From contig NZ_JACIJM010000002.1 in assembly GCF_014199395.1 (NCBI RefSeq), forward strand, positions 62,001-126,000: a stretch of 64,000 nt of DNA, in the 5' to 3' direction. The position numbers and the translations under genes were made by a program. Positions 1-64,000 of the stretch are shown piece by piece. The DNA comes from Yoonia ponticola (lineage in GTDB: Bacteria > Pseudomonadota > Alphaproteobacteria > Rhodobacterales > Rhodobacteraceae). Numbering within the stretch: the first letter of the stretch is position 1; each line of letters begins with the position of its first letter. The notes beneath the pieces were generated by a model, which saw only the letters and a list, made by a program, of their open reading frames with translations, did not search any database and had not been told where the DNA came from.

Positions 1-555
1 GCCTGCGCCGACATGATCGTGGTGAACAAAGCAGACTTGCTGACAGACGACGAGGTCACGACGCTGGTGACCAAACTCAAAACAGACGCCCGCGCAGGCG
101 TTCAAGTCGTCAAAGCATCCATGGGCGCACTGCCCGTTGATGTGCTGCTCGGCCAAGGCGTAGGCTCTGAATCCGACCTCGAAGCACGCCACGAAATCCA
201 CCACCATCATCACCACCACGATGACGACGATGACCACCACGACGATCATCATCACGAACATGAACACGGCCACGACGAATTCGAGTCCTTCATTGTCACA
301 CGCGGTGAAATCGCCGATTCAGCTGCATTTGTTAGCCAAGTCACCGACACAATCCGCGCCCACAATATCCTGCGCCTCAAAGGGTTTGTCGCGGTCGCAG
401 GCAAACCAATGCGGCAAACCCTGCAAGCCGTCGGCCCCCGCGTGGACACTTACTTCGATCAACCCTTCGGCGACGCACCCCGCGAAACCCGCCTCGTGGT
501 GATCGGCGAAGCTGGCCTCGACCAAGCCGCAATCACAAAAGCCCTGACAGCATGA
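1..555 (+). CDS. cobW: CobW-family GTPase, C-terminal part (cut by window edge)
   Basis: The reading frame is open from base 1, so the N-terminus with the P-loop lies outside the window. What remains starts at the G4 GTP-specificity motif (VVNKADLL), followed by a linker very rich in His and Asp (about residues 67-92), then the CobW C-terminal domain ending in a GFVAVAGKPMRQ-like stretch. COG0523/CobW proteins are metal-handling GTPases. The one next to cobN is thought to supply cobalt to the aerobic cobaltochelatase, and the His/Asp-rich loop is the usual metal-binding segment. The stop overlaps the next start by 4 bases (ATGA), so the two genes are translationally coupled. The cobN neighbourhood supports the cobW name over a zinc-specific COG0523 paralogue. 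Confidence 0.9.
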   Translation, partial: ACADMIVVNKADLLTDDEVTTLVTKLKTDARAGVQVVKASMGALPVDVLLGQGVGSESDLEARHEIHHHHHHHDDDDDHHDDHHHEHEHGHDEFESFIVTRGEIADSAAFVSQVTDTIRAHNILRLKGFVAVAGKPMRQTLQAVGPRVDTYFDQPFGDAPRETRLVVIGEAGLDQAAITKALTA

Positions 556-1004
556 TCATCGTGGCGGAAACAGACCCGCGTGAACCCGAAACCACAGCGC
601 TGCTCAAGCAAAGCCATGCGCTGATGGAATCCCTGTTTCCGCCCGAAGATAACTTCTACCTCGATATCGACGACCTCGTGTCGCCCGACATTAAATTCTA
701 CACGGCCCGCGAAGGCGGCACAGTTCTGGGGACAGGCGCCATCGCGCTGAAACCCGACTACGCCGAAGTGAAATCCATGTTCGTCGCCGAATCCGCACGC
801 GGCAAAGGCGTGGCAGGCGCAATCCTACGCCAACTCGAAGACACCGCCCGCGATGCAGGTGTCCAAATCATGAAACTGGAAACAGGCGACCTGCTACACG
901 CAGCGCACCGTCTTTACGAACGCCACGGCTTCACCCGTTGTGGCGTCTTCGGCCCATACATCATCGCAGGGTCTTCCATCTTCATGGAAAAACCCCTGAC
1001 ATGA
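552..1004 (+). CDS. GNAT-family N-acetyltransferase
   Basis: A 150-residue single-domain GNAT protein. The acetyl-CoA pyrophosphate-binding motif A is clear at about residues 78-86 (ARGKGVAGA, the R/Q-x-x-G-x-G/A signature). The tail (YERHGFTRCGVFGPY) is the usual motif B region of small GNATs of the PhnO/ElaA kind. The substrate cannot be read from sequence. The gene starts inside the stop of cobW (ATGA) and precedes cobN, so it is probably co-transcribed with cobalamin genes, but no cobalamin role is known to me and the link may be only positional. Confidence 0.88.
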   Translation: MIIVAETDPREPETTALLKQSHALMESLFPPEDNFYLDIDDLVSPDIKFYTAREGGTVLGTGAIALKPDYAEVKSMFVAESARGKGVAGAILRQLEDTARDAGVQIMKLETGDLLHAAHRLYERHGFTRCGVFGPYIIAGSSIFMEKPLT

Positions 1005-1020
1005 CGCACAGCCACCCCAG

Positions 1021-1068
1021 TTTCTTTGACTTCTTCTATATCCCGGGGGCTTGGGGGCTGGCCCCCAA
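1021..1068 (+). repeat. Dispersed repeat A, copy 1 (G/C-rich hairpin with T-rich flank)
   Basis: About 48 bp: a TTTCTTTGACTTCTTC flank, then ATATCCCGGGGGCTT, then the inverted repeat GGGGGCTGGCCCCC. The same order of elements recurs on the minus strand at 35736-35791 and 62501-62550. Here it lies between the ends of a plus-strand gene and a minus-strand gene, where the hairpin could also stop transcription from both sides. Confidence 0.65.
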
Positions 1069-1087
1069 TCAGCGCCGCCTTTGCGGA

Positions 1088-1255
1088 CTACGCGTCGTCC
1101 TTCTTAGCCTCAGCCGCCGCCTTCATCCGCGCCAGCAATTCAGCTTTTGTTTCGCGCGCACCAAACGGCTTTTTGCCGGACCCGTGGGCGTTATGCTCAC
1201 TATGTCTCGGTTGGTTTTTGCCCTTCTTGGGCGAACCTGCAGCTTTATAATCCAT
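1088..1255 (-). CDS. Small basic hypothetical protein (55 aa)
   Basis: An ATG at 1255 on the minus strand opens a 55-codon frame ending in TAG at 1088. A GAGAGG ribosome-binding site lies 8 bases upstream. The protein is hydrophilic and Lys/His-rich. It starts MDYKAAGSPKKGK, has a central HSEHNAHGSGKKPFGA segment and ends in an Ala/Lys-rich helix (ELLARMKAAAEAKKDDA). There is no membrane segment or Cys. It sits alone and antisense between the GNAT gene and cobN. Codon choice and the well-placed Shine-Dalgarno argue for a real gene. I do not recognise a named family. The positive charge would fit a nucleic-acid- or ribosome-associated protein, which is inference only. Confidence 0.6.
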   Translation of the reverse strand: MDYKAAGSPKKGKNQPRHSEHNAHGSGKKPFGARETKAELLARMKAAAEAKKDDA

Positions 1256-1302
1256 GTCTTCGACCTCTCATTTGACGCGCACTTAACACGAGGCAAAACC
1301 AG

Positions 1303-4300
1303 ATGCACCTACTAGCCGCGACCCCCGGTGCAATCGACGACGGTCAGGAACCGGTCGATCTGGGGCAAACGCCCGCCGATATCATTGTGATCTCCGCAGC
1401 GGATACCGAACTGGCAGCCTTGTCCGAAGCGCGGGCTGAAATGCAGGACGCGCCAACGCTACGGCTCGCCAATATGATGCACCTCCAGCACCCGATGTCT
1501 GTGGATCTGCACCTCGACAATTGCGCCACCAAATCCAAACTCGTCATCGCACGTGTGCTCGGCGGTGCGGGCTACTGGAAATACGGCCTTGTGCAATACG
1601 CAGCCCGCTTACGCGAATCCGGCGTGACTTTCGTCGCTCTGCCCGGTGACGACAAACCCGACGCTGAACTGCGCGACCTCAGCACATGTTCAAACGATGA
1701 TTACGACGCGCTCTGGTCCTACCTCGTCGAAGGTGGACCGCAAAACAGCATCAACGCGCTCGCATATGCCAAGACAATGATCCACGGCGGCGACAAACCA
1801 GCAGCGGCCAGCCCGCTGCTGCGCGCGGGAATCTATTGGCCCGGCAAAGGCATCACAACTGTCAACGCTGTGCACGCCTTGTGCACGCCCGGTGCACGCA
1901 TTGTGCCAATCATTTTTTACCGTGCTTTGGTGCAGGGCGGCGGGCTGAACCCGATCAATCGCCTGACCAAATCCCTGCTCCGCGCAGGGCTACAACCGAT
2001 CCCCATTTTCGTGGCGTCACTCAAAGATCCATTGTCCGTCGCGACCTTGGACCAAATCTTCCAAGCCTTTGAACCATCAGTCATTTTGAACTGCACAGCC
2101 TTCGCAGTAGGCTCCCCGCACGACGGCGACGACAGCCCACAAAATCCGCTAACCATGACCTCCGCGAACCAATCACCCGTGTTCCAAGTCATCCTGTCCA
2201 GCGCCTCTGAAACCGCATGGAATGACAGCCCCCAAGGCCTCTCGGCCCGCGACATCGCCATGAACGTTGCCCTGCCAGAAGTCGATGGCAGAATTCTCTC
2301 CCGCGCCGTTAGTTTTAAGGGCGAAGCCTACTTTGACGAGGCCACAGAATGCCCCATCGCCACCTATGCAGCCCGTGGCGATCGCATCGATTTCGTCACA
2401 CAACTCACCGCAAATTGGGCGCACCTCCGCGCCACGCCTGCCAAGGATAAAAAAGCAGCACTGATCCTCGCCAACTACCCCAACAAAGACGGCCGCCTCG
2501 CGAACGGCGTGGGCCTCGACACACCAGCCGCAACGATCCACGCGTTAACGCTTTTGAAAGACGCGGGTTATACGGTAAATGTACCCGCCGATAGCAAAAC
2601 GCTCATGGACCAAATCATGGCAGGGCCAACAAACTGGCTCACAGATCGGGCTGACACCGACGGCGGCGCGTTCCTGTCGCTCGATATCTACGAAGAACAC
2701 TTCAAGGCCCTGCCTTGGGACGTCAAACAACAGATTACCGACCGCTGGGGCGCACCCGACGCAGACCCCTTCATTTCGCCAAAACAACTCAATGGCACCA
2801 CCGGCTTTAAACTGTCGATCCATCACTTTGGAAACGCCGTCGTGGCCCTACAACCTGCACGCGGCTACAATATCGACCCGACCGAAACCTACCACTCGCC
2901 TGACCTCGTACCGCCACACAATTACCTCGCGTTCTACTTCTACCTGCGCCACCACTGGAACGCCGATGCCCTTATTCATATGGGCAAACACGGCAACCTC
3001 GAATGGCTTCCGGGTAAAGCAGTAGCACTATCAGAAACCTGCTGGCCCGAAGCCGTGTTCGGCCCAACGCCCCACATCTACCCCTTCATCGTCAACGATC
3101 CGGGCGAAGGGACACAAGCCAAACGCCGCACGTCAGCCGTCATCATCGACCACCTGACACCGCCACTGACACGCGCGGAAAGCTACGGCCCCCTGCGCGA
3201 TCTTGAAGCATTGGTGGACGAATATTATGAGGCAGCAGGCGTCGATCCACGCCGGATTGAACACCTACGTCGCGAAATCCTGTCGCTCTCTGACGTCTCC
3301 GGCCTCGCCAAAGACGCGGCTTTCACAGGCGACCAAGACGGCGACCTCGCGAAACTCGACGCCTATCTCTGCGAACTCAAAGAGGCCCAAATCCGCGACG
3401 GCCTGCACATCTTTGGTCAATCCCCGACCGACGGCCTTGCACGCGACCTCACAATCGCGCTCGCCCGCGTGCCTCGCGGCGATGGCAAAGCCGGGAACGC
3501 ATCACTGTTGCGGGCAATTGCTACAGACCTCAAAATCTCAATCGACCCGCTCGATTGCGATTTGGCCGCACCTGCGCCCGAAAAACCTGACCACCTCAAA
3601 GACCTCACAACGGACACATGGCGCACAAACGGCGACACGGTGGAACGCCTTGAAATCCTGTCCCAACACCTGTTGCGGGACGGCGGGTGGGGCGATGTGG
3701 GCGTAGACCCACGAGCGTCACAACCCGTCCTCGACGAGATCGCGGCGAACATCACCCCCAAAGTCACGCAATGCGGCCCAGCCGAGTCGGCGGCGCTTCT
3801 CACCGCCCTTGCAGGGCACTTCGTCGCGCCGGGCCCGTCCGGTGCGCCCACGCGAGGACGGCTCGACACGCTGCCAACAGGGCGCAATTTCTACTCGGTC
3901 GATAGCCGTGCCGTGCCGACACCGACAGCTTGGGCGCTTGGGTGGAAATCCGCAAACCTGCTGATTGAGAAACACCTGCAAGACCACGGGGACTGGCCGC
4001 GCACCATGTTGCTCACCGCTTGGGGCACCGCCAACATGCGCACGGGCGGCGACGACATCGCGCAAGCCCTTGCTTTGATGGGTGTAAAACCGAAATGGGA
4101 CAGCGCGAACCGCCGCGTCACAGGCTTTGAAATCCTGCCCCAAGGCGTGCTTGGCCGCCCGCGCGTTGACATCACCTTGCGCATATCCGGCTTCTTCCGC
4201 GACGCATTCCCGCAATTGATCGCGCTCGTCGATTCCGCTGCAAAAGCGGTGCAAGACCTCGACGAACCAGCCGATCTGAACCCTGCTGCGGCCCGCGCAA

Positions 4301-5010
4301 AACTGGGCGAAGACACCGCTCGCGTCTTCGGATCAAAACCGGGCGCTTATGGGGCGGGCCTGCAAGCGATGATCGACGAACGGCTCTGGTCCGACAAATC
4401 CGACCTTGGCGAAGCCTACCTCACATGGGGGTCTTACGCTTATGGTGCAGGTAATGACGGGGCCGAAAAACGCAAAGCCTTTGAACAACGCCTGACCCAA
4501 ACCGAAGCCATTGTTCAAAACCAAGATAACCGCGAACACGACATTCTTGATAGCGACGATTACTACCAATTTGAGGGCGGCGCGGCGGCGGCGATCAGCA
4601 CGCTTCAAGGCCAAGATCGCCCAATCTACCACAACGACCATTCCCGCCCTGAACGGCCCGTGATCCGCACACTCGAAGATGAGATCGGCCGCGTCGTGCG
4701 GTCCCGCGTGGTTAATCCGAAATGGATCAACGGCGTCATGCGCCACGGCTACAAAGGCGCGTTTGAAATGGCCGCGACAGTCGATTACCTGTTCGCCTTC
4801 GCCGCGACCACAGGGGCCGTGCGCAACCATCACTTTGATCTTGTGGAAAGTGCGTTCCTAGAAGACGACACGGTCCGCGACTTCATCGCAGATCACAACG
4901 CGCCAGCCCTAAAAGAAATCGCCGAACGCCTGCAAGAGGCTATCGACCGCGATCTTTGGCAGCCGAAGTCTAATTCAGCCCGCGCACGGATCGCCAATTT
5001 GTTAGATTAA
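1303..5010 (+). CDS. cobN: Cobaltochelatase subunit CobN
   Basis: 1235 residues, the normal size for CobN, the large subunit of the aerobic ATP-dependent cobaltochelatase that inserts Co2+ into hydrogenobyrinic acid a,c-diamide (with CobS and CobT, not in this window). Family hallmarks are VFYRALVQGG-type sequence near residue 210, ALQPARGYNIDP near 515, HMGKHGNLEWLPG near 560, and the C-terminal PKWINGVMRHGYKGA block. A GAGG lies 12 bases before the ATG. Two odd points: the coding sequence contains a triple 11-bp GTGCAC repeat (1870-1902) and a copy of dispersed repeat B (2769-2792, encoding ISPKQLN). Both are also found in non-coding DNA elsewhere in this window. Confidence 0.95.
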   Translation: MHLLAATPGAIDDGQEPVDLGQTPADIIVISAADTELAALSEARAEMQDAPTLRLANMMHLQHPMSVDLHLDNCATKSKLVIARVLGGAGYWKYGLVQYAARLRESGVTFVALPGDDKPDAELRDLSTCSNDDYDALWSYLVEGGPQNSINALAYAKTMIHGGDKPAAASPLLRAGIYWPGKGITTVNAVHALCTPGARIVPIIFYRALVQGGGLNPINRLTKSLLRAGLQPIPIFVASLKDPLSVATLDQIFQAFEPSVILNCTAFAVGSPHDGDDSPQNPLTMTSANQSPVFQVILSSASETAWNDSPQGLSARDIAMNVALPEVDGRILSRAVSFKGEAYFDEATECPIATYAARGDRIDFVTQLTANWAHLRATPAKDKKAALILANYPNKDGRLANGVGLDTPAATIHALTLLKDAGYTVNVPADSKTLMDQIMAGPTNWLTDRADTDGGAFLSLDIYEEHFKALPWDVKQQITDRWGAPDADPFISPKQLNGTTGFKLSIHHFGNAVVALQPARGYNIDPTETYHSPDLVPPHNYLAFYFYLRHHWNADALIHMGKHGNLEWLPGKAVALSETCWPEAVFGPTPHIYPFIVNDPGEGTQAKRRTSAVIIDHLTPPLTRAESYGPLRDLEALVDEYYEAAGVDPRRIEHLRREILSLSDVSGLAKDAAFTGDQDGDLAKLDAYLCELKEAQIRDGLHIFGQSPTDGLARDLTIALARVPRGDGKAGNASLLRAIATDLKISIDPLDCDLAAPAPEKPDHLKDLTTDTWRTNGDTVERLEILSQHLLRDGGWGDVGVDPRASQPVLDEIAANITPKVTQCGPAESAALLTALAGHFVAPGPSGAPTRGRLDTLPTGRNFYSVDSRAVPTPTAWALGWKSANLLIEKHLQDHGDWPRTMLLTAWGTANMRTGGDDIAQALALMGVKPKWDSANRRVTGFEILPQGVLGRPRVDITLRISGFFRDAFPQLIALVDSAAKAVQDLDEPADLNPAAARAKLGEDTARVFGSKPGAYGAGLQAMIDERLWSDKSDLGEAYLTWGSYAYGAGNDGAEKRKAFEQRLTQTEAIVQNQDNREHDILDSDDYYQFEGGAAAAISTLQGQDRPIYHNDHSRPERPVIRTLEDEIGRVVRSRVVNPKWINGVMRHGYKGAFEMAATVDYLFAFAATTGAVRNHHFDLVESAFLEDDTVRDFIADHNAPALKEIAERLQEAIDRDLWQPKSNSARARIANLLD
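1870..1902 (+). repeat. Repeat C, copy 1: three 11-bp GTGCAC units inside cobN
   Basis: Three consecutive 11-mers (GTGCACGCCTT, GTGCACGCCCG, GTGCACGCATT) followed by GTGCC. The block is 33 bp, so it is frame-neutral, and it encodes VHALCTPGARI in CobN. The same 11-bp register appears in intergenic DNA at 47697-47729 and, inverted, at 58961-58995. Confidence 0.6.
2769..2792 (+). repeat. Dispersed repeat B, copy 1, inside cobN
   Basis: CTTCATTTCGCCAAAA followed by CAACTCAA, then (one base on) GGCACC. The copy at 32833-32856 is identical over the 24 bases and also runs into GGCACC. In cobN it encodes FISPKQLN within a region where CobN proteins normally have only a few residues between the WGAP..DPF motif and the FGN..V motif. 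Confidence 0.65.
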
Positions 5011-5075
5011 ACACCAGCAGCCAAAACAGCCACACCCAGATAACTTGCAAAAAGTACCATAGAAAACAAACGCAT
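5007..5075 (-). CDS. Candidate 22-residue hydrophobic peptide
   Basis: On the minus strand, ATG at 5075 is preceded by GAGG at 8 bases and opens a 22-codon frame ending TAA at 5007, overlapping the end of cobN by 4 bases. The peptide begins MRLFSMVLFASYLG and is almost wholly hydrophobic, so it could form a single membrane helix. The good ribosome-binding site and the location right after cobN are the only support. It could be chance. Confidence 0.35.
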   Translation of the reverse strand: MRLFSMVLFASYLGVAVLAAGV

Positions 5076-5227
5076 CTGAACCGCCTCGACCTAAACCTGA
5101 TTTCGATTTTTGACGTACTAAGGTCATTTTCACGAAACGGTGAGGGGAAAAAACAATGCCGCAGCGCATGGCTTGCGATTGTGGCTACGACGCTACAAAT
5201 TGGGGTTATCCCCGAAAGGACCACATC

Positions 5228-5845
5228 ATGACCGATACGCCAAACACCGACGACCGCCACGCGATGAAAATGGCCAAAAAGAAAGCCGCTCGCGATAAAA
5301 TCATGGCGACGAAGACCGATCAAAAGGGTCTAGTGATCGTCCATACGGGCAAGGGCAAAGGCAAATCATCAGCCGCATTTGGCATGATTTTCCGGTGCAT
5401 CGCACATGACATGAAATGCGGCGTGGTCCAGTTTATCAAGGGCGGAATGTCCACAGGCGAGCGTGATTTGATCCTCGCGAAATTCACCGACACCTGCGCA
5501 TTCCACACGATGGGCGAGGGTTTCACGTGGGAAACGCAGGACAAAAGCCGCGATACGGAAATGGCGCAGGCTGCGTGGGCCAAGGCAAAAGAACTGATCT
5601 TGGACGAGACCAACCACATGGTTTTGCTCGACGAAATCAACATCGCGATCCGCTATGATTATGTGTCCGCAGCAGAAGTTGTGGAATTTCTGCGCGATCA
5701 CAAACCAGCCATGACGCATGTAGTTTTGACGGGCCGCAACGCGCATGAAGACCTGATCGAACTCGCCGATCTCGTGACCGAAATGGAGCTGGTGAAACAT
5801 CCGTTCCGGTCAGGGATCAAAGCACAGATCGGCGTCGAGTTTTAA
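5228..5845 (+). CDS. cobO: Cob(I)yrinic acid a,c-diamide adenosyltransferase
   Basis: 205 residues, standard for CobO/BtuR. The phosphate-binding loop GKGKGKSSAAFG lies at about residues 41-52, and the LLDEINIAIRYDY motif at about 133-145. The enzyme transfers the 5'-deoxyadenosyl group of ATP to cob(I)yrinic acid diamide, the step after cobalt insertion by CobN, which matches the gene order. I chose ATG 5228 (MTDTPNTDDRHAMKM) with GAAAGGA 7 bases upstream. An in-frame ATG at 5156 with a GAGGGG site would add 24 residues containing two Cys. The family's usual N-terminus favours 5228. Confidence 0.93.
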   Translation: MTDTPNTDDRHAMKMAKKKAARDKIMATKTDQKGLVIVHTGKGKGKSSAAFGMIFRCIAHDMKCGVVQFIKGGMSTGERDLILAKFTDTCAFHTMGEGFTWETQDKSRDTEMAQAAWAKAKELILDETNHMVLLDEINIAIRYDYVSAAEVVEFLRDHKPAMTHVVLTGRNAHEDLIELADLVTEMELVKHPFRSGIKAQIGVEF

Positions 5846-5867
5846 TCCACCCAACGCCAAAGGACGT

Positions 5868-5883
5868 GCCCGCCAGCGCGGGC
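5868..5883. terminator. GC hairpin between convergent cobO and MYG1-like gene
   Basis: GCCCGC-CAGC-GCGGGC, a 6-bp stem with a 4-base loop and no clear T-run. It lies between converging genes, so it may help stop transcription from either side. Confidence 0.4.
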
Positions 5884-5890
5884 GCGTCAT

Positions 5891-6820
5891 TTATTCAGCC
5901 GTCAAAGCCGCTTCTTTCACAGCAATCTCAGCCATTTCCAAAATCGCATCGCGGCTGTTCGCCACGGCGATGAAACGGGCGTTGTGACAGAACTTTGCCC
6001 CTTTGACGCCGCTTGCTTCTTCTAATGCGGCGTCGGTCAAGCCAGCCCATGCAGCCGGCAAATCGGCGCGTTGATCGAACGTGTCATGCGATAGTTTGAT
6101 GCCGTTCAACGTCCAGTCATCACCGCGCGGATTAACCACGAACAAGATGTGGTCGGCCTCTGCTTTGATCAACGCAGAGCGGTACGGCATCCCCATTGGC
6201 AATTCGAGAATTGCGGATGTGCCCGCCGCCTCAATCGCTGCCTCGACCATGCTTTGCGCACGGGCTTTGGCAGCGACGTTGGCGATAAATGCCTCGATGA
6301 AGCGCCGCGCAATCGGCATCGCTGCGAAAAATGCGTCGTCATCTGCAGTTGGCGACGGGTCGTCGAACACAGGTTTCAGGCTGCCCAGCAACGACGGCAA
6401 TGTCATCACCGACAAGGGGCCAGCCACTGACGGTTCCATCGCGCCGTTGTCCAACAGATCAATCGGCAACACAAATTTCGTGTCGAACGTCGTGTGGATC
6501 GCGTCGATATCATCTTCAGGCACGTTCATCGCTGCCAGATAATCGCGCCCGTAATGTGCCCAGATCAAACCAAAAGAGCTGTACGGCTGTTCGTCTTCAC
6601 GCAGCGGGCTAGGCCGTTGGTGGTGGTCAAAAATCTGGGCGTCTGCGTCAAAATCGCCGCCAACGTCGTAAATGATCTTATCCGCACCGGGCGTGATCAT
6701 GTCACGATCCCGCGTCCGCACCAGTTTTGCGTCGGGGAAAAGTTGGGTCAAAATAACGGAAGACAGCAGTTCATCCGCGTGGAAACCGCCTGAATGCGTG
6801 ACAAGGTTGGTGATGGTCAT
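5891..6820 (-). CDS. MYG1-family (UPF0160) DHH-like hydrolase
   Basis: 309 residues. The N-terminal THSGGFHADELLS motif, IIYDVGG, and the FDHHQR signature at about 65-70 are the metal-ligand motifs of the MYG1/UPF0160 family, related to DHH phosphoesterases. Human MYG1 is a 3'-5' RNA exonuclease in nucleus and mitochondria. Bacterial members are poorly characterised, so nuclease activity here is inference. ATG 6820 is chosen because GGAG lies 6 bases upstream; a GTG four codons earlier would swallow that site. It is followed by convergent cobO and preceded on the same strand by the NDUFS4-like gene. Confidence 0.85.
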   Translation of the reverse strand: MTITNLVTHSGGFHADELLSSVILTQLFPDAKLVRTRDRDMITPGADKIIYDVGGDFDADAQIFDHHQRPSPLREDEQPYSSFGLIWAHYGRDYLAAMNVPEDDIDAIHTTFDTKFVLPIDLLDNGAMEPSVAGPLSVMTLPSLLGSLKPVFDDPSPTADDDAFFAAMPIARRFIEAFIANVAAKARAQSMVEAAIEAAGTSAILELPMGMPYRSALIKAEADHILFVVNPRGDDWTLNGIKLSHDTFDQRADLPAAWAGLTDAALEEASGVKGAKFCHNARFIAVANSRDAILEMAEIAVKEAALTAE

Positions 6821-6847
6821 AGGTGGCTCCACAAGGGCATCAGAATT

Positions 6848-6874
6848 AAAAAAGGCGACCCGATTGGTCGCCTT
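6848..6874 (-). terminator. Intrinsic terminator after the NDUFS4-like gene
   Basis: Read on the minus strand: AAGGCGACC-AATCG-GGTCGCC followed by a run of six T. It separates the NDUFS4-like gene from the MYG1-like gene. Confidence 0.75.
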
Positions 6875-6904
6875 GAGATTAGCAATGTTCGTCTTAACAA
6901 CGGG

Positions 6905-7216
6905 TTAGTGGGTCCAAGCCCCACGGCGGTTCGTCGCAAAATTCTCGCCATACCCACCGGCACGCACGTTTGCTTTGCGTGTTTTGGGTTCCTGAACAAC
7001 GGCGTCGATGCCGTGATCCTTGGCGTAATCTAGCGCGGCTTCTTTGGTGTCAAAGGTCAGGCGCACTTGCGCTTGCGTGTCAGACGACGACGTCCACCCC
7101 ATCAGTGGGTCAACTTCACGGCCCGTCTCATTCACGTGCTCTAAAACCCATTTCCGAGTCTTAGCCGTACCAGATGACATGGCAGTTTTCGCAGGCTTAA
7201 AAATACGTGCACGCAT
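6905..7216 (-). CDS. NDUFS4-like complex I accessory subunit
   Basis: 103 residues of the ETC_C1_NDUFS4 family (18-kDa accessory subunit of NADH:ubiquinone oxidoreductase, shared by alphaproteobacteria and mitochondria). Recognisable parts are the RKWVLEHV segment, the core [17 protein letters not shown], and [13 protein letters not shown]. The start at 7216 has AAGGAG 6 bases upstream. A longer frame from 7261 would include this ribosome-binding site and was discarded. The nuo operon is not in the window, as is usual for this gene. A terminator follows at 6848-6874. Confidence 0.88.
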
Positions 7217-7378
7217 GGGTTTCTCCTTGATGAGCGTCTTATGTAAAAAACGGCCGCACATTGCAAGGATTCCCGCACAATGCCCTTAATAAATGGTGCA
7301 AACACGTCGCCGCGTTAATCAAGGGTTGAAGCCGGCGCATGAAAGGCCAAATGTAAGGGACCCCGCCAGGAGCCCGCA

Positions 7379-9586
7379 ATGCCTTACGCCCAGACTGATA
7401 AGTCCCCTGAAATGCCGTTTTTGGCGAACCCTGCCCCCGATGTGCGGACGCGGGAAAAGCTAGAAGGCGGGCAAGCGTTTAAACTGGTGACGGAATTTGA
7501 TCCCGCCGGCGACCAGCCCAAAGCCATTAAAGAGTTGTCCGAGGGCGTGATGTCGGGCGAACAAAACCAAGTGCTGTTGGGCGCGACAGGCACAGGCAAG
7601 ACGTTCACGATGGCCAAAGTGATCGAAGAGACCCAGCGACCCGCGATTATTCTCGCGCCGAACAAGACACTAGCGGCGCAATTATACGGCGAATTCAAAG
7701 GCTTCTTTCCCGAAAATGCCGTTGAGTATTTCGTAAGCTATTACGATTATTATCAACCCGAGGCCTACGTTGCCCGCTCTGACACGTTCATCGAAAAAGA
7801 AAGCCAGATTAACGAACAAATTGACCGGATGCGCCACTCTGCGACGCGGGCGCTGTTGGAACGCGATGACGTGATCATCGTGGCCTCTGTGTCGTGCATC
7901 TACGGTATTGGCTCGGTCGAAACCTATGGGGCCATGACGCAGGACATCCACGTCGGGAAAACGTATGACCAACGCGGGATAATCGCCGATCTTGTGGCCC
8001 AACAATATCGCCGCAACGATCAGGGCTTCCAGCGTGGCTGTTTTCGTGTGCGTGGCGACAGTCTGGAAGTCTGGCCCGCCCACCTTGATGATCGGGCATG
8101 GCAGCTGTCATTTTTCGGCGAAGAGTTGGAAAGTATCACAGAATTCGACCCTCTGACGGGCCAGAAAACCGGCACCTTTGACAAGGTTCGCATCTACGCG
8201 AACTCGCACTACGTGACGCCAAAACCGACGATGAACCAAGCGATCATCGGGATCAAAAAAGAACTGCGAATGCGGCTGGATCAACTCGTCGCCGAAGGTA
8301 AATTGCTCGAAGCGCAGCGGTTGGAACAACGCTGTAACTTTGACCTCGAAATGCTTGAGGCGACAGGCGTTTGCAACGGGATCGAGAACTATTCGCGCTA
8401 TCTGACGGGTCGCGCGCCGGGCGAACCGCCGCCCACATTGTTCGAATTCATCCCCGACAATGCCATTGTTTTTGCTGACGAATCTCACGTATCCGTCCCG
8501 CAAATCGGCGGCATGTATAAGGGCGACTTTAGACGCAAAATGACGCTGGCCGAACATGGTTTCCGGCTGCCGTCCTGCATGGATAACCGTCCGCTGAAAT
8601 TCGAAGAATGGGACGCGATGCGCCCGCAATCGGTCTTTGTCTCCGCGACGCCTAGCGCGTGGGAGTTGGATCAAGCAGGCGGCGTGTTTGCTGAACAAAT
8701 CATTCGCCCGACTGGCCTGATTGACCCACTGATCGAAATCCGTCCTGTTGGAACGCAGGTGGACGATCTGCTAGACGAAGTCCGCAAAGTGACCGCCGCT
8801 GGCTACCGCACGCTGTGCACCACGTTAACCAAACGTATGGCCGAGGATCTGACCGAATATATGCATGAACAGGGCATTCGCGTGCGCTATATGCACTCGG
8901 ATATCGACACGATTGAACGCATCGAAATCCTGCGCGATCTGCGACTAGGTGCCTTTGACGTGCTGATCGGGATTAACCTTTTGCGAGAGGGTCTCGACAT
9001 TCCTGAGTGCGGATTAGTCGCTATTTTGGACGCCGACAAAGAGGGTTTCTTGCGTTCTGAAACCTCGCTTGTGCAGACCATCGGTCGTGCCGCGCGAAAT
9101 GCGGATGGCCGCGTGATCATGTACGCCGACCGGATTACCGGATCGATGGAACGCGCAATGCTGGAAACCGAACGACGTCGCGAAAAGCAGCAAGCCTATA
9201 ATATTGAACACAATATCACGCCGCAAACCGTTAAGAAAAACGTCGAAGACATCTTGGCGGGCCTCTACAAAGGCGACGCTGATATGAACCGCGTCACCGC
9301 GAAAATCGACAATCCGCTGGCTGGCGGGAACCTGCAAACCGTGCTCGACGGGCTGCGGACCGACATGCGCAAAGCTGCTGAGAACCTTGAATTCGAAGAG
9401 GCCGCGCGTCTGCGTGACGAGGTGAAACGTCTCGAAGCCGTCGATTTGGCCGTGTCTGACGACCCACTTGCGCGGCAACAAGCCGTCGAAAAAGCGGTCG
9501 CCGATGCTGGTGTGAAATCAGGGCGCAGTACAGGTGGACGCGGCGGGATGCGCGGTGGCAAATCGCGCTATGGTGGTAAAAAATAG
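7379..9586 (+). CDS. uvrB: Excinuclease ABC subunit B
   Basis: 735 residues, longer than the usual ~670 because of a C-terminal tail. Walker [10 protein letters not shown] is at 68-76, then the beta-hairpin [11 protein letters not shown], the DESH helicase box ([11 protein letters not shown]), the helicase C-terminal GLDIPE and QTIGRAARN motifs, and a UVR domain ([16 protein letters not shown]) near residue 660. The tail is Gly/Arg-rich, ending [10 protein letters not shown]. UvrB is the damage-verifying helicase of nucleotide excision repair. The ATG has AGGAG 7 bases upstream. It is divergent from the NDUFS4-like gene and convergent (2 bases apart) with the nuclease gene. Confidence 0.97.
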
Positions 9587-9588
9587 GG

Positions 9589-10107
9589 TTAGGCCTTGAA
9601 CGGCCGCGCCCATTTTACCGATCCGTCATGCCATTTACCGCGCACCAGTGTGCCCTTTTTGGCGGCATGTGGGAACTTAACCCGCCAGTCGCGGAATTGG
9701 TCGTTTGTGACAATGCGTAAACCATGATCAGTCGCGAACATCAGGATGGATTCATCGGCCACCACGCCACTGGAGACCACACAAATGTGGTCAAACCGCA
9801 CCTTGATCAGCGGTGCGAGCGTTTCCTCAGTGTAGTAGCGCTCGCCCACCTTATACCCCACATTTGCGTCAAAAAACACAATCGGGGCATAGCCGGCCTT
9901 CTCAATACTGCGCAAAACACCGGCTAACACCTTGAGCGACGGCTTGCCGCTCCAATACATGACATTGGACCCGTCCACGACAATCGCATTGTCGGGCGGG
10001 CCATCCTCTGTGACATCAACATCAGGCGCGGCCTGCCTGCGTGACAGCAGGATGAGGACGACAAAAACGATAGCCGCAGGGGCCAAAATCAGCAGGTCAG
10101 AATACAT
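9589..10107 (-). CDS. Membrane-anchored NYN/Zc3h12a-type ribonuclease
   Basis: 172 residues. An N-terminal membrane helix (residues about 5-22, LLILAPAAIVFVVLILL) is followed by a PIN-like domain with the pattern of Zc3h12a (Regnase) nucleases: IVVDGSNVMYW at about 42-52 (first catalytic Asp), VFFDANVGYKV, VVADESILMFA and IVTNDQFRDW near 135. In animals this fold cleaves mRNA. The bacterial members are uncharacterised to my knowledge. The single helix would tether the nuclease to the inner membrane with the domain in the cytoplasm. It ends 2 bases from the uvrB stop, and the start is only 36 bases from the next minus-strand gene's end. Confidence 0.8.
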   Translation of the reverse strand: MYSDLLILAPAAIVFVVLILLSRRQAAPDVDVTEDGPPDNAIVVDGSNVMYWSGKPSLKVLAGVLRSIEKAGYAPIVFFDANVGYKVGERYYTEETLAPLIKVRFDHICVVSSGVVADESILMFATDHGLRIVTNDQFRDWRVKFPHAAKKGTLVRGKWHDGSVKWARPFKA

Positions 10108-10143
10108 GCCGCATTTGGATCACCCGCGTAATAAAATGCAACC

Positions 10144-11451
10144 CTAGTGTGCAACTTCACCCAACTCAAAAATCTCATCCGGAAAGAATTTCGCGAGGCG
10201 GATATCAGCGCTGCGTGCGTGACCTTCCATGCCTTCCATACGCGAAATACGGGCGGTTGTTTCAGCGACGGATTTCGCCGCTTCTCGGGTGGACCGCTGC
10301 CAAGTGACTGTTTTCATGAACTTCCCGACGAATAACCCGCCTGTGTACCGCGCCGCCCCCGATGTCGGCAGCACGTGGTTCGGCCCTGCCGCTTTGTCGC
10401 CGAACGCCACCGTCGTTTCTTCGCCCAAAAACAACGAACCGTAGTTCGACAAACGTGACAACCACCAGTCCAGATCGGTGCACATCACGGTCAGATGTTC
10501 CGGCGCGATGCGGTCGGATTCAACGGCGATTTCTTCGCGGTTTTCGCACAGGATCACCTCTGCATAATCGCGCCATGCCGCCCGTGCGCTATCCGCGTTC
10601 ATCTGCGGCAACGCCTCGATCAAGGCTGGTACGCGGGCGATGACCTGTTCGGCCAATGCGCGGTCATCCGTGACCAACCACACAGGCGAATTCGGCCCAT
10701 GTTCCGCCTGCCCCACCAGATCAACCGCGACGATTTCAGGGTCCGCCGTGCTATCCGCTAGCACCAGTGAATCCGTCGGTCCGGCCACCATATCAATGCC
10801 AACCTGACCGAACAAAACCCGTTTTGCTTCAGCCACATACGCGTTGCCCGGCCCCACCAGAATATCCGCTTTCGGCAGCCCAAACAGCCCGGTCGCCATC
10901 GTTGCCACGGCCTGTACGCCACCCATATTCAAGATCGTATCCGCGCCGCACAGATCCATCGCATAGAGAATTGCGTCGGGGATTCCCTTGCCCGGTGTCG
11001 GCGGCGAACAGGCGATCACGTGGCCAACGCCAGCCGCTTTTGCGGTGGTCACGGTCATAATCGCCGACGCGATATGCGCGTAACGGCCACCCGGCACGTA
11101 GCAACCAGCCGCGTTCACCGGAATTTGTTTTTGCCCGGCGACCAAACCCGGCATGATTTCGACCTGCGTGTCTACAATCGTCTCGCGCTGTGCAGCGGCG
11201 AATTTGCGGACGTTCGTGTGGGCGAATTGAATGTCTTTCTTAACCTGTTCGGGCAGTCGCGCTGATGCCACGTCAATGTCAGCGCGGGATGCGATGATCG
11301 GGCCGTCCCATTTGTCGAACCGTTTGGCCAATTCTTGGGCTGCGGCCTCGCCACCTTTTTTGATTTCGTCCAGCAGTCCGCGCACCACGACGCTCACATC
11401 TGCGTGGTCTTCTTCGGCGGTCCGGCTTGCGGTTTTTAGGTACTCGGCCAT
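10144..11451 (-). CDS. hpsN: Histidinol-dehydrogenase-family protein, probable sulfopropanediol 3-dehydrogenase
   Basis: 435 residues with the HisD fold and active-site signatures: IAPEHL (catalytic Glu-His pair), GPNHVLPTSG and AEHGPNS. The N-terminus (MAEYLKTASRT) and the ARYTGGLFVGKFMKTVTWQ region look more like the HpsN branch (NAD-dependent oxidation of 2,3-dihydroxypropane-1-sulfonate to sulfolactate) than biosynthetic HisD. It lies directly downstream of a taurine-type ABC transporter and not in a his operon. I therefore prefer a sulfonate dehydrogenase; histidinol dehydrogenase remains the alternative. GGGAGA lies 6 bases before ATG 11451. A strong hairpin separates it from tauC, so expression relative to tauABC may be reduced. 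Confidence 0.7.
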   Translation of the reverse strand: MAEYLKTASRTAEEDHADVSVVVRGLLDEIKKGGEAAAQELAKRFDKWDGPIIASRADIDVASARLPEQVKKDIQFAHTNVRKFAAAQRETIVDTQVEIMPGLVAGQKQIPVNAAGCYVPGGRYAHIASAIMTVTTAKAAGVGHVIACSPPTPGKGIPDAILYAMDLCGADTILNMGGVQAVATMATGLFGLPKADILVGPGNAYVAEAKRVLFGQVGIDMVAGPTDSLVLADSTADPEIVAVDLVGQAEHGPNSPVWLVTDDRALAEQVIARVPALIEALPQMNADSARAAWRDYAEVILCENREEIAVESDRIAPEHLTVMCTDLDWWLSRLSNYGSLFLGEETTVAFGDKAAGPNHVLPTSGAARYTGGLFVGKFMKTVTWQRSTREAAKSVAETTARISRMEGMEGHARSADIRLAKFFPDEIFELGEVAH

Positions 11452-11492
11452 GCAATTTCTCCCTACTGGTATGGGGTCACATGGCCACGGCA

Positions 11493-11532
11493 CAGCAAAA
11501 AGGCAAAGGGCGAAAACCCTTTGCCTTGCTGT
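11493..11532 (-). terminator. Strong hairpin between tauC and hpsN-like gene
   Basis: On the minus strand: CAGCAAGGCAAAGGG, loop TTTTCG, CCCTTTGCCT followed by TTTTGCTG. The 10-bp core stem has a T-run on its 3' side. Likely a partial terminator or mRNA-stabilising structure after tauABC. Confidence 0.7.
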
Positions 11533-11576
11533 GTTTCGGTTGGCTGAAATCCGGTTTTGGAAATCCGAGGGGTGCG

Positions 11577-12911
11577 TTACCCTTTACCCTTCCAAGGGAC
11601 CAACCACCGCTCGGCCCAACGCATCAGCATGTCGATGGTAAAGCCGATCACGCCGATCAAAATGATCCCCATCAGCACGATATCCGTTGATTGGAATTTG
11701 GACGCGACCATGATCATCATGCCCGCCCCCTTTTCCGCCGCGACCAATTCAGCCGCAACAACGGTGCCCCAACAGACGCCCATCGCGACGCGTGCGCCGG
11801 TGAAAATCTCGGGTAGCGAGTTCGGAATGATGACGTAGCGCATGATTTGCCACTTCGATGCACCCAGCGAATAGGCCGCGTGGACCTTCGAGATACGCAC
11901 GCCAGACACGCCGGATCGGGCAGCAATCGCCATAATCCAAAGGGCCGCGAGGAACAGCAGGATGATTTTTCCGACCTCACCAATCCCGGCCCAGATGATT
12001 ACCAGCGGGATCAAGGCGAGCGGCGGCACGGGGCGCATGAATTCCACAATCGGGTCGAACCAACCACGGAACCAGTTCGACAGTCCCATCGCATAACCCA
12101 ACGGAATGCCGACAATCGCGCCAAGGATAAAGCCTACGATCACGCGGAAAAGAGAGAAGCCAAGGTGTTCCGCCAAGGTCGAGTTCCGATACCCTTCGGT
12201 GGCGATTTCGGTCAGGCGCGCCCAGACCGCTTCGGGGGCGGGCAGCCAGATCGGCTCCATCTGAACGCCTTTTGCGGGATACACGTTAGGCGTGCCTTTG
12301 CCCGATAATTCAACGCGACCGAAGTCGGTGCTGACCGACCCACCCGGTTCAATCGCCACGCCATTGATCGCGGTGATTGTCGCATCTTGGTCGCGCCCGA
12401 TCTCGTCGTTTTCATCGACGCGCAACAACCCAGACCGATAAGCGGCCAGTGCGATACTATCGTTTTTGGCAAATCCGTCGCCGGGGTCGACTTCTGGCGC
12501 ATCAACCGTCGCGCCGGTCTCGTAGACAACAACCGTTACGGTTGCATCGTCGCTTTGCCCGTCAGGTGTTGTGACCGTGTATGTGAACGACCCTTCGCCC
12601 GTAAACGCGCCCGGTGCGTGCATGAATGACGGCAAGATTTTAGATCCGGTAAACGCCCCCCACAGCACGAAAATCAAGACAATCGACACCACAGACGCGA
12701 CCGTATTCGAGGTCACAGCGCTTTCATCGCCGAATGTTACTGTCTTCAACGATCCGTAGTCGTGTTTTGGCGTCACAAACCGTTTCACCGCTTGCCAAAT
12801 AAAAGAGAAAGCAAGGATCAAAAGGATGTACCCAAAAACATAGGGCAGCGCATAAAACAGCGTGCGCAATACGGCGACGAGTTCAGCACTAAGTTGTGAA
12901 ATGATATCCAT
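11577..12911 (-). CDS. tauC: Taurine ABC transporter permease with an extra periplasmic domain
   Basis: 444 residues against about 260-280 for classical TauC/SsuC. The C-terminal half is the ordinary permease: FLPSP-like LPAPEAVW near 225, SLFRVIVGFILG, and the EAA-loop AAYSLGASKWQIMRYVIIPNSLP. The N-terminal part has two membrane helices (about 18-42 and 70-88) and then roughly 130 extra residues (about 95-220) containing SFTYTVTTPDGQSDDATVTV, a segment typical of bacterial Ig-like/cadherin-like repeats, expected in the periplasm. The ATG overlaps the tauB stop by one base (TAATG), with GAAGGAGGG upstream. Confidence 0.88.
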   Translation of the reverse strand: MDIISQLSAELVAVLRTLFYALPYVFGYILLILAFSFIWQAVKRFVTPKHDYGSLKTVTFGDESAVTSNTVASVVSIVLIFVLWGAFTGSKILPSFMHAPGAFTGEGSFTYTVTTPDGQSDDATVTVVVYETGATVDAPEVDPGDGFAKNDSIALAAYRSGLLRVDENDEIGRDQDATITAINGVAIEPGGSVSTDFGRVELSGKGTPNVYPAKGVQMEPIWLPAPEAVWARLTEIATEGYRNSTLAEHLGFSLFRVIVGFILGAIVGIPLGYAMGLSNWFRGWFDPIVEFMRPVPPLALIPLVIIWAGIGEVGKIILLFLAALWIMAIAARSGVSGVRISKVHAAYSLGASKWQIMRYVIIPNSLPEIFTGARVAMGVCWGTVVAAELVAAEKGAGMMIMVASKFQSTDIVLMGIILIGVIGFTIDMLMRWAERWLVPWKGKG

Positions 12912-13714
12912 TACGCACCCTCCTTCCGGCCCATGATTTCTTCTTCCATGTCCCAAATCATGCCCAGAATTTCTTCACGGACCTCGGCGAACTGTGGTTC
13001 TTTTTTGACGAACCGCAGGTCTTGGTCGACGCCCATTTCCGCAAATGGCAGGCGATATTCTTTGTGAATACGTCCCGGACGCGGAGCCATAACCAGTAGG
13101 CGCTCGCCCAAAAGCAGTGCTTCTTCGACCGAATGCGTGATCAGGATGATCGTTTTGCCAGTCTCTTTCCACAACTTGAGGACGAGACCCTGCATCTTTT
13201 CGCGGGTCAGCGCATCAAGCGCACCCAGCGGTTCATCCATCAAAATCACGTCAGGTTCATTCGCAAGACAGCGGGCCAAAGCCACACGCTGCTGCATCCC
13301 ACCAGACAATTCGTAGACGGCTTTTTCCTTGAAATCGCTCAGGCCCACGACATCCAACAGGTGATCCACGATTTCGCGCTTTTGGCCTTGGGCCATGCCC
13401 TTCATTTTCGGGCCAAATCCGACGTTTTCACGCACCGACATCCATTCAAACAATGCGCCCTGTTGAAACACCATACCGCGTTCGGCGCCGGGGCCATGAA
13501 CCGTGTTTCCGTTCAAAACGATCTTGCCCTCAGTCGGTGCCAAAAAGCCCGCGACGATGTTCAAAAGCGTTGTTTTACCGCACCCTGATGGCCCAAGAAC
13601 CGACAGCAGCTCTCCTGCTTTCAGGTCAAGCGAGACGTCTTTCAGCGCCTGAACCGAACTGCCGTTCGGCAAATCAAAACGCATGGATATATTATCAATC
13701 TGCAATCCAGACAT
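12911..13714 (-). CDS. tauB: Taurine ABC transporter ATP-binding protein
   Basis: 267 residues of the nitrate/sulfonate/taurine ABC ATPase family. Walker A GPSGCGKTT is at about 42-50, the signature LSGGMQQRVALAR near 141, Walker B VILMDEPLGALDA near 160, and the switch His in ILITHSVEEA near 197. The start has GGGAG 7 bases upstream. It lies between tauA and tauC, coupled to tauC by a one-base overlap. The taurine assignment rests on divergent tpa and nearby xsc and tauR; another C2/C3 sulfonate is possible. Confidence 0.93.
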   Translation of the reverse strand: MSGLQIDNISMRFDLPNGSSVQALKDVSLDLKAGELLSVLGPSGCGKTTLLNIVAGFLAPTEGKIVLNGNTVHGPGAERGMVFQQGALFEWMSVRENVGFGPKMKGMAQGQKREIVDHLLDVVGLSDFKEKAVYELSGGMQQRVALARCLANEPDVILMDEPLGALDALTREKMQGLVLKLWKETGKTIILITHSVEEALLLGERLLVMAPRPGRIHKEYRLPFAEMGVDQDLRFVKKEPQFAEVREEILGMIWDMEEEIMGRKEGA

Positions 13715-13786
13715 ACCCTGCTCCCTGTTGTAGTTTTTTGTGAAACCCCGAGCGTGTTCAGTGTTTCATCTTGAAAATGGCAATAA

Positions 13787-13810
13787 GGGCGCAACATTTC
13801 TGCCGCGCCC
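13787..13810 (-). terminator. Hairpin between tauA and tauB (likely attenuator)
   Basis: On the minus strand: GGGCGCGGC, loop AGAAAT, GTTGCGCCC, then TTATTG. Such hairpins behind a binding-protein gene often lower expression of the downstream ATPase and permease genes relative to the binding protein. Confidence 0.5.
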
Positions 13811-13822
13811 TCAGCATTTCTT

Positions 13823-14824
13823 TTATTCCACTGCGGACAATGGACCGATGTTCACAGTGCCCTCGTAGTCGCCCAGTGCAGACGGGATCGAACCGGATTC
13901 AACGAAGACGTCAGCGACGCCTTTCATGAACGCAGGGGCCGCGCCGCCAAGCCATGCGCCTGACAGCTGCTCTTCAACTGTTGGGAATACGAATGTGGCC
14001 AAAGATGCGGCAGCCGCTTCGACGTCCATACCGGAATCAGCGGCGATCGCTGCCAGCATTTCTGCTTCGTTTTCGCCCGCAGCCCATGCTGCGTTTGCGT
14101 CAGCTGTGACCTGCAAGAATGCCGTCACCATTTCAGGGTTTTCCACGACGAATGACGTCGGGCCAGTTGTGGCGTCGAATACCAGAATGCCCAATGCTTC
14201 TTTTTCAGCGCCTGTCAGCAGCACATTGCCGTGCTCTTTCATGCGGTTCAACGCGCCGCCCCAGCCGCACGCCATGTCAACTTGACCCTGCGCAATCGCA
14301 GCCGCACCCTCAGCAGGTGCCATATCCACGACATCCAACGACGTTATATCAACGCCAAAATGGTCCATTTGACGCAAAAAGCTGTAGTGCGCAGCCGTGC
14401 CCAGTGGAACAGCCACTTTTTTGCCAGTCAGTTCGCTCGCCGAGGCCGCATCGATCTCAAGTGCCGCGCTCACAACGCAGTTGTCGTTTTCAGAATATGA
14501 AACGGCCACATCCAGAACTTGCAAATCTTGACCCGCAGAGGTTGCAACCACGAACGGTGGGATGCCCTGTGACACGGACAATTGCACGTCGCCGGACGCC
14601 ATCGCGGCGGACATCGCAGTACCGGAATCAAACGACACCCAGTTCACTTTTGCGCCCATCGCCTCGTCGTAGGTTCCGTTCACTTTTGCGAACTGGAACG
14701 GCATCGGCCATTCGAGAAAATAGCCTACAGTAATTTCGCTATGGCCGTCTGCGAACGCAGCGGTTGCACCAGTCATCATCGCAACGCCAGCAGCGGCGCT
14801 CATGAGCTTGTTGGTTAAAGTCAT
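13823..14824 (-). CDS. tauA: Taurine ABC transporter substrate-binding protein
   Basis: 333 residues. A Sec signal peptide (MTLTNKLMSAAAGVAMMTG...AFA, cleavage about residue 25) precedes a periplasmic NMT1/TauA-type solute-binding domain starting EITVGYFLEWPMPFQ. ATG 14824 has GGAG 8 bases upstream; a TTG one codon earlier is not favoured. It is the first gene of tauABC and is divergent from tpa across a 333-bp control region. The gene order (binding protein, ATPase, permease) and the divergent taurine:pyruvate aminotransferase indicate taurine as substrate. Confidence 0.92.
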   Translation of the reverse strand: MTLTNKLMSAAAGVAMMTGATAAFADGHSEITVGYFLEWPMPFQFAKVNGTYDEAMGAKVNWVSFDSGTAMSAAMASGDVQLSVSQGIPPFVVATSAGQDLQVLDVAVSYSENDNCVVSAALEIDAASASELTGKKVAVPLGTAAHYSFLRQMDHFGVDITSLDVVDMAPAEGAAAIAQGQVDMACGWGGALNRMKEHGNVLLTGAEKEALGILVFDATTGPTSFVVENPEMVTAFLQVTADANAAWAAGENEAEMLAAIAADSGMDVEAAAASLATFVFPTVEEQLSGAWLGGAAPAFMKGVADVFVESGSIPSALGDYEGTVNIGPLSAVE

Positions 14825-15157
14825 CAATCGTTCTCCAAGTTGGTGGTCTTTGAGCGACCAGTTAGTCGGACAGGTGGACCCCGTCTCATCGGTCGAAGCT
14901 GACCACGAAAAAATCGATTTCGCTAGCCCTGTTCGAACACACGTTTCGTTTCTCTAAAGCTTTGTTTCACGAAGCCTCAATGAGGTAAAACAAACATTAC
15001 AAAGGATCATCGGTCTATGCACCATGGTATCTGGATATATGCATGCAGTCGCACTGGCGCTATCGAAAAGCCACCAACTTAGCCAAAGTCCACCACAGGC
15101 ATCGGCACGATCAATGGATTCGCGCCCCTGAAACCCATACAATCAAGGAGTGTCCCG
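14825..15157. promoter_or_regulatory. Divergent control region between tauA and tpa
   Basis: A 333-bp non-coding stretch that must hold the promoters of tauABC (minus) and tpa (plus). Besides the CTGG direct repeat at 15031-15063 it contains an A/T-rich block around 14940-15005. No confident -35/-10 pair was assigned. Confidence 0.6.
15031..15063 (+). promoter_or_regulatory. Putative TauR site upstream of tpa
   Basis: CTGGATATAT at 15031-15040 and CTGGCGCTAT at 15054-15063: a direct repeat with 23 bp between starts. The same half-site shape and spacing occur before tauR and xsc. As I recall, TauR of Rhodobacter capsulatus recognises repeated CTGGACYTAA; this copy is the most degenerate of the three. 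Confidence 0.5.
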
Positions 15158-16540
15158 ATGGACGTCACGCTTTCCAATGATCCCGGCCATATTGTTGAAG
15201 CCGACCGCGCCCACATCTGGCACCATATGACCCAGCATAAACCTTACGACTCTGGTGTTGATCCGCGGATCATTGTCGAAGGTAAGGGGATGAAAGTCTG
15301 GGATATCAAAGGCAAAGAGCACCTTGATGCGGTGTCCGGCGGTGTTTGGACCGTAAACGTTGGCTATGGCCGCGAGCGGATCGGCAAAGCAATCGCTGAC
15401 CAAGTGACCAAGATGTGCTTTTTCGGCGGCACCGCTGGCACCATTCCGGGCGCGCACTTTGCCGAGATGCTGATCGATAAAATGCCGGGACTGGACCGCG
15501 TTTACTACGCAAACTCCGGCTCAGAGGCGAATGAAAAAGCCTTTAAGATGGTCCGCCAGATCAGCCACAAACATTACGGCGGCAAGAAATCCAAAATCCT
15601 GTACCGCGAACGCGACTACCACGGCACAACAATCGCCTGCCTGTCCGCTGGCGGCCAAGAAGAACGCAACGCGCAATACGGTCCGTTCACACCTGACTTC
15701 ATCGCCGTTCCACATTGCCTTGAATATCGTAGCCAAGACGGCACAAGCGGCGAAGCCTACGCCGCCGCATCCATCAAAGCGATCGAAGACGTGATCCTGC
15801 GCGAAGGTGCAGACACCATCGGATCAATCTGTCTCGAACCCATCACAGCGGGCGGCGGCATCATTGTGCCACCTGTTGGATACTGGGACGGCGTTCAAGA
15901 ATTATGCAGCAAATACAACATCCTGCTACACATCGACGAAGTCGTTTGCGGCGTTGGTCGGACGGGAACTTGGTTCGGATATCAGCAATTCGGCGTCAAA
16001 CCTGACATCGTGACAATGGCCAAAGGCGTGGCCTCCGGCTACGCCGCGATCTCTTGCTGCGTCACGACAAATGCCGTTTTCGACCAATTCAAAGACGACA
16101 CCGATAAACTGTCTATGTTCCGCGACATTTCCACCTTTGGCGGTTGCACAGGCGGGCCAGCGGCAGCCATCGAGAACATGCTAATCATCGAAGAAGAAGA
16201 CCTGCGCGGTAATTCCGTCCGCACTGGTGAGCACCTGGAAAACAACCTCAACGCTTTGATGGAAAAGCATAAATGGATCGGCGACGTGCGCGGCATGGGT
16301 CTGTTTGCGGGCGCTGAACTGGTTGCGGATCGTGGCAGCAAAGAACCCGTTGACGAGAAACTCGTCGCGGCGATTGTCGCGGACTGCATGAACCAAGGCG
16401 TGATTATCGGCGCGACGAACAAATCACTGCCGGGCTTTAACAACACATTGATGTTCGCGCCCGCGCTGATCGCGACACCTGACGATATTGACCACGTCAC
16501 CGACGCGGTGGATCAGGCGATCACCCGCGTTCTGGGCTAA
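15158..16540 (+). CDS. tpa: Taurine:pyruvate aminotransferase
   Basis: 460 residues, class III PLP aminotransferase. The PLP-binding Lys is K289 in DIVTMAKGVASGY, the HIDEVVCGVGRTGT motif binds the cofactor, and YYANSGSEANEKA lies near residue 120. Tpa moves the amino group of taurine to pyruvate, giving sulfoacetaldehyde and alanine in the cytoplasm. The ATG has AAGGAG 8 bases upstream. It is followed by a strong terminator, so it is probably transcribed alone from the divergent tau control region. The identification over other class III enzymes rests on length, motif detail and the adjacent xsc/tauR/tauABC. Confidence 0.95.
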   Translation: MDVTLSNDPGHIVEADRAHIWHHMTQHKPYDSGVDPRIIVEGKGMKVWDIKGKEHLDAVSGGVWTVNVGYGRERIGKAIADQVTKMCFFGGTAGTIPGAHFAEMLIDKMPGLDRVYYANSGSEANEKAFKMVRQISHKHYGGKKSKILYRERDYHGTTIACLSAGGQEERNAQYGPFTPDFIAVPHCLEYRSQDGTSGEAYAAASIKAIEDVILREGADTIGSICLEPITAGGGIIVPPVGYWDGVQELCSKYNILLHIDEVVCGVGRTGTWFGYQQFGVKPDIVTMAKGVASGYAAISCCVTTNAVFDQFKDDTDKLSMFRDISTFGGCTGGPAAAIENMLIIEEEDLRGNSVRTGEHLENNLNALMEKHKWIGDVRGMGLFAGAELVADRGSKEPVDEKLVAAIVADCMNQGVIIGATNKSLPGFNNTLMFAPALIATPDDIDHVTDAVDQAITRVLG

Positions 16541-16560
16541 ATTTGGGACGAACAGGAAAC

Positions 16561-16591
16561 GGGGCGTCGCAGATCGCGGCGCCCTTTTTTG
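16561..16591 (+). terminator. Intrinsic terminator of tpa
   Basis: GGGGCGTCGC, loop AGAT, GCGGCGCCC followed by TTTTTT, starting 21 bases after the tpa stop. Confidence 0.85.
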
Positions 16592-16653
16592 TTCCTAGAT
16601 CGGGTAGCAAACTCTACCCATAGGGATTCATCTTTTAGAAACCACCACGAACG

Positions 16654-16671
16654 CCTTCCCCGCGGGGAAGG
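16654..16671. repeat. Perfect 18-bp palindrome between tpa and tauR
   Basis: CCTTCCCCGCGGGGAAGG, followed by TTTC. It could be a second terminator hairpin or a dimeric protein-binding site. It lies 57 bases before the CTGG/CCAG repeats that precede tauR. Confidence 0.5.
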
Positions 16672-16728
16672 TTTCATCTGCAGCATTGGCGCAAAGCCGC
16701 GAAAACGCGGACTTGTTCAAAGCTCAAA

Positions 16729-16760
16729 TTAGGTCCACCCTCGCTTGAACTTAAGTCCAG
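16729..16760 (-). promoter_or_regulatory. Putative TauR autoregulatory site
   Basis: Read on the minus strand: CTGGACTTAA (16760-16751) and GTGGACCTAA (16738-16729), a direct repeat with 22-bp register. The first half-site matches the CTGGACYTAA motif reported, as I recall, for R. capsulatus TauR. It ends 11 bases before the tauR ATG, where binding would block expression. Confidence 0.6.
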
Positions 16761-16771
16761 CTAGGTCGCTC

Positions 16772-18250
16772 ATGCCGATTTCCATCGAAACCTTTTTCCT
16801 CGACGCCGATGCAGAAGGCACATTGCAAGCCCGCATCCAGCAAATGGTCGCGCAGGGCATTCTCGCGGGGCGATTTTCACGCGGCGAACGCCTGCCATCA
16901 TCGCGGCGCATGGCTGACCATCTCGGCGTCAGCCGGATCACCGTCACGCTCGCCTACACCGAATTAGTCGCTGACGACTACCTCAGCTCCAAAGGGCGTT
17001 CCGGCTATTTCGTCTCTGAAAACGCCCCCGAACCGCCCGCTTTTCCGGCCCAGCAAGCCTCCAAAAGCACCGTAGATTGGGCCCGCGCGATTGCGCACAA
17101 ACACGCGCCAGCCTTTGTCATGGAACGGCCTGCGGATTGGGCGAGCTACAAATATCCTTTCATCTACGGTCAAACCGATCCGACGCTTTTCGACAACGCC
17201 AACTGGCGGTTGTGTGCGATGCAAGCGCTTGGCAAACGCGATTTCAACGCGATGACCTCGGATTATTATGACCGTGACGACCCTAAACTGATCGAATTTA
17301 TCGCCCGTCAAATCCTGCCGCGTCGCGGTATTTTGGCGAATCCCCAAGAGATTTTGGTCACGATGGGGGCGCAAAACGCGCTTTGGCTCACGGCCCAAGT
17401 CCTGCTGAACGCCCGACGCCGCGCCACGATCGAAGACCCCAGCTACCCCGCGTTGCGCACCATTCTGACGCATTCCAGTTGCCAGCTGAGCGCCGTTGCC
17501 GTGGACAAAGACGGCCTACCGCCCGCCGATATTCCTGATGGTACGGATGTCGTGTTCACCACGCCCAGCCACCAATGTCCGACGGCGGCGACTATGCCGC
17601 TGCACCGCCGTAAAGCTTTGTTAAAAAAGGCAGAAGACGACAATTTTCTGATTGTAGAAGACGATTACGAATTCGAAATGTCGTTTCTCAAAGCCCCGTC
17701 GCCCTCGCTGAAATCGCTCGACCAGAATGGCCGCGTGATCTATGTCGGGTCGTTCTCCAAGTCACTTTTCCCGGGTTTGCGGCTGGGTTATCTGGTCGGT
17801 CCCGCGCCCTTTATCCGCGAGGCTCGCGCGTTGCGTGCCTCTGTCTTGCGCCATCCGCCCGGTCAAATGCAGCGCACCGTCGCTTATTATCTGTCACTTG
17901 GGCATTACGACGCGCTCGTTCGTCGCATGAGCCGCGCTTACAAAGAACGCCGCATCGTGATCGACCAAGCCATTATCGACCACGGATTAACCGTCGCGGG
18001 GCGCGGCACATTTGGCGGCAGTTCGATCTGGATGCAGGCCGCGCCGCACATCAATACCAACGACCTCGCCGCCCAATTGCGCACCAAAGGCGTGCTGATC
18101 GAACCGGGCGCTGCGTTCTTCAGTGGCGACGATCCCCCGCAGAACTTTTTCCGCATCGCCTATTCGTCAATCGCCGCCAGCCGCATTGCCGACGGCATTC
18201 GTCTGATCGCTGAGGCGCTAAAGGCGATGGAAGCGCGTCCAAAATCATAA
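16772..18250 (+). CDS. tauR: MocR-family regulator of taurine genes
   Basis: 492 residues. An N-terminal GntR-type winged helix (about 15-80: GERLPSSRRMADHLGVSRITVTLAY) is fused to a fold-type-I aminotransferase-like domain. The PLP-binding Lys lies in VGSFSKSLFPGLRLGY near residue 330, after the Asp motif VEDDYEFEM. MocR proteins use PLP to sense amines. TauR of Rhodobacter activates taurine genes in response to taurine. ATG 16772 fits the family N-terminus; an upstream TTG at 16745 would run through the putative operator. The gene sits between tpa and xsc, with CTGG-type repeats on both sides. Confidence 0.92.
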   Translation: MPISIETFFLDADAEGTLQARIQQMVAQGILAGRFSRGERLPSSRRMADHLGVSRITVTLAYTELVADDYLSSKGRSGYFVSENAPEPPAFPAQQASKSTVDWARAIAHKHAPAFVMERPADWASYKYPFIYGQTDPTLFDNANWRLCAMQALGKRDFNAMTSDYYDRDDPKLIEFIARQILPRRGILANPQEILVTMGAQNALWLTAQVLLNARRRATIEDPSYPALRTILTHSSCQLSAVAVDKDGLPPADIPDGTDVVFTTPSHQCPTAATMPLHRRKALLKKAEDDNFLIVEDDYEFEMSFLKAPSPSLKSLDQNGRVIYVGSFSKSLFPGLRLGYLVGPAPFIREARALRASVLRHPPGQMQRTVAYYLSLGHYDALVRRMSRAYKERRIVIDQAIIDHGLTVAGRGTFGGSSIWMQAAPHINTNDLAAQLRTKGVLIEPGAAFFSGDDPPQNFFRIAYSSIAASRIADGIRLIAEALKAMEARPKS

Positions 18251-18251
18251 T

Positions 18252-18284
18252 CTGGCACTAAGATGCCTGAACAACTGGCCCTAA
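18252..18284 (+). promoter_or_regulatory. Putative TauR site upstream of xsc
   Basis: CTGGCACTAA at 18252-18261 and CTGGCCCTAA at 18275-18284, a direct repeat with 23 bp between starts, 1 base after the tauR stop and 86 bases before xsc. Its half-sites and spacing agree with those before tauR and tpa. Confidence 0.6.
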
Positions 18285-18370
18285 CCGAACCCTTGACCAA
18301 TTCTTAGTGTCAAATCAAAACCAGCGGGGCCGTAACGCCACGCCTGTCACACTGTCTGGAGAGATTTCCC

Positions 18371-20143
18371 ATGAAAATGACGACCGAAGAAGCCTTCGTC
18401 AAAACGCTGCAAGCGCACGGCATTCGCCACGCTTTTGGGATCATCGGCTCTGCCATGATGCCGATTTCTGACATCTTTCCTGCCGCTGGCATCACGTTCT
18501 GGGACTGCGCCCATGAAATGACTGCGGGCATGATGGCTGACGGCTACACCCGTGCGACGGGTGAAATGTCGATGATGATCGCGCAAAACGGTCCGGGCAT
18601 CACCAACTTTGTGACCTCTGTGAAGACCGCATATTGGAACCATACCCCTTGTTTGCTGGTCACACCGCAGGCCGCGAATAAAACCATCGGTCAAGGTGGT
18701 TTCCAAGAGATGGAGCAGATGAACCTGTTCAAAGATTGCGTCGCCTACCAAGAAGAAGTCCGCGATCCGACCCGCATTTGCGAAGTTCTGGCCCGTGTGA
18801 TTGCCAAGGCAAAACGCCTGTCCGGCCCTGCCCAGATTAACGTCCCACGCGATTTCTGGACCCAAATCGTCGACATCGAGATCCCAGAACCAGTCGAATT
18901 CGAAGTATCCCCCGGCGGTACAGAGTCCATCGCAAAAGCGGCAGAATTGCTGTCCACCGCGAAATTCCCAGTGATCTTGAACGGCGCGGGCGTTGTTCTG
19001 GCGGCTGGCGGGATCGAGGCGTCTCGTGTGCTCGCCGAGAAACTGGATGCGCCTGTTTGCGTGGGCTATCAACACAACGATGCGTTCCCCGGCAATCATC
19101 CGCTATTCGCGGGGCCTTTGGGCTACAACGGCTCTAAGGCTGGCATGGAATTGATCGCAAAGGCCGACGTCGTGCTGGCGCTTGGCACACGGTTGAACCC
19201 GTTCTCGACATTGCCCGGCTATGGCATTGATTACTGGCCGACCGAGGCGAAAATCATTCAAGTTGACATCAACCCCGACCGCATTGGCCTGACCAAAAAG
19301 ATCACCGTGGGGATCGTGGGCGACGCTGCAAAAGTCGCCACCGCATTGGCGGAACAGCTGGCTGATACGGCTGGCGACGCTGGCCGTGCGGACCGTACAG
19401 CCCTGATCGCACAGACAAAATCGTCGTGGGCGCAAGAGCTGACATCGCTGGATCACGAAGAAGACGATCCAGGCACCGACTGGAATGACCGCGCCCGCAA
19501 AGCGCGTCCTGACTGGATGTCACCGCGCATGGCGTGGCGTGCGATCCAATCTGCGATGCCAGAAGATGCGATTATTTCGTCCGACATTGGCAACAACTGC
19601 GCTATCGGCAACGCATATCCGTCGTTCCCTAAAGGCCGCAAATATCTGGCACCGGGCCTGTTTGGTCCCTGCGGTTACGGCCTGCCGTCGATCATCGGCG
19701 CAAAAATCGGCCAGCGCGACACGCCTGTGATCGGCTTTGCTGGCGACGGCGCGTTCGGGATTTCGGTCAACGAATTAACCGCGATTGGCCGCGACGAATG
19801 GCCAGCGATCACGCAGATCGTGTTCCGCAACTACCAATGGGGCGCGGAAAAGCGGAACTCTACCTTGTGGTTCGACGATAACTTTGTCGGCACAGAACTG
19901 GACATGAAGGTCTCCTACGCGGGCATCGCCCAAGCGTGCGGCCTGAAAGGTGTACAGGTCAAAACGATGGACGAACTGACCACCGCTTTGAACACAGCGA
20001 TTGTCGATCAGATGGAAAACAACACAACTACCCTGATCGAAGTCATCCTGAACCAAGAACTTGGTGAACCGTTCCGTCGTGACGCGATGAAGAAACCCGT
20101 CAAAGTGGCAGGCATCGACGCCGCTGACATGGCAGCAGACTAG
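18371..20143 (+). CDS. xsc: Sulfoacetaldehyde acetyltransferase
   Basis: 590 residues, a thiamine-diphosphate enzyme of the acetolactate-synthase superfamily. The cofactor motif GDGAFG...N is at about 458-485 (GDGAFGISVNELTAIGRDEW, then NYQWGAEKRN). The N-terminal half-domain has the catalytic Glu in CAHEMTAGMMADGY. Xsc cleaves sulfoacetaldehyde with phosphate to acetyl phosphate and sulfite. The end is typical of Xsc (GEPFRRDAMKKPVK). The start ATG 18371 is preceded by a GGAGAG-like site. It leads a block xsc-tauE-pta-ackA with near-zero spacing, which covers the fates of both products. Confidence 0.96.
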   Translation: MKMTTEEAFVKTLQAHGIRHAFGIIGSAMMPISDIFPAAGITFWDCAHEMTAGMMADGYTRATGEMSMMIAQNGPGITNFVTSVKTAYWNHTPCLLVTPQAANKTIGQGGFQEMEQMNLFKDCVAYQEEVRDPTRICEVLARVIAKAKRLSGPAQINVPRDFWTQIVDIEIPEPVEFEVSPGGTESIAKAAELLSTAKFPVILNGAGVVLAAGGIEASRVLAEKLDAPVCVGYQHNDAFPGNHPLFAGPLGYNGSKAGMELIAKADVVLALGTRLNPFSTLPGYGIDYWPTEAKIIQVDINPDRIGLTKKITVGIVGDAAKVATALAEQLADTAGDAGRADRTALIAQTKSSWAQELTSLDHEEDDPGTDWNDRARKARPDWMSPRMAWRAIQSAMPEDAIISSDIGNNCAIGNAYPSFPKGRKYLAPGLFGPCGYGLPSIIGAKIGQRDTPVIGFAGDGAFGISVNELTAIGRDEWPAITQIVFRNYQWGAEKRNSTLWFDDNFVGTELDMKVSYAGIAQACGLKGVQVKTMDELTTALNTAIVDQMENNTTTLIEVILNQELGEPFRRDAMKKPVKVAGIDAADMAAD

Positions 20144-20144
20144 T

Positions 20145-20885
20145 TTGCTGTTTGACCTTAGCCTCTGGCAAATATCCGTCCTCAGCATTGCATTGCTGGG
20201 GGCGGCTTATGTCCGAGGCTATTCGGGTTTTGGTTTTTCGGCTATTTTCATCGCTTTTGCGGCGCTCATCACCAACCCGCTTCCCCTTATTCCCGTGGTT
20301 TTTACCTGCGAAATCTTGATGACAGCGCTGCAAGCACGCGGCATCCGCAATCACGTCGATTGGCGACGTGTGGGCGCATTGTTGTTGGGGGCCGCTGTCG
20401 CATTGCCCTTTGCAATCGGCGTCATTCTCTCGGTGGGCGATCAAACCGCGCGACTGATCGTGTCGGGGATCGTGTTTACCATGTCACTTGTTTTGCTCAG
20501 CGGTTGGACGATCAATCGCCGCATTCCGTTGGCAGGGTTCACGGGTGTGGGTGTGATTTCAGGCATGTGCAACGCGGCCGGCATCGGCGGGCTACCAGTT
20601 GCTGCGTTCCTGACCGCGCAACCGATTGCCGCCGCAACATTCCGCGCCACGATGATCGTCTATCTGACCGGCCTCGACCTAATTACCCTGCCGCTGATGT
20701 GGCACGGCGGATTGGTCACGCAGGACACGATCATCGCCGCCGGTTTTGCATTTCCGCTGCTGGCCTTGGGTGTTTGGCTGGGCGGGCGTCAGTTTCTCGC
20801 CACCACCCCCAAGACATTTCGAAAGTTTGCCGTCATGCTCTTGTTAACCCTAGCATCGCTAGGGCTGTTTCGTGCTTTGATATGA
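20145..20885 (+). CDS. tauE: TauE/SafE-family sulfite/sulfonate exporter
   Basis: 246 residues with about eight hydrophobic helices and the TauE/SafE repeat signatures (GYSGFGFSAIF near 25-35, and GMCNAAGIGGLP near 145). It starts with TTG one base after the xsc stop, so translation is probably coupled. TauE-type proteins in sulfonate clusters are taken to export sulfite released by Xsc. This would give the cell an outlet in parallel with SoeABC. Direction and substrate are inferred from family and context. Confidence 0.85.
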   Translation: MLFDLSLWQISVLSIALLGAAYVRGYSGFGFSAIFIAFAALITNPLPLIPVVFTCEILMTALQARGIRNHVDWRRVGALLLGAAVALPFAIGVILSVGDQTARLIVSGIVFTMSLVLLSGWTINRRIPLAGFTGVGVISGMCNAAGIGGLPVAAFLTAQPIAAATFRATMIVYLTGLDLITLPLMWHGGLVTQDTIIAAGFAFPLLALGVWLGGRQFLATTPKTFRKFAVMLLLTLASLGLFRALI

Positions 20886-20892
20886 GGTCCTT

Positions 20893-21828
20893 ATGACATC
20901 ACCATTTGTTTCCCCCCACGCGGCCACCTGCCCGCAAAACTTGATTGATCTCGCGAATACATTTGCGACACCGCGCGTGGCGATTGCTTGCGCGGGGGCG
21001 CCATTGCCGATGCAGGCCGCGAAAAAATCCGTTGAAATGGACATTATGATCCCCGTTTTCGTCGGCAAAGCGGACCTGATCCGCGCCGAAGCCGCCAAGC
21101 TGGACTGGGACATTTCCGGCTACGCGCTGCACGATACGGACACCGAAGAAGACGCAGGCCGCATCGCCGCCGCGATCTGCGGGGCGGGTGATGCGGACGT
21201 GCTGATGAAGGGTGACATCAAAAGCAACGTGTTTCTTAGCGGGGCGTTGCGCAAGGAATCCGGTCTGCGCACGGATCAACGGCTTGTTCATATTTTCCAC
21301 ATCAGCCCACCGGGTGGCGGCAAGCCGATGCTGATCTCGGATGCTGCCGTGAACGTGACGCCCGATTTGGCGGTGCGCAAAATCGCGATGCGACGTGTTG
21401 CTGATCTGTTGCAAATGCTTGGCACCGAACGGCCGAAAATCGCCATTCTGTCCGCCAGCGAAAAACCGATCCCCGCTGTGCCGTCGTCAATGGATGCCCG
21501 CGCTTTGGCCGATTGGGCCGTCGAGAATATGCCCGACGCCGACGTGTCCGGCCCGCTTGCGCTGGACCTGATCCTGTCGTCGGAATCCGCCGCAATCAAA
21601 CACCTGACCGACGATCCCGTCGCGGGTCGCGCCGATGCGATCATCGTGCCGGACGTGATTTCCGGTAACGCAATCTTTAAGGCTTTCGTTTACCTTGCGG
21701 GCGGCTGTGCGGCGGGCATCGTATCGGGGGCCAAAGTCCCGCTATTGCTGACCTCGCGCGCTGATCCTGTCGCCGCGCGTCTCGCGTCGGTTGCCTTGGC
21801 GAATATCACCTGTGGGTTGCCGAAATGA
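20893..21828 (+). CDS. pta: Phosphate acetyltransferase
   Basis: 311 residues of the short, single-domain phosphotransacetylase type. The conserved blocks MKGDIKSNVFLSGALR, ISDAAVNVTPDL and the C-terminal ADAIIVPDVISGNAIFKA are readable. It converts acetyl phosphate from Xsc plus CoA to acetyl-CoA for assimilation. The start lies 7 bases after tauE. The stop overlaps the ackA start (ATGA). Confidence 0.93.
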   Translation: MTSPFVSPHAATCPQNLIDLANTFATPRVAIACAGAPLPMQAAKKSVEMDIMIPVFVGKADLIRAEAAKLDWDISGYALHDTDTEEDAGRIAAAICGAGDADVLMKGDIKSNVFLSGALRKESGLRTDQRLVHIFHISPPGGGKPMLISDAAVNVTPDLAVRKIAMRRVADLLQMLGTERPKIAILSASEKPIPAVPSSMDARALADWAVENMPDADVSGPLALDLILSSESAAIKHLTDDPVAGRADAIIVPDVISGNAIFKAFVYLAGGCAAGIVSGAKVPLLLTSRADPVAARLASVALANITCGLPK

Positions 21829-22886
21829 TCCTTGTTGTGAATGCAGGGTCGTCGTCACTGAAAGTCGCGCTGTTCGACCGTGATCTGAACCAGATCACCA
21901 GCGGTATTGTCCGTGAAATCAGCGGCGAAAGCAGTCTGCAGCTGGGTGATGTGCAACGCGACGAACCGATTGCGGATCACACCGCGGCGTTAACGCAAAT
22001 CCTCGCACTGCTCGCCGATCTTGGCCATACCGTCGACGACCTGACCGCCGCCGCCCACCGCGTCGTGCATGGCGGTGCGACAATGACGACGCCAGTGCGG
22101 CTGGACGCTGACAAAATCGCCGAGATCAAAACCTGCATCCCCTTGGCCCCATTACATAATCCCGCAAACCTGTCCGCGATTCATGCTTTGGCAAAAATCG
22201 CCCCCAAGCTCACGCAATTCGCGAGCTTCGACACCGCATTCCACGCCACAAACCCCGACGTCGCGACGCGCTACGCGATCTCAGAAATCCAACATAGCGC
22301 AGGCATCAGGCGCTACGGTTTTCACGGGTTGTCCTACGCGAACATGGTCGCAGAATTCGGCGACGCGCTGCCGTCGCGATTGCTGGCACTTCACCTCGGC
22401 AACGGCGCATCGCTCTGCGCGATCAAAGACGGTAAATCTGTCGCGACATCCATGGGATATTCGCCTCTTTCGGGCCTGACGATGGGCACAAGATCGGGCG
22501 ATATCGACGGGGCTGCGGTCCTGCGCATTTCCGACGCGATAGGCGAAGACGCGACCGACCGGATGCTGAACGAAAACTCGGGGCTCAAGGCGCTTGCGGG
22601 CGCGAGCAACATGAAAACACTGCTGGACCGCGACGACGATGCGGCCAAATTCGCGGTTGACCATTTCTGCTATTGGGCAGCCCGCCACGCGGGATCAGCG
22701 ATCGTCGCAATGGGCGGCGTCGACGCCGTGGCCTTCACGGGCGGCATCGGCGAAAACGCAGCCCCAATCCGCGACCGGATCATGGCGCATCTGTCCTGCT
22801 TTGGCACGCCAGACGTGCATGTGATCGCCGCCGAAGAAGAAAAAGCAATCGCACGCGACGCATTATCCGTGATGGCGCAGGCGTGA
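21825..22886 (+). CDS. ackA: Acetate kinase
   Basis: 353 residues, clearly shorter than the usual ~400. Both family signatures are present: the N-terminal VNAGSSSLKVALFD and the central GFHGLSYANMV, and also MGTRSGDIDGA and AFTGGIGENA near the C-terminus. The catalytic core therefore looks intact and the shortening is spread over loops. It makes ATP and acetate from acetyl phosphate. Overlapping pta by 4 bases, it gives the taurine pathway a second, energy-yielding outlet next to acetyl-CoA formation. Confidence 0.9.
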   Translation: MILVVNAGSSSLKVALFDRDLNQITSGIVREISGESSLQLGDVQRDEPIADHTAALTQILALLADLGHTVDDLTAAAHRVVHGGATMTTPVRLDADKIAEIKTCIPLAPLHNPANLSAIHALAKIAPKLTQFASFDTAFHATNPDVATRYAISEIQHSAGIRRYGFHGLSYANMVAEFGDALPSRLLALHLGNGASLCAIKDGKSVATSMGYSPLSGLTMGTRSGDIDGAAVLRISDAIGEDATDRMLNENSGLKALAGASNMKTLLDRDDDAAKFAVDHFCYWAARHAGSAIVAMGGVDAVAFTGGIGENAAPIRDRIMAHLSCFGTPDVHVIAAEEEKAIARDALSVMAQA

Positions 22887-22934
22887 TGGACTTGATTGAA
22901 CGAAAATGCTGACGTGACCTAAAGGGAGGCCCGC

Positions 22935-25760
22935 ATGACGCACCACCAGCCAGATCTCGACACTTCGCCAAAAGTGTCCGACGAGATCCGCAAGACGACC
23001 TGTTACATGTGCGCCTGCCGCTGTGGCATTAACGTTCATATGAAGGAAGGAAAGGTCGCCTATATCGAAGGCAACCGCGACCATCCCGTGAACAAAGGTG
23101 TGCTTTGCGCCAAGGGCTCTGCTGGCATCATGCAGCATAACGCGCCGTCGCGCCTGCGCGCGCCGCTAAAGCGTGTTGGCGAACGTGGGTCCGGCGAATT
23201 CGAAGAAATATCATGGGACGAGGCGCTGGCGATTGCCAAAGGGCATCTGGAACCGATCCGCAACGAAGCCCCTGAAAAATTGGCGTTTTTTACGGGTCGC
23301 GATCAGTCACAATCCTTCACAGGCTTTTGGGCGCAGGCTTACGGCACACCCAACTTTGCAGCCCACGGGGGCTTCTGTTCCGTCAACATGGCCGCCGCTG
23401 GCATCTATACAATGGGCGGCGCGTTCTGGGAATTTGGACAACCGGATTGGGACCTGACCAAGATGGTGATGATCTTTGGTGTCGCCGAAGATCACGACAG
23501 CAACCCGATCAAAATGGGCATTGGACGGGCGAAAAACAACGGCGCAAAAATCATCGGTGTTAACCCTATTCGGACAGGCTACAACGCGGTTGCCGACGAA
23601 TGGGTGGGGATCACACCGGGCACCGACGGGCTGTACATCCTGTCGATGATCCATTGTCTGATGAAGGCGGGTAAAGTCGATCTGGAGTACCTCGCCCGCT
23701 TTACCAATGCCTCGGTTTTGGTGAACGAAGACCCCAACAGCGATGATCGCGGGCTGTTTTTGAAAGACAGCGACGGTCAACCGCAGGTGGTAGATCGCAA
23801 CACGGGCGAATTGGCCCCATGGAACGGAAAAGGCGTCGAACCCGACCTGTCCGGCACCTACACAAACGCTGGCGTGACGCACCGCCCGGTGTTCCATTTA
23901 ATGGCCGAGAAATACCTGTCAGACGAATATGCGCCTGAAAATGTCGCCGAACGAACAGGCATTCCCGCCGAGAAAATCCGCGCAATGGCGGCCGAACTCG
24001 CCCGCGTTGCGTTTGACGAAGAGATCACGCTCGATCGTGAATGGACCGATTTTCGTGGCAAGAAACATGCGAAAATGGTCGGGCGTCCGGTGTCATTTCA
24101 CGCGATGCGCGGCATCTCTGCGCATTCGAACGGCTTCCAAACGTGCCGCGCGTTGCATGTGCTGCAAATCTTGCTCGGCACGGTCGAAACCCCCGGCGGG
24201 ATGCGGTTCAAACCGCCCTACCCGAAACCCGCGACCGCGCACCCGAAACCGCACGGCAAGGTCACGGTTGGCGAGCCTCTCGACGGTCCGCACCTTGGGT
24301 ATGTGCAGGGTCCCGACGATCTGCTGCTGCAAGATGACGGCACGCCGACCCGCATCGATAAAGCCTATTCGTGGGACAATCCGATGTCCGCGCATGGGCT
24401 GATGCACATGGTCATCTCGAACGCTCATGCGGGTGTGCCGTATAAAATTGACACTTTGTTCATGTATATGGCGAACATGGCGTGGAATTCGTCGATGAAC
24501 ACGTCTGGCGTCATGAAAATGCTGACGGACAAGAATCCCGACGGCAGTTATGTGATCCCGAACATCATCTATTCCGACGCTTACTCGTCTGAAATGGTGG
24601 CCTATGCTGACCTGATTTTACCCGACACGACGTACCTTGAACGGCACGATTGTATCTCGCTGCTCGACCGCCCGATCTGCGAAGCGGACGCGGTGGCCGA
24701 CGCAATTCGCTGGCCTGTGGTTGAACCCGACCGCGACGTGCGTGGCTTTCAATCGGTGCTGTGCGAACTTGGTGCGATGCTCAATATGCCCGGTTTTGTG
24801 AACGAAGACGGCAGCCAGAAATACGCGGATTACGGCGACTACATCACCAACCACATCAGGCGTCCCGGCGTTGGTCCGCTGGCTGGTTTCCGCAACAAAG
24901 ACGGCTCTGGTGGCGGGCGCGGCGACGTGAATCCTGACCAGTTGCAGGCCTACATCGACAACGGCGGCTTCTGGATCGAACACGTGCCAGCAGGGGCCGC
25001 ATATTTCAAACCCTTCAACACAGCCTACCAAAATTGGGCGGTTGAAAAGGGGTTTTATGATGCAGTGCAGCCCTACATTTTCCAACTCTACGTCGAACCA
25101 ATGCGCAAATTCCAACTTGCCGCTGAAGGCATCGGCGACAGGCAACCGCCTGAACATCTACGTCAACGGATCAAGCAAACCATGGACCCGTTGCCAATCT
25201 GGTATGCGCCATTTGAAGACGGCCACGTGGACACCGACAAATACCCCGTTCACGCGCTGACGCAGCGCCCTATGGCAATGTACCATTCTTGGGGGACGCA
25301 AAACGCTTGGTTACGTCAAATTCACGGACACAATCCGCTGTACGTGCCGACCAAGATTTGGAACGCAAACAACTTTAAAGAAGGCGATTGGGCAAAGGTC
25401 GAATCCGCCCATGGTGCCATCGTTGTGCCTGTCGCCCATCAGGCCAGCTTAAACGAAAACACTATCTGGACATGGAACGCCATCGGCAAACGCAAGGGCG
25501 CGTGGGCGCTGGACGAAAAGGCGCCGGAAGCCACCAAAGGATTCCTGATGAACCACCTGATCCACGAACTGCTCCCGCCCAAAGGCGACGGGCTGCGGTG
25601 GGCCAATTCCGACCCGATCACGGGCCAAGCCGCGTGGTTCGATCTGCGTGTGAAAATCAGTAAATCCGACACGCCGAACGAGGCCCAGCCAACGATCCCG
25701 CCGATCAAATCACCCATCGGCAAAGGGCCAAGCAAGCTGGCATGGAAGGTAGGAAAATGA
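22935..25760 (+). CDS. soeA: Sulfite dehydrogenase (quinone) molybdopterin subunit SoeA
   Basis: 941 residues of the DMSO-reductase molybdoenzyme family. The N-terminal [4Fe-4S] ligands are C23, C26, C30 and C58 (TCYMCACRCG ... VLCAKG). There is no twin-arginine signal, as expected for the cytoplasmic SoeABC complex and unlike periplasmic Psr/Phs enzymes. With SoeB and SoeC it oxidises sulfite to sulfate and passes electrons to quinone. Position after xsc-tauE-pta-ackA supports sulfite as substrate. AGGGAGG precedes the ATG. Alternative: another CISM enzyme, judged less likely from the context. Confidence 0.88.
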   Translation: MTHHQPDLDTSPKVSDEIRKTTCYMCACRCGINVHMKEGKVAYIEGNRDHPVNKGVLCAKGSAGIMQHNAPSRLRAPLKRVGERGSGEFEEISWDEALAIAKGHLEPIRNEAPEKLAFFTGRDQSQSFTGFWAQAYGTPNFAAHGGFCSVNMAAAGIYTMGGAFWEFGQPDWDLTKMVMIFGVAEDHDSNPIKMGIGRAKNNGAKIIGVNPIRTGYNAVADEWVGITPGTDGLYILSMIHCLMKAGKVDLEYLARFTNASVLVNEDPNSDDRGLFLKDSDGQPQVVDRNTGELAPWNGKGVEPDLSGTYTNAGVTHRPVFHLMAEKYLSDEYAPENVAERTGIPAEKIRAMAAELARVAFDEEITLDREWTDFRGKKHAKMVGRPVSFHAMRGISAHSNGFQTCRALHVLQILLGTVETPGGMRFKPPYPKPATAHPKPHGKVTVGEPLDGPHLGYVQGPDDLLLQDDGTPTRIDKAYSWDNPMSAHGLMHMVISNAHAGVPYKIDTLFMYMANMAWNSSMNTSGVMKMLTDKNPDGSYVIPNIIYSDAYSSEMVAYADLILPDTTYLERHDCISLLDRPICEADAVADAIRWPVVEPDRDVRGFQSVLCELGAMLNMPGFVNEDGSQKYADYGDYITNHIRRPGVGPLAGFRNKDGSGGGRGDVNPDQLQAYIDNGGFWIEHVPAGAAYFKPFNTAYQNWAVEKGFYDAVQPYIFQLYVEPMRKFQLAAEGIGDRQPPEHLRQRIKQTMDPLPIWYAPFEDGHVDTDKYPVHALTQRPMAMYHSWGTQNAWLRQIHGHNPLYVPTKIWNANNFKEGDWAKVESAHGAIVVPVAHQASLNENTIWTWNAIGKRKGAWALDEKAPEATKGFLMNHLIHELLPPKGDGLRWANSDPITGQAAWFDLRVKISKSDTPNEAQPTIPPIKSPIGKGPSKLAWKVGK

Positions 25761-25767
25761 CCCCTAA

Positions 25768-25789
25768 CTTCATTTCGCCGCATAAACTC
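25768..25789 (+). repeat. Dispersed repeat B, copy 2 (diverged), between soeA and soeB
   Basis: CTTCATTTCGCC followed by GCATAAACTC. The first 12 bases are identical to the other copies and the rest is partly conserved. It begins 8 bases after the soeA stop. Confidence 0.5.
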
Positions 25790-25833
25790 CCGCCGGAGGC
25801 ATCCCGCATTCTCGTCCTTTCAGGAGGCCAATC

Positions 25834-26613
25834 ATGACCACCCTCCCTACCTCCACGCAGAAAAAACTCGGGCTTGTGATCGACCTTGATACCTGTGTCG
25901 GCTGCCACGCTTGCGTAATTTCCTGCAAAGGCTGGAACACCGAAAACTATGGCGCGCCGCTGTCGGACCAAGACCCCTATGGCGCAAATCCGACGGGTAC
26001 ATTTCTGAACCGCGTTCATTCCTACGAGGTCCAGCCGCCTAATTTAAAAGATGGCGCACAACCCGCCGCACAATTGATCCATTTCCCCAAATCCTGCCTG
26101 CACTGTGACGACGCGCCCTGCGTCACGGTTTGCCCAACTGGCGCAAGTTACAAACGCAGCGAAGACGGCATCGTTTTGGTGAATGAGCAAGACTGCATCG
26201 GCTGCGGATTATGCGCGTGGGCCTGCCCATACGGCGCGCGCGAGCTAGATGCTGACGCAGGTGTCATGAAAAAATGCACCCTCTGCGTGGACCGGATTTA
26301 CAACGAAAACCTACCCGAAGAAGACCGCCAACCCGCCTGCGTGCGCACCTGTCCATCCAATGCGCGGCACTTTGGCGACTTTGCCGATCCGGAATCCAAC
26401 GTCTCGATCCTGACCCGCGAACGTGGTGGCTTCGATCTGATGCCGGAACAAGGCACCAAGCCCGTGAACAAATATCTGCCGCCACGCCCCAAAGACGTAG
26501 CGCCCGAATTTGACGTGCTTGCCCCTTACCTTGAACCGATTGCGGCGGACGCAAAAGGTTTTGTCGGCTGGCTCGACAAGGCGCTGAATGCTCTGCCCGG
26601 AGGAGTAAATTAA
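25834..26613 (+). CDS. soeB: Sulfite dehydrogenase iron-sulfur subunit SoeB
   Basis: 259 residues with four ferredoxin-type Cys groups: CVGCHACVISC near residue 23, CLHCDDAPCVTVC near 88, CIGCGLCAWAC near 126, and CTLCVDRI...PACVRTC near 147-172. This is the electron-transfer subunit of complex-iron-sulfur molybdoenzymes, wiring SoeA to the membrane subunit. CAGGAGG lies 7 bases before ATG. The stop overlaps the soeC start by one base (TAATG). Confidence 0.9.
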   Translation: MTTLPTSTQKKLGLVIDLDTCVGCHACVISCKGWNTENYGAPLSDQDPYGANPTGTFLNRVHSYEVQPPNLKDGAQPAAQLIHFPKSCLHCDDAPCVTVCPTGASYKRSEDGIVLVNEQDCIGCGLCAWACPYGARELDADAGVMKKCTLCVDRIYNENLPEEDRQPACVRTCPSNARHFGDFADPESNVSILTRERGGFDLMPEQGTKPVNKYLPPRPKDVAPEFDVLAPYLEPIAADAKGFVGWLDKALNALPGGVN

Positions 26614-27482
26614 TGCATCCTGCACCAAGTGTTATCCTGTTCACCACGTTTTCCGGCCTCGGATTTGGCCTGCTTTTCTGGCTTGGTCTTGGGGCGATCA
26701 CGCCGTCGGGCCTTTCTGCGTTCATCTGGTTTGCGCTGGCCTACGCGATGGCCGTCGGTGGATTGCTCGCGTCGACGTTCCACCTTGGCCGCCCAGAACG
26801 TGCGATCAAAGCGTTCAGTCAGTGGCGCACGAGTTGGCTGTCACGTGAAGCAATTGCCGCCGTCGCGACCCTAATTATCATGGGGATTTATGCCCTGTTT
26901 TCCCTGTTCGGTGCGCACCTCAAACTCGTCGGGTTTATCGGTGCAATCGGCGCAATCGCCACCGTTTTCACAACGTCGATGATCTACGCGCAGATGAAAA
27001 CCGTGCCGCGCTGGCGGCATTGGACCACGCCCGCATTGTTTCTGACGCTGTCCATTGGCGGCGGCGCGTTGTTCGCGGGGCAGATCGCCACGACGTTTCT
27101 GTTGTTCACCGCAGCGGCCGCATTGCAGGGCTATACGTGGATCACAGGCGACAGCCGCCTTGCGCAATCCGGCACAGACATGAAAACAGCCACCGGCCTC
27201 GGCCATATCGGTGACGTCCGCGCGTTTGAACCACCGCACACCGGCACCAACTACCTGATGCGCGAATTTATTCACGTCGTCGGTCGCAAACACGCGCAAA
27301 AACTGCGGATGATTGCACTGATCCTTAGCTTTGCCCTGCCGGTCTTTTTCCTAAACTTCCACTTCAACCACATGCTCGCGCTCTTGGCTGTCATCAGCCA
27401 CATCGCAGGCGTTCTGACCCTGCGCTGGTTATTCTTTGCAGAGGCAGAGCACGTCGTTGGACTATATTACGGCAAGCGTTAA
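26613..27482 (+). CDS. soeC: Sulfite dehydrogenase membrane subunit SoeC
   Basis: 289 residues, DmsC/NrfD-like, with about eight hydrophobic segments starting SVILFTTFSGLGFGLLFWLGLG. It carries the loop STFHLGRPERAIKAFSQWRTSWLSRE near residues 50-75, typical of DmsC-type quinone-reactive anchors. It should hold SoeAB on the cytoplasmic face and deliver electrons to ubiquinone. It is the last gene of the block and converges with the IclR gene 13 bases later. No obvious terminator lies between them. Confidence 0.87.
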   Translation: MHPAPSVILFTTFSGLGFGLLFWLGLGAITPSGLSAFIWFALAYAMAVGGLLASTFHLGRPERAIKAFSQWRTSWLSREAIAAVATLIIMGIYALFSLFGAHLKLVGFIGAIGAIATVFTTSMIYAQMKTVPRWRHWTTPALFLTLSIGGGALFAGQIATTFLLFTAAAALQGYTWITGDSRLAQSGTDMKTATGLGHIGDVRAFEPPHTGTNYLMREFIHVVGRKHAQKLRMIALILSFALPVFFLNFHFNHMLALLAVISHIAGVLTLRWLFFAEAEHVVGLYYGKR

Positions 27483-27495
27483 CAGCCCGTAAAAT

Positions 27496-28281
27496 TCAGG
27501 AATCTTCGTCGCGGATATGCCAATTCGCGGCGTCATAGGCGATGTCTCGCGCGGTCTGTTGCAGCAGCGGCGCGAGCTTTTCCATGCCTTTCAGCGTCTG
27601 ACGATCCGTCGTGCTTGTCACGGACAGCGCCCCCAGCGGACGCCCTTTTTCCGTTAAAATCGGCACCGCGATGCAGATGATCCCCGGTTCATGTTCCTCG
27701 TCATCGAACCCGTACCCACGAGCGACAATCGCGTCCAATTCCTCCATCAAGCTTTCAGCCGATGTTAACGTTTTGGGCGTGAATTGGTGGAATGATTGCT
27801 GTGCGATGATCCGGTTCAACTGCGCGTCTTCGGTGTAGGCCAGCATCACCTTGCCGACGCCTGTGCAGTAGGCGGGGCCGACTTTGCCCGCTTGGCTGAA
27901 CATCTGTACGGGCTGCACCGCGTTGCGTTTTTCCAGATACAAAACCTGCGCATTATCCAACTGGGCAAGGTGAACGGTCTCGCCGACCTCGGCACTTAAC
28001 GCATCCAAATGCGGCCGCGCGATTGGGGCCAACGTTGACTGCGCCCATGCCGCATGCGCCAACCGGACCAGCCGCACCCCCGGCGAATATGTCTGCCGAT
28101 CCGGGTTGTAGGCGAGCATCCCCTGATTGGTTAACGTCTGCACAAATCGGTACAACGTGGGCTTTGGAAACGCCGATTGCGCAAGGATTTCACCAAAGCG
28201 GACAGGATGCCCAAAGGCCGCGACCTGATCCAAAACCGCTAACGCTTTGCCCACGGTTCCGTCTTCGTGATCTCGTGACAT
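27496..28281 (-). CDS. IclR-family regulator of the galactoside cluster
   Basis: 261 residues. An N-terminal winged helix (about 8-70: VGKALAVLDQVAAFG ... FPKPTLYRFVQTLTNQGML) precedes the IclR ligand-binding domain (GVGKVMLAY, GYGFDDEEHEPGIICIAVPI). The start ATG 28281 has GGAAAGGA 9 bases upstream. It is divergent from the alpha-galactosidase gene across 112 bp that contains a perfect palindrome. It probably controls melA-dgoK-dgoA-lactonase-GH42-galM in response to a galactose or galactonate pathway intermediate (inference from position). Confidence 0.87.
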   Translation of the reverse strand: MSRDHEDGTVGKALAVLDQVAAFGHPVRFGEILAQSAFPKPTLYRFVQTLTNQGMLAYNPDRQTYSPGVRLVRLAHAAWAQSTLAPIARPHLDALSAEVGETVHLAQLDNAQVLYLEKRNAVQPVQMFSQAGKVGPAYCTGVGKVMLAYTEDAQLNRIIAQQSFHQFTPKTLTSAESLMEELDAIVARGYGFDDEEHEPGIICIAVPILTEKGRPLGALSVTSTTDRQTLKGMEKLAPLLQQTARDIAYDAANWHIRDEDS

Positions 28282-28356
28282 GATGGCGGTCCTTTCCGGT
28301 TGCAACAGTTGACATTTTGGTACGATACCCGCTTTAGTATCAATATTCAAAACCTA

Positions 28357-28373
28357 GTTTCAACTATTGAAAC
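28357..28373. promoter_or_regulatory. Putative IclR operator
   Basis: GTTTCAA-CTA-TTGAAAC, a perfect inverted repeat with 7-bp arms, 20 bases before the melA start. IclR-family regulators bind similar palindromes. At this position bound protein would repress melA. Confidence 0.5.
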
Positions 28374-28393
28374 AGCAGCGCCGCAGAGTTCCC

Positions 28394-30487
28394 ATGACAC
28401 GCACCTATCGCCTTGATGATGACCGCCAAACGCTTGTCCTTGCGGCACGCAATAACCGTCTGCACGAGGTCGTGTATTGGGGTCCGGCCCTGCCAATGAA
28501 CGAAGATTTAACCACGATCCACGCCGCTGGCGCGCTGGATGTGACGGGCGGCATGCTGGACGAAAACCCCGATCTGTCGATCTGCCCAGAGGCCACGCGG
28601 TCGTTTCCCGGCCAACCCGGTCTGATCATTCGCGACACCGACGGCACACCTTTGCTGCCGAAATTCTGCTTTGACAGCGCCGACGAAACCGACGGTCTGA
28701 CGCTATCCTACAGCGATGCGGACAACGGCTTGCAGCTGACCGTCAGCTTTAAACCGGACCCGCACACACACATCATTACCTGCCAAACCACGCTCGACGC
28801 GGATCGCCCGATGCACCTGCATTGGCTCGCCGCCCCTGTGTTACCCGCACCACAGCAATCCGATGAAATGATTGACTTTTCTGGCCGTTGGTGTGGTGAA
28901 TTCCAGCCAAATCGAACCGCATGGAGCGCAGGCATCCGCTACCGCGAAAACCGCACCGGACGCACTGGTCACGAACATTTCCCCGGTCTGATTGTCCCCT
29001 GCACGGGTGCCACGAACACGCAGGGCGAAGCCTACGGTTTCCATTATGGCTGGTCCGGTGGCCACCGGATGATCGCGGAAGAATTGCAAGACGGACGGCG
29101 CCAAATCCAATGGGGCCACGCCGCCCGCATGGAAACCACTGCTGCTATGCAGTTCAAAACTGCACCGCTCTATATCACCTATTCCGACAGCGGTTTGAAC
29201 GGCTGCGCAGTTGCATTCCAGCGGCACTTGCGCGACCGGATCGTGACGTGGCCAAAGCCGGACGCACCGCGCCCCGTACATTATAACTGCTGGGAAGCCG
29301 TGTATTTCGACCACAAACTGCCCGTGTTGAAAGACATCGCCGACCGCGCCGCAGCCCTTGGGGCCGAACGTTTTGTACTCGACGACGGCTGGTTCGGCCA
29401 ACGCGACGACGATACCCGCAGCCTGTCAGATTGGACCGTCGATCCACGGAAATATCCAGACGGGCTTGGTCCGCTGGTCGATCACATCCACAGTCTCGGC
29501 ATGACATTCGGGATTTGGTTCGAACCCGAAATGATCAACGAAGACAGCGACATTCACCGCGCCAACCCGCATTGGGCCTTGGGCAGCGAAGATCAGACCC
29601 TCGGACGGCAACAAAAAGCGTTGAACATGGCGCTGCCAGAGGTCCGTGATTTCCTGTATGATCGCATGTCGAAAATCCTGCGTGACCACGACGTTGATTA
29701 CATCAAATGGGACCACAATCGCGTGTTACCAATGCCCGATGCGGCCCAAACACGCGGGTCTTATGCGTTGATTGATCGCCTGCGGGCGGACTTCCCCAAC
29801 ACCGAAATCGAAAGCTGCGCATCGGGTGGTGGGCGCATCGACTTTGGCATCATGCAGCGCACGCAGCGCGTGTGGCTGTCCGATAGCAACGACGCGCTTG
29901 AACGCCTTCGCATCCAGCATGACGCAGCCCTTTTCCTGCCGCTGTCCGTCACCGGATCACACGTCGGGCCGCGCATTTGCCACACCTCTGGCCGCGTGCT
30001 GGATATCTCGTTCCGCGCATGGGTCGCGGCACAACGGCACATGGGCTTCGAGATGGACCCGCGCGAGTTGGATGCGCATGAAATCGCCGTCCTGACCGAA
30101 GTCACAACATGGTGGAAACATAACCGTCACTGGATGCAAAAAGCGGATATTCTGCGGCTCGACAGCGCCGATCCGGCCGTTATTGCCGAACAGCATATGA
30201 CACAAAATGGCGATCAGTTCGTTGTTTTTGCAGGTAAATCCGCGACAAGCGACCAGATCTCACCGCGCCCACTACGCCTAACAGGCCTCGCCCCCGATGC
30301 GACCTACAAAATCAGCCTCGCCAACCGGACCAGCGCCCCTGCGCTATCACGCGGCAACCAGATTTTGAAATCATCGGAAATTGAGGTATCTGGCACCTAT
30401 CTGATGCACCACGGGCTGACATTACCATGGACATTCCCGGACCGCATGTGGGTCATTGAGGGCACTCTGATAAAGGACGCGACATGA
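28394..30487 (+). CDS. Alpha-galactosidase, GH36
   Basis: 697 residues, GH36 architecture: beta-sandwich N-terminal domain, then the catalytic barrel. The FVLDDGWFG motif lies near residue 327. The nucleophile is D440 in YIKWDHNRV, and the acid/base is D497 in WLSDSNDALERLR, with ESCASGGGRIDFG between them. No signal peptide, so it hydrolyses imported alpha-galactosides (for example melibiose or raffinose-type sugars) in the cytoplasm. The start at 28394 gives the family N-terminus, though the ribosome-binding site is weak. The stop overlaps dgoK (ATGA). First gene of a six-gene operon. Confidence 0.93.
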   Translation: MTRTYRLDDDRQTLVLAARNNRLHEVVYWGPALPMNEDLTTIHAAGALDVTGGMLDENPDLSICPEATRSFPGQPGLIIRDTDGTPLLPKFCFDSADETDGLTLSYSDADNGLQLTVSFKPDPHTHIITCQTTLDADRPMHLHWLAAPVLPAPQQSDEMIDFSGRWCGEFQPNRTAWSAGIRYRENRTGRTGHEHFPGLIVPCTGATNTQGEAYGFHYGWSGGHRMIAEELQDGRRQIQWGHAARMETTAAMQFKTAPLYITYSDSGLNGCAVAFQRHLRDRIVTWPKPDAPRPVHYNCWEAVYFDHKLPVLKDIADRAAALGAERFVLDDGWFGQRDDDTRSLSDWTVDPRKYPDGLGPLVDHIHSLGMTFGIWFEPEMINEDSDIHRANPHWALGSEDQTLGRQQKALNMALPEVRDFLYDRMSKILRDHDVDYIKWDHNRVLPMPDAAQTRGSYALIDRLRADFPNTEIESCASGGGRIDFGIMQRTQRVWLSDSNDALERLRIQHDAALFLPLSVTGSHVGPRICHTSGRVLDISFRAWVAAQRHMGFEMDPRELDAHEIAVLTEVTTWWKHNRHWMQKADILRLDSADPAVIAEQHMTQNGDQFVVFAGKSATSDQISPRPLRLTGLAPDATYKISLANRTSAPALSRGNQILKSSEIEVSGTYLMHHGLTLPWTFPDRMWVIEGTLIKDAT

Positions 30488-31386
30488 CCGATACGATCAC
30501 CCCCGACTGGATCGCCGCCGATTGGGGCACGAGCAACCTGCGCGTGTGGGCGATGTCTAATGCGGGCGATGTTCTGGCCGAAGCATCATCGGATCAAGGC
30601 ATGGGAAAACTATCCCGCGACGGCTTTGAGCCAGCTTTGCTGGACCTCGTCGGCGGTTGGATCAACGGCCCGATCACGGTCATCGCTTGTGGCATGGTCG
30701 GCGCACGTCAAGGCTGGACCGAAGCCAAATATGACCGCGTGCCTTGCCCCGCTGCGACCACCGGATTTACCAAGGTTACAACCGAAAACGCCGATCTTTC
30801 CGTTCACATCATCCCCGGCATCGCCCAAGACGCGCCCGCCGACGTGATGCGCGGCGAAGAAACGCAAATCGCAGGCTTTTTGTCGCGCAATCCGAACTGG
30901 GATGGCGTGATCTGCCTGCCCGGAAGTCACACCAAATGGGTCCACATCAGCGCCGATGAAGTTGTGAGTTTCCAGACATTTATGAGCGGCGAATTGTTTG
31001 CAGCGATCTCTGGTCATACGGTCCTGAAGCACTCTGTCGACAGCACAGGCTGGGACGCTGCCATGTATGAAGCCGCGATTAACGAAACCATGTCGCGCCC
31101 CGAACGGCTCGCTGCGCATTTGTTTTCGCTGCGTGCCGAGGGCCTGTTGCATGACATGTCCAACGAGGCCGCCCGCAGCCGCCTGTCTGGGCTGTTGATC
31201 GGGGCCGAACTTGCCGCTGCCCGCCCCTATTGGCTGGGCCAACAGATCGCCGTCATTGGTGCAGGCGATATCGCCAGCCTCTACGTCAAAGCGCTTGAAC
31301 TTCAGGGCGCGCCCGCTACCCAAGTGCAGGGCGACAGCGTCACCCTTGCCGGTCTCACTGCGGCCTACCGCCGCCTGAAAGGATAA
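30484..31386 (+). CDS. dgoK: 2-dehydro-3-deoxygalactonokinase
   Basis: 300 residues of the DgoK family. The N-terminal phosphate-binding WIAADWGTSNLRVWA, ACGMVGARQGW and VICLPGSHTKWV motifs are typical. The enzyme phosphorylates 2-keto-3-deoxygalactonate, the third step of the De Ley-Doudoroff pathway for galactose. It overlaps melA by 4 bases and is 4 bases from dgoA, so the operon arrangement is tight. Confidence 0.93.
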   Translation: MTDTITPDWIAADWGTSNLRVWAMSNAGDVLAEASSDQGMGKLSRDGFEPALLDLVGGWINGPITVIACGMVGARQGWTEAKYDRVPCPAATTGFTKVTTENADLSVHIIPGIAQDAPADVMRGEETQIAGFLSRNPNWDGVICLPGSHTKWVHISADEVVSFQTFMSGELFAAISGHTVLKHSVDSTGWDAAMYEAAINETMSRPERLAAHLFSLRAEGLLHDMSNEAARSRLSGLLIGAELAAARPYWLGQQIAVIGAGDIASLYVKALELQGAPATQVQGDSVTLAGLTAAYRRLKG

Positions 31387-31390
31387 TCCG

Positions 31391-31996
31391 ATGTCCCATC
31401 TTCCCCTGATCGCAATCTTGCGTGGCGTCACCACGGACGAAGCACCCGCAATGGCCGAAGCCCTTGTAAACGCAGGCATTACCCAGATCGAAGTCCCGCT
31501 CAATTCCCCGACACCATTCGCGAGCATCACCGCGATGAAAACCGCCGTGGGCGACACCGGGATCATCGGCGCAGGCACCGTTTTGTCCACCGACGACGTG
31601 GGCCGTGTGCGCGATGCAGGTGGTGAATTGATCGTGTCGCCCAACTGCGACCAGCGCGTGATCATGGCCACCAAAGCGGCTGGAATGGCCAGCTGGCCGG
31701 GCGTGATGACCCCCACCGAATGCTTCGCAGCACTCAAAGCCGGGGCCGATGGTCTCAAGATTTTCCCAGCCAGCCTGATCGGCCCCGACGGCATCAAAGC
31801 GATCCGCGCCGTGCTGCCCATCGGCACCCAGGTTTTCGCGGTTGGCGGCGCGGGTGCCGACAACTTCCGGCTGTGGATGGACGCAACGGTTGACGGTTTT
31901 GGCATCGGGTCCGCCCTGTTCAAACCCGGCTTTTCGGTAGCAGACGTCGCCGAACGCGCCAAAGGTATGGTTAACGCCTACAAGGCCGCGTTATGA
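31391..31996 (+). CDS. dgoA: 2-dehydro-3-deoxy-6-phosphogalactonate aldolase
   Basis: 201 residues, KDPG/KDPGal aldolase class I barrel. EVPLNSPTPFASI carries the usual substrate-binding Glu/Pro region, and the Schiff-base Lys is in GLKIFPASLIGP near residue 121. It cleaves KDPGal to pyruvate and glyceraldehyde 3-phosphate, the step after DgoK. The stop overlaps the lactonase start by 4 bases (ATGA). DgoA is favoured over KDPG aldolase (Eda) because of the DgoK neighbour and the NSP motif. Confidence 0.92.
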   Translation: MSHLPLIAILRGVTTDEAPAMAEALVNAGITQIEVPLNSPTPFASITAMKTAVGDTGIIGAGTVLSTDDVGRVRDAGGELIVSPNCDQRVIMATKAAGMASWPGVMTPTECFAALKAGADGLKIFPASLIGPDGIKAIRAVLPIGTQVFAVGGAGADNFRLWMDATVDGFGIGSALFKPGFSVADVAERAKGMVNAYKAAL

Positions 31997-32820
31997 TTTT
32001 CGACGACACACAATGCACGCTTGGCGAAGGCCCGATCTGGCACCCTGAACGGCAACAGTTTTTCTGGTTCGACATCCTGAACAAACGCTTTCACACGCAA
32101 GGTCAGCACTGGGATTTCGACGAATACGTCTCGGCCGCAGGTTGGGTCGATCATGACACCTTCCTGATCGCCTCGGAATCGCAGCTTTTCACTTTCAACA
32201 TTGAAACTGAAGAAGAAATCTACATCTGCGGCCTCGAAAGCGACAATGACGACACCCGTTCCAACGACGGCCGCGCCGACCCGCAAGGCGGTTTCTGGAT
32301 CGGCACAATGGGCAAATTCGCGCAAAGCAACGCTGGATCAATCTACCGCTACTATCGCGGCGAATTGCGCCGCCTGTTTGCGAACATCACAATCACGAAC
32401 GCGATCTGCTTCGCGCCCTGCGGCACCATCGCATATTACGCGGACACTGCCGTCGGCAAATTGATGGCAACCGACCTTGATGCAGACGGCTGGCCCACCG
32501 GAAAACCACGCCTGGTCATCGACCTCAGCGCAGAAGATTTCGGCATCGACGGCGCAGTCGTAGACGCAGACGGCAACATCTGGAACGCGCAATGGGGCGC
32601 ATCGCGCGTCCCCCAATACGCCCCCGACGGGACCTTTCTACAGGCGATCAGCTTTCCGGCCCGCCAAACATCTTGCCCCGCATTCGGCGGCCCAGACCTG
32701 TCCACGCTCTACTGCACCTCCGCCACAGAAAACTTGGACGTGCCGGGCGCAGACGACGGCAAAACGTTCGCCACAGAAACCTCCACAACTGGCCAAGCAG
32801 AACACCGCGTTATCCTGTAA
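31993..32820 (+). CDS. SMP-30/gluconolactonase-family sugar lactonase
   Basis: 275 residues, six-bladed beta-propeller of the SMP-30/LRE family. Metal-binding motifs: LGEGPIWHP near residue 10 (Glu ligand), SNDGRADPQGGFWIGTM near 92 (Asn, Asp), and DGAVVDADGNIW near 183. The neighbours make galactono-lactone hydrolysis to galactonate the likely reaction. Coupled to dgoA by overlap. No signal peptide, so cytoplasmic. Confidence 0.88.
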   Translation: MIFDDTQCTLGEGPIWHPERQQFFWFDILNKRFHTQGQHWDFDEYVSAAGWVDHDTFLIASESQLFTFNIETEEEIYICGLESDNDDTRSNDGRADPQGGFWIGTMGKFAQSNAGSIYRYYRGELRRLFANITITNAICFAPCGTIAYYADTAVGKLMATDLDADGWPTGKPRLVIDLSAEDFGIDGAVVDADGNIWNAQWGASRVPQYAPDGTFLQAISFPARQTSCPAFGGPDLSTLYCTSATENLDVPGADDGKTFATETSTTGQAEHRVIL

Positions 32821-32832
32821 CACGACCCGTTT

Positions 32833-32856
32833 CTTCATTTCGCCAAAACAACTCAA
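32833..32856 (+). repeat. Dispersed repeat B, copy 3, upstream of GH42
   Basis: Identical over 24 bases to the copy within cobN (2769-2792), and both run into GGCACC. Here it is 13 bases after the lactonase stop, and the GH42 ribosome-binding region (AAAGG) immediately follows. Confidence 0.65.
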
Positions 32857-32867
32857 AAGGCACCGCC

Positions 32868-34769
32868 ATGAACCGCACGCTCGGCGTTTGTTACTATCCA
32901 GAACACTGGCCCGAAGACCGTTGGGAAACCGACGCCGCCCAGATGGTGGCCAATGGCCTGACGTGGGTACGCATCGGCGAATTCGCGTGGTCCTTGATGG
33001 AACCCACGCCCGACGCCTTTGATTGGGGGTGGCTTGACCGTGCGATTGACGTGTTGGGCAAGGCTGGGCTGAAGATCGTCCTCGGCACGCCCACCGCAAC
33101 ACCGCCGCGTTGGATGATCGATAAACATCCAGATATGCTTGCAGTGGACGCAAATAATCAAACGCGCAAGTTCGGCTCGCGGCGGCATTATGATTTCAGC
33201 CACCTCGGCTACCGCGAAGAGGCCAAACGTATCGCCCGCCTCATGGCCGAACGCTACGGCAAAAACCCGTATATCGCCGCTTGGCAAATCGACAACGAAT
33301 ACGACTGCCACGACACCACGTTGTCTTATTCAGACGCTGCCAGAACGGGCTTCCAAGACTGGCTCGCCCAACGGTATCAATCCACCGATGCGTTAAACCG
33401 CGCATGGGGCAACGTGTTTTGGTCAATGCAATACGACACATTCGACCAGATCGCATTGCCCAACCTGACCGTCACCGAACCAAACCACCCGCATGTTCTG
33501 GCGTTCCGGCGCTATTCATCCGACCAAGTTGTCGCCTTCAACAAAGCCCAAGTTGACGTGATCCGCCCACACACAGACGCGCCACTGATCCACAATTACA
33601 TGGGCCGGATCACAACGTTTGATCATTGGAAAGTCGGCGCTGACCTCGATATTGCGTCATGGGACAGCTACCCGATTGGCTTTTTGTCGGACCGGATCGA
33701 AGGCACAGCCAAAGAAAAACAAACTTATCTGCGCCAAGGCCACCCCGATAACCAAGCGTTCCACCACGACCTTTACCGCGCCATCGGACGGGGCCGGATG
33801 TGGGTCATGGAACAACAACCTGGCCCCGTAAACTGGGCGCCATACAACCCCGCACCCCTGCCCGGCATGGCCCGTCTTTGGGCGTGGGAAGCGTTTGCGC
33901 ATGGCGCCGAAACCGTCTGCTATTTCCGCTGGCGGCAGGCCCCATTCGCGCAAGAACAAATGCACGCCGCCCTGTTGCGACCCGACGCAGAACCGGCCCC
34001 CGCATTGGCCGAAGCCGCCAAAGTGGCGCATGAACTCGCGCAGATGCCAGAGGTCGGCACCGCGCAATCCCCCGTCGCACTTGTATTCGATTACGAAAGC
34101 GCATGGGCATGGGATGTGCAGCCGCAAGGCGCTGATTTTGATATGTTCCGCCTCGCGTTTGCGGCCTACCGCGGGTTGCGTCGCGCAGGTCTGAACGTCG
34201 ATATCATCCATCCGGAAACGGCGGACCTGTCAGCCTACAAACTGGTCCTCGCCCCCGGCCTGATGACGATTTCCGACCCGTTCCGCGCGGCGCTCGCCGC
34301 CTTCGACGGCATCGCATTGATCGGCCCCCGCACCGACACCAAGACGACAGAACTCGCGATTCCAACGTCGCTCGGCCCCGATCTGCCGAATGCGGATGTC
34401 AGCGTCATTATGTCGGAAAGTCTGCCGCCCTCGGACGCGATCAAGCTGCAAAACGGCGGTAAATTCCGCCATTGGTTCGAGCATCTCAGCGGCACGGGCG
34501 ACGTCTATCTGTCCACCAAATCCGGCCAACCTGCGATCATGGGCAGCGGGTCATTGCGCTATCTCGCGGGCTGGCCCGACGATGATACCTTTGATCAAAT
34601 CATCGGAAACCTGTGTGACACGCTTGATATTCCGACGTTTGACCTGCCTAAGGGCCTGCGGATCAGGGATACAGAAACCCACCGTTTTGTGTTCAACTAT
34701 GCCGCGAAGGCCCGCAAATGGGGCGACGTGATTATCCCCGCCGCGGGCGTCCATTGGGAGGAAATCTAA
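32868..34769 (+). CDS. Beta-galactosidase, GH42
   Basis: 633 residues. The N-terminal GVCYYPEHWPEDRW opening is typical of GH42. The acid/base is E144 in WQIDNEYDC and the nucleophile E315 in WVMEQQPGPVNW; a glutamine-amidotransferase-like trimerisation domain follows from about 390 (VALVFDYESAWAW). No signal peptide, so it acts on imported beta-galactosides. ATG 32868 is chosen because an upstream in-frame extension would overlap the lactonase gene and read through repeat B. Confidence 0.93.
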   Translation: MNRTLGVCYYPEHWPEDRWETDAAQMVANGLTWVRIGEFAWSLMEPTPDAFDWGWLDRAIDVLGKAGLKIVLGTPTATPPRWMIDKHPDMLAVDANNQTRKFGSRRHYDFSHLGYREEAKRIARLMAERYGKNPYIAAWQIDNEYDCHDTTLSYSDAARTGFQDWLAQRYQSTDALNRAWGNVFWSMQYDTFDQIALPNLTVTEPNHPHVLAFRRYSSDQVVAFNKAQVDVIRPHTDAPLIHNYMGRITTFDHWKVGADLDIASWDSYPIGFLSDRIEGTAKEKQTYLRQGHPDNQAFHHDLYRAIGRGRMWVMEQQPGPVNWAPYNPAPLPGMARLWAWEAFAHGAETVCYFRWRQAPFAQEQMHAALLRPDAEPAPALAEAAKVAHELAQMPEVGTAQSPVALVFDYESAWAWDVQPQGADFDMFRLAFAAYRGLRRAGLNVDIIHPETADLSAYKLVLAPGLMTISDPFRAALAAFDGIALIGPRTDTKTTELAIPTSLGPDLPNADVSVIMSESLPPSDAIKLQNGGKFRHWFEHLSGTGDVYLSTKSGQPAIMGSGSLRYLAGWPDDDTFDQIIGNLCDTLDIPTFDLPKGLRIRDTETHRFVFNYAAKARKWGDVIIPAAGVHWEEI

Positions 34770-34772
34770 ACC

Positions 34773-35735
34773 ATGCGTTTCGGAACGAGCAGCACCGGCG
34801 TTGACGTCGAAAAGGTCACGCTGAGCGCAGGCGATTTAACCGTCAGCATCCTGACATGGGGCGCGATTTTGCAAGACGTCCGCATTGCAGGCGTCGATCA
34901 CAGCCTGACTTTGGGGTCCGATGATTTGGCCGATTACGAAGGCACATTGCGCCACCATGGATCGCTGATTGGCCCCATCGTGAACCGGATCAGCAACGGG
35001 CGCATCAAGATCGACCGCATGATGTACGAGCTTGAACGCAACGGCAAAGACGGCATTCACCTGCATTCCGGTGCGCAGGCCACGCAACGGCGGGCGTGGA
35101 CGCTTGTCGATACCTCTGACACCCATGCGACATTGACTTGCGCATTGCCGGACGGCGAATGCGGCTTGCCCGGAAACCGTATGATCACAGTAACTTACCG
35201 TGTCAGCGCACCCGCGACATTGTCGATGGAAATCACCGGAACCACGGACGCCACCACCGCGATGAACTTTGCAAACCACAGCTATTGGAACCTTGATGGC
35301 AGTGAAAAATGGGACGGGCACACGCTGCAAATCAACGCAGACGCTGTGCTGCCCAGCACACCGCTGTTCTACCCAACAGGCGAGATCCTAGACGTCACGG
35401 ATACCGCATACGACTTTCGCAAGCCGCGCACGATCACTGCCGACGCCAACAGCTTTGACAACAACTTTTGCCTCGCCGATCATCGCCGCCCGCTGCATGA
35501 CGCAGTGACGTTAACCGGAAAATCGGGCCTGTCGATGTCCATGGCCACCACCGAACCCGGCGTCCAAGTTTACGACAATAAATCCGGCGCGCGGCCCGGA
35601 AAATCGACCTACGAGGGCATCGCGATCGAGGCGCAGTTCTGGCCGGACGCGCCAAATCAGCCAGCATTTCCGTCGATCCTTGTGACACCGGACGAGACCT
35701 ACACACAGGTCACGACCTGGACGTTCACGCGTTAA
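34773..35735 (+). CDS. galM: Aldose 1-epimerase (mutarotase)
   Basis: 320 residues, GalM beta-sandwich. NRISNGRI, HLHSG near residue 90, NFANHSYWNLDG near 170 (catalytic His) and the C-terminal AIEAQFWPDAPN (catalytic Glu) are all present. It interconverts galactose anomers released by the two galactosidases. GGAGG at the end of the GH42 gene serves as ribosome-binding site, 3 bases separate the genes, and repeat A follows directly as the probable operon end. Confidence 0.93.
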   Translation: MRFGTSSTGVDVEKVTLSAGDLTVSILTWGAILQDVRIAGVDHSLTLGSDDLADYEGTLRHHGSLIGPIVNRISNGRIKIDRMMYELERNGKDGIHLHSGAQATQRRAWTLVDTSDTHATLTCALPDGECGLPGNRMITVTYRVSAPATLSMEITGTTDATTAMNFANHSYWNLDGSEKWDGHTLQINADAVLPSTPLFYPTGEILDVTDTAYDFRKPRTITADANSFDNNFCLADHRRPLHDAVTLTGKSGLSMSMATTEPGVQVYDNKSGARPGKSTYEGIAIEAQFWPDAPNQPAFPSILVTPDETYTQVTTWTFTR

Positions 35736-35791
35736 GGGGGCCAGCCCCCGCCCTGCGGGCTCCCCCGGGATTTAGAAAAAGTCAAAGAAAC
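35736..35791 (-). repeat. Dispersed repeat A, copy 2, after galM
   Basis: Read on the minus strand: TTTCTTTGACTTTTTC, AATCCCGGGGG, an insert AGCCCGCAGGGC, then GGGGGCTGGCCCCC. It begins immediately after the galM stop. The plus-strand hairpin may terminate the galactoside operon. Confidence 0.6.
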
Positions 35792-35847
35792 GTGCTGTAC
35801 CGTCTTCGCCCATTGTGGCAGTGCGCGGCAAGGCGTAGCTTGGGGCC

Positions 35848-37101
35848 ATGCCCGCATTATGCCGTGAATGTTTGACCCAATTTGACGACGGCGCCCGCTG
35901 CCCGTCGTGCCGTTCGCCGCGCGTGACGCGGCACGATGAATTGTGGGACCTGAGCATCGCGCATATGGACTGCGACGCCTTTTATGCGTCTGTTGAAAAG
36001 CGCGATAACCCCGACCTTGAAGGCAAGCCGTTGATCATCGGCGGCGGGCGTCGTGGCGTGGTGTCGACCGCCTGTTATGTCGCGCGGATCAAGGGCGTGA
36101 AATCCGCGATGCCGATGTTCCAAGCGTTGAAATTATGCCCCGAAGCCATTGTCGTGAAGCCGCGATTCGAAGCATACACCAAGGCGTCCCGCGCCATTCG
36201 CGCCTTAATGGACGAACTCACGCCCGTGGTCGAACCGCTGTCGTTGGACGAGGCGTTCATGGACATGACCGGCACCGCGCGGCTGCATGGCGCACCACCC
36301 GCCGTGATGTTGGCCCGCCTTGTGAAACGGATGAAGGACGAGATCGGCCTGACCGGATCAATCGGCTTGTCGCACAATAAATTTCTGGCCAAGGTCGCGT
36401 CTGATCTGGAAAAACCCCGTGGTTTTTCGATCATCGGCAAGGCCGAAACCACCGCGTTCTTGCGGCCCAAGCCTGTGCGCCTGATTTGGGGCATTGGCCC
36501 CGTCGCGCAGCAATCGCTGGAAAAGGCGGGGATCAAGACGTTTGACGATCTATTGCGCTGGGATCGTCGCGATTTACATGACCGATTTGGCGGGATGGGC
36601 GAGCGGCTATATGCGCTTGCGCGGGGCGAAGACGGGCGGCGGATTTCGTCAAATACGCCCGTCAAAGGCCTGTCGAACGAGACCACATTTAACGTGGACA
36701 CTGCCGATATCGACATTCTGGATGGGCATCTTTGGCGGATGGCTGAAAAAGTGTCTGCGCGGGCCAAAGCCACGCAAAAGGCGGGGCGCGTCGTCACGTT
36801 GAAGTTAAAAACGTCAGACTTCAAACTCGTCTCAAAGCGCCAAAGCCTGCATCATCCGACACAGATGGCCGACACAATTTACCGCACCGCGCGCGCCTTA
36901 TTTGATCAGGTCAGCCACCGTGGGCCGTTTCGTCTGTTGGGCGTGGGGATATCGGAACTCGGGTCTGACGGGGATGCGGATCGCGAAGGTGATTTGCTTG
37001 ATCCAGATGCCGGCAAGCGCGCCGAGGCCGAACGTGCCGCCGATAAAATCCGTGAGAAATTCGGAACAGATGCGATCATGAAAGGGCGGGCGTTGCGATG
37101 A
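35848..37101 (+). CDS. dinB: DNA polymerase IV with N-terminal zinc ribbon
   Basis: 417 residues, Y-family translesion polymerase. The catalytic motifs are HMDCDAFYASVE near residue 36-47 and PLSLDEAFMD near 130. Before the polymerase core lies an extra ~30 residues with four Cys (CRECLTQFDDGARCPSCRS), a short zinc-ribbon common in alphaproteobacterial DinB. The C-terminal little-finger region is present (LGVGISEL). Lies alone between repeat A and the GFA gene. No SOS box was identified. Confidence 0.93.
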   Translation: MPALCRECLTQFDDGARCPSCRSPRVTRHDELWDLSIAHMDCDAFYASVEKRDNPDLEGKPLIIGGGRRGVVSTACYVARIKGVKSAMPMFQALKLCPEAIVVKPRFEAYTKASRAIRALMDELTPVVEPLSLDEAFMDMTGTARLHGAPPAVMLARLVKRMKDEIGLTGSIGLSHNKFLAKVASDLEKPRGFSIIGKAETTAFLRPKPVRLIWGIGPVAQQSLEKAGIKTFDDLLRWDRRDLHDRFGGMGERLYALARGEDGRRISSNTPVKGLSNETTFNVDTADIDILDGHLWRMAEKVSARAKATQKAGRVVTLKLKTSDFKLVSKRQSLHHPTQMADTIYRTARALFDQVSHRGPFRLLGVGISELGSDGDADREGDLLDPDAGKRAEAERAADKIREKFGTDAIMKGRALR

Positions 37102-37132
37102 CCTGCCGTGCTTGGAACAAAGGATTTGAACG

Positions 37133-37546
37133 ATGACAACCGATTATCACGGCGCATGCCACTGCGGATCAGTGCAATTTCAAGTCCACCTTACGGACGG
37201 TCTGAACACCATCCGCCGCTGTTCGTGTTCCTACTGCCGTATGCGCGGGGCGATTGCAGTCTCTGCCCAACTCGACGGGCTTAACATCGTTAAGGGCGCA
37301 GACTTACTCACCCTTTACCAATTCAACACCAAGACCGCGAAGCACTATTTCTGCTCTGTTTGCGGCATCTACACGCATCACCAACGTCGATCCGATCCCA
37401 CACAGTTCGGGATAAACGTGTCCTGCCTAGAGGGGGTCAGCCCGTTTGATTTCCCTGAAGTCGTTGTGGAGGATGGCGTTAACCATCCGACAGATACCTC
37501 ATCATCACCGCCCAACATTGGCACGTTGCGGTTCGTGAAATCCTGA
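37133..37546 (+). CDS. GFA/CENP-V-family zinc protein
   Basis: 137 residues. The GFA fold zinc ligands are visible: ACHCGSVQF near residue 9-17, RCSCSYCRMRG near 29-39 and YFCSVCGIYTHH near 68-79. The family is named for glutathione-dependent formaldehyde-activating enzyme, but most members have no proven reaction and none is claimed. It begins 31 bases after dinB and converges with the N-formylglutamate amidohydrolase gene. Confidence 0.88.
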   Translation: MTTDYHGACHCGSVQFQVHLTDGLNTIRRCSCSYCRMRGAIAVSAQLDGLNIVKGADLLTLYQFNTKTAKHYFCSVCGIYTHHQRRSDPTQFGINVSCLEGVSPFDFPEVVVEDGVNHPTDTSSSPPNIGTLRFVKS

Positions 37547-37553
37547 ACCCTGA

Positions 37554-38426
37554 TTACTCCGCCGCCATGCGTCGGTCCGCCCTGCCAATCGCCGCAATAT
37601 CGGCAATCGCGCCGTTCATTGCGCTTACAAAATCAGCGTAGCCGTCGTGTGGCTGCAACGTCTTTTCATCCATATATAGCCCCCGATCAATTTCGACCTG
37701 CACCGCGTGTTGCCTGCGGGTCGGCCGTCCGTAGTGCTGCGTGATATAGGCCCCCGCAAAGGGCATATTGCGGGCCACACGAAAGCCAGCCCGCGAAAAC
37801 GCAGATTCTACTTTTTCCACAACAGACCCAGCAGCGGCGGCACCAAACCGATCACCAAGCACAATTTGCGGACGAGCCGCACCGGGCGGGCAGACATTTT
37901 CCAACGCCTCATGCGGCATCGAATGGCAATCTATTAGAATAGCTTCGTGAAAATTTCGTAAACTTTGGTCCAAAAGCCCCTGCAACGCGTCGTGATAGGG
38001 CCGCCAATAGCCAGACAACCGCTGATGCGTCTCTGACAGCGTTATTTTCCCACGATAAATCGCGCGACCATTCGCCACGACGCGGGGAATCACCCCCAAA
38101 CCCGACGCAACACGCGGATTGTGTGACATCCGGCGCACACCTTCGATCAATGCGGGGTCCAATTCTTCGGGACCACGGTTCAGATCCAGAAAAGCACGCG
38201 GCGCACAGGCCACAAGCAGCGGTGCGCCGTGACCCGAAACAGAGCTAAATAGTTGATCTACATAGGCATCTTCGGATGAACGCACCTCGCGTTCATTGAG
38301 AATCGTACGTTTTAAAAACGCGTCAGGATAGTCGCGACCCGAATGCGGAGACGCAAAAACAACGGATGTGGTCCGGTTTTCCGGCTGAAACAGGCGAAAT
38401 GCGGTCGGTTCTGAGGCTGCTGTCAT
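37554..38426 (-). CDS. N-formylglutamate amidohydrolase family protein
   Basis: 290 residues of the FGase family (PF05013). The metal-site motif FASPHSGRDYP is near residue 25-35, DLNRGPEELD near 88, ILIDCHSMP near 163, and the late QVEIDRGLYMDE. The classical reaction is hydrolysis of N-formyl-L-glutamate to formate and glutamate in histidine degradation. No hut genes are nearby, so the exact substrate is open. AAAGGAA precedes the ATG by 5-6 bases. Confidence 0.87.
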   Translation of the reverse strand: MTAASEPTAFRLFQPENRTTSVVFASPHSGRDYPDAFLKRTILNEREVRSSEDAYVDQLFSSVSGHGAPLLVACAPRAFLDLNRGPEELDPALIEGVRRMSHNPRVASGLGVIPRVVANGRAIYRGKITLSETHQRLSGYWRPYHDALQGLLDQSLRNFHEAILIDCHSMPHEALENVCPPGAARPQIVLGDRFGAAAAGSVVEKVESAFSRAGFRVARNMPFAGAYITQHYGRPTRRQHAVQVEIDRGLYMDEKTLQPHDGYADFVSAMNGAIADIAAIGRADRRMAAE

Positions 38427-38479
38427 TCACTTTCCTTTGGAATATAGCTTAACCCAGCAAATGGTTTTTCCAAAAGCCC

Positions 38480-38508
38480 TTGATCCCCCTCGCGACTCCT
38501 TTTATAGC
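38480..38508 (+). promoter_or_regulatory. Sigma-70-type promoter for tRNA-Val
   Basis: TTGATC and TATAGC separated by exactly 17 bases, about 70 bases upstream of the mature tRNA. Confidence 0.55.
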
Positions 38509-38576
38509 ACGCGAACCCGACGCGGTTTTCCCGTGTCTCGTTTTGCGACGAGATGCTAGTAAACCACTGAGGATAT

Positions 38577-38651
38577 GGATGATTAGCTCAGCGGTAGAGC
38601 ACTTCGTTGACATCGAAGGGGTCACTGGTTCGATCCCAGTATCGTCCACCA
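38577..38651 (+). tRNA. tRNA-Val (GAC)
   Basis: 75 bases including an encoded CCA. The acceptor stem GGATGAT/ATCGTCC pairs with one G-T. The anticodon stem CTTCG/CGAAG encloses TTGACAT, giving anticodon GAC (valine). The T-loop TTCGATC lies in a five-pair stem (ACTGG/CCAGT). Fully cloverleaf-compatible. Confidence 0.97.
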
Positions 38652-38729
38652 TGAATTCGAGGTCCACCCGGACCATAACTATAACCCTAGGCGCAATTCG
38701 CGCGCCGCGAAAAGAAAGAGGATTCTACC

Positions 38730-38855
38730 ATGAAGGTACGTAACTCCCTCCGCTCGCTCAAGAATCGTCACCGCGATTGCCGCATTGTGCGCCGTAAGGG
38801 CCGCGTTTATGTGATCAACAAAACGCAGGGTCGGTTTAAGGCACGCCAGGGTTAA
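38730..38855 (+). CDS. rpmJ: 50S ribosomal protein L36 (short basic form)
   Basis: 41 residues beginning [17 protein letters not shown] and ending [10 protein letters not shown]. It has C17 but lacks the four-ligand zinc site of the C+ form, so this is the C-minus type (ykgO-like) standard in alphaproteobacteria. GAAAGAGGA lies just upstream. It is 78 bases after tRNA-Val and is followed by a good terminator, so tRNA and rpmJ could share a transcript. Confidence 0.95.
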
Positions 38856-38890
38856 TCCCGCGCTAGACCGCTATAGCAGCAAATTAAAAA

Positions 38891-38920
38891 GGGTCGCCTC
38901 TTCGGAAGCGGCCCTTTTTT
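38891..38920 (+). terminator. Intrinsic terminator of rpmJ
   Basis: GGGTCGCCTC-TTCG-GAAGCGGCCC followed by TTTTTT: a 7-bp stem (one G-T) and a T-run. Confidence 0.85.
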
Positions 38921-39055
38921 ATTGTCATCAGCAGAATTTCGCCAACAGCTGAAAAACCACCGGTATTCCTTACCTTTAACGGCTTGGGACTGGTCATACT
39001 GGGCCGGCTACGCCTAGGATCAGGCAGACAATAAAACCAACAAGGAATTCGTCTA

Positions 39056-40282
39056 ATGAGACACTTTAACCTTCCTTCACTTGCACTGGCCACCGCGACC
39101 CTTGCGATGGCGTCACCTGCGTTTGCACAAGATATGTGCGGCTTTGGCGACGGGCAGTGGATTGGTGGCAGCGAGGCCGCATCGGACATGACAACCGCTG
39201 ACGCGCATCAAGAACAGATGGCGCTCGTCCTTGGCGGCAACGAATATGTGTCGCTGTTCACGCTATCAGGCCCAACAAACGTGCGCGTAGAAGCCCAAGG
39301 TCGAGGCGCAGGCGACCCCTTGCTGGACCTTTACGACGCCACTGGCAGCATCCTGTTGTCCGACGACGATAGCGGCGGCGGCGGTGCGGCACGCGCTGAA
39401 ACACAGCTTGACGCAGGCACCTATTGCGTTGCCGTGAAAAGCTACGATGGCGCGCCACTAACCGCATTCGTGCGCGTCGGTCGGACAGAACAAGAAGCCC
39501 TGACAACTGGCGCCGAGTCCGATGTTGTCATTGATGATCCAGACGTCGCTATGGCCTCTGGTAGCTGTGCCGAAGCACGTCCATTGGACGGATCATTGGC
39601 TAACGGCCTGACGGGTACAGCATCGGTTTCAGAAAATGCGTTCTGGTCGTTCTCTTTGGCGCAAGACACGCCAGTGTCGTTGACCGCGTCAAACAGCGAC
39701 GCCGATCCGGTCATGACACTGCGCGATGCAGACGGAAACCACATCGACGAAAACGACGATTTTGACGGTCTCGATTCGCGTATCGAATATTCTGATACGG
39801 GGCTCGCCGCTGGTGATTATTGCATCGAAGTCCGCGCGTTAGACGGCGACGATCTGCCAATCGCAGTGGCCGTGACCGAATACGATCCGGTTGCCGCACA
39901 GATGGCGCTCTATGCGTCCGGCGATGTTGCACCGCCGCTGGATGGCAGCGTGCCTTTCACCGACTTGGGTGTTCTGGAAACCCGTTTGCGCCAAGATGTT
40001 GCGACAACAGGACAGATGTCATGGTTCGCGCTTGAGATGCCAGAGGCCGGATTGCTGCTCGCAGAATCCGTGTCCGTCGGCAACGAAGGTGATCCGCTGA
40101 TGGTCGCGTTTGACGATCTTGGTCGCCAAGTGGGGCGCAACGACGACTACGGCGACGGCTATGACAGCCTGATCGCTGCGCGTGTGAACGCGGGGACGTA
40201 TCTTGTTGGTGTTCGTCAACTCGACGAAGTAGCCACTGGCAGCGTGCGCATGGTGTTCGAACGCTACACCGCAGCCCGTTAA
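39056..40282 (+). CDS. Secreted protein with three PPC-type repeats
   Basis: 408 residues. A signal peptide (cleavage after AFA, residue 24) precedes three repeats of about 115 residues with the bacterial pre-peptidase C-terminal (PPC) pattern: DPLLDLYDATG ... AGTYCVAV (~80-125), DPVMTLRDADG ... AGDYCIEV (~220-265), and DPLMVAFDDLG ... AGTYLVGV (~345-390). Each repeat carries an Asp-rich loop (DDDSGGG, NDDFDG, NDDYGDG) that could bind calcium. There is no enzymatic domain. PPC domains usually accompany secreted proteases. Here they stand alone, facing the caspase-fold gene. Function unknown; probably periplasmic. Confidence 0.8.
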   Translation: MRHFNLPSLALATATLAMASPAFAQDMCGFGDGQWIGGSEAASDMTTADAHQEQMALVLGGNEYVSLFTLSGPTNVRVEAQGRGAGDPLLDLYDATGSILLSDDDSGGGGAARAETQLDAGTYCVAVKSYDGAPLTAFVRVGRTEQEALTTGAESDVVIDDPDVAMASGSCAEARPLDGSLANGLTGTASVSENAFWSFSLAQDTPVSLTASNSDADPVMTLRDADGNHIDENDDFDGLDSRIEYSDTGLAAGDYCIEVRALDGDDLPIAVAVTEYDPVAAQMALYASGDVAPPLDGSVPFTDLGVLETRLRQDVATTGQMSWFALEMPEAGLLLAESVSVGNEGDPLMVAFDDLGRQVGRNDDYGDGYDSLIAARVNAGTYLVGVRQLDEVATGSVRMVFERYTAAR

Positions 40283-40290
40283 CCAAAACG

Positions 40291-40317
40291 TCGCCCCATC
40301 CAATACGGGTGGGGCGG
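40291..40317. terminator. Hairpin between convergent genes
   Basis: CGCCCCATCC, loop AATAC, GGGTGGGGCG, a 10-bp stem (with G-T) without a T-run, between the PPC gene and the caspase-fold gene. Confidence 0.4.
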
Positions 40318-40343
40318 CGCATTCTAGCGATTTGTGATGTGGT

Positions 40344-42002
40344 CTAGTTCCGGCCCAGCGCCTGAAACCCGTCCGCCAGCAAGCGCACAATCGTTTGCTC
40401 GTCGATATAGCCCGTCACGCTCAGGTCACGGTCTTCTTGGAAATTACGGATCGCACGCCGGCTATCCTCGTCCAATCCGCCGTCGACTTTCCCCGGTTCC
40501 AACCCAAGCTGCGACAGACGCGCTTCGATCAAACGCAACGTGATCCCATCAAGGCCCAGCGCATCTTCGGCGGCAATCGCCGCGTCATTCGCAGGCGCGG
40601 GCGCGTTCAACGCAGCAATCCGCGCTTCGGCTTCGGCGACAAATGCACCAGCCGGAAACACCTGTAGATAGGTCCGGTAACTGGCCTCTGTGTTCGCCTC
40701 TGTCGCGTTATCCCACGCAGTTTTGTCCTCGGCAGCAGCCGCTTGACGTTTACCTTCTTCAATCACGCTCAACTGCTCTGTTGCTTGCGATGCAAACGAC
40801 CCGTCAGGGAACCGCGCGAGATACGCCCGCAAACCCGGCTCGTCGCCCTGCGCACCCGTTTCAGCCCAGAATGCCCGATCTAGCTGTTCCTTTTCGGCGC
40901 GGGCGCGTTCAGCCTCCGCTTCTAATTCAGCCGCGCGACGCGCCGCTTGCGCATCTAGTTGGTTGATCTGTTCCAGCGTCAGGTAACTCGTCTGCGAGAA
41001 CCCGTTTTCTTGCTGCCAGTTTGTCACAGCAGCCCGCGATCCGGGGCCAAAAATCCCGTCGATCCCGCGCGGGTCAAAGTTCAACAATGCCAAATCACGC
41101 TGAATATCGCGCCGCGCATCGCGTGACAGGTCCAACGCATCTTCGGCCAGACGTTCCGCACGATTAGGCTGCGTGGTGATCTCTAGGATCAACGCATCCG
41201 CTTGTTCGACATAAATCCCATTCGGATAACGGCGCAGATAATTGCGGTAGGCGTCAGCGGTATCAAGCGCCTGCGCCCCTTCCCACAATGCGGTCTCAGC
41301 CGCACGTTCATTCTCTGTCGGCTCAGGCACTGCGGGGGCGACAACAGGGGTCACATCCTCTGGCACCAGCACCAAACTATCCGGCACAAAACCCTGCGCA
41401 GACAAACGGCTATTCGCGCGTACCAAGGCCATAACATCCGCCCCCGGTTCAGCCAAATCCTGCAGCAACTCCGCAGCACCATCAGCCGTCGCAGTGATCA
41501 CAGTCAAACCATTCGGAATATCCAGCGTTCCAATCCCGTCACGCATATACGGCCCATAGCGATCATTCGCAGAGCGATCCGCGCCCAACACCAGCAGCGA
41601 CTGGCCCGGGGTCGCCGCCATCGTCCGCATCACGCTTTCCAGTGACACAGCACCAACTAGGCCAAACAAAATCGGGTCAGTCGCATCAACAGGCAATAAC
41701 CACGTCCGGCCCCCGTCGGTCACAAATGCGCCCGACATGCCTACAATAACCCGTTCCGCCCCGCCAAGGTCGCCCACAAACGCGGTCAACCGCCGCGACA
41801 TATCTGCGCCCGCGCCGTTGATCTGCGTTTTGACGTCAAAACCGACCGCTTTCAGGCCGCTTTCCGCGTCCGCCAGATCCGCGGCACCGTTCACACGGTC
41901 CAGATTTGCGTAACGTTCGACCCCAAGCAGTAACGCCTGATCATCAGCTAAGATCGTGCTGCCCCAGAGGGCAATCGCAGTGGATAAAAGGACTCGGCGC
42001 AT
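40344..42002 (-). CDS. Caspase-fold (pseudo-enzyme) protein with two peptidoglycan-binding domains
   Basis: 552 residues with a signal peptide (first ~19). Residues 22-200 align by eye with peptidase C14 (ALLLGVERYANL ... GAADLADAESGLKAVGF). The catalytic positions differ: the usual S-G-H-G is SGAF at 90-93 and the usual D-A-C-R is GADR at 140-143. His and Cys are therefore both missing. Then come a YRNYLRRYPNG repeat (~265), a peptidoglycan_binding_1 domain (~300-360), an Ala/Glu-rich coiled segment (~360-400), two more LxxFPxGxF repeats, and a second peptidoglycan-binding domain (~490-548). Probably a periplasmic structural or regulatory protein. Confidence 0.78.
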   Translation of the reverse strand: MRRVLLSTAIALWGSTILADDQALLLGVERYANLDRVNGAADLADAESGLKAVGFDVKTQINGAGADMSRRLTAFVGDLGGAERVIVGMSGAFVTDGGRTWLLPVDATDPILFGLVGAVSLESVMRTMAATPGQSLLVLGADRSANDRYGPYMRDGIGTLDIPNGLTVITATADGAAELLQDLAEPGADVMALVRANSRLSAQGFVPDSLVLVPEDVTPVVAPAVPEPTENERAAETALWEGAQALDTADAYRNYLRRYPNGIYVEQADALILEITTQPNRAERLAEDALDLSRDARRDIQRDLALLNFDPRGIDGIFGPGSRAAVTNWQQENGFSQTSYLTLEQINQLDAQAARRAAELEAEAERARAEKEQLDRAFWAETGAQGDEPGLRAYLARFPDGSFASQATEQLSVIEEGKRQAAAAEDKTAWDNATEANTEASYRTYLQVFPAGAFVAEAEARIAALNAPAPANDAAIAAEDALGLDGITLRLIEARLSQLGLEPGKVDGGLDEDSRRAIRNFQEDRDLSVTGYIDEQTIVRLLADGFQALGRN

Positions 42003-42023
42003 AAGGCACCTCCGGTGTTAAGG

Positions 42024-43223
42024 TTAAGTGTCGTAGGTCCGCAAATCTTCGATCACGACCCCGTCGCGTGGAATAGTGTTATCTGACACAACGATGACCT
42101 CGCCGTTTAGTTTCAAGACGGCAGGCAGGCTGGCGGCAATGGCAGCGGCATCCAAGCCCTCGCCTTCGCAGTGAACGATCATCACGTCGGCCTCGCCTTT
42201 GCGGTCCGCGATCACCCGTGCGCGGGTCATGCCAGCGTGCTTGGCGACCAAGGCTGCGACCTGTTCGGGCCGAACAAACATGCCTTTGATCTTGGTGGTT
42301 TGATCCGCGCGGCCCATCCACCCTTTGATCCGCATATTCGTGCGACCACAGGGGCTATCGCCCGCCATCACAGCCGACAAATCGCCAGTGGCAAAACGGA
42401 TCAGCGGATAATCTGGGTTCAGCGATGTCACGACAACTTCGCCAACTTCACCAATCGGCACAGGATCGCCCGTGCCCGGTGTCACGATTTCAACGATCAC
42501 GCCTTCATCGACGATCATGCCTTCGCCCACTGTGGTTTCATAGGCGATGTGGCCCAGATCGGCGGTCGCGTAGCACTGTAAACAGGTGATCCCGCGCTCC
42601 GCATAATAGTCACGCAGCGACGGAAACAACGCCCCGCCAGACACAGCGGCCTTTGTGAATTTTAACGGCAAGCCCATCTCGTCGGCCTTCTCAAGAATAA
42701 TCTTGAGGTAATCGGGCGTCCCAGCATACGCGGTACAGCCCAGATCATGGGCGGCCTGCGCCTGCAATTCGGTCTGGCCCGTACCAGCAGGTAAAACCGT
42801 CGCACCAACAGCGCGCGCACCATTCTCAAACATCGTACCAGCAGGGGTCAGGTGGTAGCCAAAACAGTTCTGGATAATATCGTCAGCGCCAATGCCGCAG
42901 GCCGTCAGGAACCTACCAAAACGCCACCAATCATGGGCGTTGCCACCGGGCTCGTAAATCGGTCCGGGGGATTGGAACACATGCGATGCGTTCGTCACGA
43001 CCATCCCGCCAAAGGGTGGCTGTTCCTTTTGCCACTTGGTCAGGTCCGATTTGCGCAGCACAGGCAATTTCGGCAGGTCGGCGAGGCTCGCAACCTGATC
43101 GCCGCCCTGCAGACACGATCCGGCCTGCGCATCCACGCGGGCAATCTGGGCAAGCAAAGCCGTGGTTTGATCCGCGTCACGGGTGGCAGCACTGCGGGTC
43201 TCAAGGTCGTCAAAATGCGTCAT
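42024..43223 (-). CDS. Phenylacetate-CoA-ligase-like adenylate-forming enzyme
   Basis: 399 residues, PaaK-type ANL superfamily. The core motifs QCYATADLGHIAYE (~230), PLIRFATGDLS (~285) and the hinge GRADQTTKIKGMFVRPEQV (~322) are present. The P-loop that normally reads S-S-G-T-T-G-K-P appears as SPGPIYEPGG near residue 86-95, so the triphosphate-binding Ser/Thr are largely absent. AAAGGAAAA precedes the ATG. It is the last gene of a minus-strand group with a branched-chain-type ABC transporter and a second acyl-CoA ligase. The substrate is unknown, probably an aromatic or other carboxylate. Confidence 0.8.
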   Translation of the reverse strand: MTHFDDLETRSAATRDADQTTALLAQIARVDAQAGSCLQGGDQVASLADLPKLPVLRKSDLTKWQKEQPPFGGMVVTNASHVFQSPGPIYEPGGNAHDWWRFGRFLTACGIGADDIIQNCFGYHLTPAGTMFENGARAVGATVLPAGTGQTELQAQAAHDLGCTAYAGTPDYLKIILEKADEMGLPLKFTKAAVSGGALFPSLRDYYAERGITCLQCYATADLGHIAYETTVGEGMIVDEGVIVEIVTPGTGDPVPIGEVGEVVVTSLNPDYPLIRFATGDLSAVMAGDSPCGRTNMRIKGWMGRADQTTKIKGMFVRPEQVAALVAKHAGMTRARVIADRKGEADVMIVHCEGEGLDAAAIAASLPAVLKLNGEVIVVSDNTIPRDGVVIEDLRTYDT

Positions 43224-43301
43224 AGGTTTTCCTTTTCACCGCAGGCGGCGCTCAGGACAACGCTAGAACTGCGGGTGTCTGATATTCAATAGCAACGTTA
43301 G

Positions 43302-43325
43302 AAAAGTCTTCGTCCAAAGACTTTT
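43302..43325 (-). terminator. Intrinsic terminator after livF-like gene
   Basis: AAAAGTCTT, loop of 6, AAGACTTTT, 4 bases after the stop of the ATPase gene on the minus strand. Confidence 0.65.
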
Positions 43326-43329
43326 GGGA

Positions 43330-44151
43330 TCAAGCCAACCACCGCTTGCGGCGGCGATAACTGCGGACATCACGGAACGATTTACGCCCGTCTTCGGACA
43401 TGCCCAGATAAAATTCCTTCACATCGGGGTTTTCGCGCAATTCAGCGGCAGGGCCTTCCATCACGACACGGCCGCTTTCCAGAATATACCCGTGGTGGGC
43501 AAACCGAAGGGCAACGTTTGTGTTCTGTTCAGCCAGCAGGAACGACACGCCTTCGTTTTCGTTCAGGTTCTTCACAATCGTAAAGATTTCCTCGACCAAC
43601 TGCGGCGCAAGCCCCATCGACGGCTCGTCCAGCAGAATTGTTTCAGGCTTTGACATGATCGCGCGACCAATCGCACACATCTGTTGTTCACCGCCCGACG
43701 TATAGCCCGCCTGCGATTTCCGGCGTTCGCGCAGCCGTGGAAAATAATTGTAGACCATCTCTAGGTCAGCACTGACCGCTCCCGCGCCATCGGTGCGGGT
43801 ATAGGCACCGGTCATCAGGTTTTCTTCGATCGTCAGGTGCTCGAAACAATGGCGGCCTTCCATCACCTGAATGACGCCGCGTTTCACCAAATCGGAGGGC
43901 TGCAAATCCTGCACGCGATCCCCGCGATACATGATCGACCCTTTGGTGACTTCGCCGCGCTCGGAATGCAGCAGGTTCGAAATCGCCTTCAGCGTTGTGG
44001 TCTTGCCAGCCCCGTTTCCGCCCAAAAGCGCCGTGATCCCGCCTTTTGGCACGGACAACGACACGCCCTTCAGAACAAGGATCACGTGATTATAGATCAC
44101 CTCGATGTTGTTCACCTCAAGCAAGGTCTCGGTCTTTGTGTCGTCCAGCAT
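43330..44151 (-). CDS. Branched-chain-type ABC transporter ATP-binding protein (LivF-like)
   Basis: 273 residues. Walker A GGNGAGKTT near 45, signature SGGEQQMCAIGRA near 155, Walker B TILLDEPSMGLAP near 173. Compared with LivF it has a longer C-terminus (EFYLGMSEDGRKSFRDVRSYRRRKRW), seen in a subgroup linked to acyl-CoA ligases. ATG 44151 has AAGGAGAG upstream. A terminator follows, so it is the end of the main transcript. Confidence 0.88.
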   Translation of the reverse strand: MLDDTKTETLLEVNNIEVIYNHVILVLKGVSLSVPKGGITALLGGNGAGKTTTLKAISNLLHSERGEVTKGSIMYRGDRVQDLQPSDLVKRGVIQVMEGRHCFEHLTIEENLMTGAYTRTDGAGAVSADLEMVYNYFPRLRERRKSQAGYTSGGEQQMCAIGRAIMSKPETILLDEPSMGLAPQLVEEIFTIVKNLNENEGVSFLLAEQNTNVALRFAHHGYILESGRVVMEGPAAELRENPDVKEFYLGMSEDGRKSFRDVRSYRRRKRWLA

Positions 44152-44209
44152 CGGTCTCTCCTTGCAAGTCGCAATGCCCGGCCAGCACATACCAGCCGGG
44201 CAAATGTGG

Positions 44210-45496
44210 TTAATCGCAGCTTGGCGTAATGTCGTTTTCCGCGGCGAATGCCTCGGAATCGGCCTTGATCAGCGCGTTCACGACTTCACCGTCAGACGGG
44301 AAGAAGTCAGAGATCAGCGACCATTCCTGCGCAGTCGCATCCCACTGGGCCACAGACGCAAGGCCGTCGCCACCGTGGTTCTGACAAGTCACAGAAAACA
44401 CCGGACCAAAGCCCGGAATGCCTGCGTCTTCCATGTCTTGCGCGGTGATTTCCAACGATTCCATCGCATCACGCATCATAGCTGCAGTGATTTCCGGCTC
44501 GCCTGTTGCCTCTTGCGCATCCGCCGCAGCCTCAGCCGCCAAGAACGCGGCGTATAGGCCACGGTTATACAAAACCGACCCGATCTGATCGCCTGCACCC
44601 GCCGCTTTGCCTGCATCCACAACATAGGTCTGGATGTCGTCGAACACAGGGAAATCGCTGCCCATCTCATGGAACGCTAGCGCTTTATAGCCGTCAGCCG
44701 CAGCACCCGCAGGCAATACGTCGTTTTCAGAACCGGACCACCAGATACCCATGAAGTTTTCCATCGGATAGCCAATGTTTGCAGCCTCTTGAACGGCAAC
44801 TTGGTTCATCACACCCCAACCCCAGAACAGGATGTAGTCAGGGCGTTCGCGACGAATTTGCAGCCACTGCGATTTCTGCTCCTGACCCGGATAATCAATC
44901 GCTATCGTGGTTAATTCAAACCCGTGCTTTTCGGCCAGCGCCTCTAGCGTCGGGATCGGCTCTTTGCCATATGCGCCGTTGAAATGTAGCAAGGTGATCT
45001 TGCGCCCTTCCAGCGATCCATCGTTCAAATCAAGGAAATGGTTCACCCCGGCAGACGCACCATCCCAGTAGTTCACAGGATAGTTAAACGTGTGGCGGAA
45101 CACTTCGCCGTTCTTCGCAGACGTCCGGCCATAGCCCATCGTATGAAGCGGGATTCCGTCCACTTCGACCTTCGGGATCAGCTGATACGTGATCGACGTG
45201 GCCAGCGGTTGATACACCAACGCGCCCTCGGCTTTGGTCGCCTCGTAGCATTCCACACCTTTCTCGGCGTTATAGGCCGTTTCGCATTCCGGCACGCTGG
45301 CCATCACACCGCCAATACCGCCGTCACGCTCGTTTAACAGTGTGAAATAATCGGCGTAGCCATCGGCAAACGCGATACCACCAGCGGCAAACGGGCCAGT
45401 CCGGTAGGATAGCGACGGGAACACAAGGTCCGCCATCACAGGTGTTGCAGCCATCAATGCGACCACGCTTGCTGTCATCAGTTTCTTCGTCGTCAT
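44210..45496 (-). CDS. ABC transporter substrate-binding protein (LivK/Periplasmic_binding_6-like)
   Basis: 428 residues. The signal peptide (MTTKKLMTASVVALMAATPVMA) is followed by a type I periplasmic-binding fold typical of the HAAT family (FADGYADYFTLLNERDGGIGG ... DYPGQEQKSQWLQIRRERPDYILFWGWG). It lies between the ATPase and permease genes. GGGAGGAAAT precedes the ATG. Two Cys pairs near the N- and C-terminal parts could form disulfides. The ligand cannot be read; linked CoA ligases suggest a carboxylic acid rather than leucine. Confidence 0.85.
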   Translation of the reverse strand: MTTKKLMTASVVALMAATPVMADLVFPSLSYRTGPFAAGGIAFADGYADYFTLLNERDGGIGGVMASVPECETAYNAEKGVECYEATKAEGALVYQPLATSITYQLIPKVEVDGIPLHTMGYGRTSAKNGEVFRHTFNYPVNYWDGASAGVNHFLDLNDGSLEGRKITLLHFNGAYGKEPIPTLEALAEKHGFELTTIAIDYPGQEQKSQWLQIRRERPDYILFWGWGVMNQVAVQEAANIGYPMENFMGIWWSGSENDVLPAGAAADGYKALAFHEMGSDFPVFDDIQTYVVDAGKAAGAGDQIGSVLYNRGLYAAFLAAEAAADAQEATGEPEITAAMMRDAMESLEITAQDMEDAGIPGFGPVFSVTCQNHGGDGLASVAQWDATAQEWSLISDFFPSDGEVVNALIKADSEAFAAENDITPSCD

Positions 45497-45552
45497 CGGA
45501 ATTTCCTCCCATTGGTTGTCCGATTTGGCAGATCTAACGCCTGCTCAATAAT

Positions 45553-46629
45553 TCAGTATGGAAACGGCCAAAGCCGCAGCTTTTCCTTGGCCAGACGCCA
45601 AAGCTGGGCCAATCCGTGCGGCTCTTTGATCAGGAAAAACATGATCAAGGCGCCGACGATCACCAGTTGCAAATGCGCGACCATTTCAGTGGGCCACCCC
45701 AACACGTCCACGCCAATGATCTTCAGAAACACGGGCAAAATGACCAGAAACGCGGCACCTGCAAAGCTGCCGAAAATCGATCCAAGCCCGCCTAAAATCA
45801 CCATGAACAGCACAAGGAACGACTTGGTGATGCCGAAACTATCGCCAGCCTCGACCGCGCCCAAATACACAGCAAAGAACAATGCGCCCGAGATGCCAAT
45901 GAAAAACGACGACACAGCAAAGGCGGTCAATTTCGCCTTCAATGGGTTCACGCCGATGATCTCTGCAGCGATGTCCATATCACGAATAGCCATCCAAGAC
46001 CGGCCTAGTGATCCGCGCGTCAGGTTCCGCGCCAACACAGCGCAAAACGTCACGAACACCAAACAGACCAAGTATTGCGCCCACGCAGGTGCGCTCGGCC
46101 CTGTGACCGCCGTGCCAAAGATAAACCGCTCTGGCGCGTTGATCTGACCAGATGCGGAATAATTGTAGAACCACGCGACCTTGTTAAACAGCCAAACAAG
46201 GAAAAACTGCGCGGCAAGCGTCGCAACGGCCAGATAAAACCCTTTGATCCGCAGGCTCGGCAGCCCAAAAGCCGCCCCAACAGCGGCCGTGATCCCGCCC
46301 GCCAGCAACACGTGGAACACGATATTCACATCAGGAAACGCAGTCATCAGCTTGTAACAAGCATAGGCCCCCACCGCCATGAACCCGCCAGTGCCCAGCG
46401 ACACCTGACCACAATATCCGGTCAGAATATTCAACCCGATTGCCGCAATCGCGTAGATCAAAAACGGCACCATCAACGACGACGCCCAATAGTCATTGAT
46501 CACAAACGGAATGACCAAAAACGCAATGGCCAACACCGCCCAATAGCGCCACCGATCAAAAGCAATCGGAAAGGTCTGACTATCCTCCGGGTAGGACGTC
46601 TTAAAATCACCGGCTTCACGATACAGCAT
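45553..46629 (-). CDS. ABC transporter permease (LivM-like)
   Basis: 358 residues with about nine membrane segments and the LivM signatures TGYCGQVSLGTGGFMAVGAY (~80-100) and the EAA-type loop GRSWMAIRDMDIAAEIIGVN (~215). ATG 46629 (MLYREAGDFKTSYPED) is chosen: AAGGGGG is 7 bases upstream, and this N-terminus is the usual one. An earlier in-frame TTG would translate repeat B. The ribosome-binding site directly abuts that repeat. Confidence 0.88.
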   Translation of the reverse strand: MLYREAGDFKTSYPEDSQTFPIAFDRWRYWAVLAIAFLVIPFVINDYWASSLMVPFLIYAIAAIGLNILTGYCGQVSLGTGGFMAVGAYACYKLMTAFPDVNIVFHVLLAGGITAAVGAAFGLPSLRIKGFYLAVATLAAQFFLVWLFNKVAWFYNYSASGQINAPERFIFGTAVTGPSAPAWAQYLVCLVFVTFCAVLARNLTRGSLGRSWMAIRDMDIAAEIIGVNPLKAKLTAFAVSSFFIGISGALFFAVYLGAVEAGDSFGITKSFLVLFMVILGGLGSIFGSFAGAAFLVILPVFLKIIGVDVLGWPTEMVAHLQLVIVGALIMFFLIKEPHGLAQLWRLAKEKLRLWPFPY

Positions 46630-46638
46630 GACATCCCC

Positions 46639-46662
46639 CTTCATTTCGCCAAAATAACTCAA
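46639..46662 (+). repeat. Dispersed repeat B, copy 4, between livH- and livM-like genes
   Basis: CTTCATTTCGCCAAAA then TAACTCAA: one mismatch to the copies at 2769 and 32833. On the minus strand it lies just before the ribosome-binding site of the livM-like gene. Confidence 0.6.
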
Positions 46663-46679
46663 TCCGCACGTCGGTCACA

Positions 46680-47675
46680 TCAAACACGTTCAATGATTTT
46701 CTCCCCGAACAATCCTTGCGGACGAAACACCAGAAAGATCAGCGCCAGCACGTAAGCGAACCAGTTTTCCGTCGCACCGCCGACCATCGGCCCAATCATG
46801 TATTCGAACAGTTTTTCACCGACGCCGATGATCAAACCGCCGACAATCGCACCGGGGATCGAGGTAAAGCCGCCCAGCATCAGCACCGGCAGCGCCTTGA
46901 GCGCAATCAACGACAGTGAAAACTGCACGCCCGATTTTGCGCCCCACATGACACCGGCGACCAGTGCGACCAGCCCCGCCAGCGACCACACCAGCACCCA
47001 GATAAAGTTCAGCGAAATCCCGACGCTCAGCGCCGCTTGGTGGTCATCGGCCACCGCCCGCATCGCGCGGCCTTGTTTGGTGTATTGCGCAAATCCGATC
47101 AGCCCCGCGACCAAGACAATCGCGACCAGCGTCGCCACCATGTCCAGTTTATCAATGAAGAAACCGTAGAAATCATCGCCGCCCAAACCAGCGGTCCAGT
47201 CCTCCACGACCAGTGATCCCCCCTGCGGCAAACCAAGTGCCAGCGTCTTGATCTCGGACCCCCACATCAGATCGCCGACACCTTCAAGGAAATACGCGAG
47301 GCCAATCGTGGCCATGAACAGAATGATCGGTTCTTGCCCCACCAAATGCCGGAACACCAATTGCTGCACGAGCCACGCAAACAGCACCATCACCATCAGC
47401 GTCACAAAGATCGCAAGCAGCGCCGGCACCTCCCAACCAAAGTGGTGGATTTCCGTGCCAAAGACCGCGTTAATGACATGTGAAAACGGCACCTGCCCTT
47501 CCATCACACCGACCAAAGTCAACGCAGCGAACAGCGCCATCACGCCCTGCGCGTAGTTGAAAATGCCGGACGCTTTGAAGATCAGAACAAAACCGAGGGC
47601 GACCAGCGCGTATAAAACGCCCGCCATCAATCCGTTGATAATGACTTCAATCCCATACAGAAAATCAGCTGACAT
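46680..47675 (-). CDS. ABC transporter permease (LivH-like)
   Basis: 331 residues with about eight helices. The LivH N-terminal GLMAGVLYALVALGFVLIFKASGIFNYAQG and the C-terminal ALKALPVLMLGGFTSIPGAIVGGL are classic. It forms the membrane channel with the livM-like protein. ATG 47675 has AGGAG 7 bases upstream; a start nine codons earlier would run into the GTGCAC repeats. Confidence 0.9.
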   Translation of the reverse strand: MSADFLYGIEVIINGLMAGVLYALVALGFVLIFKASGIFNYAQGVMALFAALTLVGVMEGQVPFSHVINAVFGTEIHHFGWEVPALLAIFVTLMVMVLFAWLVQQLVFRHLVGQEPIILFMATIGLAYFLEGVGDLMWGSEIKTLALGLPQGGSLVVEDWTAGLGGDDFYGFFIDKLDMVATLVAIVLVAGLIGFAQYTKQGRAMRAVADDHQAALSVGISLNFIWVLVWSLAGLVALVAGVMWGAKSGVQFSLSLIALKALPVLMLGGFTSIPGAIVGGLIIGVGEKLFEYMIGPMVGGATENWFAYVLALIFLVFRPQGLFGEKIIERV

Positions 47676-47696
47676 CGTAATTCTCCTGACATCTCG

Positions 47697-47729
47697 GTGC
47701 ACGGGGTGTGCACGCCTTGTGCACGCAAA
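47697..47729 (+). repeat. Repeat C, copy 2: three 11-bp GTGCAC units
   Basis: GTGCACGGGGT, GTGCACGCCTT, GTGCACGCAAA, then TCACATCC. It sits in the 68-bp gap between the livG- and livH-like genes. The 33-bp block and its TCACAYCC tail recur (inverted) at 58961-58995. Confidence 0.65.
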
Positions 47730-47743
47730 TCACATCCGCAAAA

Positions 47744-48556
47744 TCAGTCATGAGCGACCCCCAAATACGCATCGATCACCTCTTGATTATTGCGGACCTC
47801 GTCAGGCGTGCCGTCGCCAATCTTGCGGCCATAATCCATCACGACAACGCGGTCAGACAGGTCCATCACCACGCCCATATCGTGTTCGATCAGCGCAATT
47901 GTGGTGCCAAATTCATCGTTCACATCCAGAATAAAGCGGCTCATGTCCTCTTTTTCCTCGACATTCATCCCCGCCATAGGTTCGTCCAAAAGCAGCAGTT
48001 TCGGCTCAGCGGCCAAGGCACGCGCAAGCTCGACGCGCTTCTTCAAACCATACGGCAAACGCCCTACAGGGGTCTTTCGGATCGCCTGAATTTCCAGAAA
48101 ATCAATAATCTTTTCAACAACTTCGCGGTTCGCCGTCTCTTCGCGTTCGGCTTTCCCTTTCCAAATCGCTTGCGCCAACATGCCCGATTTCATCTGCGTC
48201 AAACGCCCCGTCATCACGTTATCCAGCACGGTCATACCTTCAAACAAAGCGATGTTTTGGAACGTGCGAGCAATCCCTTGCCGCGCAACTTGAAAAGGCT
48301 TCATCGGCGGGCGCCGTTTCCCATGAAACCACACCTCGCCTTCTTGCGGGTTATAAAAGCCGGAAATCACGTTCAGCATCGACGATTTCCCCGCGCCATT
48401 GGGGCCAATAATCGCACGAATTTCGCCTTCTCGAATATCAAACGAGATATTCTTAATCGCCTCAACCCCGCCAAATCGCAGGGTAATTCCACGCATATCC
48501 ATCATGACGCCGCCAATCTGGCGACCGTCTGCGGTGACGTAACCTTCGTCTAACAT
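47744..48556 (-). CDS. Branched-chain-type ABC transporter ATP-binding protein (LivG-like)
   Basis: 270 residues. Walker A GPNGAGKSS near 50, signature LPYGLKKRVELARALA near 155, Walker B LLLLDEPMAGMN near 175. ATG 48556 (MLDEGYVTADGRQ) has GGAGG 9 bases upstream. An earlier start at 48637 overlaps the ligase gene and would contain this site. Second gene of the minus-strand operon after the acyl-CoA ligase. Confidence 0.9.
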   Translation of the reverse strand: MLDEGYVTADGRQIGGVMMDMRGITLRFGGVEAIKNISFDIREGEIRAIIGPNGAGKSSMLNVISGFYNPQEGEVWFHGKRRPPMKPFQVARQGIARTFQNIALFEGMTVLDNVMTGRLTQMKSGMLAQAIWKGKAEREETANREVVEKIIDFLEIQAIRKTPVGRLPYGLKKRVELARALAAEPKLLLLDEPMAGMNVEEKEDMSRFILDVNDEFGTTIALIEHDMGVVMDLSDRVVVMDYGRKIGDGTPDEVRNNQEVIDAYLGVAHD

Positions 48557-48623
48557 CAAGCGTTTCCTCCAAGCGAAATGGGAAGGTGGGCGGGGCGCAT
48601 TGCGCAGCAAAAGCGACGACCCA

Positions 48624-50582
48624 TCATTCCGCAGCAACCTGCGCCGCGGGCGCTACAACTGCGTCACGGATATCTAATGTCGCGGTGATTTTGCCCTTGC
48701 GGCCGTCTTCGTAGGTGACTTCCGTTTCAGTATAAATCTCTGATCTTCCATCATAAAGCGCGGCGATCAGATCGCTAAACTTCTCTTCGACAATCCGGCG
48801 GCGGACCTTGCGGGTACGGGTCATTTCACCGTCATCCGCATCCAATTCCTTATGCAAAACAAGGAACCGATGAACCTGACAGCCCGCTAACATCGGATCG
48901 GCTGCAACCGACGCATTCACGTCCGCCACATGCCCCGCAATCGTGTCCAAAACCTGCGGATGCTGCGACAATTCCTGATAGGATGAATACGCAATATTGT
49001 TCCGCTCAGCCCAGTTTCCGACCGCAGTTAAGTCGATGTTAATGAACGCCGTGCACCGATCCCGATCCGCGCCAAAGACAACCGCCTCAAGAATATTCGG
49101 GAAGAATTTTAGTTTGTTTTCAACGTACTTCGGCGCAAACAGCGATCCGTCGACCATTTTACCAACGTCCTTTGCCCGATCAATGATCCGCAAATGGCCA
49201 GAGCTCTCCTCGATGAATCCAGCGTCGCCCGTCGCCACCCAGCCTTCGGCATCTTTGGTTGACGCCGTGCTGTCTGCGTTCTTGTAATATTCGACGAAAA
49301 CACCGGGCGAGCGGTAGAAAACCTCGCCATTTTCAGCGATCCGCAACTCAACACCGGGACTAGGCACCCCAACCGTGTCAGATCGCACTTCGCCGTCGGG
49401 TTGTTGTGTAATGAAAACAGTGGCTTCGGTCTGGCCGTACAACTGTTTAAGATTAATCCCCAAGGCACGGTAAAAGTCGAAAATCTCGGGTCCAATCGCC
49501 TCACCAGCGGTATATCCAACGCGCACACGGCTCAGCCCAAGCGTGTTTTTCAGCGGCCCGATAACCAGCCAATCCGCAAGGCGGTACTGCAACCTATCGC
49601 TGAAACTGACCTCTTTGCCGTCCAGCAAGCGCGGCCCAACGCGACGGCCAACGGCCATATATTTATGGAACAACCATTTCTTAAAACGACCCGCGTCTTC
49701 CATACGGATCATGACATTTGTGAGTTGCATCTCAAAGACACGCGGCGGCGCGAAATAATAGGTAGGCCCGATTTCACGCAGGTCAGACTGCATCGTGTCA
49801 GGGCTTTCCGGACAGTTCACACAGAAGCCTGCCCACATCGCCTGACCAATCGAAAAGATAAAATCACCGACCCAAGCCATTGGAAGGTAAGCTAAAACTT
49901 CATCTCCAGCCTTAAGGTGGTCAAAGTCGGATGAATTACGAGAGGTCTCGATCACATTGCGGTTCGACAGAACAACGCCCTTGGGGCGTCCCGTTGTCCC
50001 AGAGGTGTACAGCATCACACAGGTGCTATCGTAGTCCAGCACAGCGATGCGATCCGCCATCGTGGATGCCATGTCAGACGCGCGTCCGGCGGCTTGGACG
50101 TCCGTGTAGGATGTCATCGCAGCGTGGTCATATTTGCGCAATCCGCGCCCGTCTAGGTAGATTACATGTTCCAGCTCGGTCAGTTGGTCGCGCACTTCGG
50201 CGATCTTATCGACCTGCTCTTGATCGCCCACAATCGCGAACCGTGCGCCGCAGTGGTCCAGCGCATATGCGACCTCTTCGGCCGCCGCATCTTGGTAAAG
50301 AGGCACAGGCACACAGCCCGCTTTTTGCGCCGCAACCATCGCCCAATACAGCGCCGGACGGTTGCGTCCAACGATTGCGATATGGTCGCCCACATTTGCA
50401 CCAAGCGTCAAAAGACCCAGCGCCAGCGCGTCGATCTCTTGCGCGGCCTCTGCCCATGACCAGCTTTGCCAAATGCCAAATTCTTTTTCACGATACGCTG
50501 CTTTTGCGCCGTGTTGCGCCACGTTGCGTGCCAAAAGAGCCGGAATCGACACTGGCCTCGCCTGTGGTTGTCCTGTCGCCAT
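48624..50582 (-). CDS. Long-chain acyl-CoA synthetase-like AMP-binding protein
   Basis: 652 residues of the FadD15/long-chain type. The P-loop YTSGTTGRPKGVVLSN is near 182, GQTEATVF near 380, and the hinge IIDRAKDVGKMVDG near 495. It activates a carboxylate to an acyl-CoA via an acyl-adenylate. ATG 50582 has GGAGGA 8 bases upstream. It begins the operon ligase-livG-livH-livM-livK-livF, so its substrate is probably what the transporter imports. Confidence 0.88.
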   Translation of the reverse strand: MATGQPQARPVSIPALLARNVAQHGAKAAYREKEFGIWQSWSWAEAAQEIDALALGLLTLGANVGDHIAIVGRNRPALYWAMVAAQKAGCVPVPLYQDAAAEEVAYALDHCGARFAIVGDQEQVDKIAEVRDQLTELEHVIYLDGRGLRKYDHAAMTSYTDVQAAGRASDMASTMADRIAVLDYDSTCVMLYTSGTTGRPKGVVLSNRNVIETSRNSSDFDHLKAGDEVLAYLPMAWVGDFIFSIGQAMWAGFCVNCPESPDTMQSDLREIGPTYYFAPPRVFEMQLTNVMIRMEDAGRFKKWLFHKYMAVGRRVGPRLLDGKEVSFSDRLQYRLADWLVIGPLKNTLGLSRVRVGYTAGEAIGPEIFDFYRALGINLKQLYGQTEATVFITQQPDGEVRSDTVGVPSPGVELRIAENGEVFYRSPGVFVEYYKNADSTASTKDAEGWVATGDAGFIEESSGHLRIIDRAKDVGKMVDGSLFAPKYVENKLKFFPNILEAVVFGADRDRCTAFINIDLTAVGNWAERNNIAYSSYQELSQHPQVLDTIAGHVADVNASVAADPMLAGCQVHRFLVLHKELDADDGEMTRTRKVRRRIVEEKFSDLIAALYDGRSEIYTETEVTYEDGRKGKITATLDIRDAVVAPAAQVAAE

Positions 50583-50714
50583 CAATGGTCCTCCCCCGCA
50601 TTGAATCGCCTCCCCGCGACCCGATGCTTGGCTTTGATACTGTGCTGACCACCTGCAATCCGTCAAATGGTTTTTTGAACAAGCGTTCATTTAATTGCGG
50701 CGCACTGCGATTCC

Positions 50715-50751
50715 CCATAAAATAAAGGGCCCGAACGATGTGTTCGGGCCC
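50715..50751 (-). terminator. Intrinsic terminator of the formate dehydrogenase gene
   Basis: On the minus strand: GGGCCCGAAC, loop ACATC, GTTCGGGCCC, then TTTATTTT. The 10-bp stem is perfect, starting 26 bases after the stop. Confidence 0.9.
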
Positions 50752-50777
50752 TATAACTTTAGTTGTAGATGTTGTTT

Positions 50778-53543
50778 CTATTCGGCGGGAACGGTTTCAT
50801 CCGCTTTTTCGACCCGCACAGCCGAGAACTTGAACTCGGGAATTTTGCCGTATGGGTCCACCGCTGGGTTCGTCAAAATGTTCGCCGCCGCCTCGACGTA
50901 GGCGAAGGGCAAGAACACCATATCGGGCGCCACGGCCCTGTCTGCCCGCGCCATGATCTGGATCGAGCCTCGTTTCGTGGTTAATCGCAGCAACCCGCCC
51001 GGTTCGACATCCAATTTGCGCAGCGTCGAGGGATGGAGCGAGCAGTTCGCTTCTGGTTCGACCGCGTCTAGCACTTTGGACCGCCGCGTCATTGATCCGG
51101 TGTGCCAATGTTCCAACTGTCGCCCTGTGGTCAGGATCATCGGGTAATCCACATCAGGCACGTCGTCGGGCGCGATCACATTCGCAGGCGTGAATTTCGC
51201 GCGTCCATCTTGGCGTGGGAAACCGTCTGCGAAAACAATGGATTGACCAGGGTCCGTTGGCGAGAGCGAGGGATAGGTTACTGCATTTTCGTCTTCCAAA
51301 CGGTCCCATGTGATGTTGTCCAGCGACGGCATCAGCAGCGTCATTTCCGCAAAAACATCGCGTGGATGGGTGTAGGTCCAACCAAGGCCAAGCCGTTTCG
51401 CCAGCTCAACTTCGATCCACCAATCCTCTTTTGCATCCCCCGGAGGGGCCACCGCAGGCCGTCCCATTTGCACCTGTCGGTTGGTGTTGGTGACGGTGCC
51501 TGTTTTCTCGGCAAATGCTGAGGCGGGCAGGATCACATCCGCATAATTCGCGGTTTCCGTGATGAAAATATCCTGCACGACCAGATGCTTAAGTTTCGCC
51601 AGCGCGTCCCGTGCGTGTTCTACATCGGGGTCGGACATCGCGGGGTTTTCACCTAGGATATACATGCTTTCGATGTCGCCAGCATGGACCGCATCAAGGA
51701 TTTCGGTGACAGTCAGACCATTGTTCGGATCGACGCCATCATCCTTCCAGACCTCTTGAAACGCGGTGCGCACGCCGTCGTCGCTCACCGGTTGATAATC
51801 AGGCAGGAACATCGGGATCAGCCCCGCATCGGACGCGCCTTGCACGTTATTTTGCCCCCGCAGCGGGTGAAGCCCAGCGCCCGGACGCCCGACTTGGCCC
51901 GTCATCAGCGCAAGGCTGATCAGACAGCGCGAATTATCGGTGCCGTGAATGTGTTGCGACACGCCCATGCCCCAGAAAATCATGCCGGCTTTGGCACCGG
52001 CAAAGGTACGTGCAACTGCGCGCAGTTCTTCGGCTGGAATGCCGCAGATGCCTTCCATTTTCTCGGGGCTAAAGTCGCGCAGATGTGCTTTTTCCGCTTC
52101 CCAGTTTTCGGTGTAAGCTTCGATATACTGCTGATCGTAAAGCTTTTCTTCAACAATCACGTGCATGATCGCGTTCAGCATGGACACGTCCGCACCGGGT
52201 CTGAATTGCAGCATGTGTGTCGAAAAACGTTTCAGCGCCTGACCGCGTGGGTCCATCACAATCAGCTTGCCGCCGCGTTTGGCGAACTGTTTGAAATAGG
52301 TCGCAGCGACAGGGTGATTTTCGATGGGATTTGCACCGATCACAATCGCCACGTCCGCGTTTTCGATCTCGTTAAAGGTGGCAGTTACCGCGCCAGAGCC
52401 TACGTTTTCCATCAATGCCGCGACAGATGAGGCGTGACAGAGGCGCGTGCAGTGATCGACGTTGTTATGGCCAAAGCCTTGGCGGATCATTTTCTGGAAT
52501 AGGTATGCTTCTTCGTTGGTGCATTTGGCTGATCCAAAGCCAGCAACTTTGGTCCCGCCGAGGTCATTCATGCCTTTCGCCGCAAAATCCAGCGCCTCGT
52601 CCCATGTCGCCTCGCGGAACACGTCGCCCCAGTTGCCCGGATCGACGTTCAGGCCCTTGGCGGGTGCGTCATCGCGGCGGATCAGGGGCTTGGTGAGGCG
52701 GTGGTCGTGGTGGATATAGTCGAAGCCAAAGCGCCCTTTGACGCACAACCGCCCTTCGTTTGCGGGACCGTTGATGCCTTCGACGAATTTGACTTTGTCG
52801 TCTTTGATTTTCAAGGAAACCTGACAGCCGACGCCGCAGAACGGGCAGACGCTTTTGACCTCGCGGTCATAGTCGGCGGTGTCGCCGATCTGGTTTTCGT
52901 CTGTGACTGTCGCGGGTAGCAAAGCGCCGGTTGGGCAGGCCTGCACGCATTCGCCGCAGGCCACGCAGGATGATGCGCCCATAGGGTCAGCCATGTCGAA
53001 AACGGGGTAAGCATTGTGTCCTCGACCCGCCATGCCGATGACGTCGTTCACCTGCACTTCACGGCAGGCCCGCACGCACAAACCACATTGAATACAGGCG
53101 TCTAGGTTCACTGACATCGCAACGTGGCTGTCGTCTAGCAACGGTATGTGGTCCGCGTCCATCGTCGGGAACCGACTTTCTGACACGCCCTGTTGCGCAG
53201 CCATGTCCCACAGGTGCGAGGATTTATCGTGCGCGACGGCTTGCTCCGGCTGATCCGCGACGAGCATTTCCATGACCATTTTGCGCGCTTGCACTTCGCG
53301 TGGCTGATCGGTGGTGACGACCATGCCGTCGGACGGTTCGCGGATACAGGACGCCGCCAAAGTACGTTCACCATCAATTGCGACCATACAGGCACGGCAA
53401 TTCCCGTCAGAGCGGTAGCCGATTTGAGGTTTATGACACAGATGCGGGATCACAAGACCACGGCCATGCGCGACTTCCCAGATTGTTTCGCCGGGTTGCG
53501 CGGTGACAGACTGGCCATCAAGGGTAAATGTGATCGCGGACAT
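50778..53543 (-). CDS. Formate dehydrogenase alpha subunit
   Basis: 921 residues. The N-terminal [2Fe-2S] domain has C36, C49, C52 and C66. Two [4Fe-4S] groups follow (CIQCGLCVRAC near 150, CVACGECVQAC near 193), then the molybdopterin domain with CPFCGVGC near 235 and the active-site Cys in DHCTRLCHASS. This is FdsA/FdhA architecture; Cys rather than Sec binds the metal. Oxidises formate to CO2. The usual NADH-module genes (fdsG, fdsB) and fdhD are absent on both sides, so its electron partner must be elsewhere. Transcribed alone, with its own terminator. Confidence 0.9.
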   Translation of the reverse strand: MSAITFTLDGQSVTAQPGETIWEVAHGRGLVIPHLCHKPQIGYRSDGNCRACMVAIDGERTLAASCIREPSDGMVVTTDQPREVQARKMVMEMLVADQPEQAVAHDKSSHLWDMAAQQGVSESRFPTMDADHIPLLDDSHVAMSVNLDACIQCGLCVRACREVQVNDVIGMAGRGHNAYPVFDMADPMGASSCVACGECVQACPTGALLPATVTDENQIGDTADYDREVKSVCPFCGVGCQVSLKIKDDKVKFVEGINGPANEGRLCVKGRFGFDYIHHDHRLTKPLIRRDDAPAKGLNVDPGNWGDVFREATWDEALDFAAKGMNDLGGTKVAGFGSAKCTNEEAYLFQKMIRQGFGHNNVDHCTRLCHASSVAALMENVGSGAVTATFNEIENADVAIVIGANPIENHPVAATYFKQFAKRGGKLIVMDPRGQALKRFSTHMLQFRPGADVSMLNAIMHVIVEEKLYDQQYIEAYTENWEAEKAHLRDFSPEKMEGICGIPAEELRAVARTFAGAKAGMIFWGMGVSQHIHGTDNSRCLISLALMTGQVGRPGAGLHPLRGQNNVQGASDAGLIPMFLPDYQPVSDDGVRTAFQEVWKDDGVDPNNGLTVTEILDAVHAGDIESMYILGENPAMSDPDVEHARDALAKLKHLVVQDIFITETANYADVILPASAFAEKTGTVTNTNRQVQMGRPAVAPPGDAKEDWWIEVELAKRLGLGWTYTHPRDVFAEMTLLMPSLDNITWDRLEDENAVTYPSLSPTDPGQSIVFADGFPRQDGRAKFTPANVIAPDDVPDVDYPMILTTGRQLEHWHTGSMTRRSKVLDAVEPEANCSLHPSTLRKLDVEPGGLLRLTTKRGSIQIMARADRAVAPDMVFLPFAYVEAAANILTNPAVDPYGKIPEFKFSAVRVEKADETVPAE

Positions 53544-53688
53544 GGTGTGTCTCCCTGTTGTCAGAGCAATTTACACCATTTCCGATGGGATAAGGACAGG
53601 TCAAGCACGACATCACCCCGCACATTTACGCCATGTGCGGTTTCTGATGCGAAATCTTCGGGCTTGGCCTGAAAAATCGACGGTTCGT

Positions 53689-53976
53689 TTAGAAGAACAC
53701 GCTTGCGTTGTTAATCAGCACGATACGCAATGCTTCGAGCGCCAGCAGGGCCACAATCGGCGACAAGTCGATGCCGCCCAAGTTTGGCATAAAGCGGCGG
53801 ATCGGCGCGTAAAGCGGTTCTAAAATCCGTTGCAGCGTGTACCAGATTTGCCCAACAATCGGCTGCCGCACGTTCAGCACATCAAAGCTGATCAGCCAGC
53901 TCATGATGAAATGCGCAAAGATCATAAAACGGGCGACACCAATCAGCATCAGAAGAATTTCAAAAATGGACTGCAT
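53689..53976 (-). CDS. YggT-family membrane protein
   Basis: 95 residues with two hydrophobic segments (about 4-28 and 68-90) and the YggT signature ILEPLYAPIRRFMPNLGGIDLSPI between them. YggT proteins are small inner-membrane proteins linked to osmotic stress and cell division in some bacteria. The reaction, if any, is unknown. The start at 53976 gives the family N-terminus (MQSIFEILLML); a longer frame upstream has no family character. Confidence 0.88.
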   Translation of the reverse strand: MQSIFEILLMLIGVARFMIFAHFIMSWLISFDVLNVRQPIVGQIWYTLQRILEPLYAPIRRFMPNLGGIDLSPIVALLALEALRIVLINNASVFF

Positions 53977-54115
53977 AGGATCGCCTCTGTTGTGTGCATC
54001 GGTCAGGTAAGTTCTCTGGCCCGTCACTGCAAGCCCTTTGCTTTCCGTAGCGTTAAAGTTGACGTCTACGTCAACAAGGCAGAGGACAGGCATAGCTTTC
54101 TAAGGGGTTTTTGAA

Positions 54116-54664
54116 ATGTATCCTTTCGTCCGACTCATCAAAGATATGGCCATCGCCCGCAATGCGCCCGAACTGCCGATCTTGGGCGTTCATGTGTCGC
54201 ACCACCGCTGCTGGCCGCAAGACATCGATGTGTTCATCGAAATGAACAACGGGCGCATTCTGACGATCCTTGATCTGGGGCGCACGGTTCTGGCCAAGCG
54301 CGTCGGCCTGCTGACTGCCCTGAAAGAACGCAAATGGGGCCTGACGATGGCGGGTGTCAGCGTTCGGTATCGCAAGCGTATCCGTCCATTTGTAAAGTTC
54401 AGAACCATGAGCCGTGCTGTGGGCTGGGACGACAAGTTTTTCTACCTCGAACAGTCGATCTGGATCGACAACGAATGTGCTGTGCAGGCGCTGTACCGCT
54501 CTGCTGTGACTGACAAAAACGGCATCGTTCGTCCACGTCAGTTGTTCGATCATATTGGCTACGAAGGCGACCGCCCTGTCCTGCCGGAATGGGCGCAAAA
54601 CTGGATTGATGCGGATCAAACACGCCCTTGGCCACCAGAGGTCACACCCGACACCGCGTCGTAA
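54116..54664 (+). CDS. Hotdog-fold thioesterase family protein (4HBT_2-like)
   Basis: 182 residues. HVSHHRCWPQDIDVFIEMNNGRILTILD (~25-53) matches the hotdog helix of the 4HBT_2/THEM6-like family, with the putative catalytic Asp in the WPQDIDVF stretch. The later WDDKFFYLEQSIW and YRSAVTDKNGIV are also family-like. Probably acts on an acyl-CoA in the cytoplasm; substrate unknown. AAGGGGT lies upstream of the ATG. The gene begins a plus-strand run. Confidence 0.75.
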   Translation: MYPFVRLIKDMAIARNAPELPILGVHVSHHRCWPQDIDVFIEMNNGRILTILDLGRTVLAKRVGLLTALKERKWGLTMAGVSVRYRKRIRPFVKFRTMSRAVGWDDKFFYLEQSIWIDNECAVQALYRSAVTDKNGIVRPRQLFDHIGYEGDRPVLPEWAQNWIDADQTRPWPPEVTPDTAS

Positions 54665-54726
54665 ACACGTCACTTGCCAAACTTGCCCCCTTCTGTGTCT
54701 TATCGCGACACTCACAGGGGACAACC

Positions 54727-56109
54727 ATGACGATATCACCACGTAAGCGCATCTTGGGATGGATGAGCTTTGATTGGGCCTCGCAGCCTTACTATACACT
54801 CGGCCTGACCTTCATTTTCGGACCATACTTTGCGGCTGTTGCTGCGCAATATTTCATGGGCGAAGGTCTGGACGAGGTCGCCGCTGGCGCATCTGCGCAA
54901 AGCACATGGGCCTTCGGCCAAACGATTGCTGGCCTTGTGATTGCGTTCACTGCACCGTTTCTGGGCGCATTTGCCGATAATACCGGCCGCAAGATGCCGT
55001 GGATCATTGGATTTTCCGCGCTCTACGTTATCGGTGCGTGGTCGCTGTGGTATTTGACGCCCGATAGCAGCAGCCTGATGCTGTTCCTGATCCTGTTTTA
55101 CGTGGGCTTTATCGCCGCGGAATCCGCGCTGAACTTTGTGAACGCATACCTGCCGTCGATGGGCACACCCGATGACGTTGGCCGGATTTCCGGCACGGGC
55201 GCGTCGGTTGGGTATTGGGGCGGATTGGTCGCCCTGATCTTCATGCTGCTGTTCCTTGCCGAGGACGCGACGACTGGCAAAACGCTGATCGGGTTGGACC
55301 CGCTGTTCGGGCTGGACCCAAGTACCCGTGAAGGCACCCGTGCTGTCGGCCCGTTCATGGCGATCTGGTTTGCCGTCTTTATGATCCCTTTTTTCTTGTG
55401 GGTGCGCGACGATCCCAAGGACGCCGGCGCCGTTCCAAAGATGTCCAAAGTCTGGGGCGATTTGAAAACCACACTGCGGAACGTGGCGCAGCGCAAAAGC
55501 ACCGCGTCGTTCCTGCTGGGGTCGATGTTCTACCGCGACGCGCTGAACGCTCTTTACGCATTTGGCGGCGTCTATGCGACGCTGGTGCTGGGTTGGGGTA
55601 CGATCTGGCTAGGTGTTTTCGGCATCATCAGCGTGATTACCGCTGCCGTTTTCACCTATGTTGGTGGGCGGTTTGACGCGAAACTAGGGCCGAAACCGGT
55701 TATCATTTTCTGCATCATTGCGCTGACCATTGTCAGTTCGTTCATCGTTGGCATGTCACGCACGCAGGTGTTCGGTATCGCGCTTGCCGCAGATTCGATG
55801 GTTCCTGACATTATTTTCTTTACCTGCGGGTCCGTGATTGGTGGCGCTGGCGGTGCGATTTACGCCGCATCGCGGTCGATGATGGTGCGTCACACGAACC
55901 CTGAACGCCCGACCGAAGCCTTTGGTCTCTTTGCCCTTTCTGGCAAGGCGACCGCCTTTATGGCCCCCGCGTTGATCGGTATTTTCACCGCGCTGACAGA
56001 CAATGTGCAACTTGGGTTCCTGCCGGTCATCTTCCTCTTTCTTCTTGGCCTCTTACTGTTATCATGGGTCAACAAAGACGGAGATCGCGCAGAATGGTCC
56101 GCTTCATAG
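54727..56109 (+). CDS. UMF1/Atg22-like MFS transporter
   Basis: 460 residues, about 12 membrane helices. The opening FDWASQPYYTLGLTFIFGPYF is the mark of the UMF1 family (PF11700-like, related to yeast vacuolar Atg22), followed by GAFADNTGRKMPW, an MFS loop 2-3 motif. The substrate is not known; Atg22 exports amino acids. ATG 54727 is chosen over an upstream in-frame Met because AGGGGA lies 6 bases before it. The end overlaps mepA by 16 bases. Confidence 0.85.
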   Translation: MTISPRKRILGWMSFDWASQPYYTLGLTFIFGPYFAAVAAQYFMGEGLDEVAAGASAQSTWAFGQTIAGLVIAFTAPFLGAFADNTGRKMPWIIGFSALYVIGAWSLWYLTPDSSSLMLFLILFYVGFIAAESALNFVNAYLPSMGTPDDVGRISGTGASVGYWGGLVALIFMLLFLAEDATTGKTLIGLDPLFGLDPSTREGTRAVGPFMAIWFAVFMIPFFLWVRDDPKDAGAVPKMSKVWGDLKTTLRNVAQRKSTASFLLGSMFYRDALNALYAFGGVYATLVLGWGTIWLGVFGIISVITAAVFTYVGGRFDAKLGPKPVIIFCIIALTIVSSFIVGMSRTQVFGIALAADSMVPDIIFFTCGSVIGGAGGAIYAASRSMMVRHTNPERPTEAFGLFALSGKATAFMAPALIGIFTALTDNVQLGFLPVIFLFLLGLLLLSWVNKDGDRAEWSAS

Positions 56110-57014
56110 GCATAGTCACTTTATTAACCGTATTGGCAGCCTGCCAATCCGAGGATTCCCCATCGGTCAGCCAAGCGGCGATATCGACGCAGAACGCGGG
56201 TGATACCCGTGTGGCGAAAGATTTGTTCGGCCATATCCCGCGTGGATCAGCACAACGGCCCGAAGCGATTGGTGCCTATTCCAAGGGGTGCCAAGCGGGC
56301 GCTGTGCAACTGGCCGAAACAGGTCCGACATGGCAAGCCATGCGCCTGAGCCGGAACCGGAATTGGGGCCAGCCCGAACTGGTTGATTACGTCCAAGATC
56401 TAAGTCGTTTTGCCGCCACCCTACCCGGTTGGGAAGGGCTATACCTAGGCGATATGAGCCAGCCGCGCGGCGGGCCAATGTTGACGGGCCATGCGAGCCA
56501 CCAAGTGGGGCTTGATGCAGATATCTGGATGCTACCGCCGGATCGGTTGAACCTGTCCACGCAAGAACGCGAAAACATTTCGTCGATCTCAATGCGCAGG
56601 GCCAGCGGTGCATATACCAACAGCAGTTGGACGCCACAGCACGAGGCGTTGTTGAAAGCAGCCGCGTCTGATCCGCGTGTTGCCCGCATTTTCGTCTTTC
56701 CGGGTGCCAAAGTTGCGATGTGTAATTCGGCGACGGGCGACCGTAGCTGGTTGAACAAAATCCGGCCTTGGTACGGGCATCACTATCATTTCCACGTGCG
56801 CCTGAATTGCCCTGCTGGCGATAATTCCTGCGAAGATCAAGCACCGCCACCCGCAGGTGACGGCTGTGCGGATGCGCAACGTTGGGTGAACGATATCCTG
56901 AACCCGCCGCCCCCACAGCCGCGCGATCCAAATGCGCCAACGCCACCTGCACGTGGCCCCCTGACAATGGCGAGCCTTCCTGGCCAATGCCTGAGTGTTT
57001 TGAACGCGGAATAA
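56094..57014 (+). CDS. mepA: Penicillin-insensitive murein endopeptidase, lipoprotein form
   Basis: 306 residues. A signal peptide ending in a lipobox (LLTVLAAC, Cys at about residue 18) suggests an outer-membrane-attached lipoprotein. The M74 metal motifs are GHASHQVGLDADIW (~147-160; His and Asp ligands) and WYGHHYHFHVRL (~230). It cleaves D-Ala-meso-DAP cross-links in peptidoglycan. The C-terminus is Pro-rich. It overlaps the MFS gene and abuts the following gene with no gap, so the three are likely one transcript. Confidence 0.9.
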   Translation: MVRFIGIVTLLTVLAACQSEDSPSVSQAAISTQNAGDTRVAKDLFGHIPRGSAQRPEAIGAYSKGCQAGAVQLAETGPTWQAMRLSRNRNWGQPELVDYVQDLSRFAATLPGWEGLYLGDMSQPRGGPMLTGHASHQVGLDADIWMLPPDRLNLSTQERENISSISMRRASGAYTNSSWTPQHEALLKAAASDPRVARIFVFPGAKVAMCNSATGDRSWLNKIRPWYGHHYHFHVRLNCPAGDNSCEDQAPPPAGDGCADAQRWVNDILNPPPPQPRDPNAPTPPARGPLTMASLPGQCLSVLNAE

Positions 57015-57872
57015 ATGCTAAAAGTCTTCTTTTCAGCGGCCATTCTCTTGATGGGCGGTCTCGGGTTTTCCGAGTCCGCCCTTTTAGGGCGCGCTATTAT
57101 CCCCACGCACAGCGGCCAGATTGGCGGGCTTTCAGCTATCCATATCGCCGACGATGGTATGTCGTTCACCGCGCTGAGCGATCGGGGTACGTTTTTGACC
57201 GGAGAGTTGCGCCGGAATGCGGCGGGTAAAATCACAGGCATCGCTGCAGGGACACCAATACCGCTACACAATGCCGAGCGTGACAATGCCAATGTCGGCA
57301 ACGATTCAGAAGGTCTTGCCATAGCGCCTGACGGCACGATCTATGTGTCGTTTGAAGGCGATCACCGCGTTGGCAAATTCGCTACGGTTGATGCGGTCGA
57401 AGACACGCTGCCGATCCCGAATGACTTTACCGCGCTGCAAGGCAACAGCGGTTTAGAGGCGCTTGCGATTGATGCCTCCGGCGCGCTGTTTACCATTCCT
57501 GAACGGTCCGGTCGCTATGATCAGCCGTTTCCGGTTTACCGCTTTGCCGATGGCAAATGGGACCAGCCTTACGCCATCCCACGCAGCGGTGCCTATCTGG
57601 TGGTTGGTGCGGATTTCGGGCCTGATGGTCTGCTTTATGTACTGGAACGCGACTTCACCGGAATCGGGTTCAATACCCGTGTGCGGCGGCTAGATCTGGA
57701 AGCAGCGACGGCTGACACGATCCTGAAAACCGGCTTTGGCGTGCATGGCAATTTGGAAGGCATTTCGGTTTGGCGCAACGCCGAAGGCCAGCAGATTATG
57801 ACGCTGATTGCAGACAATAACTTTCGTAGTATTTTGACCAACGAGATTGCCGAGTACCGCATCGACGGTTGA
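57015..57872 (+). CDS. Secreted phytase-like/esterase-like beta-propeller protein
   Basis: 285 residues of the 'esterase-like activity of phytase' family (PF13449 type). The signal peptide MLKVFFSAAILLMGGLGFS is followed by GGLSAIHIADDGMSFTALSDRG (~38-59), NDSEGLAIAPDGTIYVSFE (~96-114) and GLEALAIDASGALFTIPE (~142), the Asp/Glu-rich turns of the propeller. Enzymatic activity is unproven for most members. The ATG directly follows the mepA stop. Confidence 0.85.
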   Translation: MLKVFFSAAILLMGGLGFSESALLGRAIIPTHSGQIGGLSAIHIADDGMSFTALSDRGTFLTGELRRNAAGKITGIAAGTPIPLHNAERDNANVGNDSEGLAIAPDGTIYVSFEGDHRVGKFATVDAVEDTLPIPNDFTALQGNSGLEALAIDASGALFTIPERSGRYDQPFPVYRFADGKWDQPYAIPRSGAYLVVGADFGPDGLLYVLERDFTGIGFNTRVRRLDLEAATADTILKTGFGVHGNLEGISVWRNAEGQQIMTLIADNNFRSILTNEIAEYRIDG

Positions 57873-57960
57873 CCAGCGCAAGGCAGGGGCCTAAATGGGC
57901 GCGTCCTTGAACGATTCAAGGACCAAGTGCCGCACCCTTGTCAAAACGGAAACCAAAGAC

Positions 57961-58602
57961 ATGACACGTATTCTTCCCGGCGTAATCGCCATGGCTGCTA
58001 TTGTAGTTGCCTCTAATATCCTTGTGCAATTTCTGATCCTTGACGGATTGTTAACGTGGGGGGCATTCACCTATCCGCTCGCGTTCCTTGTCACCGACGT
58101 GATGAACCGTCTTTACGGGGCCCCGACGGCACGCAAGGTTGTGTTCGCAGGGCTTTTGACTGGCATTGTATGTTCAATGATCGGCACGCAAATTGTTTTC
58201 GACAGCGAATACGGCCCTTATAGCGCAGTTGCGTTGCGTGTTGCCATCGGGTCCGCCGTTGCGTTCGGTGTCGCCCAACTGCTGGACGTCGCCGTGTTCA
58301 ACCGACTGCGTGACGGATCATGGTGGAAGGCGCCGCTTGGGTCGACCTTGGTCAGCTCAACAGTGGATACGGTGATCTTTTTCACCATCGCGTTCTCTGC
58401 GCCTTTCAACGGGTTATCGGCTGCCGCGACGGATGAAGTCGTTTGGGCGCAGGATGCTGTTCCGTTTCTGACCGCAGGCCCAGCCGTTCCTTTGTGGGTT
58501 TCTTTGGCCGTTGCTGACTGGATGGTGAAGCTGGTGATTGCATTGCTGGCGTTGGTGCCGTTTCGCATTATTGTTGGGCGATTTGCGTCTCAGCCGCGTT
58601 AA
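57961..58602 (+). CDS. Queuosine-precursor transporter (VUT/YhhQ family)
   Basis: 213 residues with about six membrane helices. VASNILVQF (~15-23) and TYPLAFLVTDVMNRLYG (~42-58) are signatures of the vitamin-uptake-transporter family (YhhQ/QueT-like), which imports 7-cyano-7-deazaguanine for tRNA queuosine. ATG 57961 is preceded by only a weak AACGGAAACC site. Substrate assignment is by family. Confidence 0.85.
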   Translation: MTRILPGVIAMAAIVVASNILVQFLILDGLLTWGAFTYPLAFLVTDVMNRLYGAPTARKVVFAGLLTGIVCSMIGTQIVFDSEYGPYSAVALRVAIGSAVAFGVAQLLDVAVFNRLRDGSWWKAPLGSTLVSSTVDTVIFFTIAFSAPFNGLSAAATDEVVWAQDAVPFLTAGPAVPLWVSLAVADWMVKLVIALLALVPFRIIVGRFASQPR

Positions 58603-58700
58603 ACGGTCCTGTCACAAAAAATTATCTTGATTTTCAGATCAGGTGTGCCACCTTCCATTGTATAGGCGAAACATTTTGAAAGGAGGTGATCCAGTGCATC

Positions 58701-58766
58701 ATGAAGTATTGGAGAAGGCAGTCGGGACAACTTGTGGGGGTCTCATCTAGGGCAGCCCCTAGTTAA
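58701..58766 (+). CDS. Candidate mini-protein (21 aa) in the structured transcript
   Basis: ATG 58701 to TAA 58764-58766 gives a basic peptide starting MKYWRRQSGQLVG. The alternative is GTG 58694 in another frame (18 residues, starting MHHEVLEKAVG, stop TAG at 58748-58750), which is better spaced (7 bases) from the AGGAGG core. Only one frame is likely to be used. The first stop lies within the CTAGGG/CCCTAG hairpin. Confidence 0.35.
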   Translation: MKYWRRQSGQLVGVSSRAAPS

Positions 58767-58817
58767 GAAGACCACAGGGTGGGCGACCTAACCGACCCCC
58801 CTCCGCTATTCAGATAA

Positions 58818-58849
58818 GGGCCACCCCATCGCCGGGGCGGCCCTTTTTC
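58818..58849 (+). terminator. Intrinsic terminator of the structured transcript
   Basis: GGGCCACCCC, loop ATCGCC, GGGGCGGCCC followed by TTTTT. Strong stem and T-run. Confidence 0.9.
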
Positions 58850-58960
58850 TATGGGCTTTGGGCCGATTTAGACCCCCGAGATTGCGGCGCAATATCGTGT
58901 TCGGCGGGGTGGCGTGACGGTGGGGGCAGATGTTGTTAACCTGTTCAAAATCAGGGGTGT

Positions 58961-58995
58961 GACTTGCGTGCACAACCCGTACACAAGGCGTGCAC
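58961..58995 (-). repeat. Repeat C, copy 3 (inverted)
   Basis: Read on the minus strand: GTGCACGCCTT, GTGTACGGGTT, GTGCACGCAAG, with tail TCACACCCC matching the TCACATCC tail of copy 2. It lies between the structured transcript and arfB. Confidence 0.65.
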
Positions 58996-59017
58996 TGCTG
59001 TGTCAGCTTTGGGTATT

Positions 59018-59041
59018 TTGAGTTGTTAAGGCGAAATGAAG
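59018..59041 (-). repeat. Dispersed repeat B, copy 5 (inverted)
   Basis: On the minus strand: CTTCATTTCGCC then TTAACAACTCAA. It is only 22 bases from repeat C copy 3, so both families meet here. The remaining intergenic DNA between 58850 and 59120 shows no gene. Confidence 0.6.
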
Positions 59042-59120
59042 ATGACGCGCCGTGGCTGAGCCGCGGGTTGCGGTGAATTGATGAAATGGAGCGGGTGTTT
59101 TCGAGATATAATCTTGGGAC

Positions 59121-59552
59121 ATGCTGAAAGAACCGATGAAGATTAACGATCAGATCACGCTAGAGGATTGGGAATTGACCGAGCAGTTTGCGCGGGCCTC
59201 TGGTCCGGGTGGGCAGAACGTGAATAAAGTGTCGACGGCGGTGGAGCTGCGGTTCGAGGCCGCGCGGTCACCGAATTTGACCGAGGCCGTGAAGCGGCGG
59301 CTGCGGCGGGTCGCAGGCCAGAAATGGACGAAGGACGGGGCGGTGGTGCTGTTTGTGCAGGACACGCGGTCACAGGCGCGGAACCGCGAGATTGCGCGGG
59401 ACCGTCTGGCGGAGATGATCGTGCAGGCGCTGCATGTGCCCAAACGCCGGATCGGGACAAAGCCGACTTATGGGTCGGTCAAGCGGCGGCTTGAGGGGAA
59501 GAAGGTACGCGGGGCTGTGAAGAAGTTGCGGGGGAAGGTTGGGGATGAGTGA
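59121..59552 (+). CDS. arfB: Alternative ribosome-rescue factor B (peptidyl-tRNA hydrolase ArfB/YaeJ)
   Basis: 143 residues. The catalytic GGQ is at about residues 30-32 in RASGPGGQNVNKVSTAVELRF. The C-terminus is a basic tail (KRRLEGKKVRGAVKKLRGK), which inserts into the empty mRNA channel of stalled ribosomes. It hydrolyses peptidyl-tRNA on ribosomes lacking a stop codon. Start 59121 (MLKEPMKINDQ) could instead be the Met five codons later. Converges with the SIR2-like gene, 15 bases away. Confidence 0.93.
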   Translation: MLKEPMKINDQITLEDWELTEQFARASGPGGQNVNKVSTAVELRFEAARSPNLTEAVKRRLRRVAGQKWTKDGAVVLFVQDTRSQARNREIARDRLAEMIVQALHVPKRRIGTKPTYGSVKRRLEGKKVRGAVKKLRGKVGDE

Positions 59553-59567
59553 AAGCTAATTAGCGTT

Positions 59568-60590
59568 TCACCAATCACGAAACTCAAGAATGTTATCGAA
59601 AGTAACTAAATTAACTTCACCGCCTAACCGATTTTTCCAATCTTTCTTTTGCTGCGCGGGATCACCATTTGTCCGTTGAACAACCTTTATGGTTTTATCC
59701 GACCTGTTATTTTTAATGAGTTTGTTAAGGTGATCATCACAACCCGAATACCCAAAGATGACTATTTCTTCGGACTCTCCGATCGCTACAGGCAAATGAT
59801 CCCAGTACATCTGTAGAACTTTCGAAGCTTGGATGACACTTGGCTTCATTTTCCCGTTAGTCAGCACGATATGACTACGTTGTGATCCATCCTCATAGGC
59901 CAATTGAGATCTATTTATTTTCTTTGGCGTGCCGTCCCCAGCATCTACAAACAAAGGTGATCCGTGCAAATGCATATAGAACGCTGCAGATGCTTGGTTC
60001 CAATGTTTCCGCTGCATATTAGAGTCAGAAAAACCGGTATTAGCGGTATAGCCGTCACGAAGTGTCCCACTGAAACCACTACAGAGCTGTATTGTCTTAC
60101 CGCCTATTTCTCTTTCTTCGTTAAAGGGAGCATACAATAATGTATCATAATTCAATGTCGCCACATGCGATTTTGAATCAAAAATGAATCCTACCAGCGC
60201 GTCAATGAATGGCTCCCAATTTTCATTGTCGCACTCCGTTAAATCAAAGCCATGAAAGTACTTGGCAACCATGTAGGTATAGCGCTGCAAAGCCTCAGGA
60301 TAACTTATGGCATCTTTGGTCAGCCAATGTTCCAACTCATCGTCTTTAACTGCAAATTGAAGAACTCGAAAAGCCATTAGCGCTAATTGTGTACCAAAAA
60401 GCTCTTCTTCATTCGTCGGGCCGTCGCCCACTTCAACGCCCTCAATAGCAGACGCAATAAGCCGACGTTGATCGTTAGAGATTAAATCGTTCGTTTCCCA
60501 CACAGTTTTCATCGCTGCGGGTAACTGGAAAAAATCATTGTCCAATGCACGGCCAAGGCCGTTACCGAAAATAATCGTTTTGCGAGGCAT
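59568..60590 (-). CDS. SIR2-like NAD-binding protein (candidate defence NADase)
   Basis: 340 residues. Visible SIR2-like motifs are an N-terminal Rossmann-type IIFGNGLGRALDND (6-19), TLNYDTLLY (145-153, with the candidate catalytic Asn), YMHLHGSPLF (205-214, candidate catalytic His) and VIFGYSGCDDHL (277-288). Standalone SIR2-like proteins of this kind often act in antiphage defence by degrading NAD+; that role is inference. The gene is clearly more AT-rich than its neighbours, with different codon use, suggesting horizontal acquisition. Its weak ribosome-binding site and start lie 43 bases after the pncB stop, same strand. No integrase or second effector adjoins it. Confidence 0.75.
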   Translation of the reverse strand: MPRKTIIFGNGLGRALDNDFFQLPAAMKTVWETNDLISNDQRRLIASAIEGVEVGDGPTNEEELFGTQLALMAFRVLQFAVKDDELEHWLTKDAISYPEALQRYTYMVAKYFHGFDLTECDNENWEPFIDALVGFIFDSKSHVATLNYDTLLYAPFNEEREIGGKTIQLCSGFSGTLRDGYTANTGFSDSNMQRKHWNQASAAFYMHLHGSPLFVDAGDGTPKKINRSQLAYEDGSQRSHIVLTNGKMKPSVIQASKVLQMYWDHLPVAIGESEEIVIFGYSGCDDHLNKLIKNNRSDKTIKVVQRTNGDPAQQKKDWKNRLGGEVNLVTFDNILEFRDW

Positions 60591-60633
60591 TATTTAAACT
60601 CATCAATATGACACCCCTGAGTTGATAAGGTAT

Positions 60634-61926
60634 CTAAACCACAACCTCAACTTTCTCTTGCTCTCCGACCCCAAACACACGCTTATACCGTGCTATTTCC
60701 TCAACAGGCCCCATGGCTTTGTTGGGGTTGTCGCTCAGTTTGACTGTCGGGTTGCCGTTGGCTGAGATGGCTTTGCAGACCAAGGAAAATGGTGCGAGGG
60801 CGTCGTCTGCCGCTAGGCCCTTAAAATCGTTGGTCAGCATGGTTCCCCAGCCGAAGGACACCCGCACCCTTCCTGCGAACTGCGCTTGGAGGGTGGCGAT
60901 TTTGTCGACGTCTAGCCCGTCCGAGAAGATGACCAGCTTTTTCGTGGGGTCTTCGCCGCGGGCTGTCCACCAGTCGATGGCCCGTTCTGCCCCAGTTGCC
61001 GGATCGCCGCTGTCGATCCGCATCCCAGTCCAGCCCGCCAGCCAATCGGGTGCGCCGTCGAGGAAGCCTTGGGTTCCGTAGGTGTCGGGCAGGATCACCC
61101 GCAGGTTGCCGGAGTGTTCTTCCTGCCAATCCGCCAGCACGTCGTAGGGTGATTGCAGCAGTTTCGCGTCGTCGTCTGCCAAGGCCGCGTAGACCATGGG
61201 CAGTTCGTGGGCGTTGGTTCCAATCGCCTCGATCTCGCGGTGCATGGCGATGCGGCAGTTGGATGTGCCTGTGAAGTTATCGCCCAACCCCTCTTTGAGC
61301 GCCTGCACGCACCAGTCTTGCCAGAGGTAGGAGTGCCGCCGCCGTGTCCCGAAGTCGGCCAGTTTGAGGCCTGGCACGTCGCGGAGTTTTTCGACTTTGG
61401 ACCAGACTTTGGTCATGGCTTGGGCGTAGAGGACTTGGAGTTCGAAGCGCCCCATGTCTTTAAGGACAGCCCGTCCGCGTAGCTCCATAAGGGTGGCGAG
61501 GGCTGGAATTTCCCAGAGCATGACTTCGTGCCATTTGCCCTCGAAGGTGAGTTCGTATTGGCCGTCCCGTTTTTCGAGGTGATAAGGCGGGAGTTTGTGG
61601 TTTTCGAACCATTCCATGAAGTCGGGGCGGAACATTTGCCGTTTGCCGTAGAAGGTGTTGCCGCGCAGCCATGTGGATTCACCGCGTGACAGGGACAGCG
61701 AGCGGATGTTGTCGAGTTGTTCGCGCAATTCGCCTTCGTCCACGAGGTCCGCGAGGCGGATGTTTTTGCTGCGGTTAATGAGCGAAAAGGTGACATCGGT
61801 GTTCGGGTGGTTCCGAAAGATCGACTGACACATCAGGAGTTTATAGAAATCCGTGTCGATGAGCGACCGCACGATGGGGTCGATCTTCCATTTGTGGTTC
61901 CAGACTCGTGTGGCGATATCGACCAT
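60634..61926 (-). CDS. pncB: Nicotinate phosphoribosyltransferase
   Basis: 430 residues. DTDFYKLLMCQSIF (~24-37), FGTRRRHSYLWQD (~196-208; catalytic region after His) and the C-terminal VKLSDNPNKAMGP are family blocks. It makes nicotinate mononucleotide from nicotinate and PRPP in the Preiss-Handler route to NAD+. AAGGGA precedes the ATG by 8 bases. A promoter-like TTGCAG-17-TCTAAC lies before it. The SIR2-like gene follows on the same strand. Confidence 0.95.
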   Translation of the reverse strand: MVDIATRVWNHKWKIDPIVRSLIDTDFYKLLMCQSIFRNHPNTDVTFSLINRSKNIRLADLVDEGELREQLDNIRSLSLSRGESTWLRGNTFYGKRQMFRPDFMEWFENHKLPPYHLEKRDGQYELTFEGKWHEVMLWEIPALATLMELRGRAVLKDMGRFELQVLYAQAMTKVWSKVEKLRDVPGLKLADFGTRRRHSYLWQDWCVQALKEGLGDNFTGTSNCRIAMHREIEAIGTNAHELPMVYAALADDDAKLLQSPYDVLADWQEEHSGNLRVILPDTYGTQGFLDGAPDWLAGWTGMRIDSGDPATGAERAIDWWTARGEDPTKKLVIFSDGLDVDKIATLQAQFAGRVRVSFGWGTMLTNDFKGLAADDALAPFSLVCKAISANGNPTVKLSDNPNKAMGPVEEIARYKRVFGVGEQEKVEVVV

Positions 61927-61953
61927 TTGCGCGTTCCCTTTGATTTACAGGGG

Positions 61954-61982
61954 GTTAGAACAAGGGTTAGGCGTGACTGCAA
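61954..61982 (-). promoter_or_regulatory. Putative promoter of pncB
   Basis: On the minus strand: TTGCAG, 17 bases, TCTAAC, with the -10 ending 27 bases before the pncB ATG. Confidence 0.4.
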
Positions 61983-62003
61983 GGTTGAACCGCATTGCGG
62001 TCG

Positions 62004-62456
62004 TTAGCCGGGCGTGTGTGCTGCCATTGCTTCGTCGTGCAGGCGTTTGCTGACCTCTGGCGAGACCCCGAGGATTTCGGCGACTTGGTGCAGTAGGGCA
62101 TCTTCGGCTTCAGCTTCGACCCCGTCTGCAAAAACGACGGCCCAGAGGGCTGCGACTGTGGCTTCGCGTTCTGCGATACCGATTGCGTCGTGCAGGATTG
62201 TGGAGAGGGCGTCGGTGTCGGGCATTGCCTCTTCCAGCTTTTCGCATTCGGCCCGCATTTTGGCTGCTTGGACTGGATTCAGTGCATAGAGGTGCGCCAA
62301 GACGTCGTCGATTTGTTCAATTTCCTCAAAGAGGTAGGCTTTGTCGATTTTGGCCGCCCGCACGAGCAAGGCACCCATGGCGTGTTGTGCGTCTGCCTCG
62401 GGCAGTTTGGTGACTGAGGCTTCTTGGTGGAACATGGCTAGGATGCGGTCGAACAT
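62004..62456 (-). CDS. TerB-family protein
   Basis: 150 residues, all-helical. It has TerB/DjlA-type features: ALLVRAAKIDKAYLFEEIEQID near 30-50 and AALWAVVFADGVEAEAEDALLHQVAEILGV near 100-130, with paired acidic residues that could bind metal. No ter operon is nearby, so tellurite resistance should not be assumed. CGGAG lies 8 bases before the ATG. Lies upstream of pncB on the same strand but separated by a putative promoter. Confidence 0.8.
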   Translation of the reverse strand: MFDRILAMFHQEASVTKLPEADAQHAMGALLVRAAKIDKAYLFEEIEQIDDVLAHLYALNPVQAAKMRAECEKLEEAMPDTDALSTILHDAIGIAEREATVAALWAVVFADGVEAEAEDALLHQVAEILGVSPEVSKRLHDEAMAAHTPG

Positions 62457-62500
62457 TGTGGAGCTCCGATTAGGCGTTGATGAACATTAGCGAGGTGATG

Positions 62501-62550
62501 CCTTGGGGGCTAGCCCCCAAACCCCCAGGATATAAAGAGAGCCAAAGAAG
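62501..62550 (-). repeat. Dispersed repeat A, copy 3
   Basis: On the minus strand: GGCTTCTTTGGCTCTCTTT, ATATCCTGGGGGTTT, GGGGGCTAGCCCCC. It lies between divergent genes (TerB-like and EamA), so here it is not a simple 3'-end terminator. Confidence 0.6.
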
Positions 62551-62614
62551 CCTAAGAGGCGGTTGACCATCGCGAGGGCAAGGCAGAGAGTTCGCCGGAA
62601 TTCAGGGGAAACAT

Positions 62615-63499
62615 ATGGCCGGATCATTTCAGTTGCGCGTCGTTGCTATGGTTGTGGGTGCGATGGTTTTGATCGTGGGCGGCGATGTTGCGGGGCGGAT
62701 GTTGACCGCTGCCGGATTTTCCCAATTTTCCGTGGCCTGGGCGCGGTTTGCGCTGGCCGCTGTGGTGTTGGCGCCGCTGTGCGGATTGGAAAAAGGCGAG
62801 TTGCGGTTGCTGCTGAAGCCCGCGTTGATTTTCCGCGCTTGTTTGATTGCGGGCGGGATTGCGTCAATTTTGACTGCGTTAAAGACCGAGCAGTTGGCCA
62901 CAGTTTTTGGCGGCTTTTTTGTCGGCCCAATTATATCTTACGCATTGTCCGGTTTGGTGTTGAAAGAGCGCGTGACGCTGCCGCGCACCGTGCTGTTGCT
63001 GGTTAGTTTTGGCGGCGTGTTGCTGGTTGTGAAACCGGGATTTGGGATGACGCCGGGGTTAGGCTTTGCCCTGCTCGCGGGGATGTTCCACGGTAGCTAT
63101 TTGGTCGCGACGCGGTGGCTCGCTGGATCATATCGCCCCCGCTTTTTGCTGTTCTCGCAATTGGTGATCGGGTCTGTCGTGCTAGCCCCGCTCGCGATTG
63201 CGCCTGTGCCAGCGGTCACGCCGCAGTTGCTGGGGTTGATCGTGGTGAGCGCGTTGGGGTCCGCTGTCGGCAACCTGCTGCTCGTTCTTGCGAACCGCGC
63301 CGCAGAAGCGTCGGTGATTGCCCCGCTGATCTACAGTCAGATCATTGTCGCGACCATCTTCGGCTTTTTGTTCTTTGGCGAGTGGCCGGATGCCATCGCG
63401 CTGCTCGGGCTTGTGATCATTATCGCGTCGGGCGCTGGATCAATTTGGGTGGTCGGCCGCGCGCGTCCTGTCGCAAAAGTGAGTTTACCGGACGTCTAA
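62615..63499 (+). CDS. EamA/DMT-superfamily transporter
   Basis: 294 residues with about ten membrane helices in two EamA repeats. The first has RMLTAAGFSQFSVAWARFALAAVVL and ends GFVLKERVT-like (GLVLKERVTLPR); the second ends FLFFGEWPDAIALLGLVIIIASG. CAGGGGAAA precedes the ATG. Substrate unknown; members export amino acids, purines or other metabolites. Confidence 0.88.
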   Translation: MAGSFQLRVVAMVVGAMVLIVGGDVAGRMLTAAGFSQFSVAWARFALAAVVLAPLCGLEKGELRLLLKPALIFRACLIAGGIASILTALKTEQLATVFGGFFVGPIISYALSGLVLKERVTLPRTVLLLVSFGGVLLVVKPGFGMTPGLGFALLAGMFHGSYLVATRWLAGSYRPRFLLFSQLVIGSVVLAPLAIAPVPAVTPQLLGLIVVSALGSAVGNLLLVLANRAAEASVIAPLIYSQIIVATIFGFLFFGEWPDAIALLGLVIIIASGAGSIWVVGRARPVAKVSLPDV

Positions 63500-63561
63500 A
63501 TTAGAGGATGCAGATGCGCCTGCCACCCGCTAAAATACGACAAACAGATCAAGGATTTCTC

Positions 63562-64000
63562 ATGACCGAAACATTGCGTGCCGCTGATGTGCTTGCCCGT
63601 CGCTTGTATGAAGCGGGGTGTCGTCATGCGTTCGGGATGCCGGGCGGCGAGGTGTTAACCTTGATCGATGCGCTTGAGACGGCTGGAATTGCGTTTCATC
63701 TGGCCCGTCATGAGAACGCGGCGGGGTTTATGGCCGAGGGCGTGCATCACGTTGACGGTGCGCCCGCGATTTTGGTCGCGACTGTTGGACCCGGTGCAAT
63801 GAACGGCGTGAATGTGGTCGCCAATGCCGAGCAGGATCGCGTGCCGCTGATCGTGCTGACCGGCTGCGTCGATGCGGCTGAAGCCCAGAGTTACACGCAC
63901 CAGGTTCTGGATCATCGCAAGGTGTTTGAACCGATCACAAAGGCTACGTTTACGCTGGATGCGCAGGCGGCTGGTATCATCGCGGAAAAGGCGATTGGGA
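63562..64000 (+). CDS. Thiamine-diphosphate-dependent enzyme, N-terminal part (cut by window edge)
   Basis: 146 codons are in the window and the frame is open at its end. The N-terminal Pyr domain of the acetolactate-synthase superfamily is clear: ADVLARRLYEAGCRHAFGMPGGEV, the catalytic Glu in ARHENAAGFMAEGV, and VATVGPGAMNGVNVVANA. AAGGA lies 6 bases before ATG 63562. The specific reaction (acetolactate synthase, decarboxylase or other) cannot be decided without the C-terminal cofactor domain. Confidence 0.88.
   Translation, partial: MTETLRAADVLARRLYEAGCRHAFGMPGGEVLTLIDALETAGIAFHLARHENAAGFMAEGVHHVDGAPAILVATVGPGAMNGVNVVANAEQDRVPLIVLTGCVDAAEAQSYTHQVLDHRKVFEPITKATFTLDAQAAGIIAEKAIG

Follow-up and report, generated by a model that had tools for sequence, protein, structure and literature searches.

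In Flavobacterium, the autoregulation of rpsU (bS21) involves an extended Shine-Dalgarno (SD) sequence with an energy below -13 kcal/mol, typically present in one gene per genome (PMC9976891; this source and the other PMC-numbered ones are cited from excerpts, to which our statements about them are confined). In Staphylococcus aureus, an extended SD has been described whose core is followed by AU, in the direction of a GUG start overlapping a competing AUG; exchanging this AU for GU restores selection, and the A-U pair can give way to G-U without loss (PMC13009471). SmelA075-type sRNAs carry an anti-SD motif (CCUCCUCCC) in hairpin loops (PMC3927594). As to the Alphaproteobacteria, most start codons of Caulobacter have no SD sequence (PMC4117421), the Rfam family RF01867 (CC2171) appears in a list of structure updates (PMC11701678), and a table of Mesorhizobium huakuii sRNAs annotates MH_s33 as CC2171, with a second interval of 215 nt that seems to be an RNA-seq product (PMC5596092).

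The locus described here lies in a stretch of 64,000 nucleotides from Yoonia ponticola (Rhodobacterales; Rhodobacteraceae), hereafter the window, and is best explained as a free-standing mini-gene with its own predicted promoter and terminator, giving an RNA of about 185 bases (Table 1). The mini-gene is real and widespread, well beyond chance, and the main new points are that selection appears to act on translation with a fixed end, on the fold and on the complementarity to the 16S rRNA. An earlier note on this DNA had proposed a structured transcript unit whose ribosome-binding block is exceptional, a description that holds for a unit that is also conserved; what does not hold is the assignment of all 17 bases of the block to the ribosome, since its 3′ part, UCCAG, also forms the start-codon hairpin P2.

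Table 1. Features of the mini-gene and its neighbours in the window (positions counted from the first letter of the window)
Feature	Position	Strand	Parts or partner	Basis or remark
Upstream neighbour, Vut_1 (PF02592) protein	57895..58602	+		Pfam match
Promoter-like site	58627..58654	+	-35 TTGATT 58627-58632; TG 58646-58647; -10 CACCTT 58649-58654	Family consensus, window fitted by eye
Extended SD block GAAAGGAGGTGATCCAG	58678..58694	+		Exact complement of 16S 3′ tail
P1, 5′ strand (core SD GGAGGTG), long-range	58682..58688	+	Partner 58798-58804	99.4% of cells paired (90 copies)
P2, start-codon hairpin	58690..58713	+	58690-58697 with 58706-58713	96.4% of cells paired
18-codon GTG frame VHHEVLEKAVGTTCGGLI	58694..58750	+	Stop TAG 58748-58750	Conservation of length and stop
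P4, 5′ strand GUCGG (codons 10-11)	58721..58725	+	Partner CCGAC 58792-58796	94-96% paired
P3a, 5′ strand CUUGUGG (codons 13-15)	58731..58737	+	Partner 58772-58778	Folding; overlaps SD-like G-rich stretch
Stop-codon hairpin	58747..58762	+	58747-58752/58757-58762	5′ strand holds the stop
Common 3′ strand CCGACCCCCCUCC	58792..58804	+	Codons 10-11 and SD, or local hairpin P5	
Intrinsic terminator	58816..58848	+	Stem 58816-58845, then T run	Folding, double changes
Downstream neighbour, RF-1 domain protein (PF00472)	59121..59552	+		Pfam match

The block had been placed at 58677-58693, one base too far to the left of its true position, 58678-58694, where the GTG start codon begins with its final G. 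That it is an exact complement of the 16S 3′ tail, as the note also had it, is borne out by the 16S 3′ end of the same genome (contig C23). It occurs once in the window and is the sole match there with up to three mismatches, for an expectation of 0.08 from shuffles; in the 3.73-Mb genome, the 14-mer AAAGGAGGTGATCC is found twice, i.e. in the mini-gene and in the rRNA locus, and the 10-mer AAGGAGGTGA five times, these two places included. By simple arithmetic, about 0.0004 exact 17-mers would be expected by chance per 3.73 Mb, both strands taken together. An antisense fragment of a 16S gene was considered and rejected: the match stops after the block (TG, against CC in the 16S antisense), and the unit's own conserved frame and fold also speak against it.

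Among 90 family copies the exact 17-mer is kept in 52, and GGAGGTG in all 90. The AAA before the core, unpaired in the fold, is conserved (columns 6, 7 and 8 hold A in 88, 90 and 90 of the 90 copies), and so is a purine after the core at column 16, also unpaired: A in 64 copies, G in 21, C in 3 and missing in 2, i.e. a purine in 85 of the 88 with a letter, all these counts being raw and uncorrected for relatedness. Either A or G at column 16 is able to pair with a U of the 16S. Because these positions are conserved though unpaired, selection for 16S pairing looks as if it reached past the usual core, over about 11 bases. In the two copies with a TTG start, P2 is retained by a double change that costs one 16S match; together with the place of UCCAG in P2, this suggests that the ribosome's part is about AAAGGAGGUG plus one purine and not all 17 bases. 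Roughly, then, the ribosome-pairing part would be AAAGGAGGTG and a purine, with UCCAG belonging at least partly to the start-codon hairpin. The CUGG end of the 16S match is within helix 45 and would not be free in the mature 30S subunit.

A BLAST search with the unit found the mini-gene in 25 of 25 genomes of the same genus and in none of 16 genomes from other families of the class. A covariance model, R1, was built from 46 of 63 Rhodobacterales units remaining after removal of near-identical ones (set A1), which had been chosen by an exact or near-exact block and an 18-codon frame. With one genome per genus, R1 matched 217 of 248 family genomes at E ≤ 0.001; in 10 of these 217 the best E is weaker than 1e-10 (weakest 1.2e-4, by hand count), and some may be chance matches. 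Conservation beyond this genome, which the earlier note had asked for as a check, is therefore found. The 90 copies (alignment A2) are places from the 217-genome search, i.e. the best 30 loci and 60 others among the matches listed; named loci with the same unit and the same neighbours come from Loktanella and similar genera.

At the level of the class, the pattern AAAGGAGGTGATCCAGTG with at most one mismatch occurs in 36 of 289 genomes, and an exact-pattern scan of GTDB contigs gave at least 119 stretches; we take the 80 listed titles to stand mostly for Rhizobiales, Caulobacterales, Rhodospirillales and Rhodobacterales, with a few others. Outside the family, the block mostly opens short frames, 14 to 35 codons long, whose peptides are dissimilar by eye while the block persists. 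A 14-codon variant, VSxxKRCHLAGIAR, was seen at ten loci (L082, L088, L093, L094, L104, L113, L114, L128, L141 and L142), in hosts that are Bradyrhizobium or Bradyrhizobiaceae among the titles shown; the single one of them tested, L082, gave no CC2171 match at cut-off. The block is not confined to CC2171-like mini-genes, judging from its place before longer, ordinary-looking frames, of 57 aa in L045 and L081 (a Geminicoccaceae MAG), both signal-peptide-like by eye, and of more than 100 aa in L169. Exact blocks were also seen in MAG contigs labelled Phycisphaerales (L068, L118), Nitrosomonadales (L107) and Deltaproteobacteria (L126). Here, as in L164 and L171, they precede short frames of 11-26 aa, of VRD type in L107, L164 and L171; these six cases reflect either a wider spread or mis-binned contigs.

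The Rhodobacterales promoter consensus reads TTGACA-N16-CANNNT, with TG before the -10. In 91 upstream stretches taken from 90 loci, TTGACA is exact in 47 and matched at four or more of its six positions in 86, the best place falling within a 24-base range; a scan of the window with the strict TATAAT/sigma-70 consensus found neither promoter nor terminator. Transcription would be expected to start near 58661, and given the conserved promoter-like site the mini-gene need not depend on the gene upstream. In many Rhodobacterales copies (L180-L269) the promoter spacer, 58633-58648 in the window, holds an imperfect dyad, ACACAAAATCTGTG(T), which is conserved beyond the needs of a spacer and is possibly an operator; in the window it is degenerate. 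The terminator announced by the earlier note was recovered both by folding and by double changes, which affect 11 of its 12 pairs in the family alignment, where 98.0% of its cells are paired.

The neighbours are kept as well. The Vut_1 protein, presumably of YhhQ type (yhhQ), is encoded upstream in the same orientation at 90 of 91 loci. The RF-1 domain protein, which we take to be ArfB-like (arfB), is encoded downstream at 71 of 80, again in the same orientation; the 94 loci behind these counts contain the window's own unit two times, as L003 and L190. For arfB, the available downstream DNA of 9 of the 80 loci gave no match, and elsewhere the gene can be as far as 1.1 kb off; at loci of other types, tblastn against the flanking DNA searched gave no match to either neighbour. 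On the minus strand of the window, a weak SIR2_2/DUF4917 match at 59568-60590, below both Pfam cut-offs, sits between the ArfB-like gene and a nicotinate phosphoribosyltransferase gene. Since these two genes are adjacent in relatives such as L067, L071, L110 and L137, the matching stretch may be an insertion, perhaps defence-related.

The RNAalifold structure of the family alignment, which comprises P1, P2, P4 and the terminator, has 97.5% of its cells paired, against 41.5-55.5% when slid, and 98 double-change cells against 19.1 in shuffles; A2 was aligned to the R1 fold model, and these counts therefore lean toward the model. Two further helices, P3a and the stop-codon hairpin, were missed by the automatic alignment and located by folding. 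P1, whose partner motif C[AG][CU]CUCC stands before the terminator, changes on one side only in the 90 copies. The earlier note's 7-bp long-range pairing agrees with the seven pairs of P1 in relatives; in the window's species one of these is a U-C mismatch, and the window itself has five pairs, GGAGG:CCUCC, in the centroid fold only. This centroid fold contains P1, P2, P4, P3a, the stop-codon hairpin and the terminator, the minimum-energy fold being without P1, and the fold energy is mildly better than that of shuffles (z of -1.94, or -1.20 without the terminator). In P4, three pairs show double changes. P3a has several pair types at nucleotides 38-40 of the frame, and its native energy is -30.2 kcal/mol, against -26.4 with the far strand swapped between species, 66 of 89 copies being below that mean.

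The core SD has a mean pairing probability of 0.95 over the 90 copies, against 0.67 with shuffled downstream sequence, and the stop codon one of 0.80 against 0.33 in shuffles (89 copies). The stem holding a stop codon that the earlier note had mentioned is present. Where the stop bases change on independent supported branches, the partner compensates or stays unchanged and never does the opposite (3:0 and about 4:0, too few for significance). Predicted helices enclose the core SD, the start codon and the stop codon alike. For P5, the local hairpin that the common 3′ strand can form, one base is C-G in 41 copies, T-A in 25, T-G in 1, A-T in 1 and unpaired in 21; the native energy is -12.2 kcal/mol against -10.4 for chimeras, with 50 of 89 copies below the chimera mean, and the best double change amounts to one well-supported independent event, or six when all branches are counted. 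P5 is weak in the window's genome, and as the rival fold it is the weakest link of the switch model discussed below. Taken as a whole, comparison of genomes indicates that the fold appears to be selected. Changes in the stems are not random, and nor are those in the GTG frame, which answers a second check proposed in the earlier note.

This frame has 18 codons in 89 of the 90 family copies and 17 in one, and starts with GTG in 88 and TTG in 2; the copies were found with R1, whose training rows all had a frame of 18 codons, although the model makes no such demand on a match. Leaving out the 17-codon row, as in all codon-level counts, the stop is TAG in 38, TGA in 30 and TAA in 21 copies, and on a YhhQ protein tree (89 tips, picked for the 18-codon frame, one of the window's two duplicate entries, L003 and L190, being left out) its identity changed at least 26 times. 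The other two frames contain stops in 43 and 46 of the 89 rows. With a length fixed at 18 codons while stops exchange, the RNA appears to be under selection for translation ending at a fixed point. The earlier note had seen two competing mini-ORFs. Both exist (GTG at 58694, 18 codons; ATG at 58701, 21 codons), but they are not equal rivals, since the former start is GTG or TTG in 90 of 90 copies and the ATG is found in only 3 of 89, for which reason it was rejected as a gene. An ATG at +7 is present in all 25 same-genus genomes, and in one of them (L027) its frame stops after 6 codons.

Constraint within the frame is uneven. In codons 16-18, positions 1 and 2 are on average as variable as position 3 or more so (entropies of 1.40, 1.83 and 1.87; 1.73, 1.78 and 1.54; 1.96, 1.64 and 0.69). 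Codon 7 is GAG and codon 12 ACA in every one of the 89 rows, without even a synonymous change, which points to a constraint at the RNA level. Ser2 is kept in 83 of 89 copies with a free third base, and codon 11 is mostly Gly, by way of GGG or GGA. Single changes between close copies are synonymous and non-synonymous in a ratio of 173/280 in the GTG frame, and of 165/330 and 124/414 in the other two. This slight excess of synonymous changes in the GTG frame means that the peptide may play some part, most of all towards its N-terminus. Nevertheless, the conserved features are mainly the RNA sequence, the length of the frame and the position of the stop.

In 88 of 89 copies, the G-rich stretch shortly before the stop provides an SD-like 4-mer between nucleotides 36 and 50 of the frame, for 34 expected in shuffles; in the 46 copies where the stretch is GGAGG, five to seven bases separate its end from the last codon. 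It could hold a terminating ribosome, and helix P3a explains part of it; among paired P3a cells at nucleotides 41-45, there is no C-G pair and the frame strand is purine-rich, which favours an extra role. As a class-wide feature, the SD-like stretch before the stop was rejected: it is strong in Rhodobacterales but confounded with P3a, and it is weaker in the CC2171 type. Among 93 CC2171-type frames, chosen by the block and including one Rhodobacterales frame (L149), it is found at -7 kcal/mol or better in 25%, against 7% of codon-shuffled frames.

How may these features work together? The model to which we would give an even chance is that of a small translated RNA whose fold must be opened by a strongly recruited ribosome, so that ribosome loading is a switch between two folds. 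The RNA would first fold so that helices enclose the core SD and both ends of the frame, the start codon as well as the stop. Next, AAAGGAGGTG(A/G) would be paired by a 30S subunit whose 16S 3′ tail is free, and this pairing would pay for the opening of the fold; in the energy model (means of the 90 copies), opening the SD costs 9.7 kcal/mol and the duplex with a free 16S tail is at -17.6 kcal/mol, so that such a subunit could indeed open the RNA. The ribosome would go on to read 18 codons, stop at a fixed point and break every helix with a strand in the SD or the frame, i.e. P1, P2, P4, P3a and the stop-codon hairpin. As all helices except P5 and the terminator have such a strand, none of the others would survive its passage, and the freed 3′ strand might refold alone into P5. 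In the cell, by inference, the passing ribosome would flip the fold. Action of the RNA is favoured over action of the peptide, since the last codons show little amino-acid constraint, yet their number and the stop are kept.

The same uneven constraint bears on the most obvious alternative, an ordinary small-protein gene, in which the 18-aa peptide would be the product, the long SD would ensure a high output and the fold would regulate it. A promoter-like site and a terminator of its own, the conserved Ser2 with its free third base, the mostly Gly codon 11 and the longer frames that the same block precedes elsewhere (L045, L081, L169) are all what one would expect of such a gene. However, codons 16-18 vary freely though their number is kept, the peptides found outside the family bear no likeness by eye despite the persisting block, and codons 7 and 12 do not change even synonymously, so that we regard this possibility as a serious but doubtful one. 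It is unlikely, in our opinion, that the RNA is a decoy whose block binds and holds small subunits and thereby limits initiation elsewhere. The energy of the predicted duplex with a free tail would suit this role, as would the excess of SD-like stretches near the stop, if these hold terminating ribosomes, and the purine-rich P3a strand devoid of C-G pairs at nucleotides 41-45; but the G-rich stretch is also explained by P3a, titration needs an RNA as abundant as ribosomes, or nearly so, and folding predictions for the family put the SD inside a helix. With a core SD folded at 0.95, the pinning of 30S subunits would first have to open the fold.

That the unit is a leader controlling the downstream arfB, or a 3′ appendage of yhhQ, is suggested by the strict conservation of both neighbours and seems very unlikely all the same: the unit has its own promoter-like site, a strong terminator precedes arfB, this gene was not found on the available downstream DNA of 9 of 80 loci and is up to 1.1 kb off in others, and the loci of other types gave no tblastn match to either neighbour in the DNA searched. 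It is on this neighbour evidence that control of arfB was judged unlikely. Hardly any weight can be given to a noncoding, trans-acting sRNA with an incidental frame. Rfam assigns CC2171 the type of an sRNA gene, and the SD regions of mRNAs could be targets of the anti-SD-like 3′ strand, but an incidental frame would hardly keep its length in 89 of 90 copies with exchanging stops.

Landt et al. 2008 is reportedly the source of CC2171, and in the literature searched we found no paper describing a function for it. The excerpts of PMC11005374, PMC8625941, PMC5107571 and PMC5521070 contain nothing bearing on the mini-gene, and those of PMC10117765, supplements apart, no homologue. Against the window unit, RF01867 scores 33.8 bits, short of its gathering cut-off of 75, with an E of 2e-5 on 651 bases and of 2.7e-5 across the genome. 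The CC2171 model consensus resembles the window unit in having the same block at the same place (GAAAGGAGGUGAUCCAGUG), a GUG and a terminator behind, but the middle part does not align with the model's closing helix and was skipped in the alignment. At E ≤ 0.001, RF01867 matches 85 of the 385 genomes of the class, 13 of them over the cut-off, only Caulobacter vibrioides among 14 control genomes, and, at its cut-off, 8 of 20 tested block loci from outside the family. Two or three matches at E ≤ 0.001 in each of five genomes (G036, G063, G268, G294, G301) are paralogues or chance. R1, for its part, matches 53 of 289 class genomes at E ≤ 0.01, and of the 52 places that it finds outside the family, 33 lie over an RF01867 match of the same strand and 19 do not (hand count). 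Since both models share the block and the terminator, and R1 has a stray match of 9.7e-5 in the window's own genome, this overlap supports one kind of locus but does not prove one ancestor. The mini-gene is best seen as a Rhodobacterales branch of this kind and a distant relative of the Caulobacter sRNA CC2171.

The two types differ in their peptides, as compared by eye, in their neighbours, which are not shared, and in the predicted state of the SD, which is folded in Rhodobacterales and, in 76 CC2171-type units, less folded than in shuffles (0.62 against 0.72), so that sequestration is not general to the kind. The loci of this set, as well as those of the 14-codon set (7 units), were chosen by the block and are uninformative on its conservation. 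An internal mimic of the 16S tail, CTGGATCnTCGCCTCC, in the CC2171 frame had been suspected by reading to be an SD-sequestering strand; folding spoke against it. In both types, pairing of the last 25 nt ahead of the terminator with SD or frame exceeds that found when the spacer is shuffled (0.47 against 0.27 in one, 0.63 against 0.36 in the other), whereas 11 units with a 14-codon frame, from any genus, show no such excess (0.09 against 0.16); 70 of 132, 70 of 76 and 11 of 11 units entered this test.

A kind of RNA catalogued only as a noncoding sRNA thus has a family-wide Rhodobacterales branch bearing marks of translation, and for the units with the same block and short frames in other orders, translation is plausible. 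The mini-gene offers a clean natural case of what the longest SD matches are for, and the ribosome-loading switch is a directly testable prediction. One may also speculate, though we find it improbable, that the kind is a class-wide alphaproteobacterial sensor of ribosome state: since 16S pairing must beat the internal anti-SD strand, only subunits with a free tail would open the RNA, and the freed anti-SD-like strand would act in trans on other strong SD sites. If so, the supply of SD-competent ribosomes would feed back on the choice of messages translated.

Compared with systems described elsewhere, the mini-gene departs from SmelA075-type sRNAs in that its CCUCC strand is in predicted stems, not in loops. 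With leader-peptide attenuators of the rnTrpL type it has in common a short translated frame on a small RNA (PMC10117765); unlike in these, the terminator overlaps neither fold (P1-P5), no choice between terminator and antiterminator is predicted, and no controlled gene was identified behind it, arfB not being found downstream in 9 of 80 loci. In icaR of S. aureus, initiation is hindered by a C-rich stretch near the 3′ end that pairs with the SD of its own transcript, much as in the present model, but icaR is a full-length protein gene and the pairing is an RNase III substrate (PMC3868564). The A to G exchange at column 16 is the same as that from AU to GU in the extended SDs of S. aureus, which belong to ordinary mRNAs without a folded mini-RNA (PMC13009471). 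With rpsU of Flavobacterium, finally, the mini-gene shares a long pairing with the 16S tail and would share an outstandingly strong SD (PMC9976891), the energies of the two, -17.9 kcal/mol in the energy model for the window's own unit and below -13 for rpsU, coming from different programs; rpsU, however, encodes bS21, in species that hide the 16S tail (PMC9976891), whereas the mini-gene has a frame of 18 amino acids.
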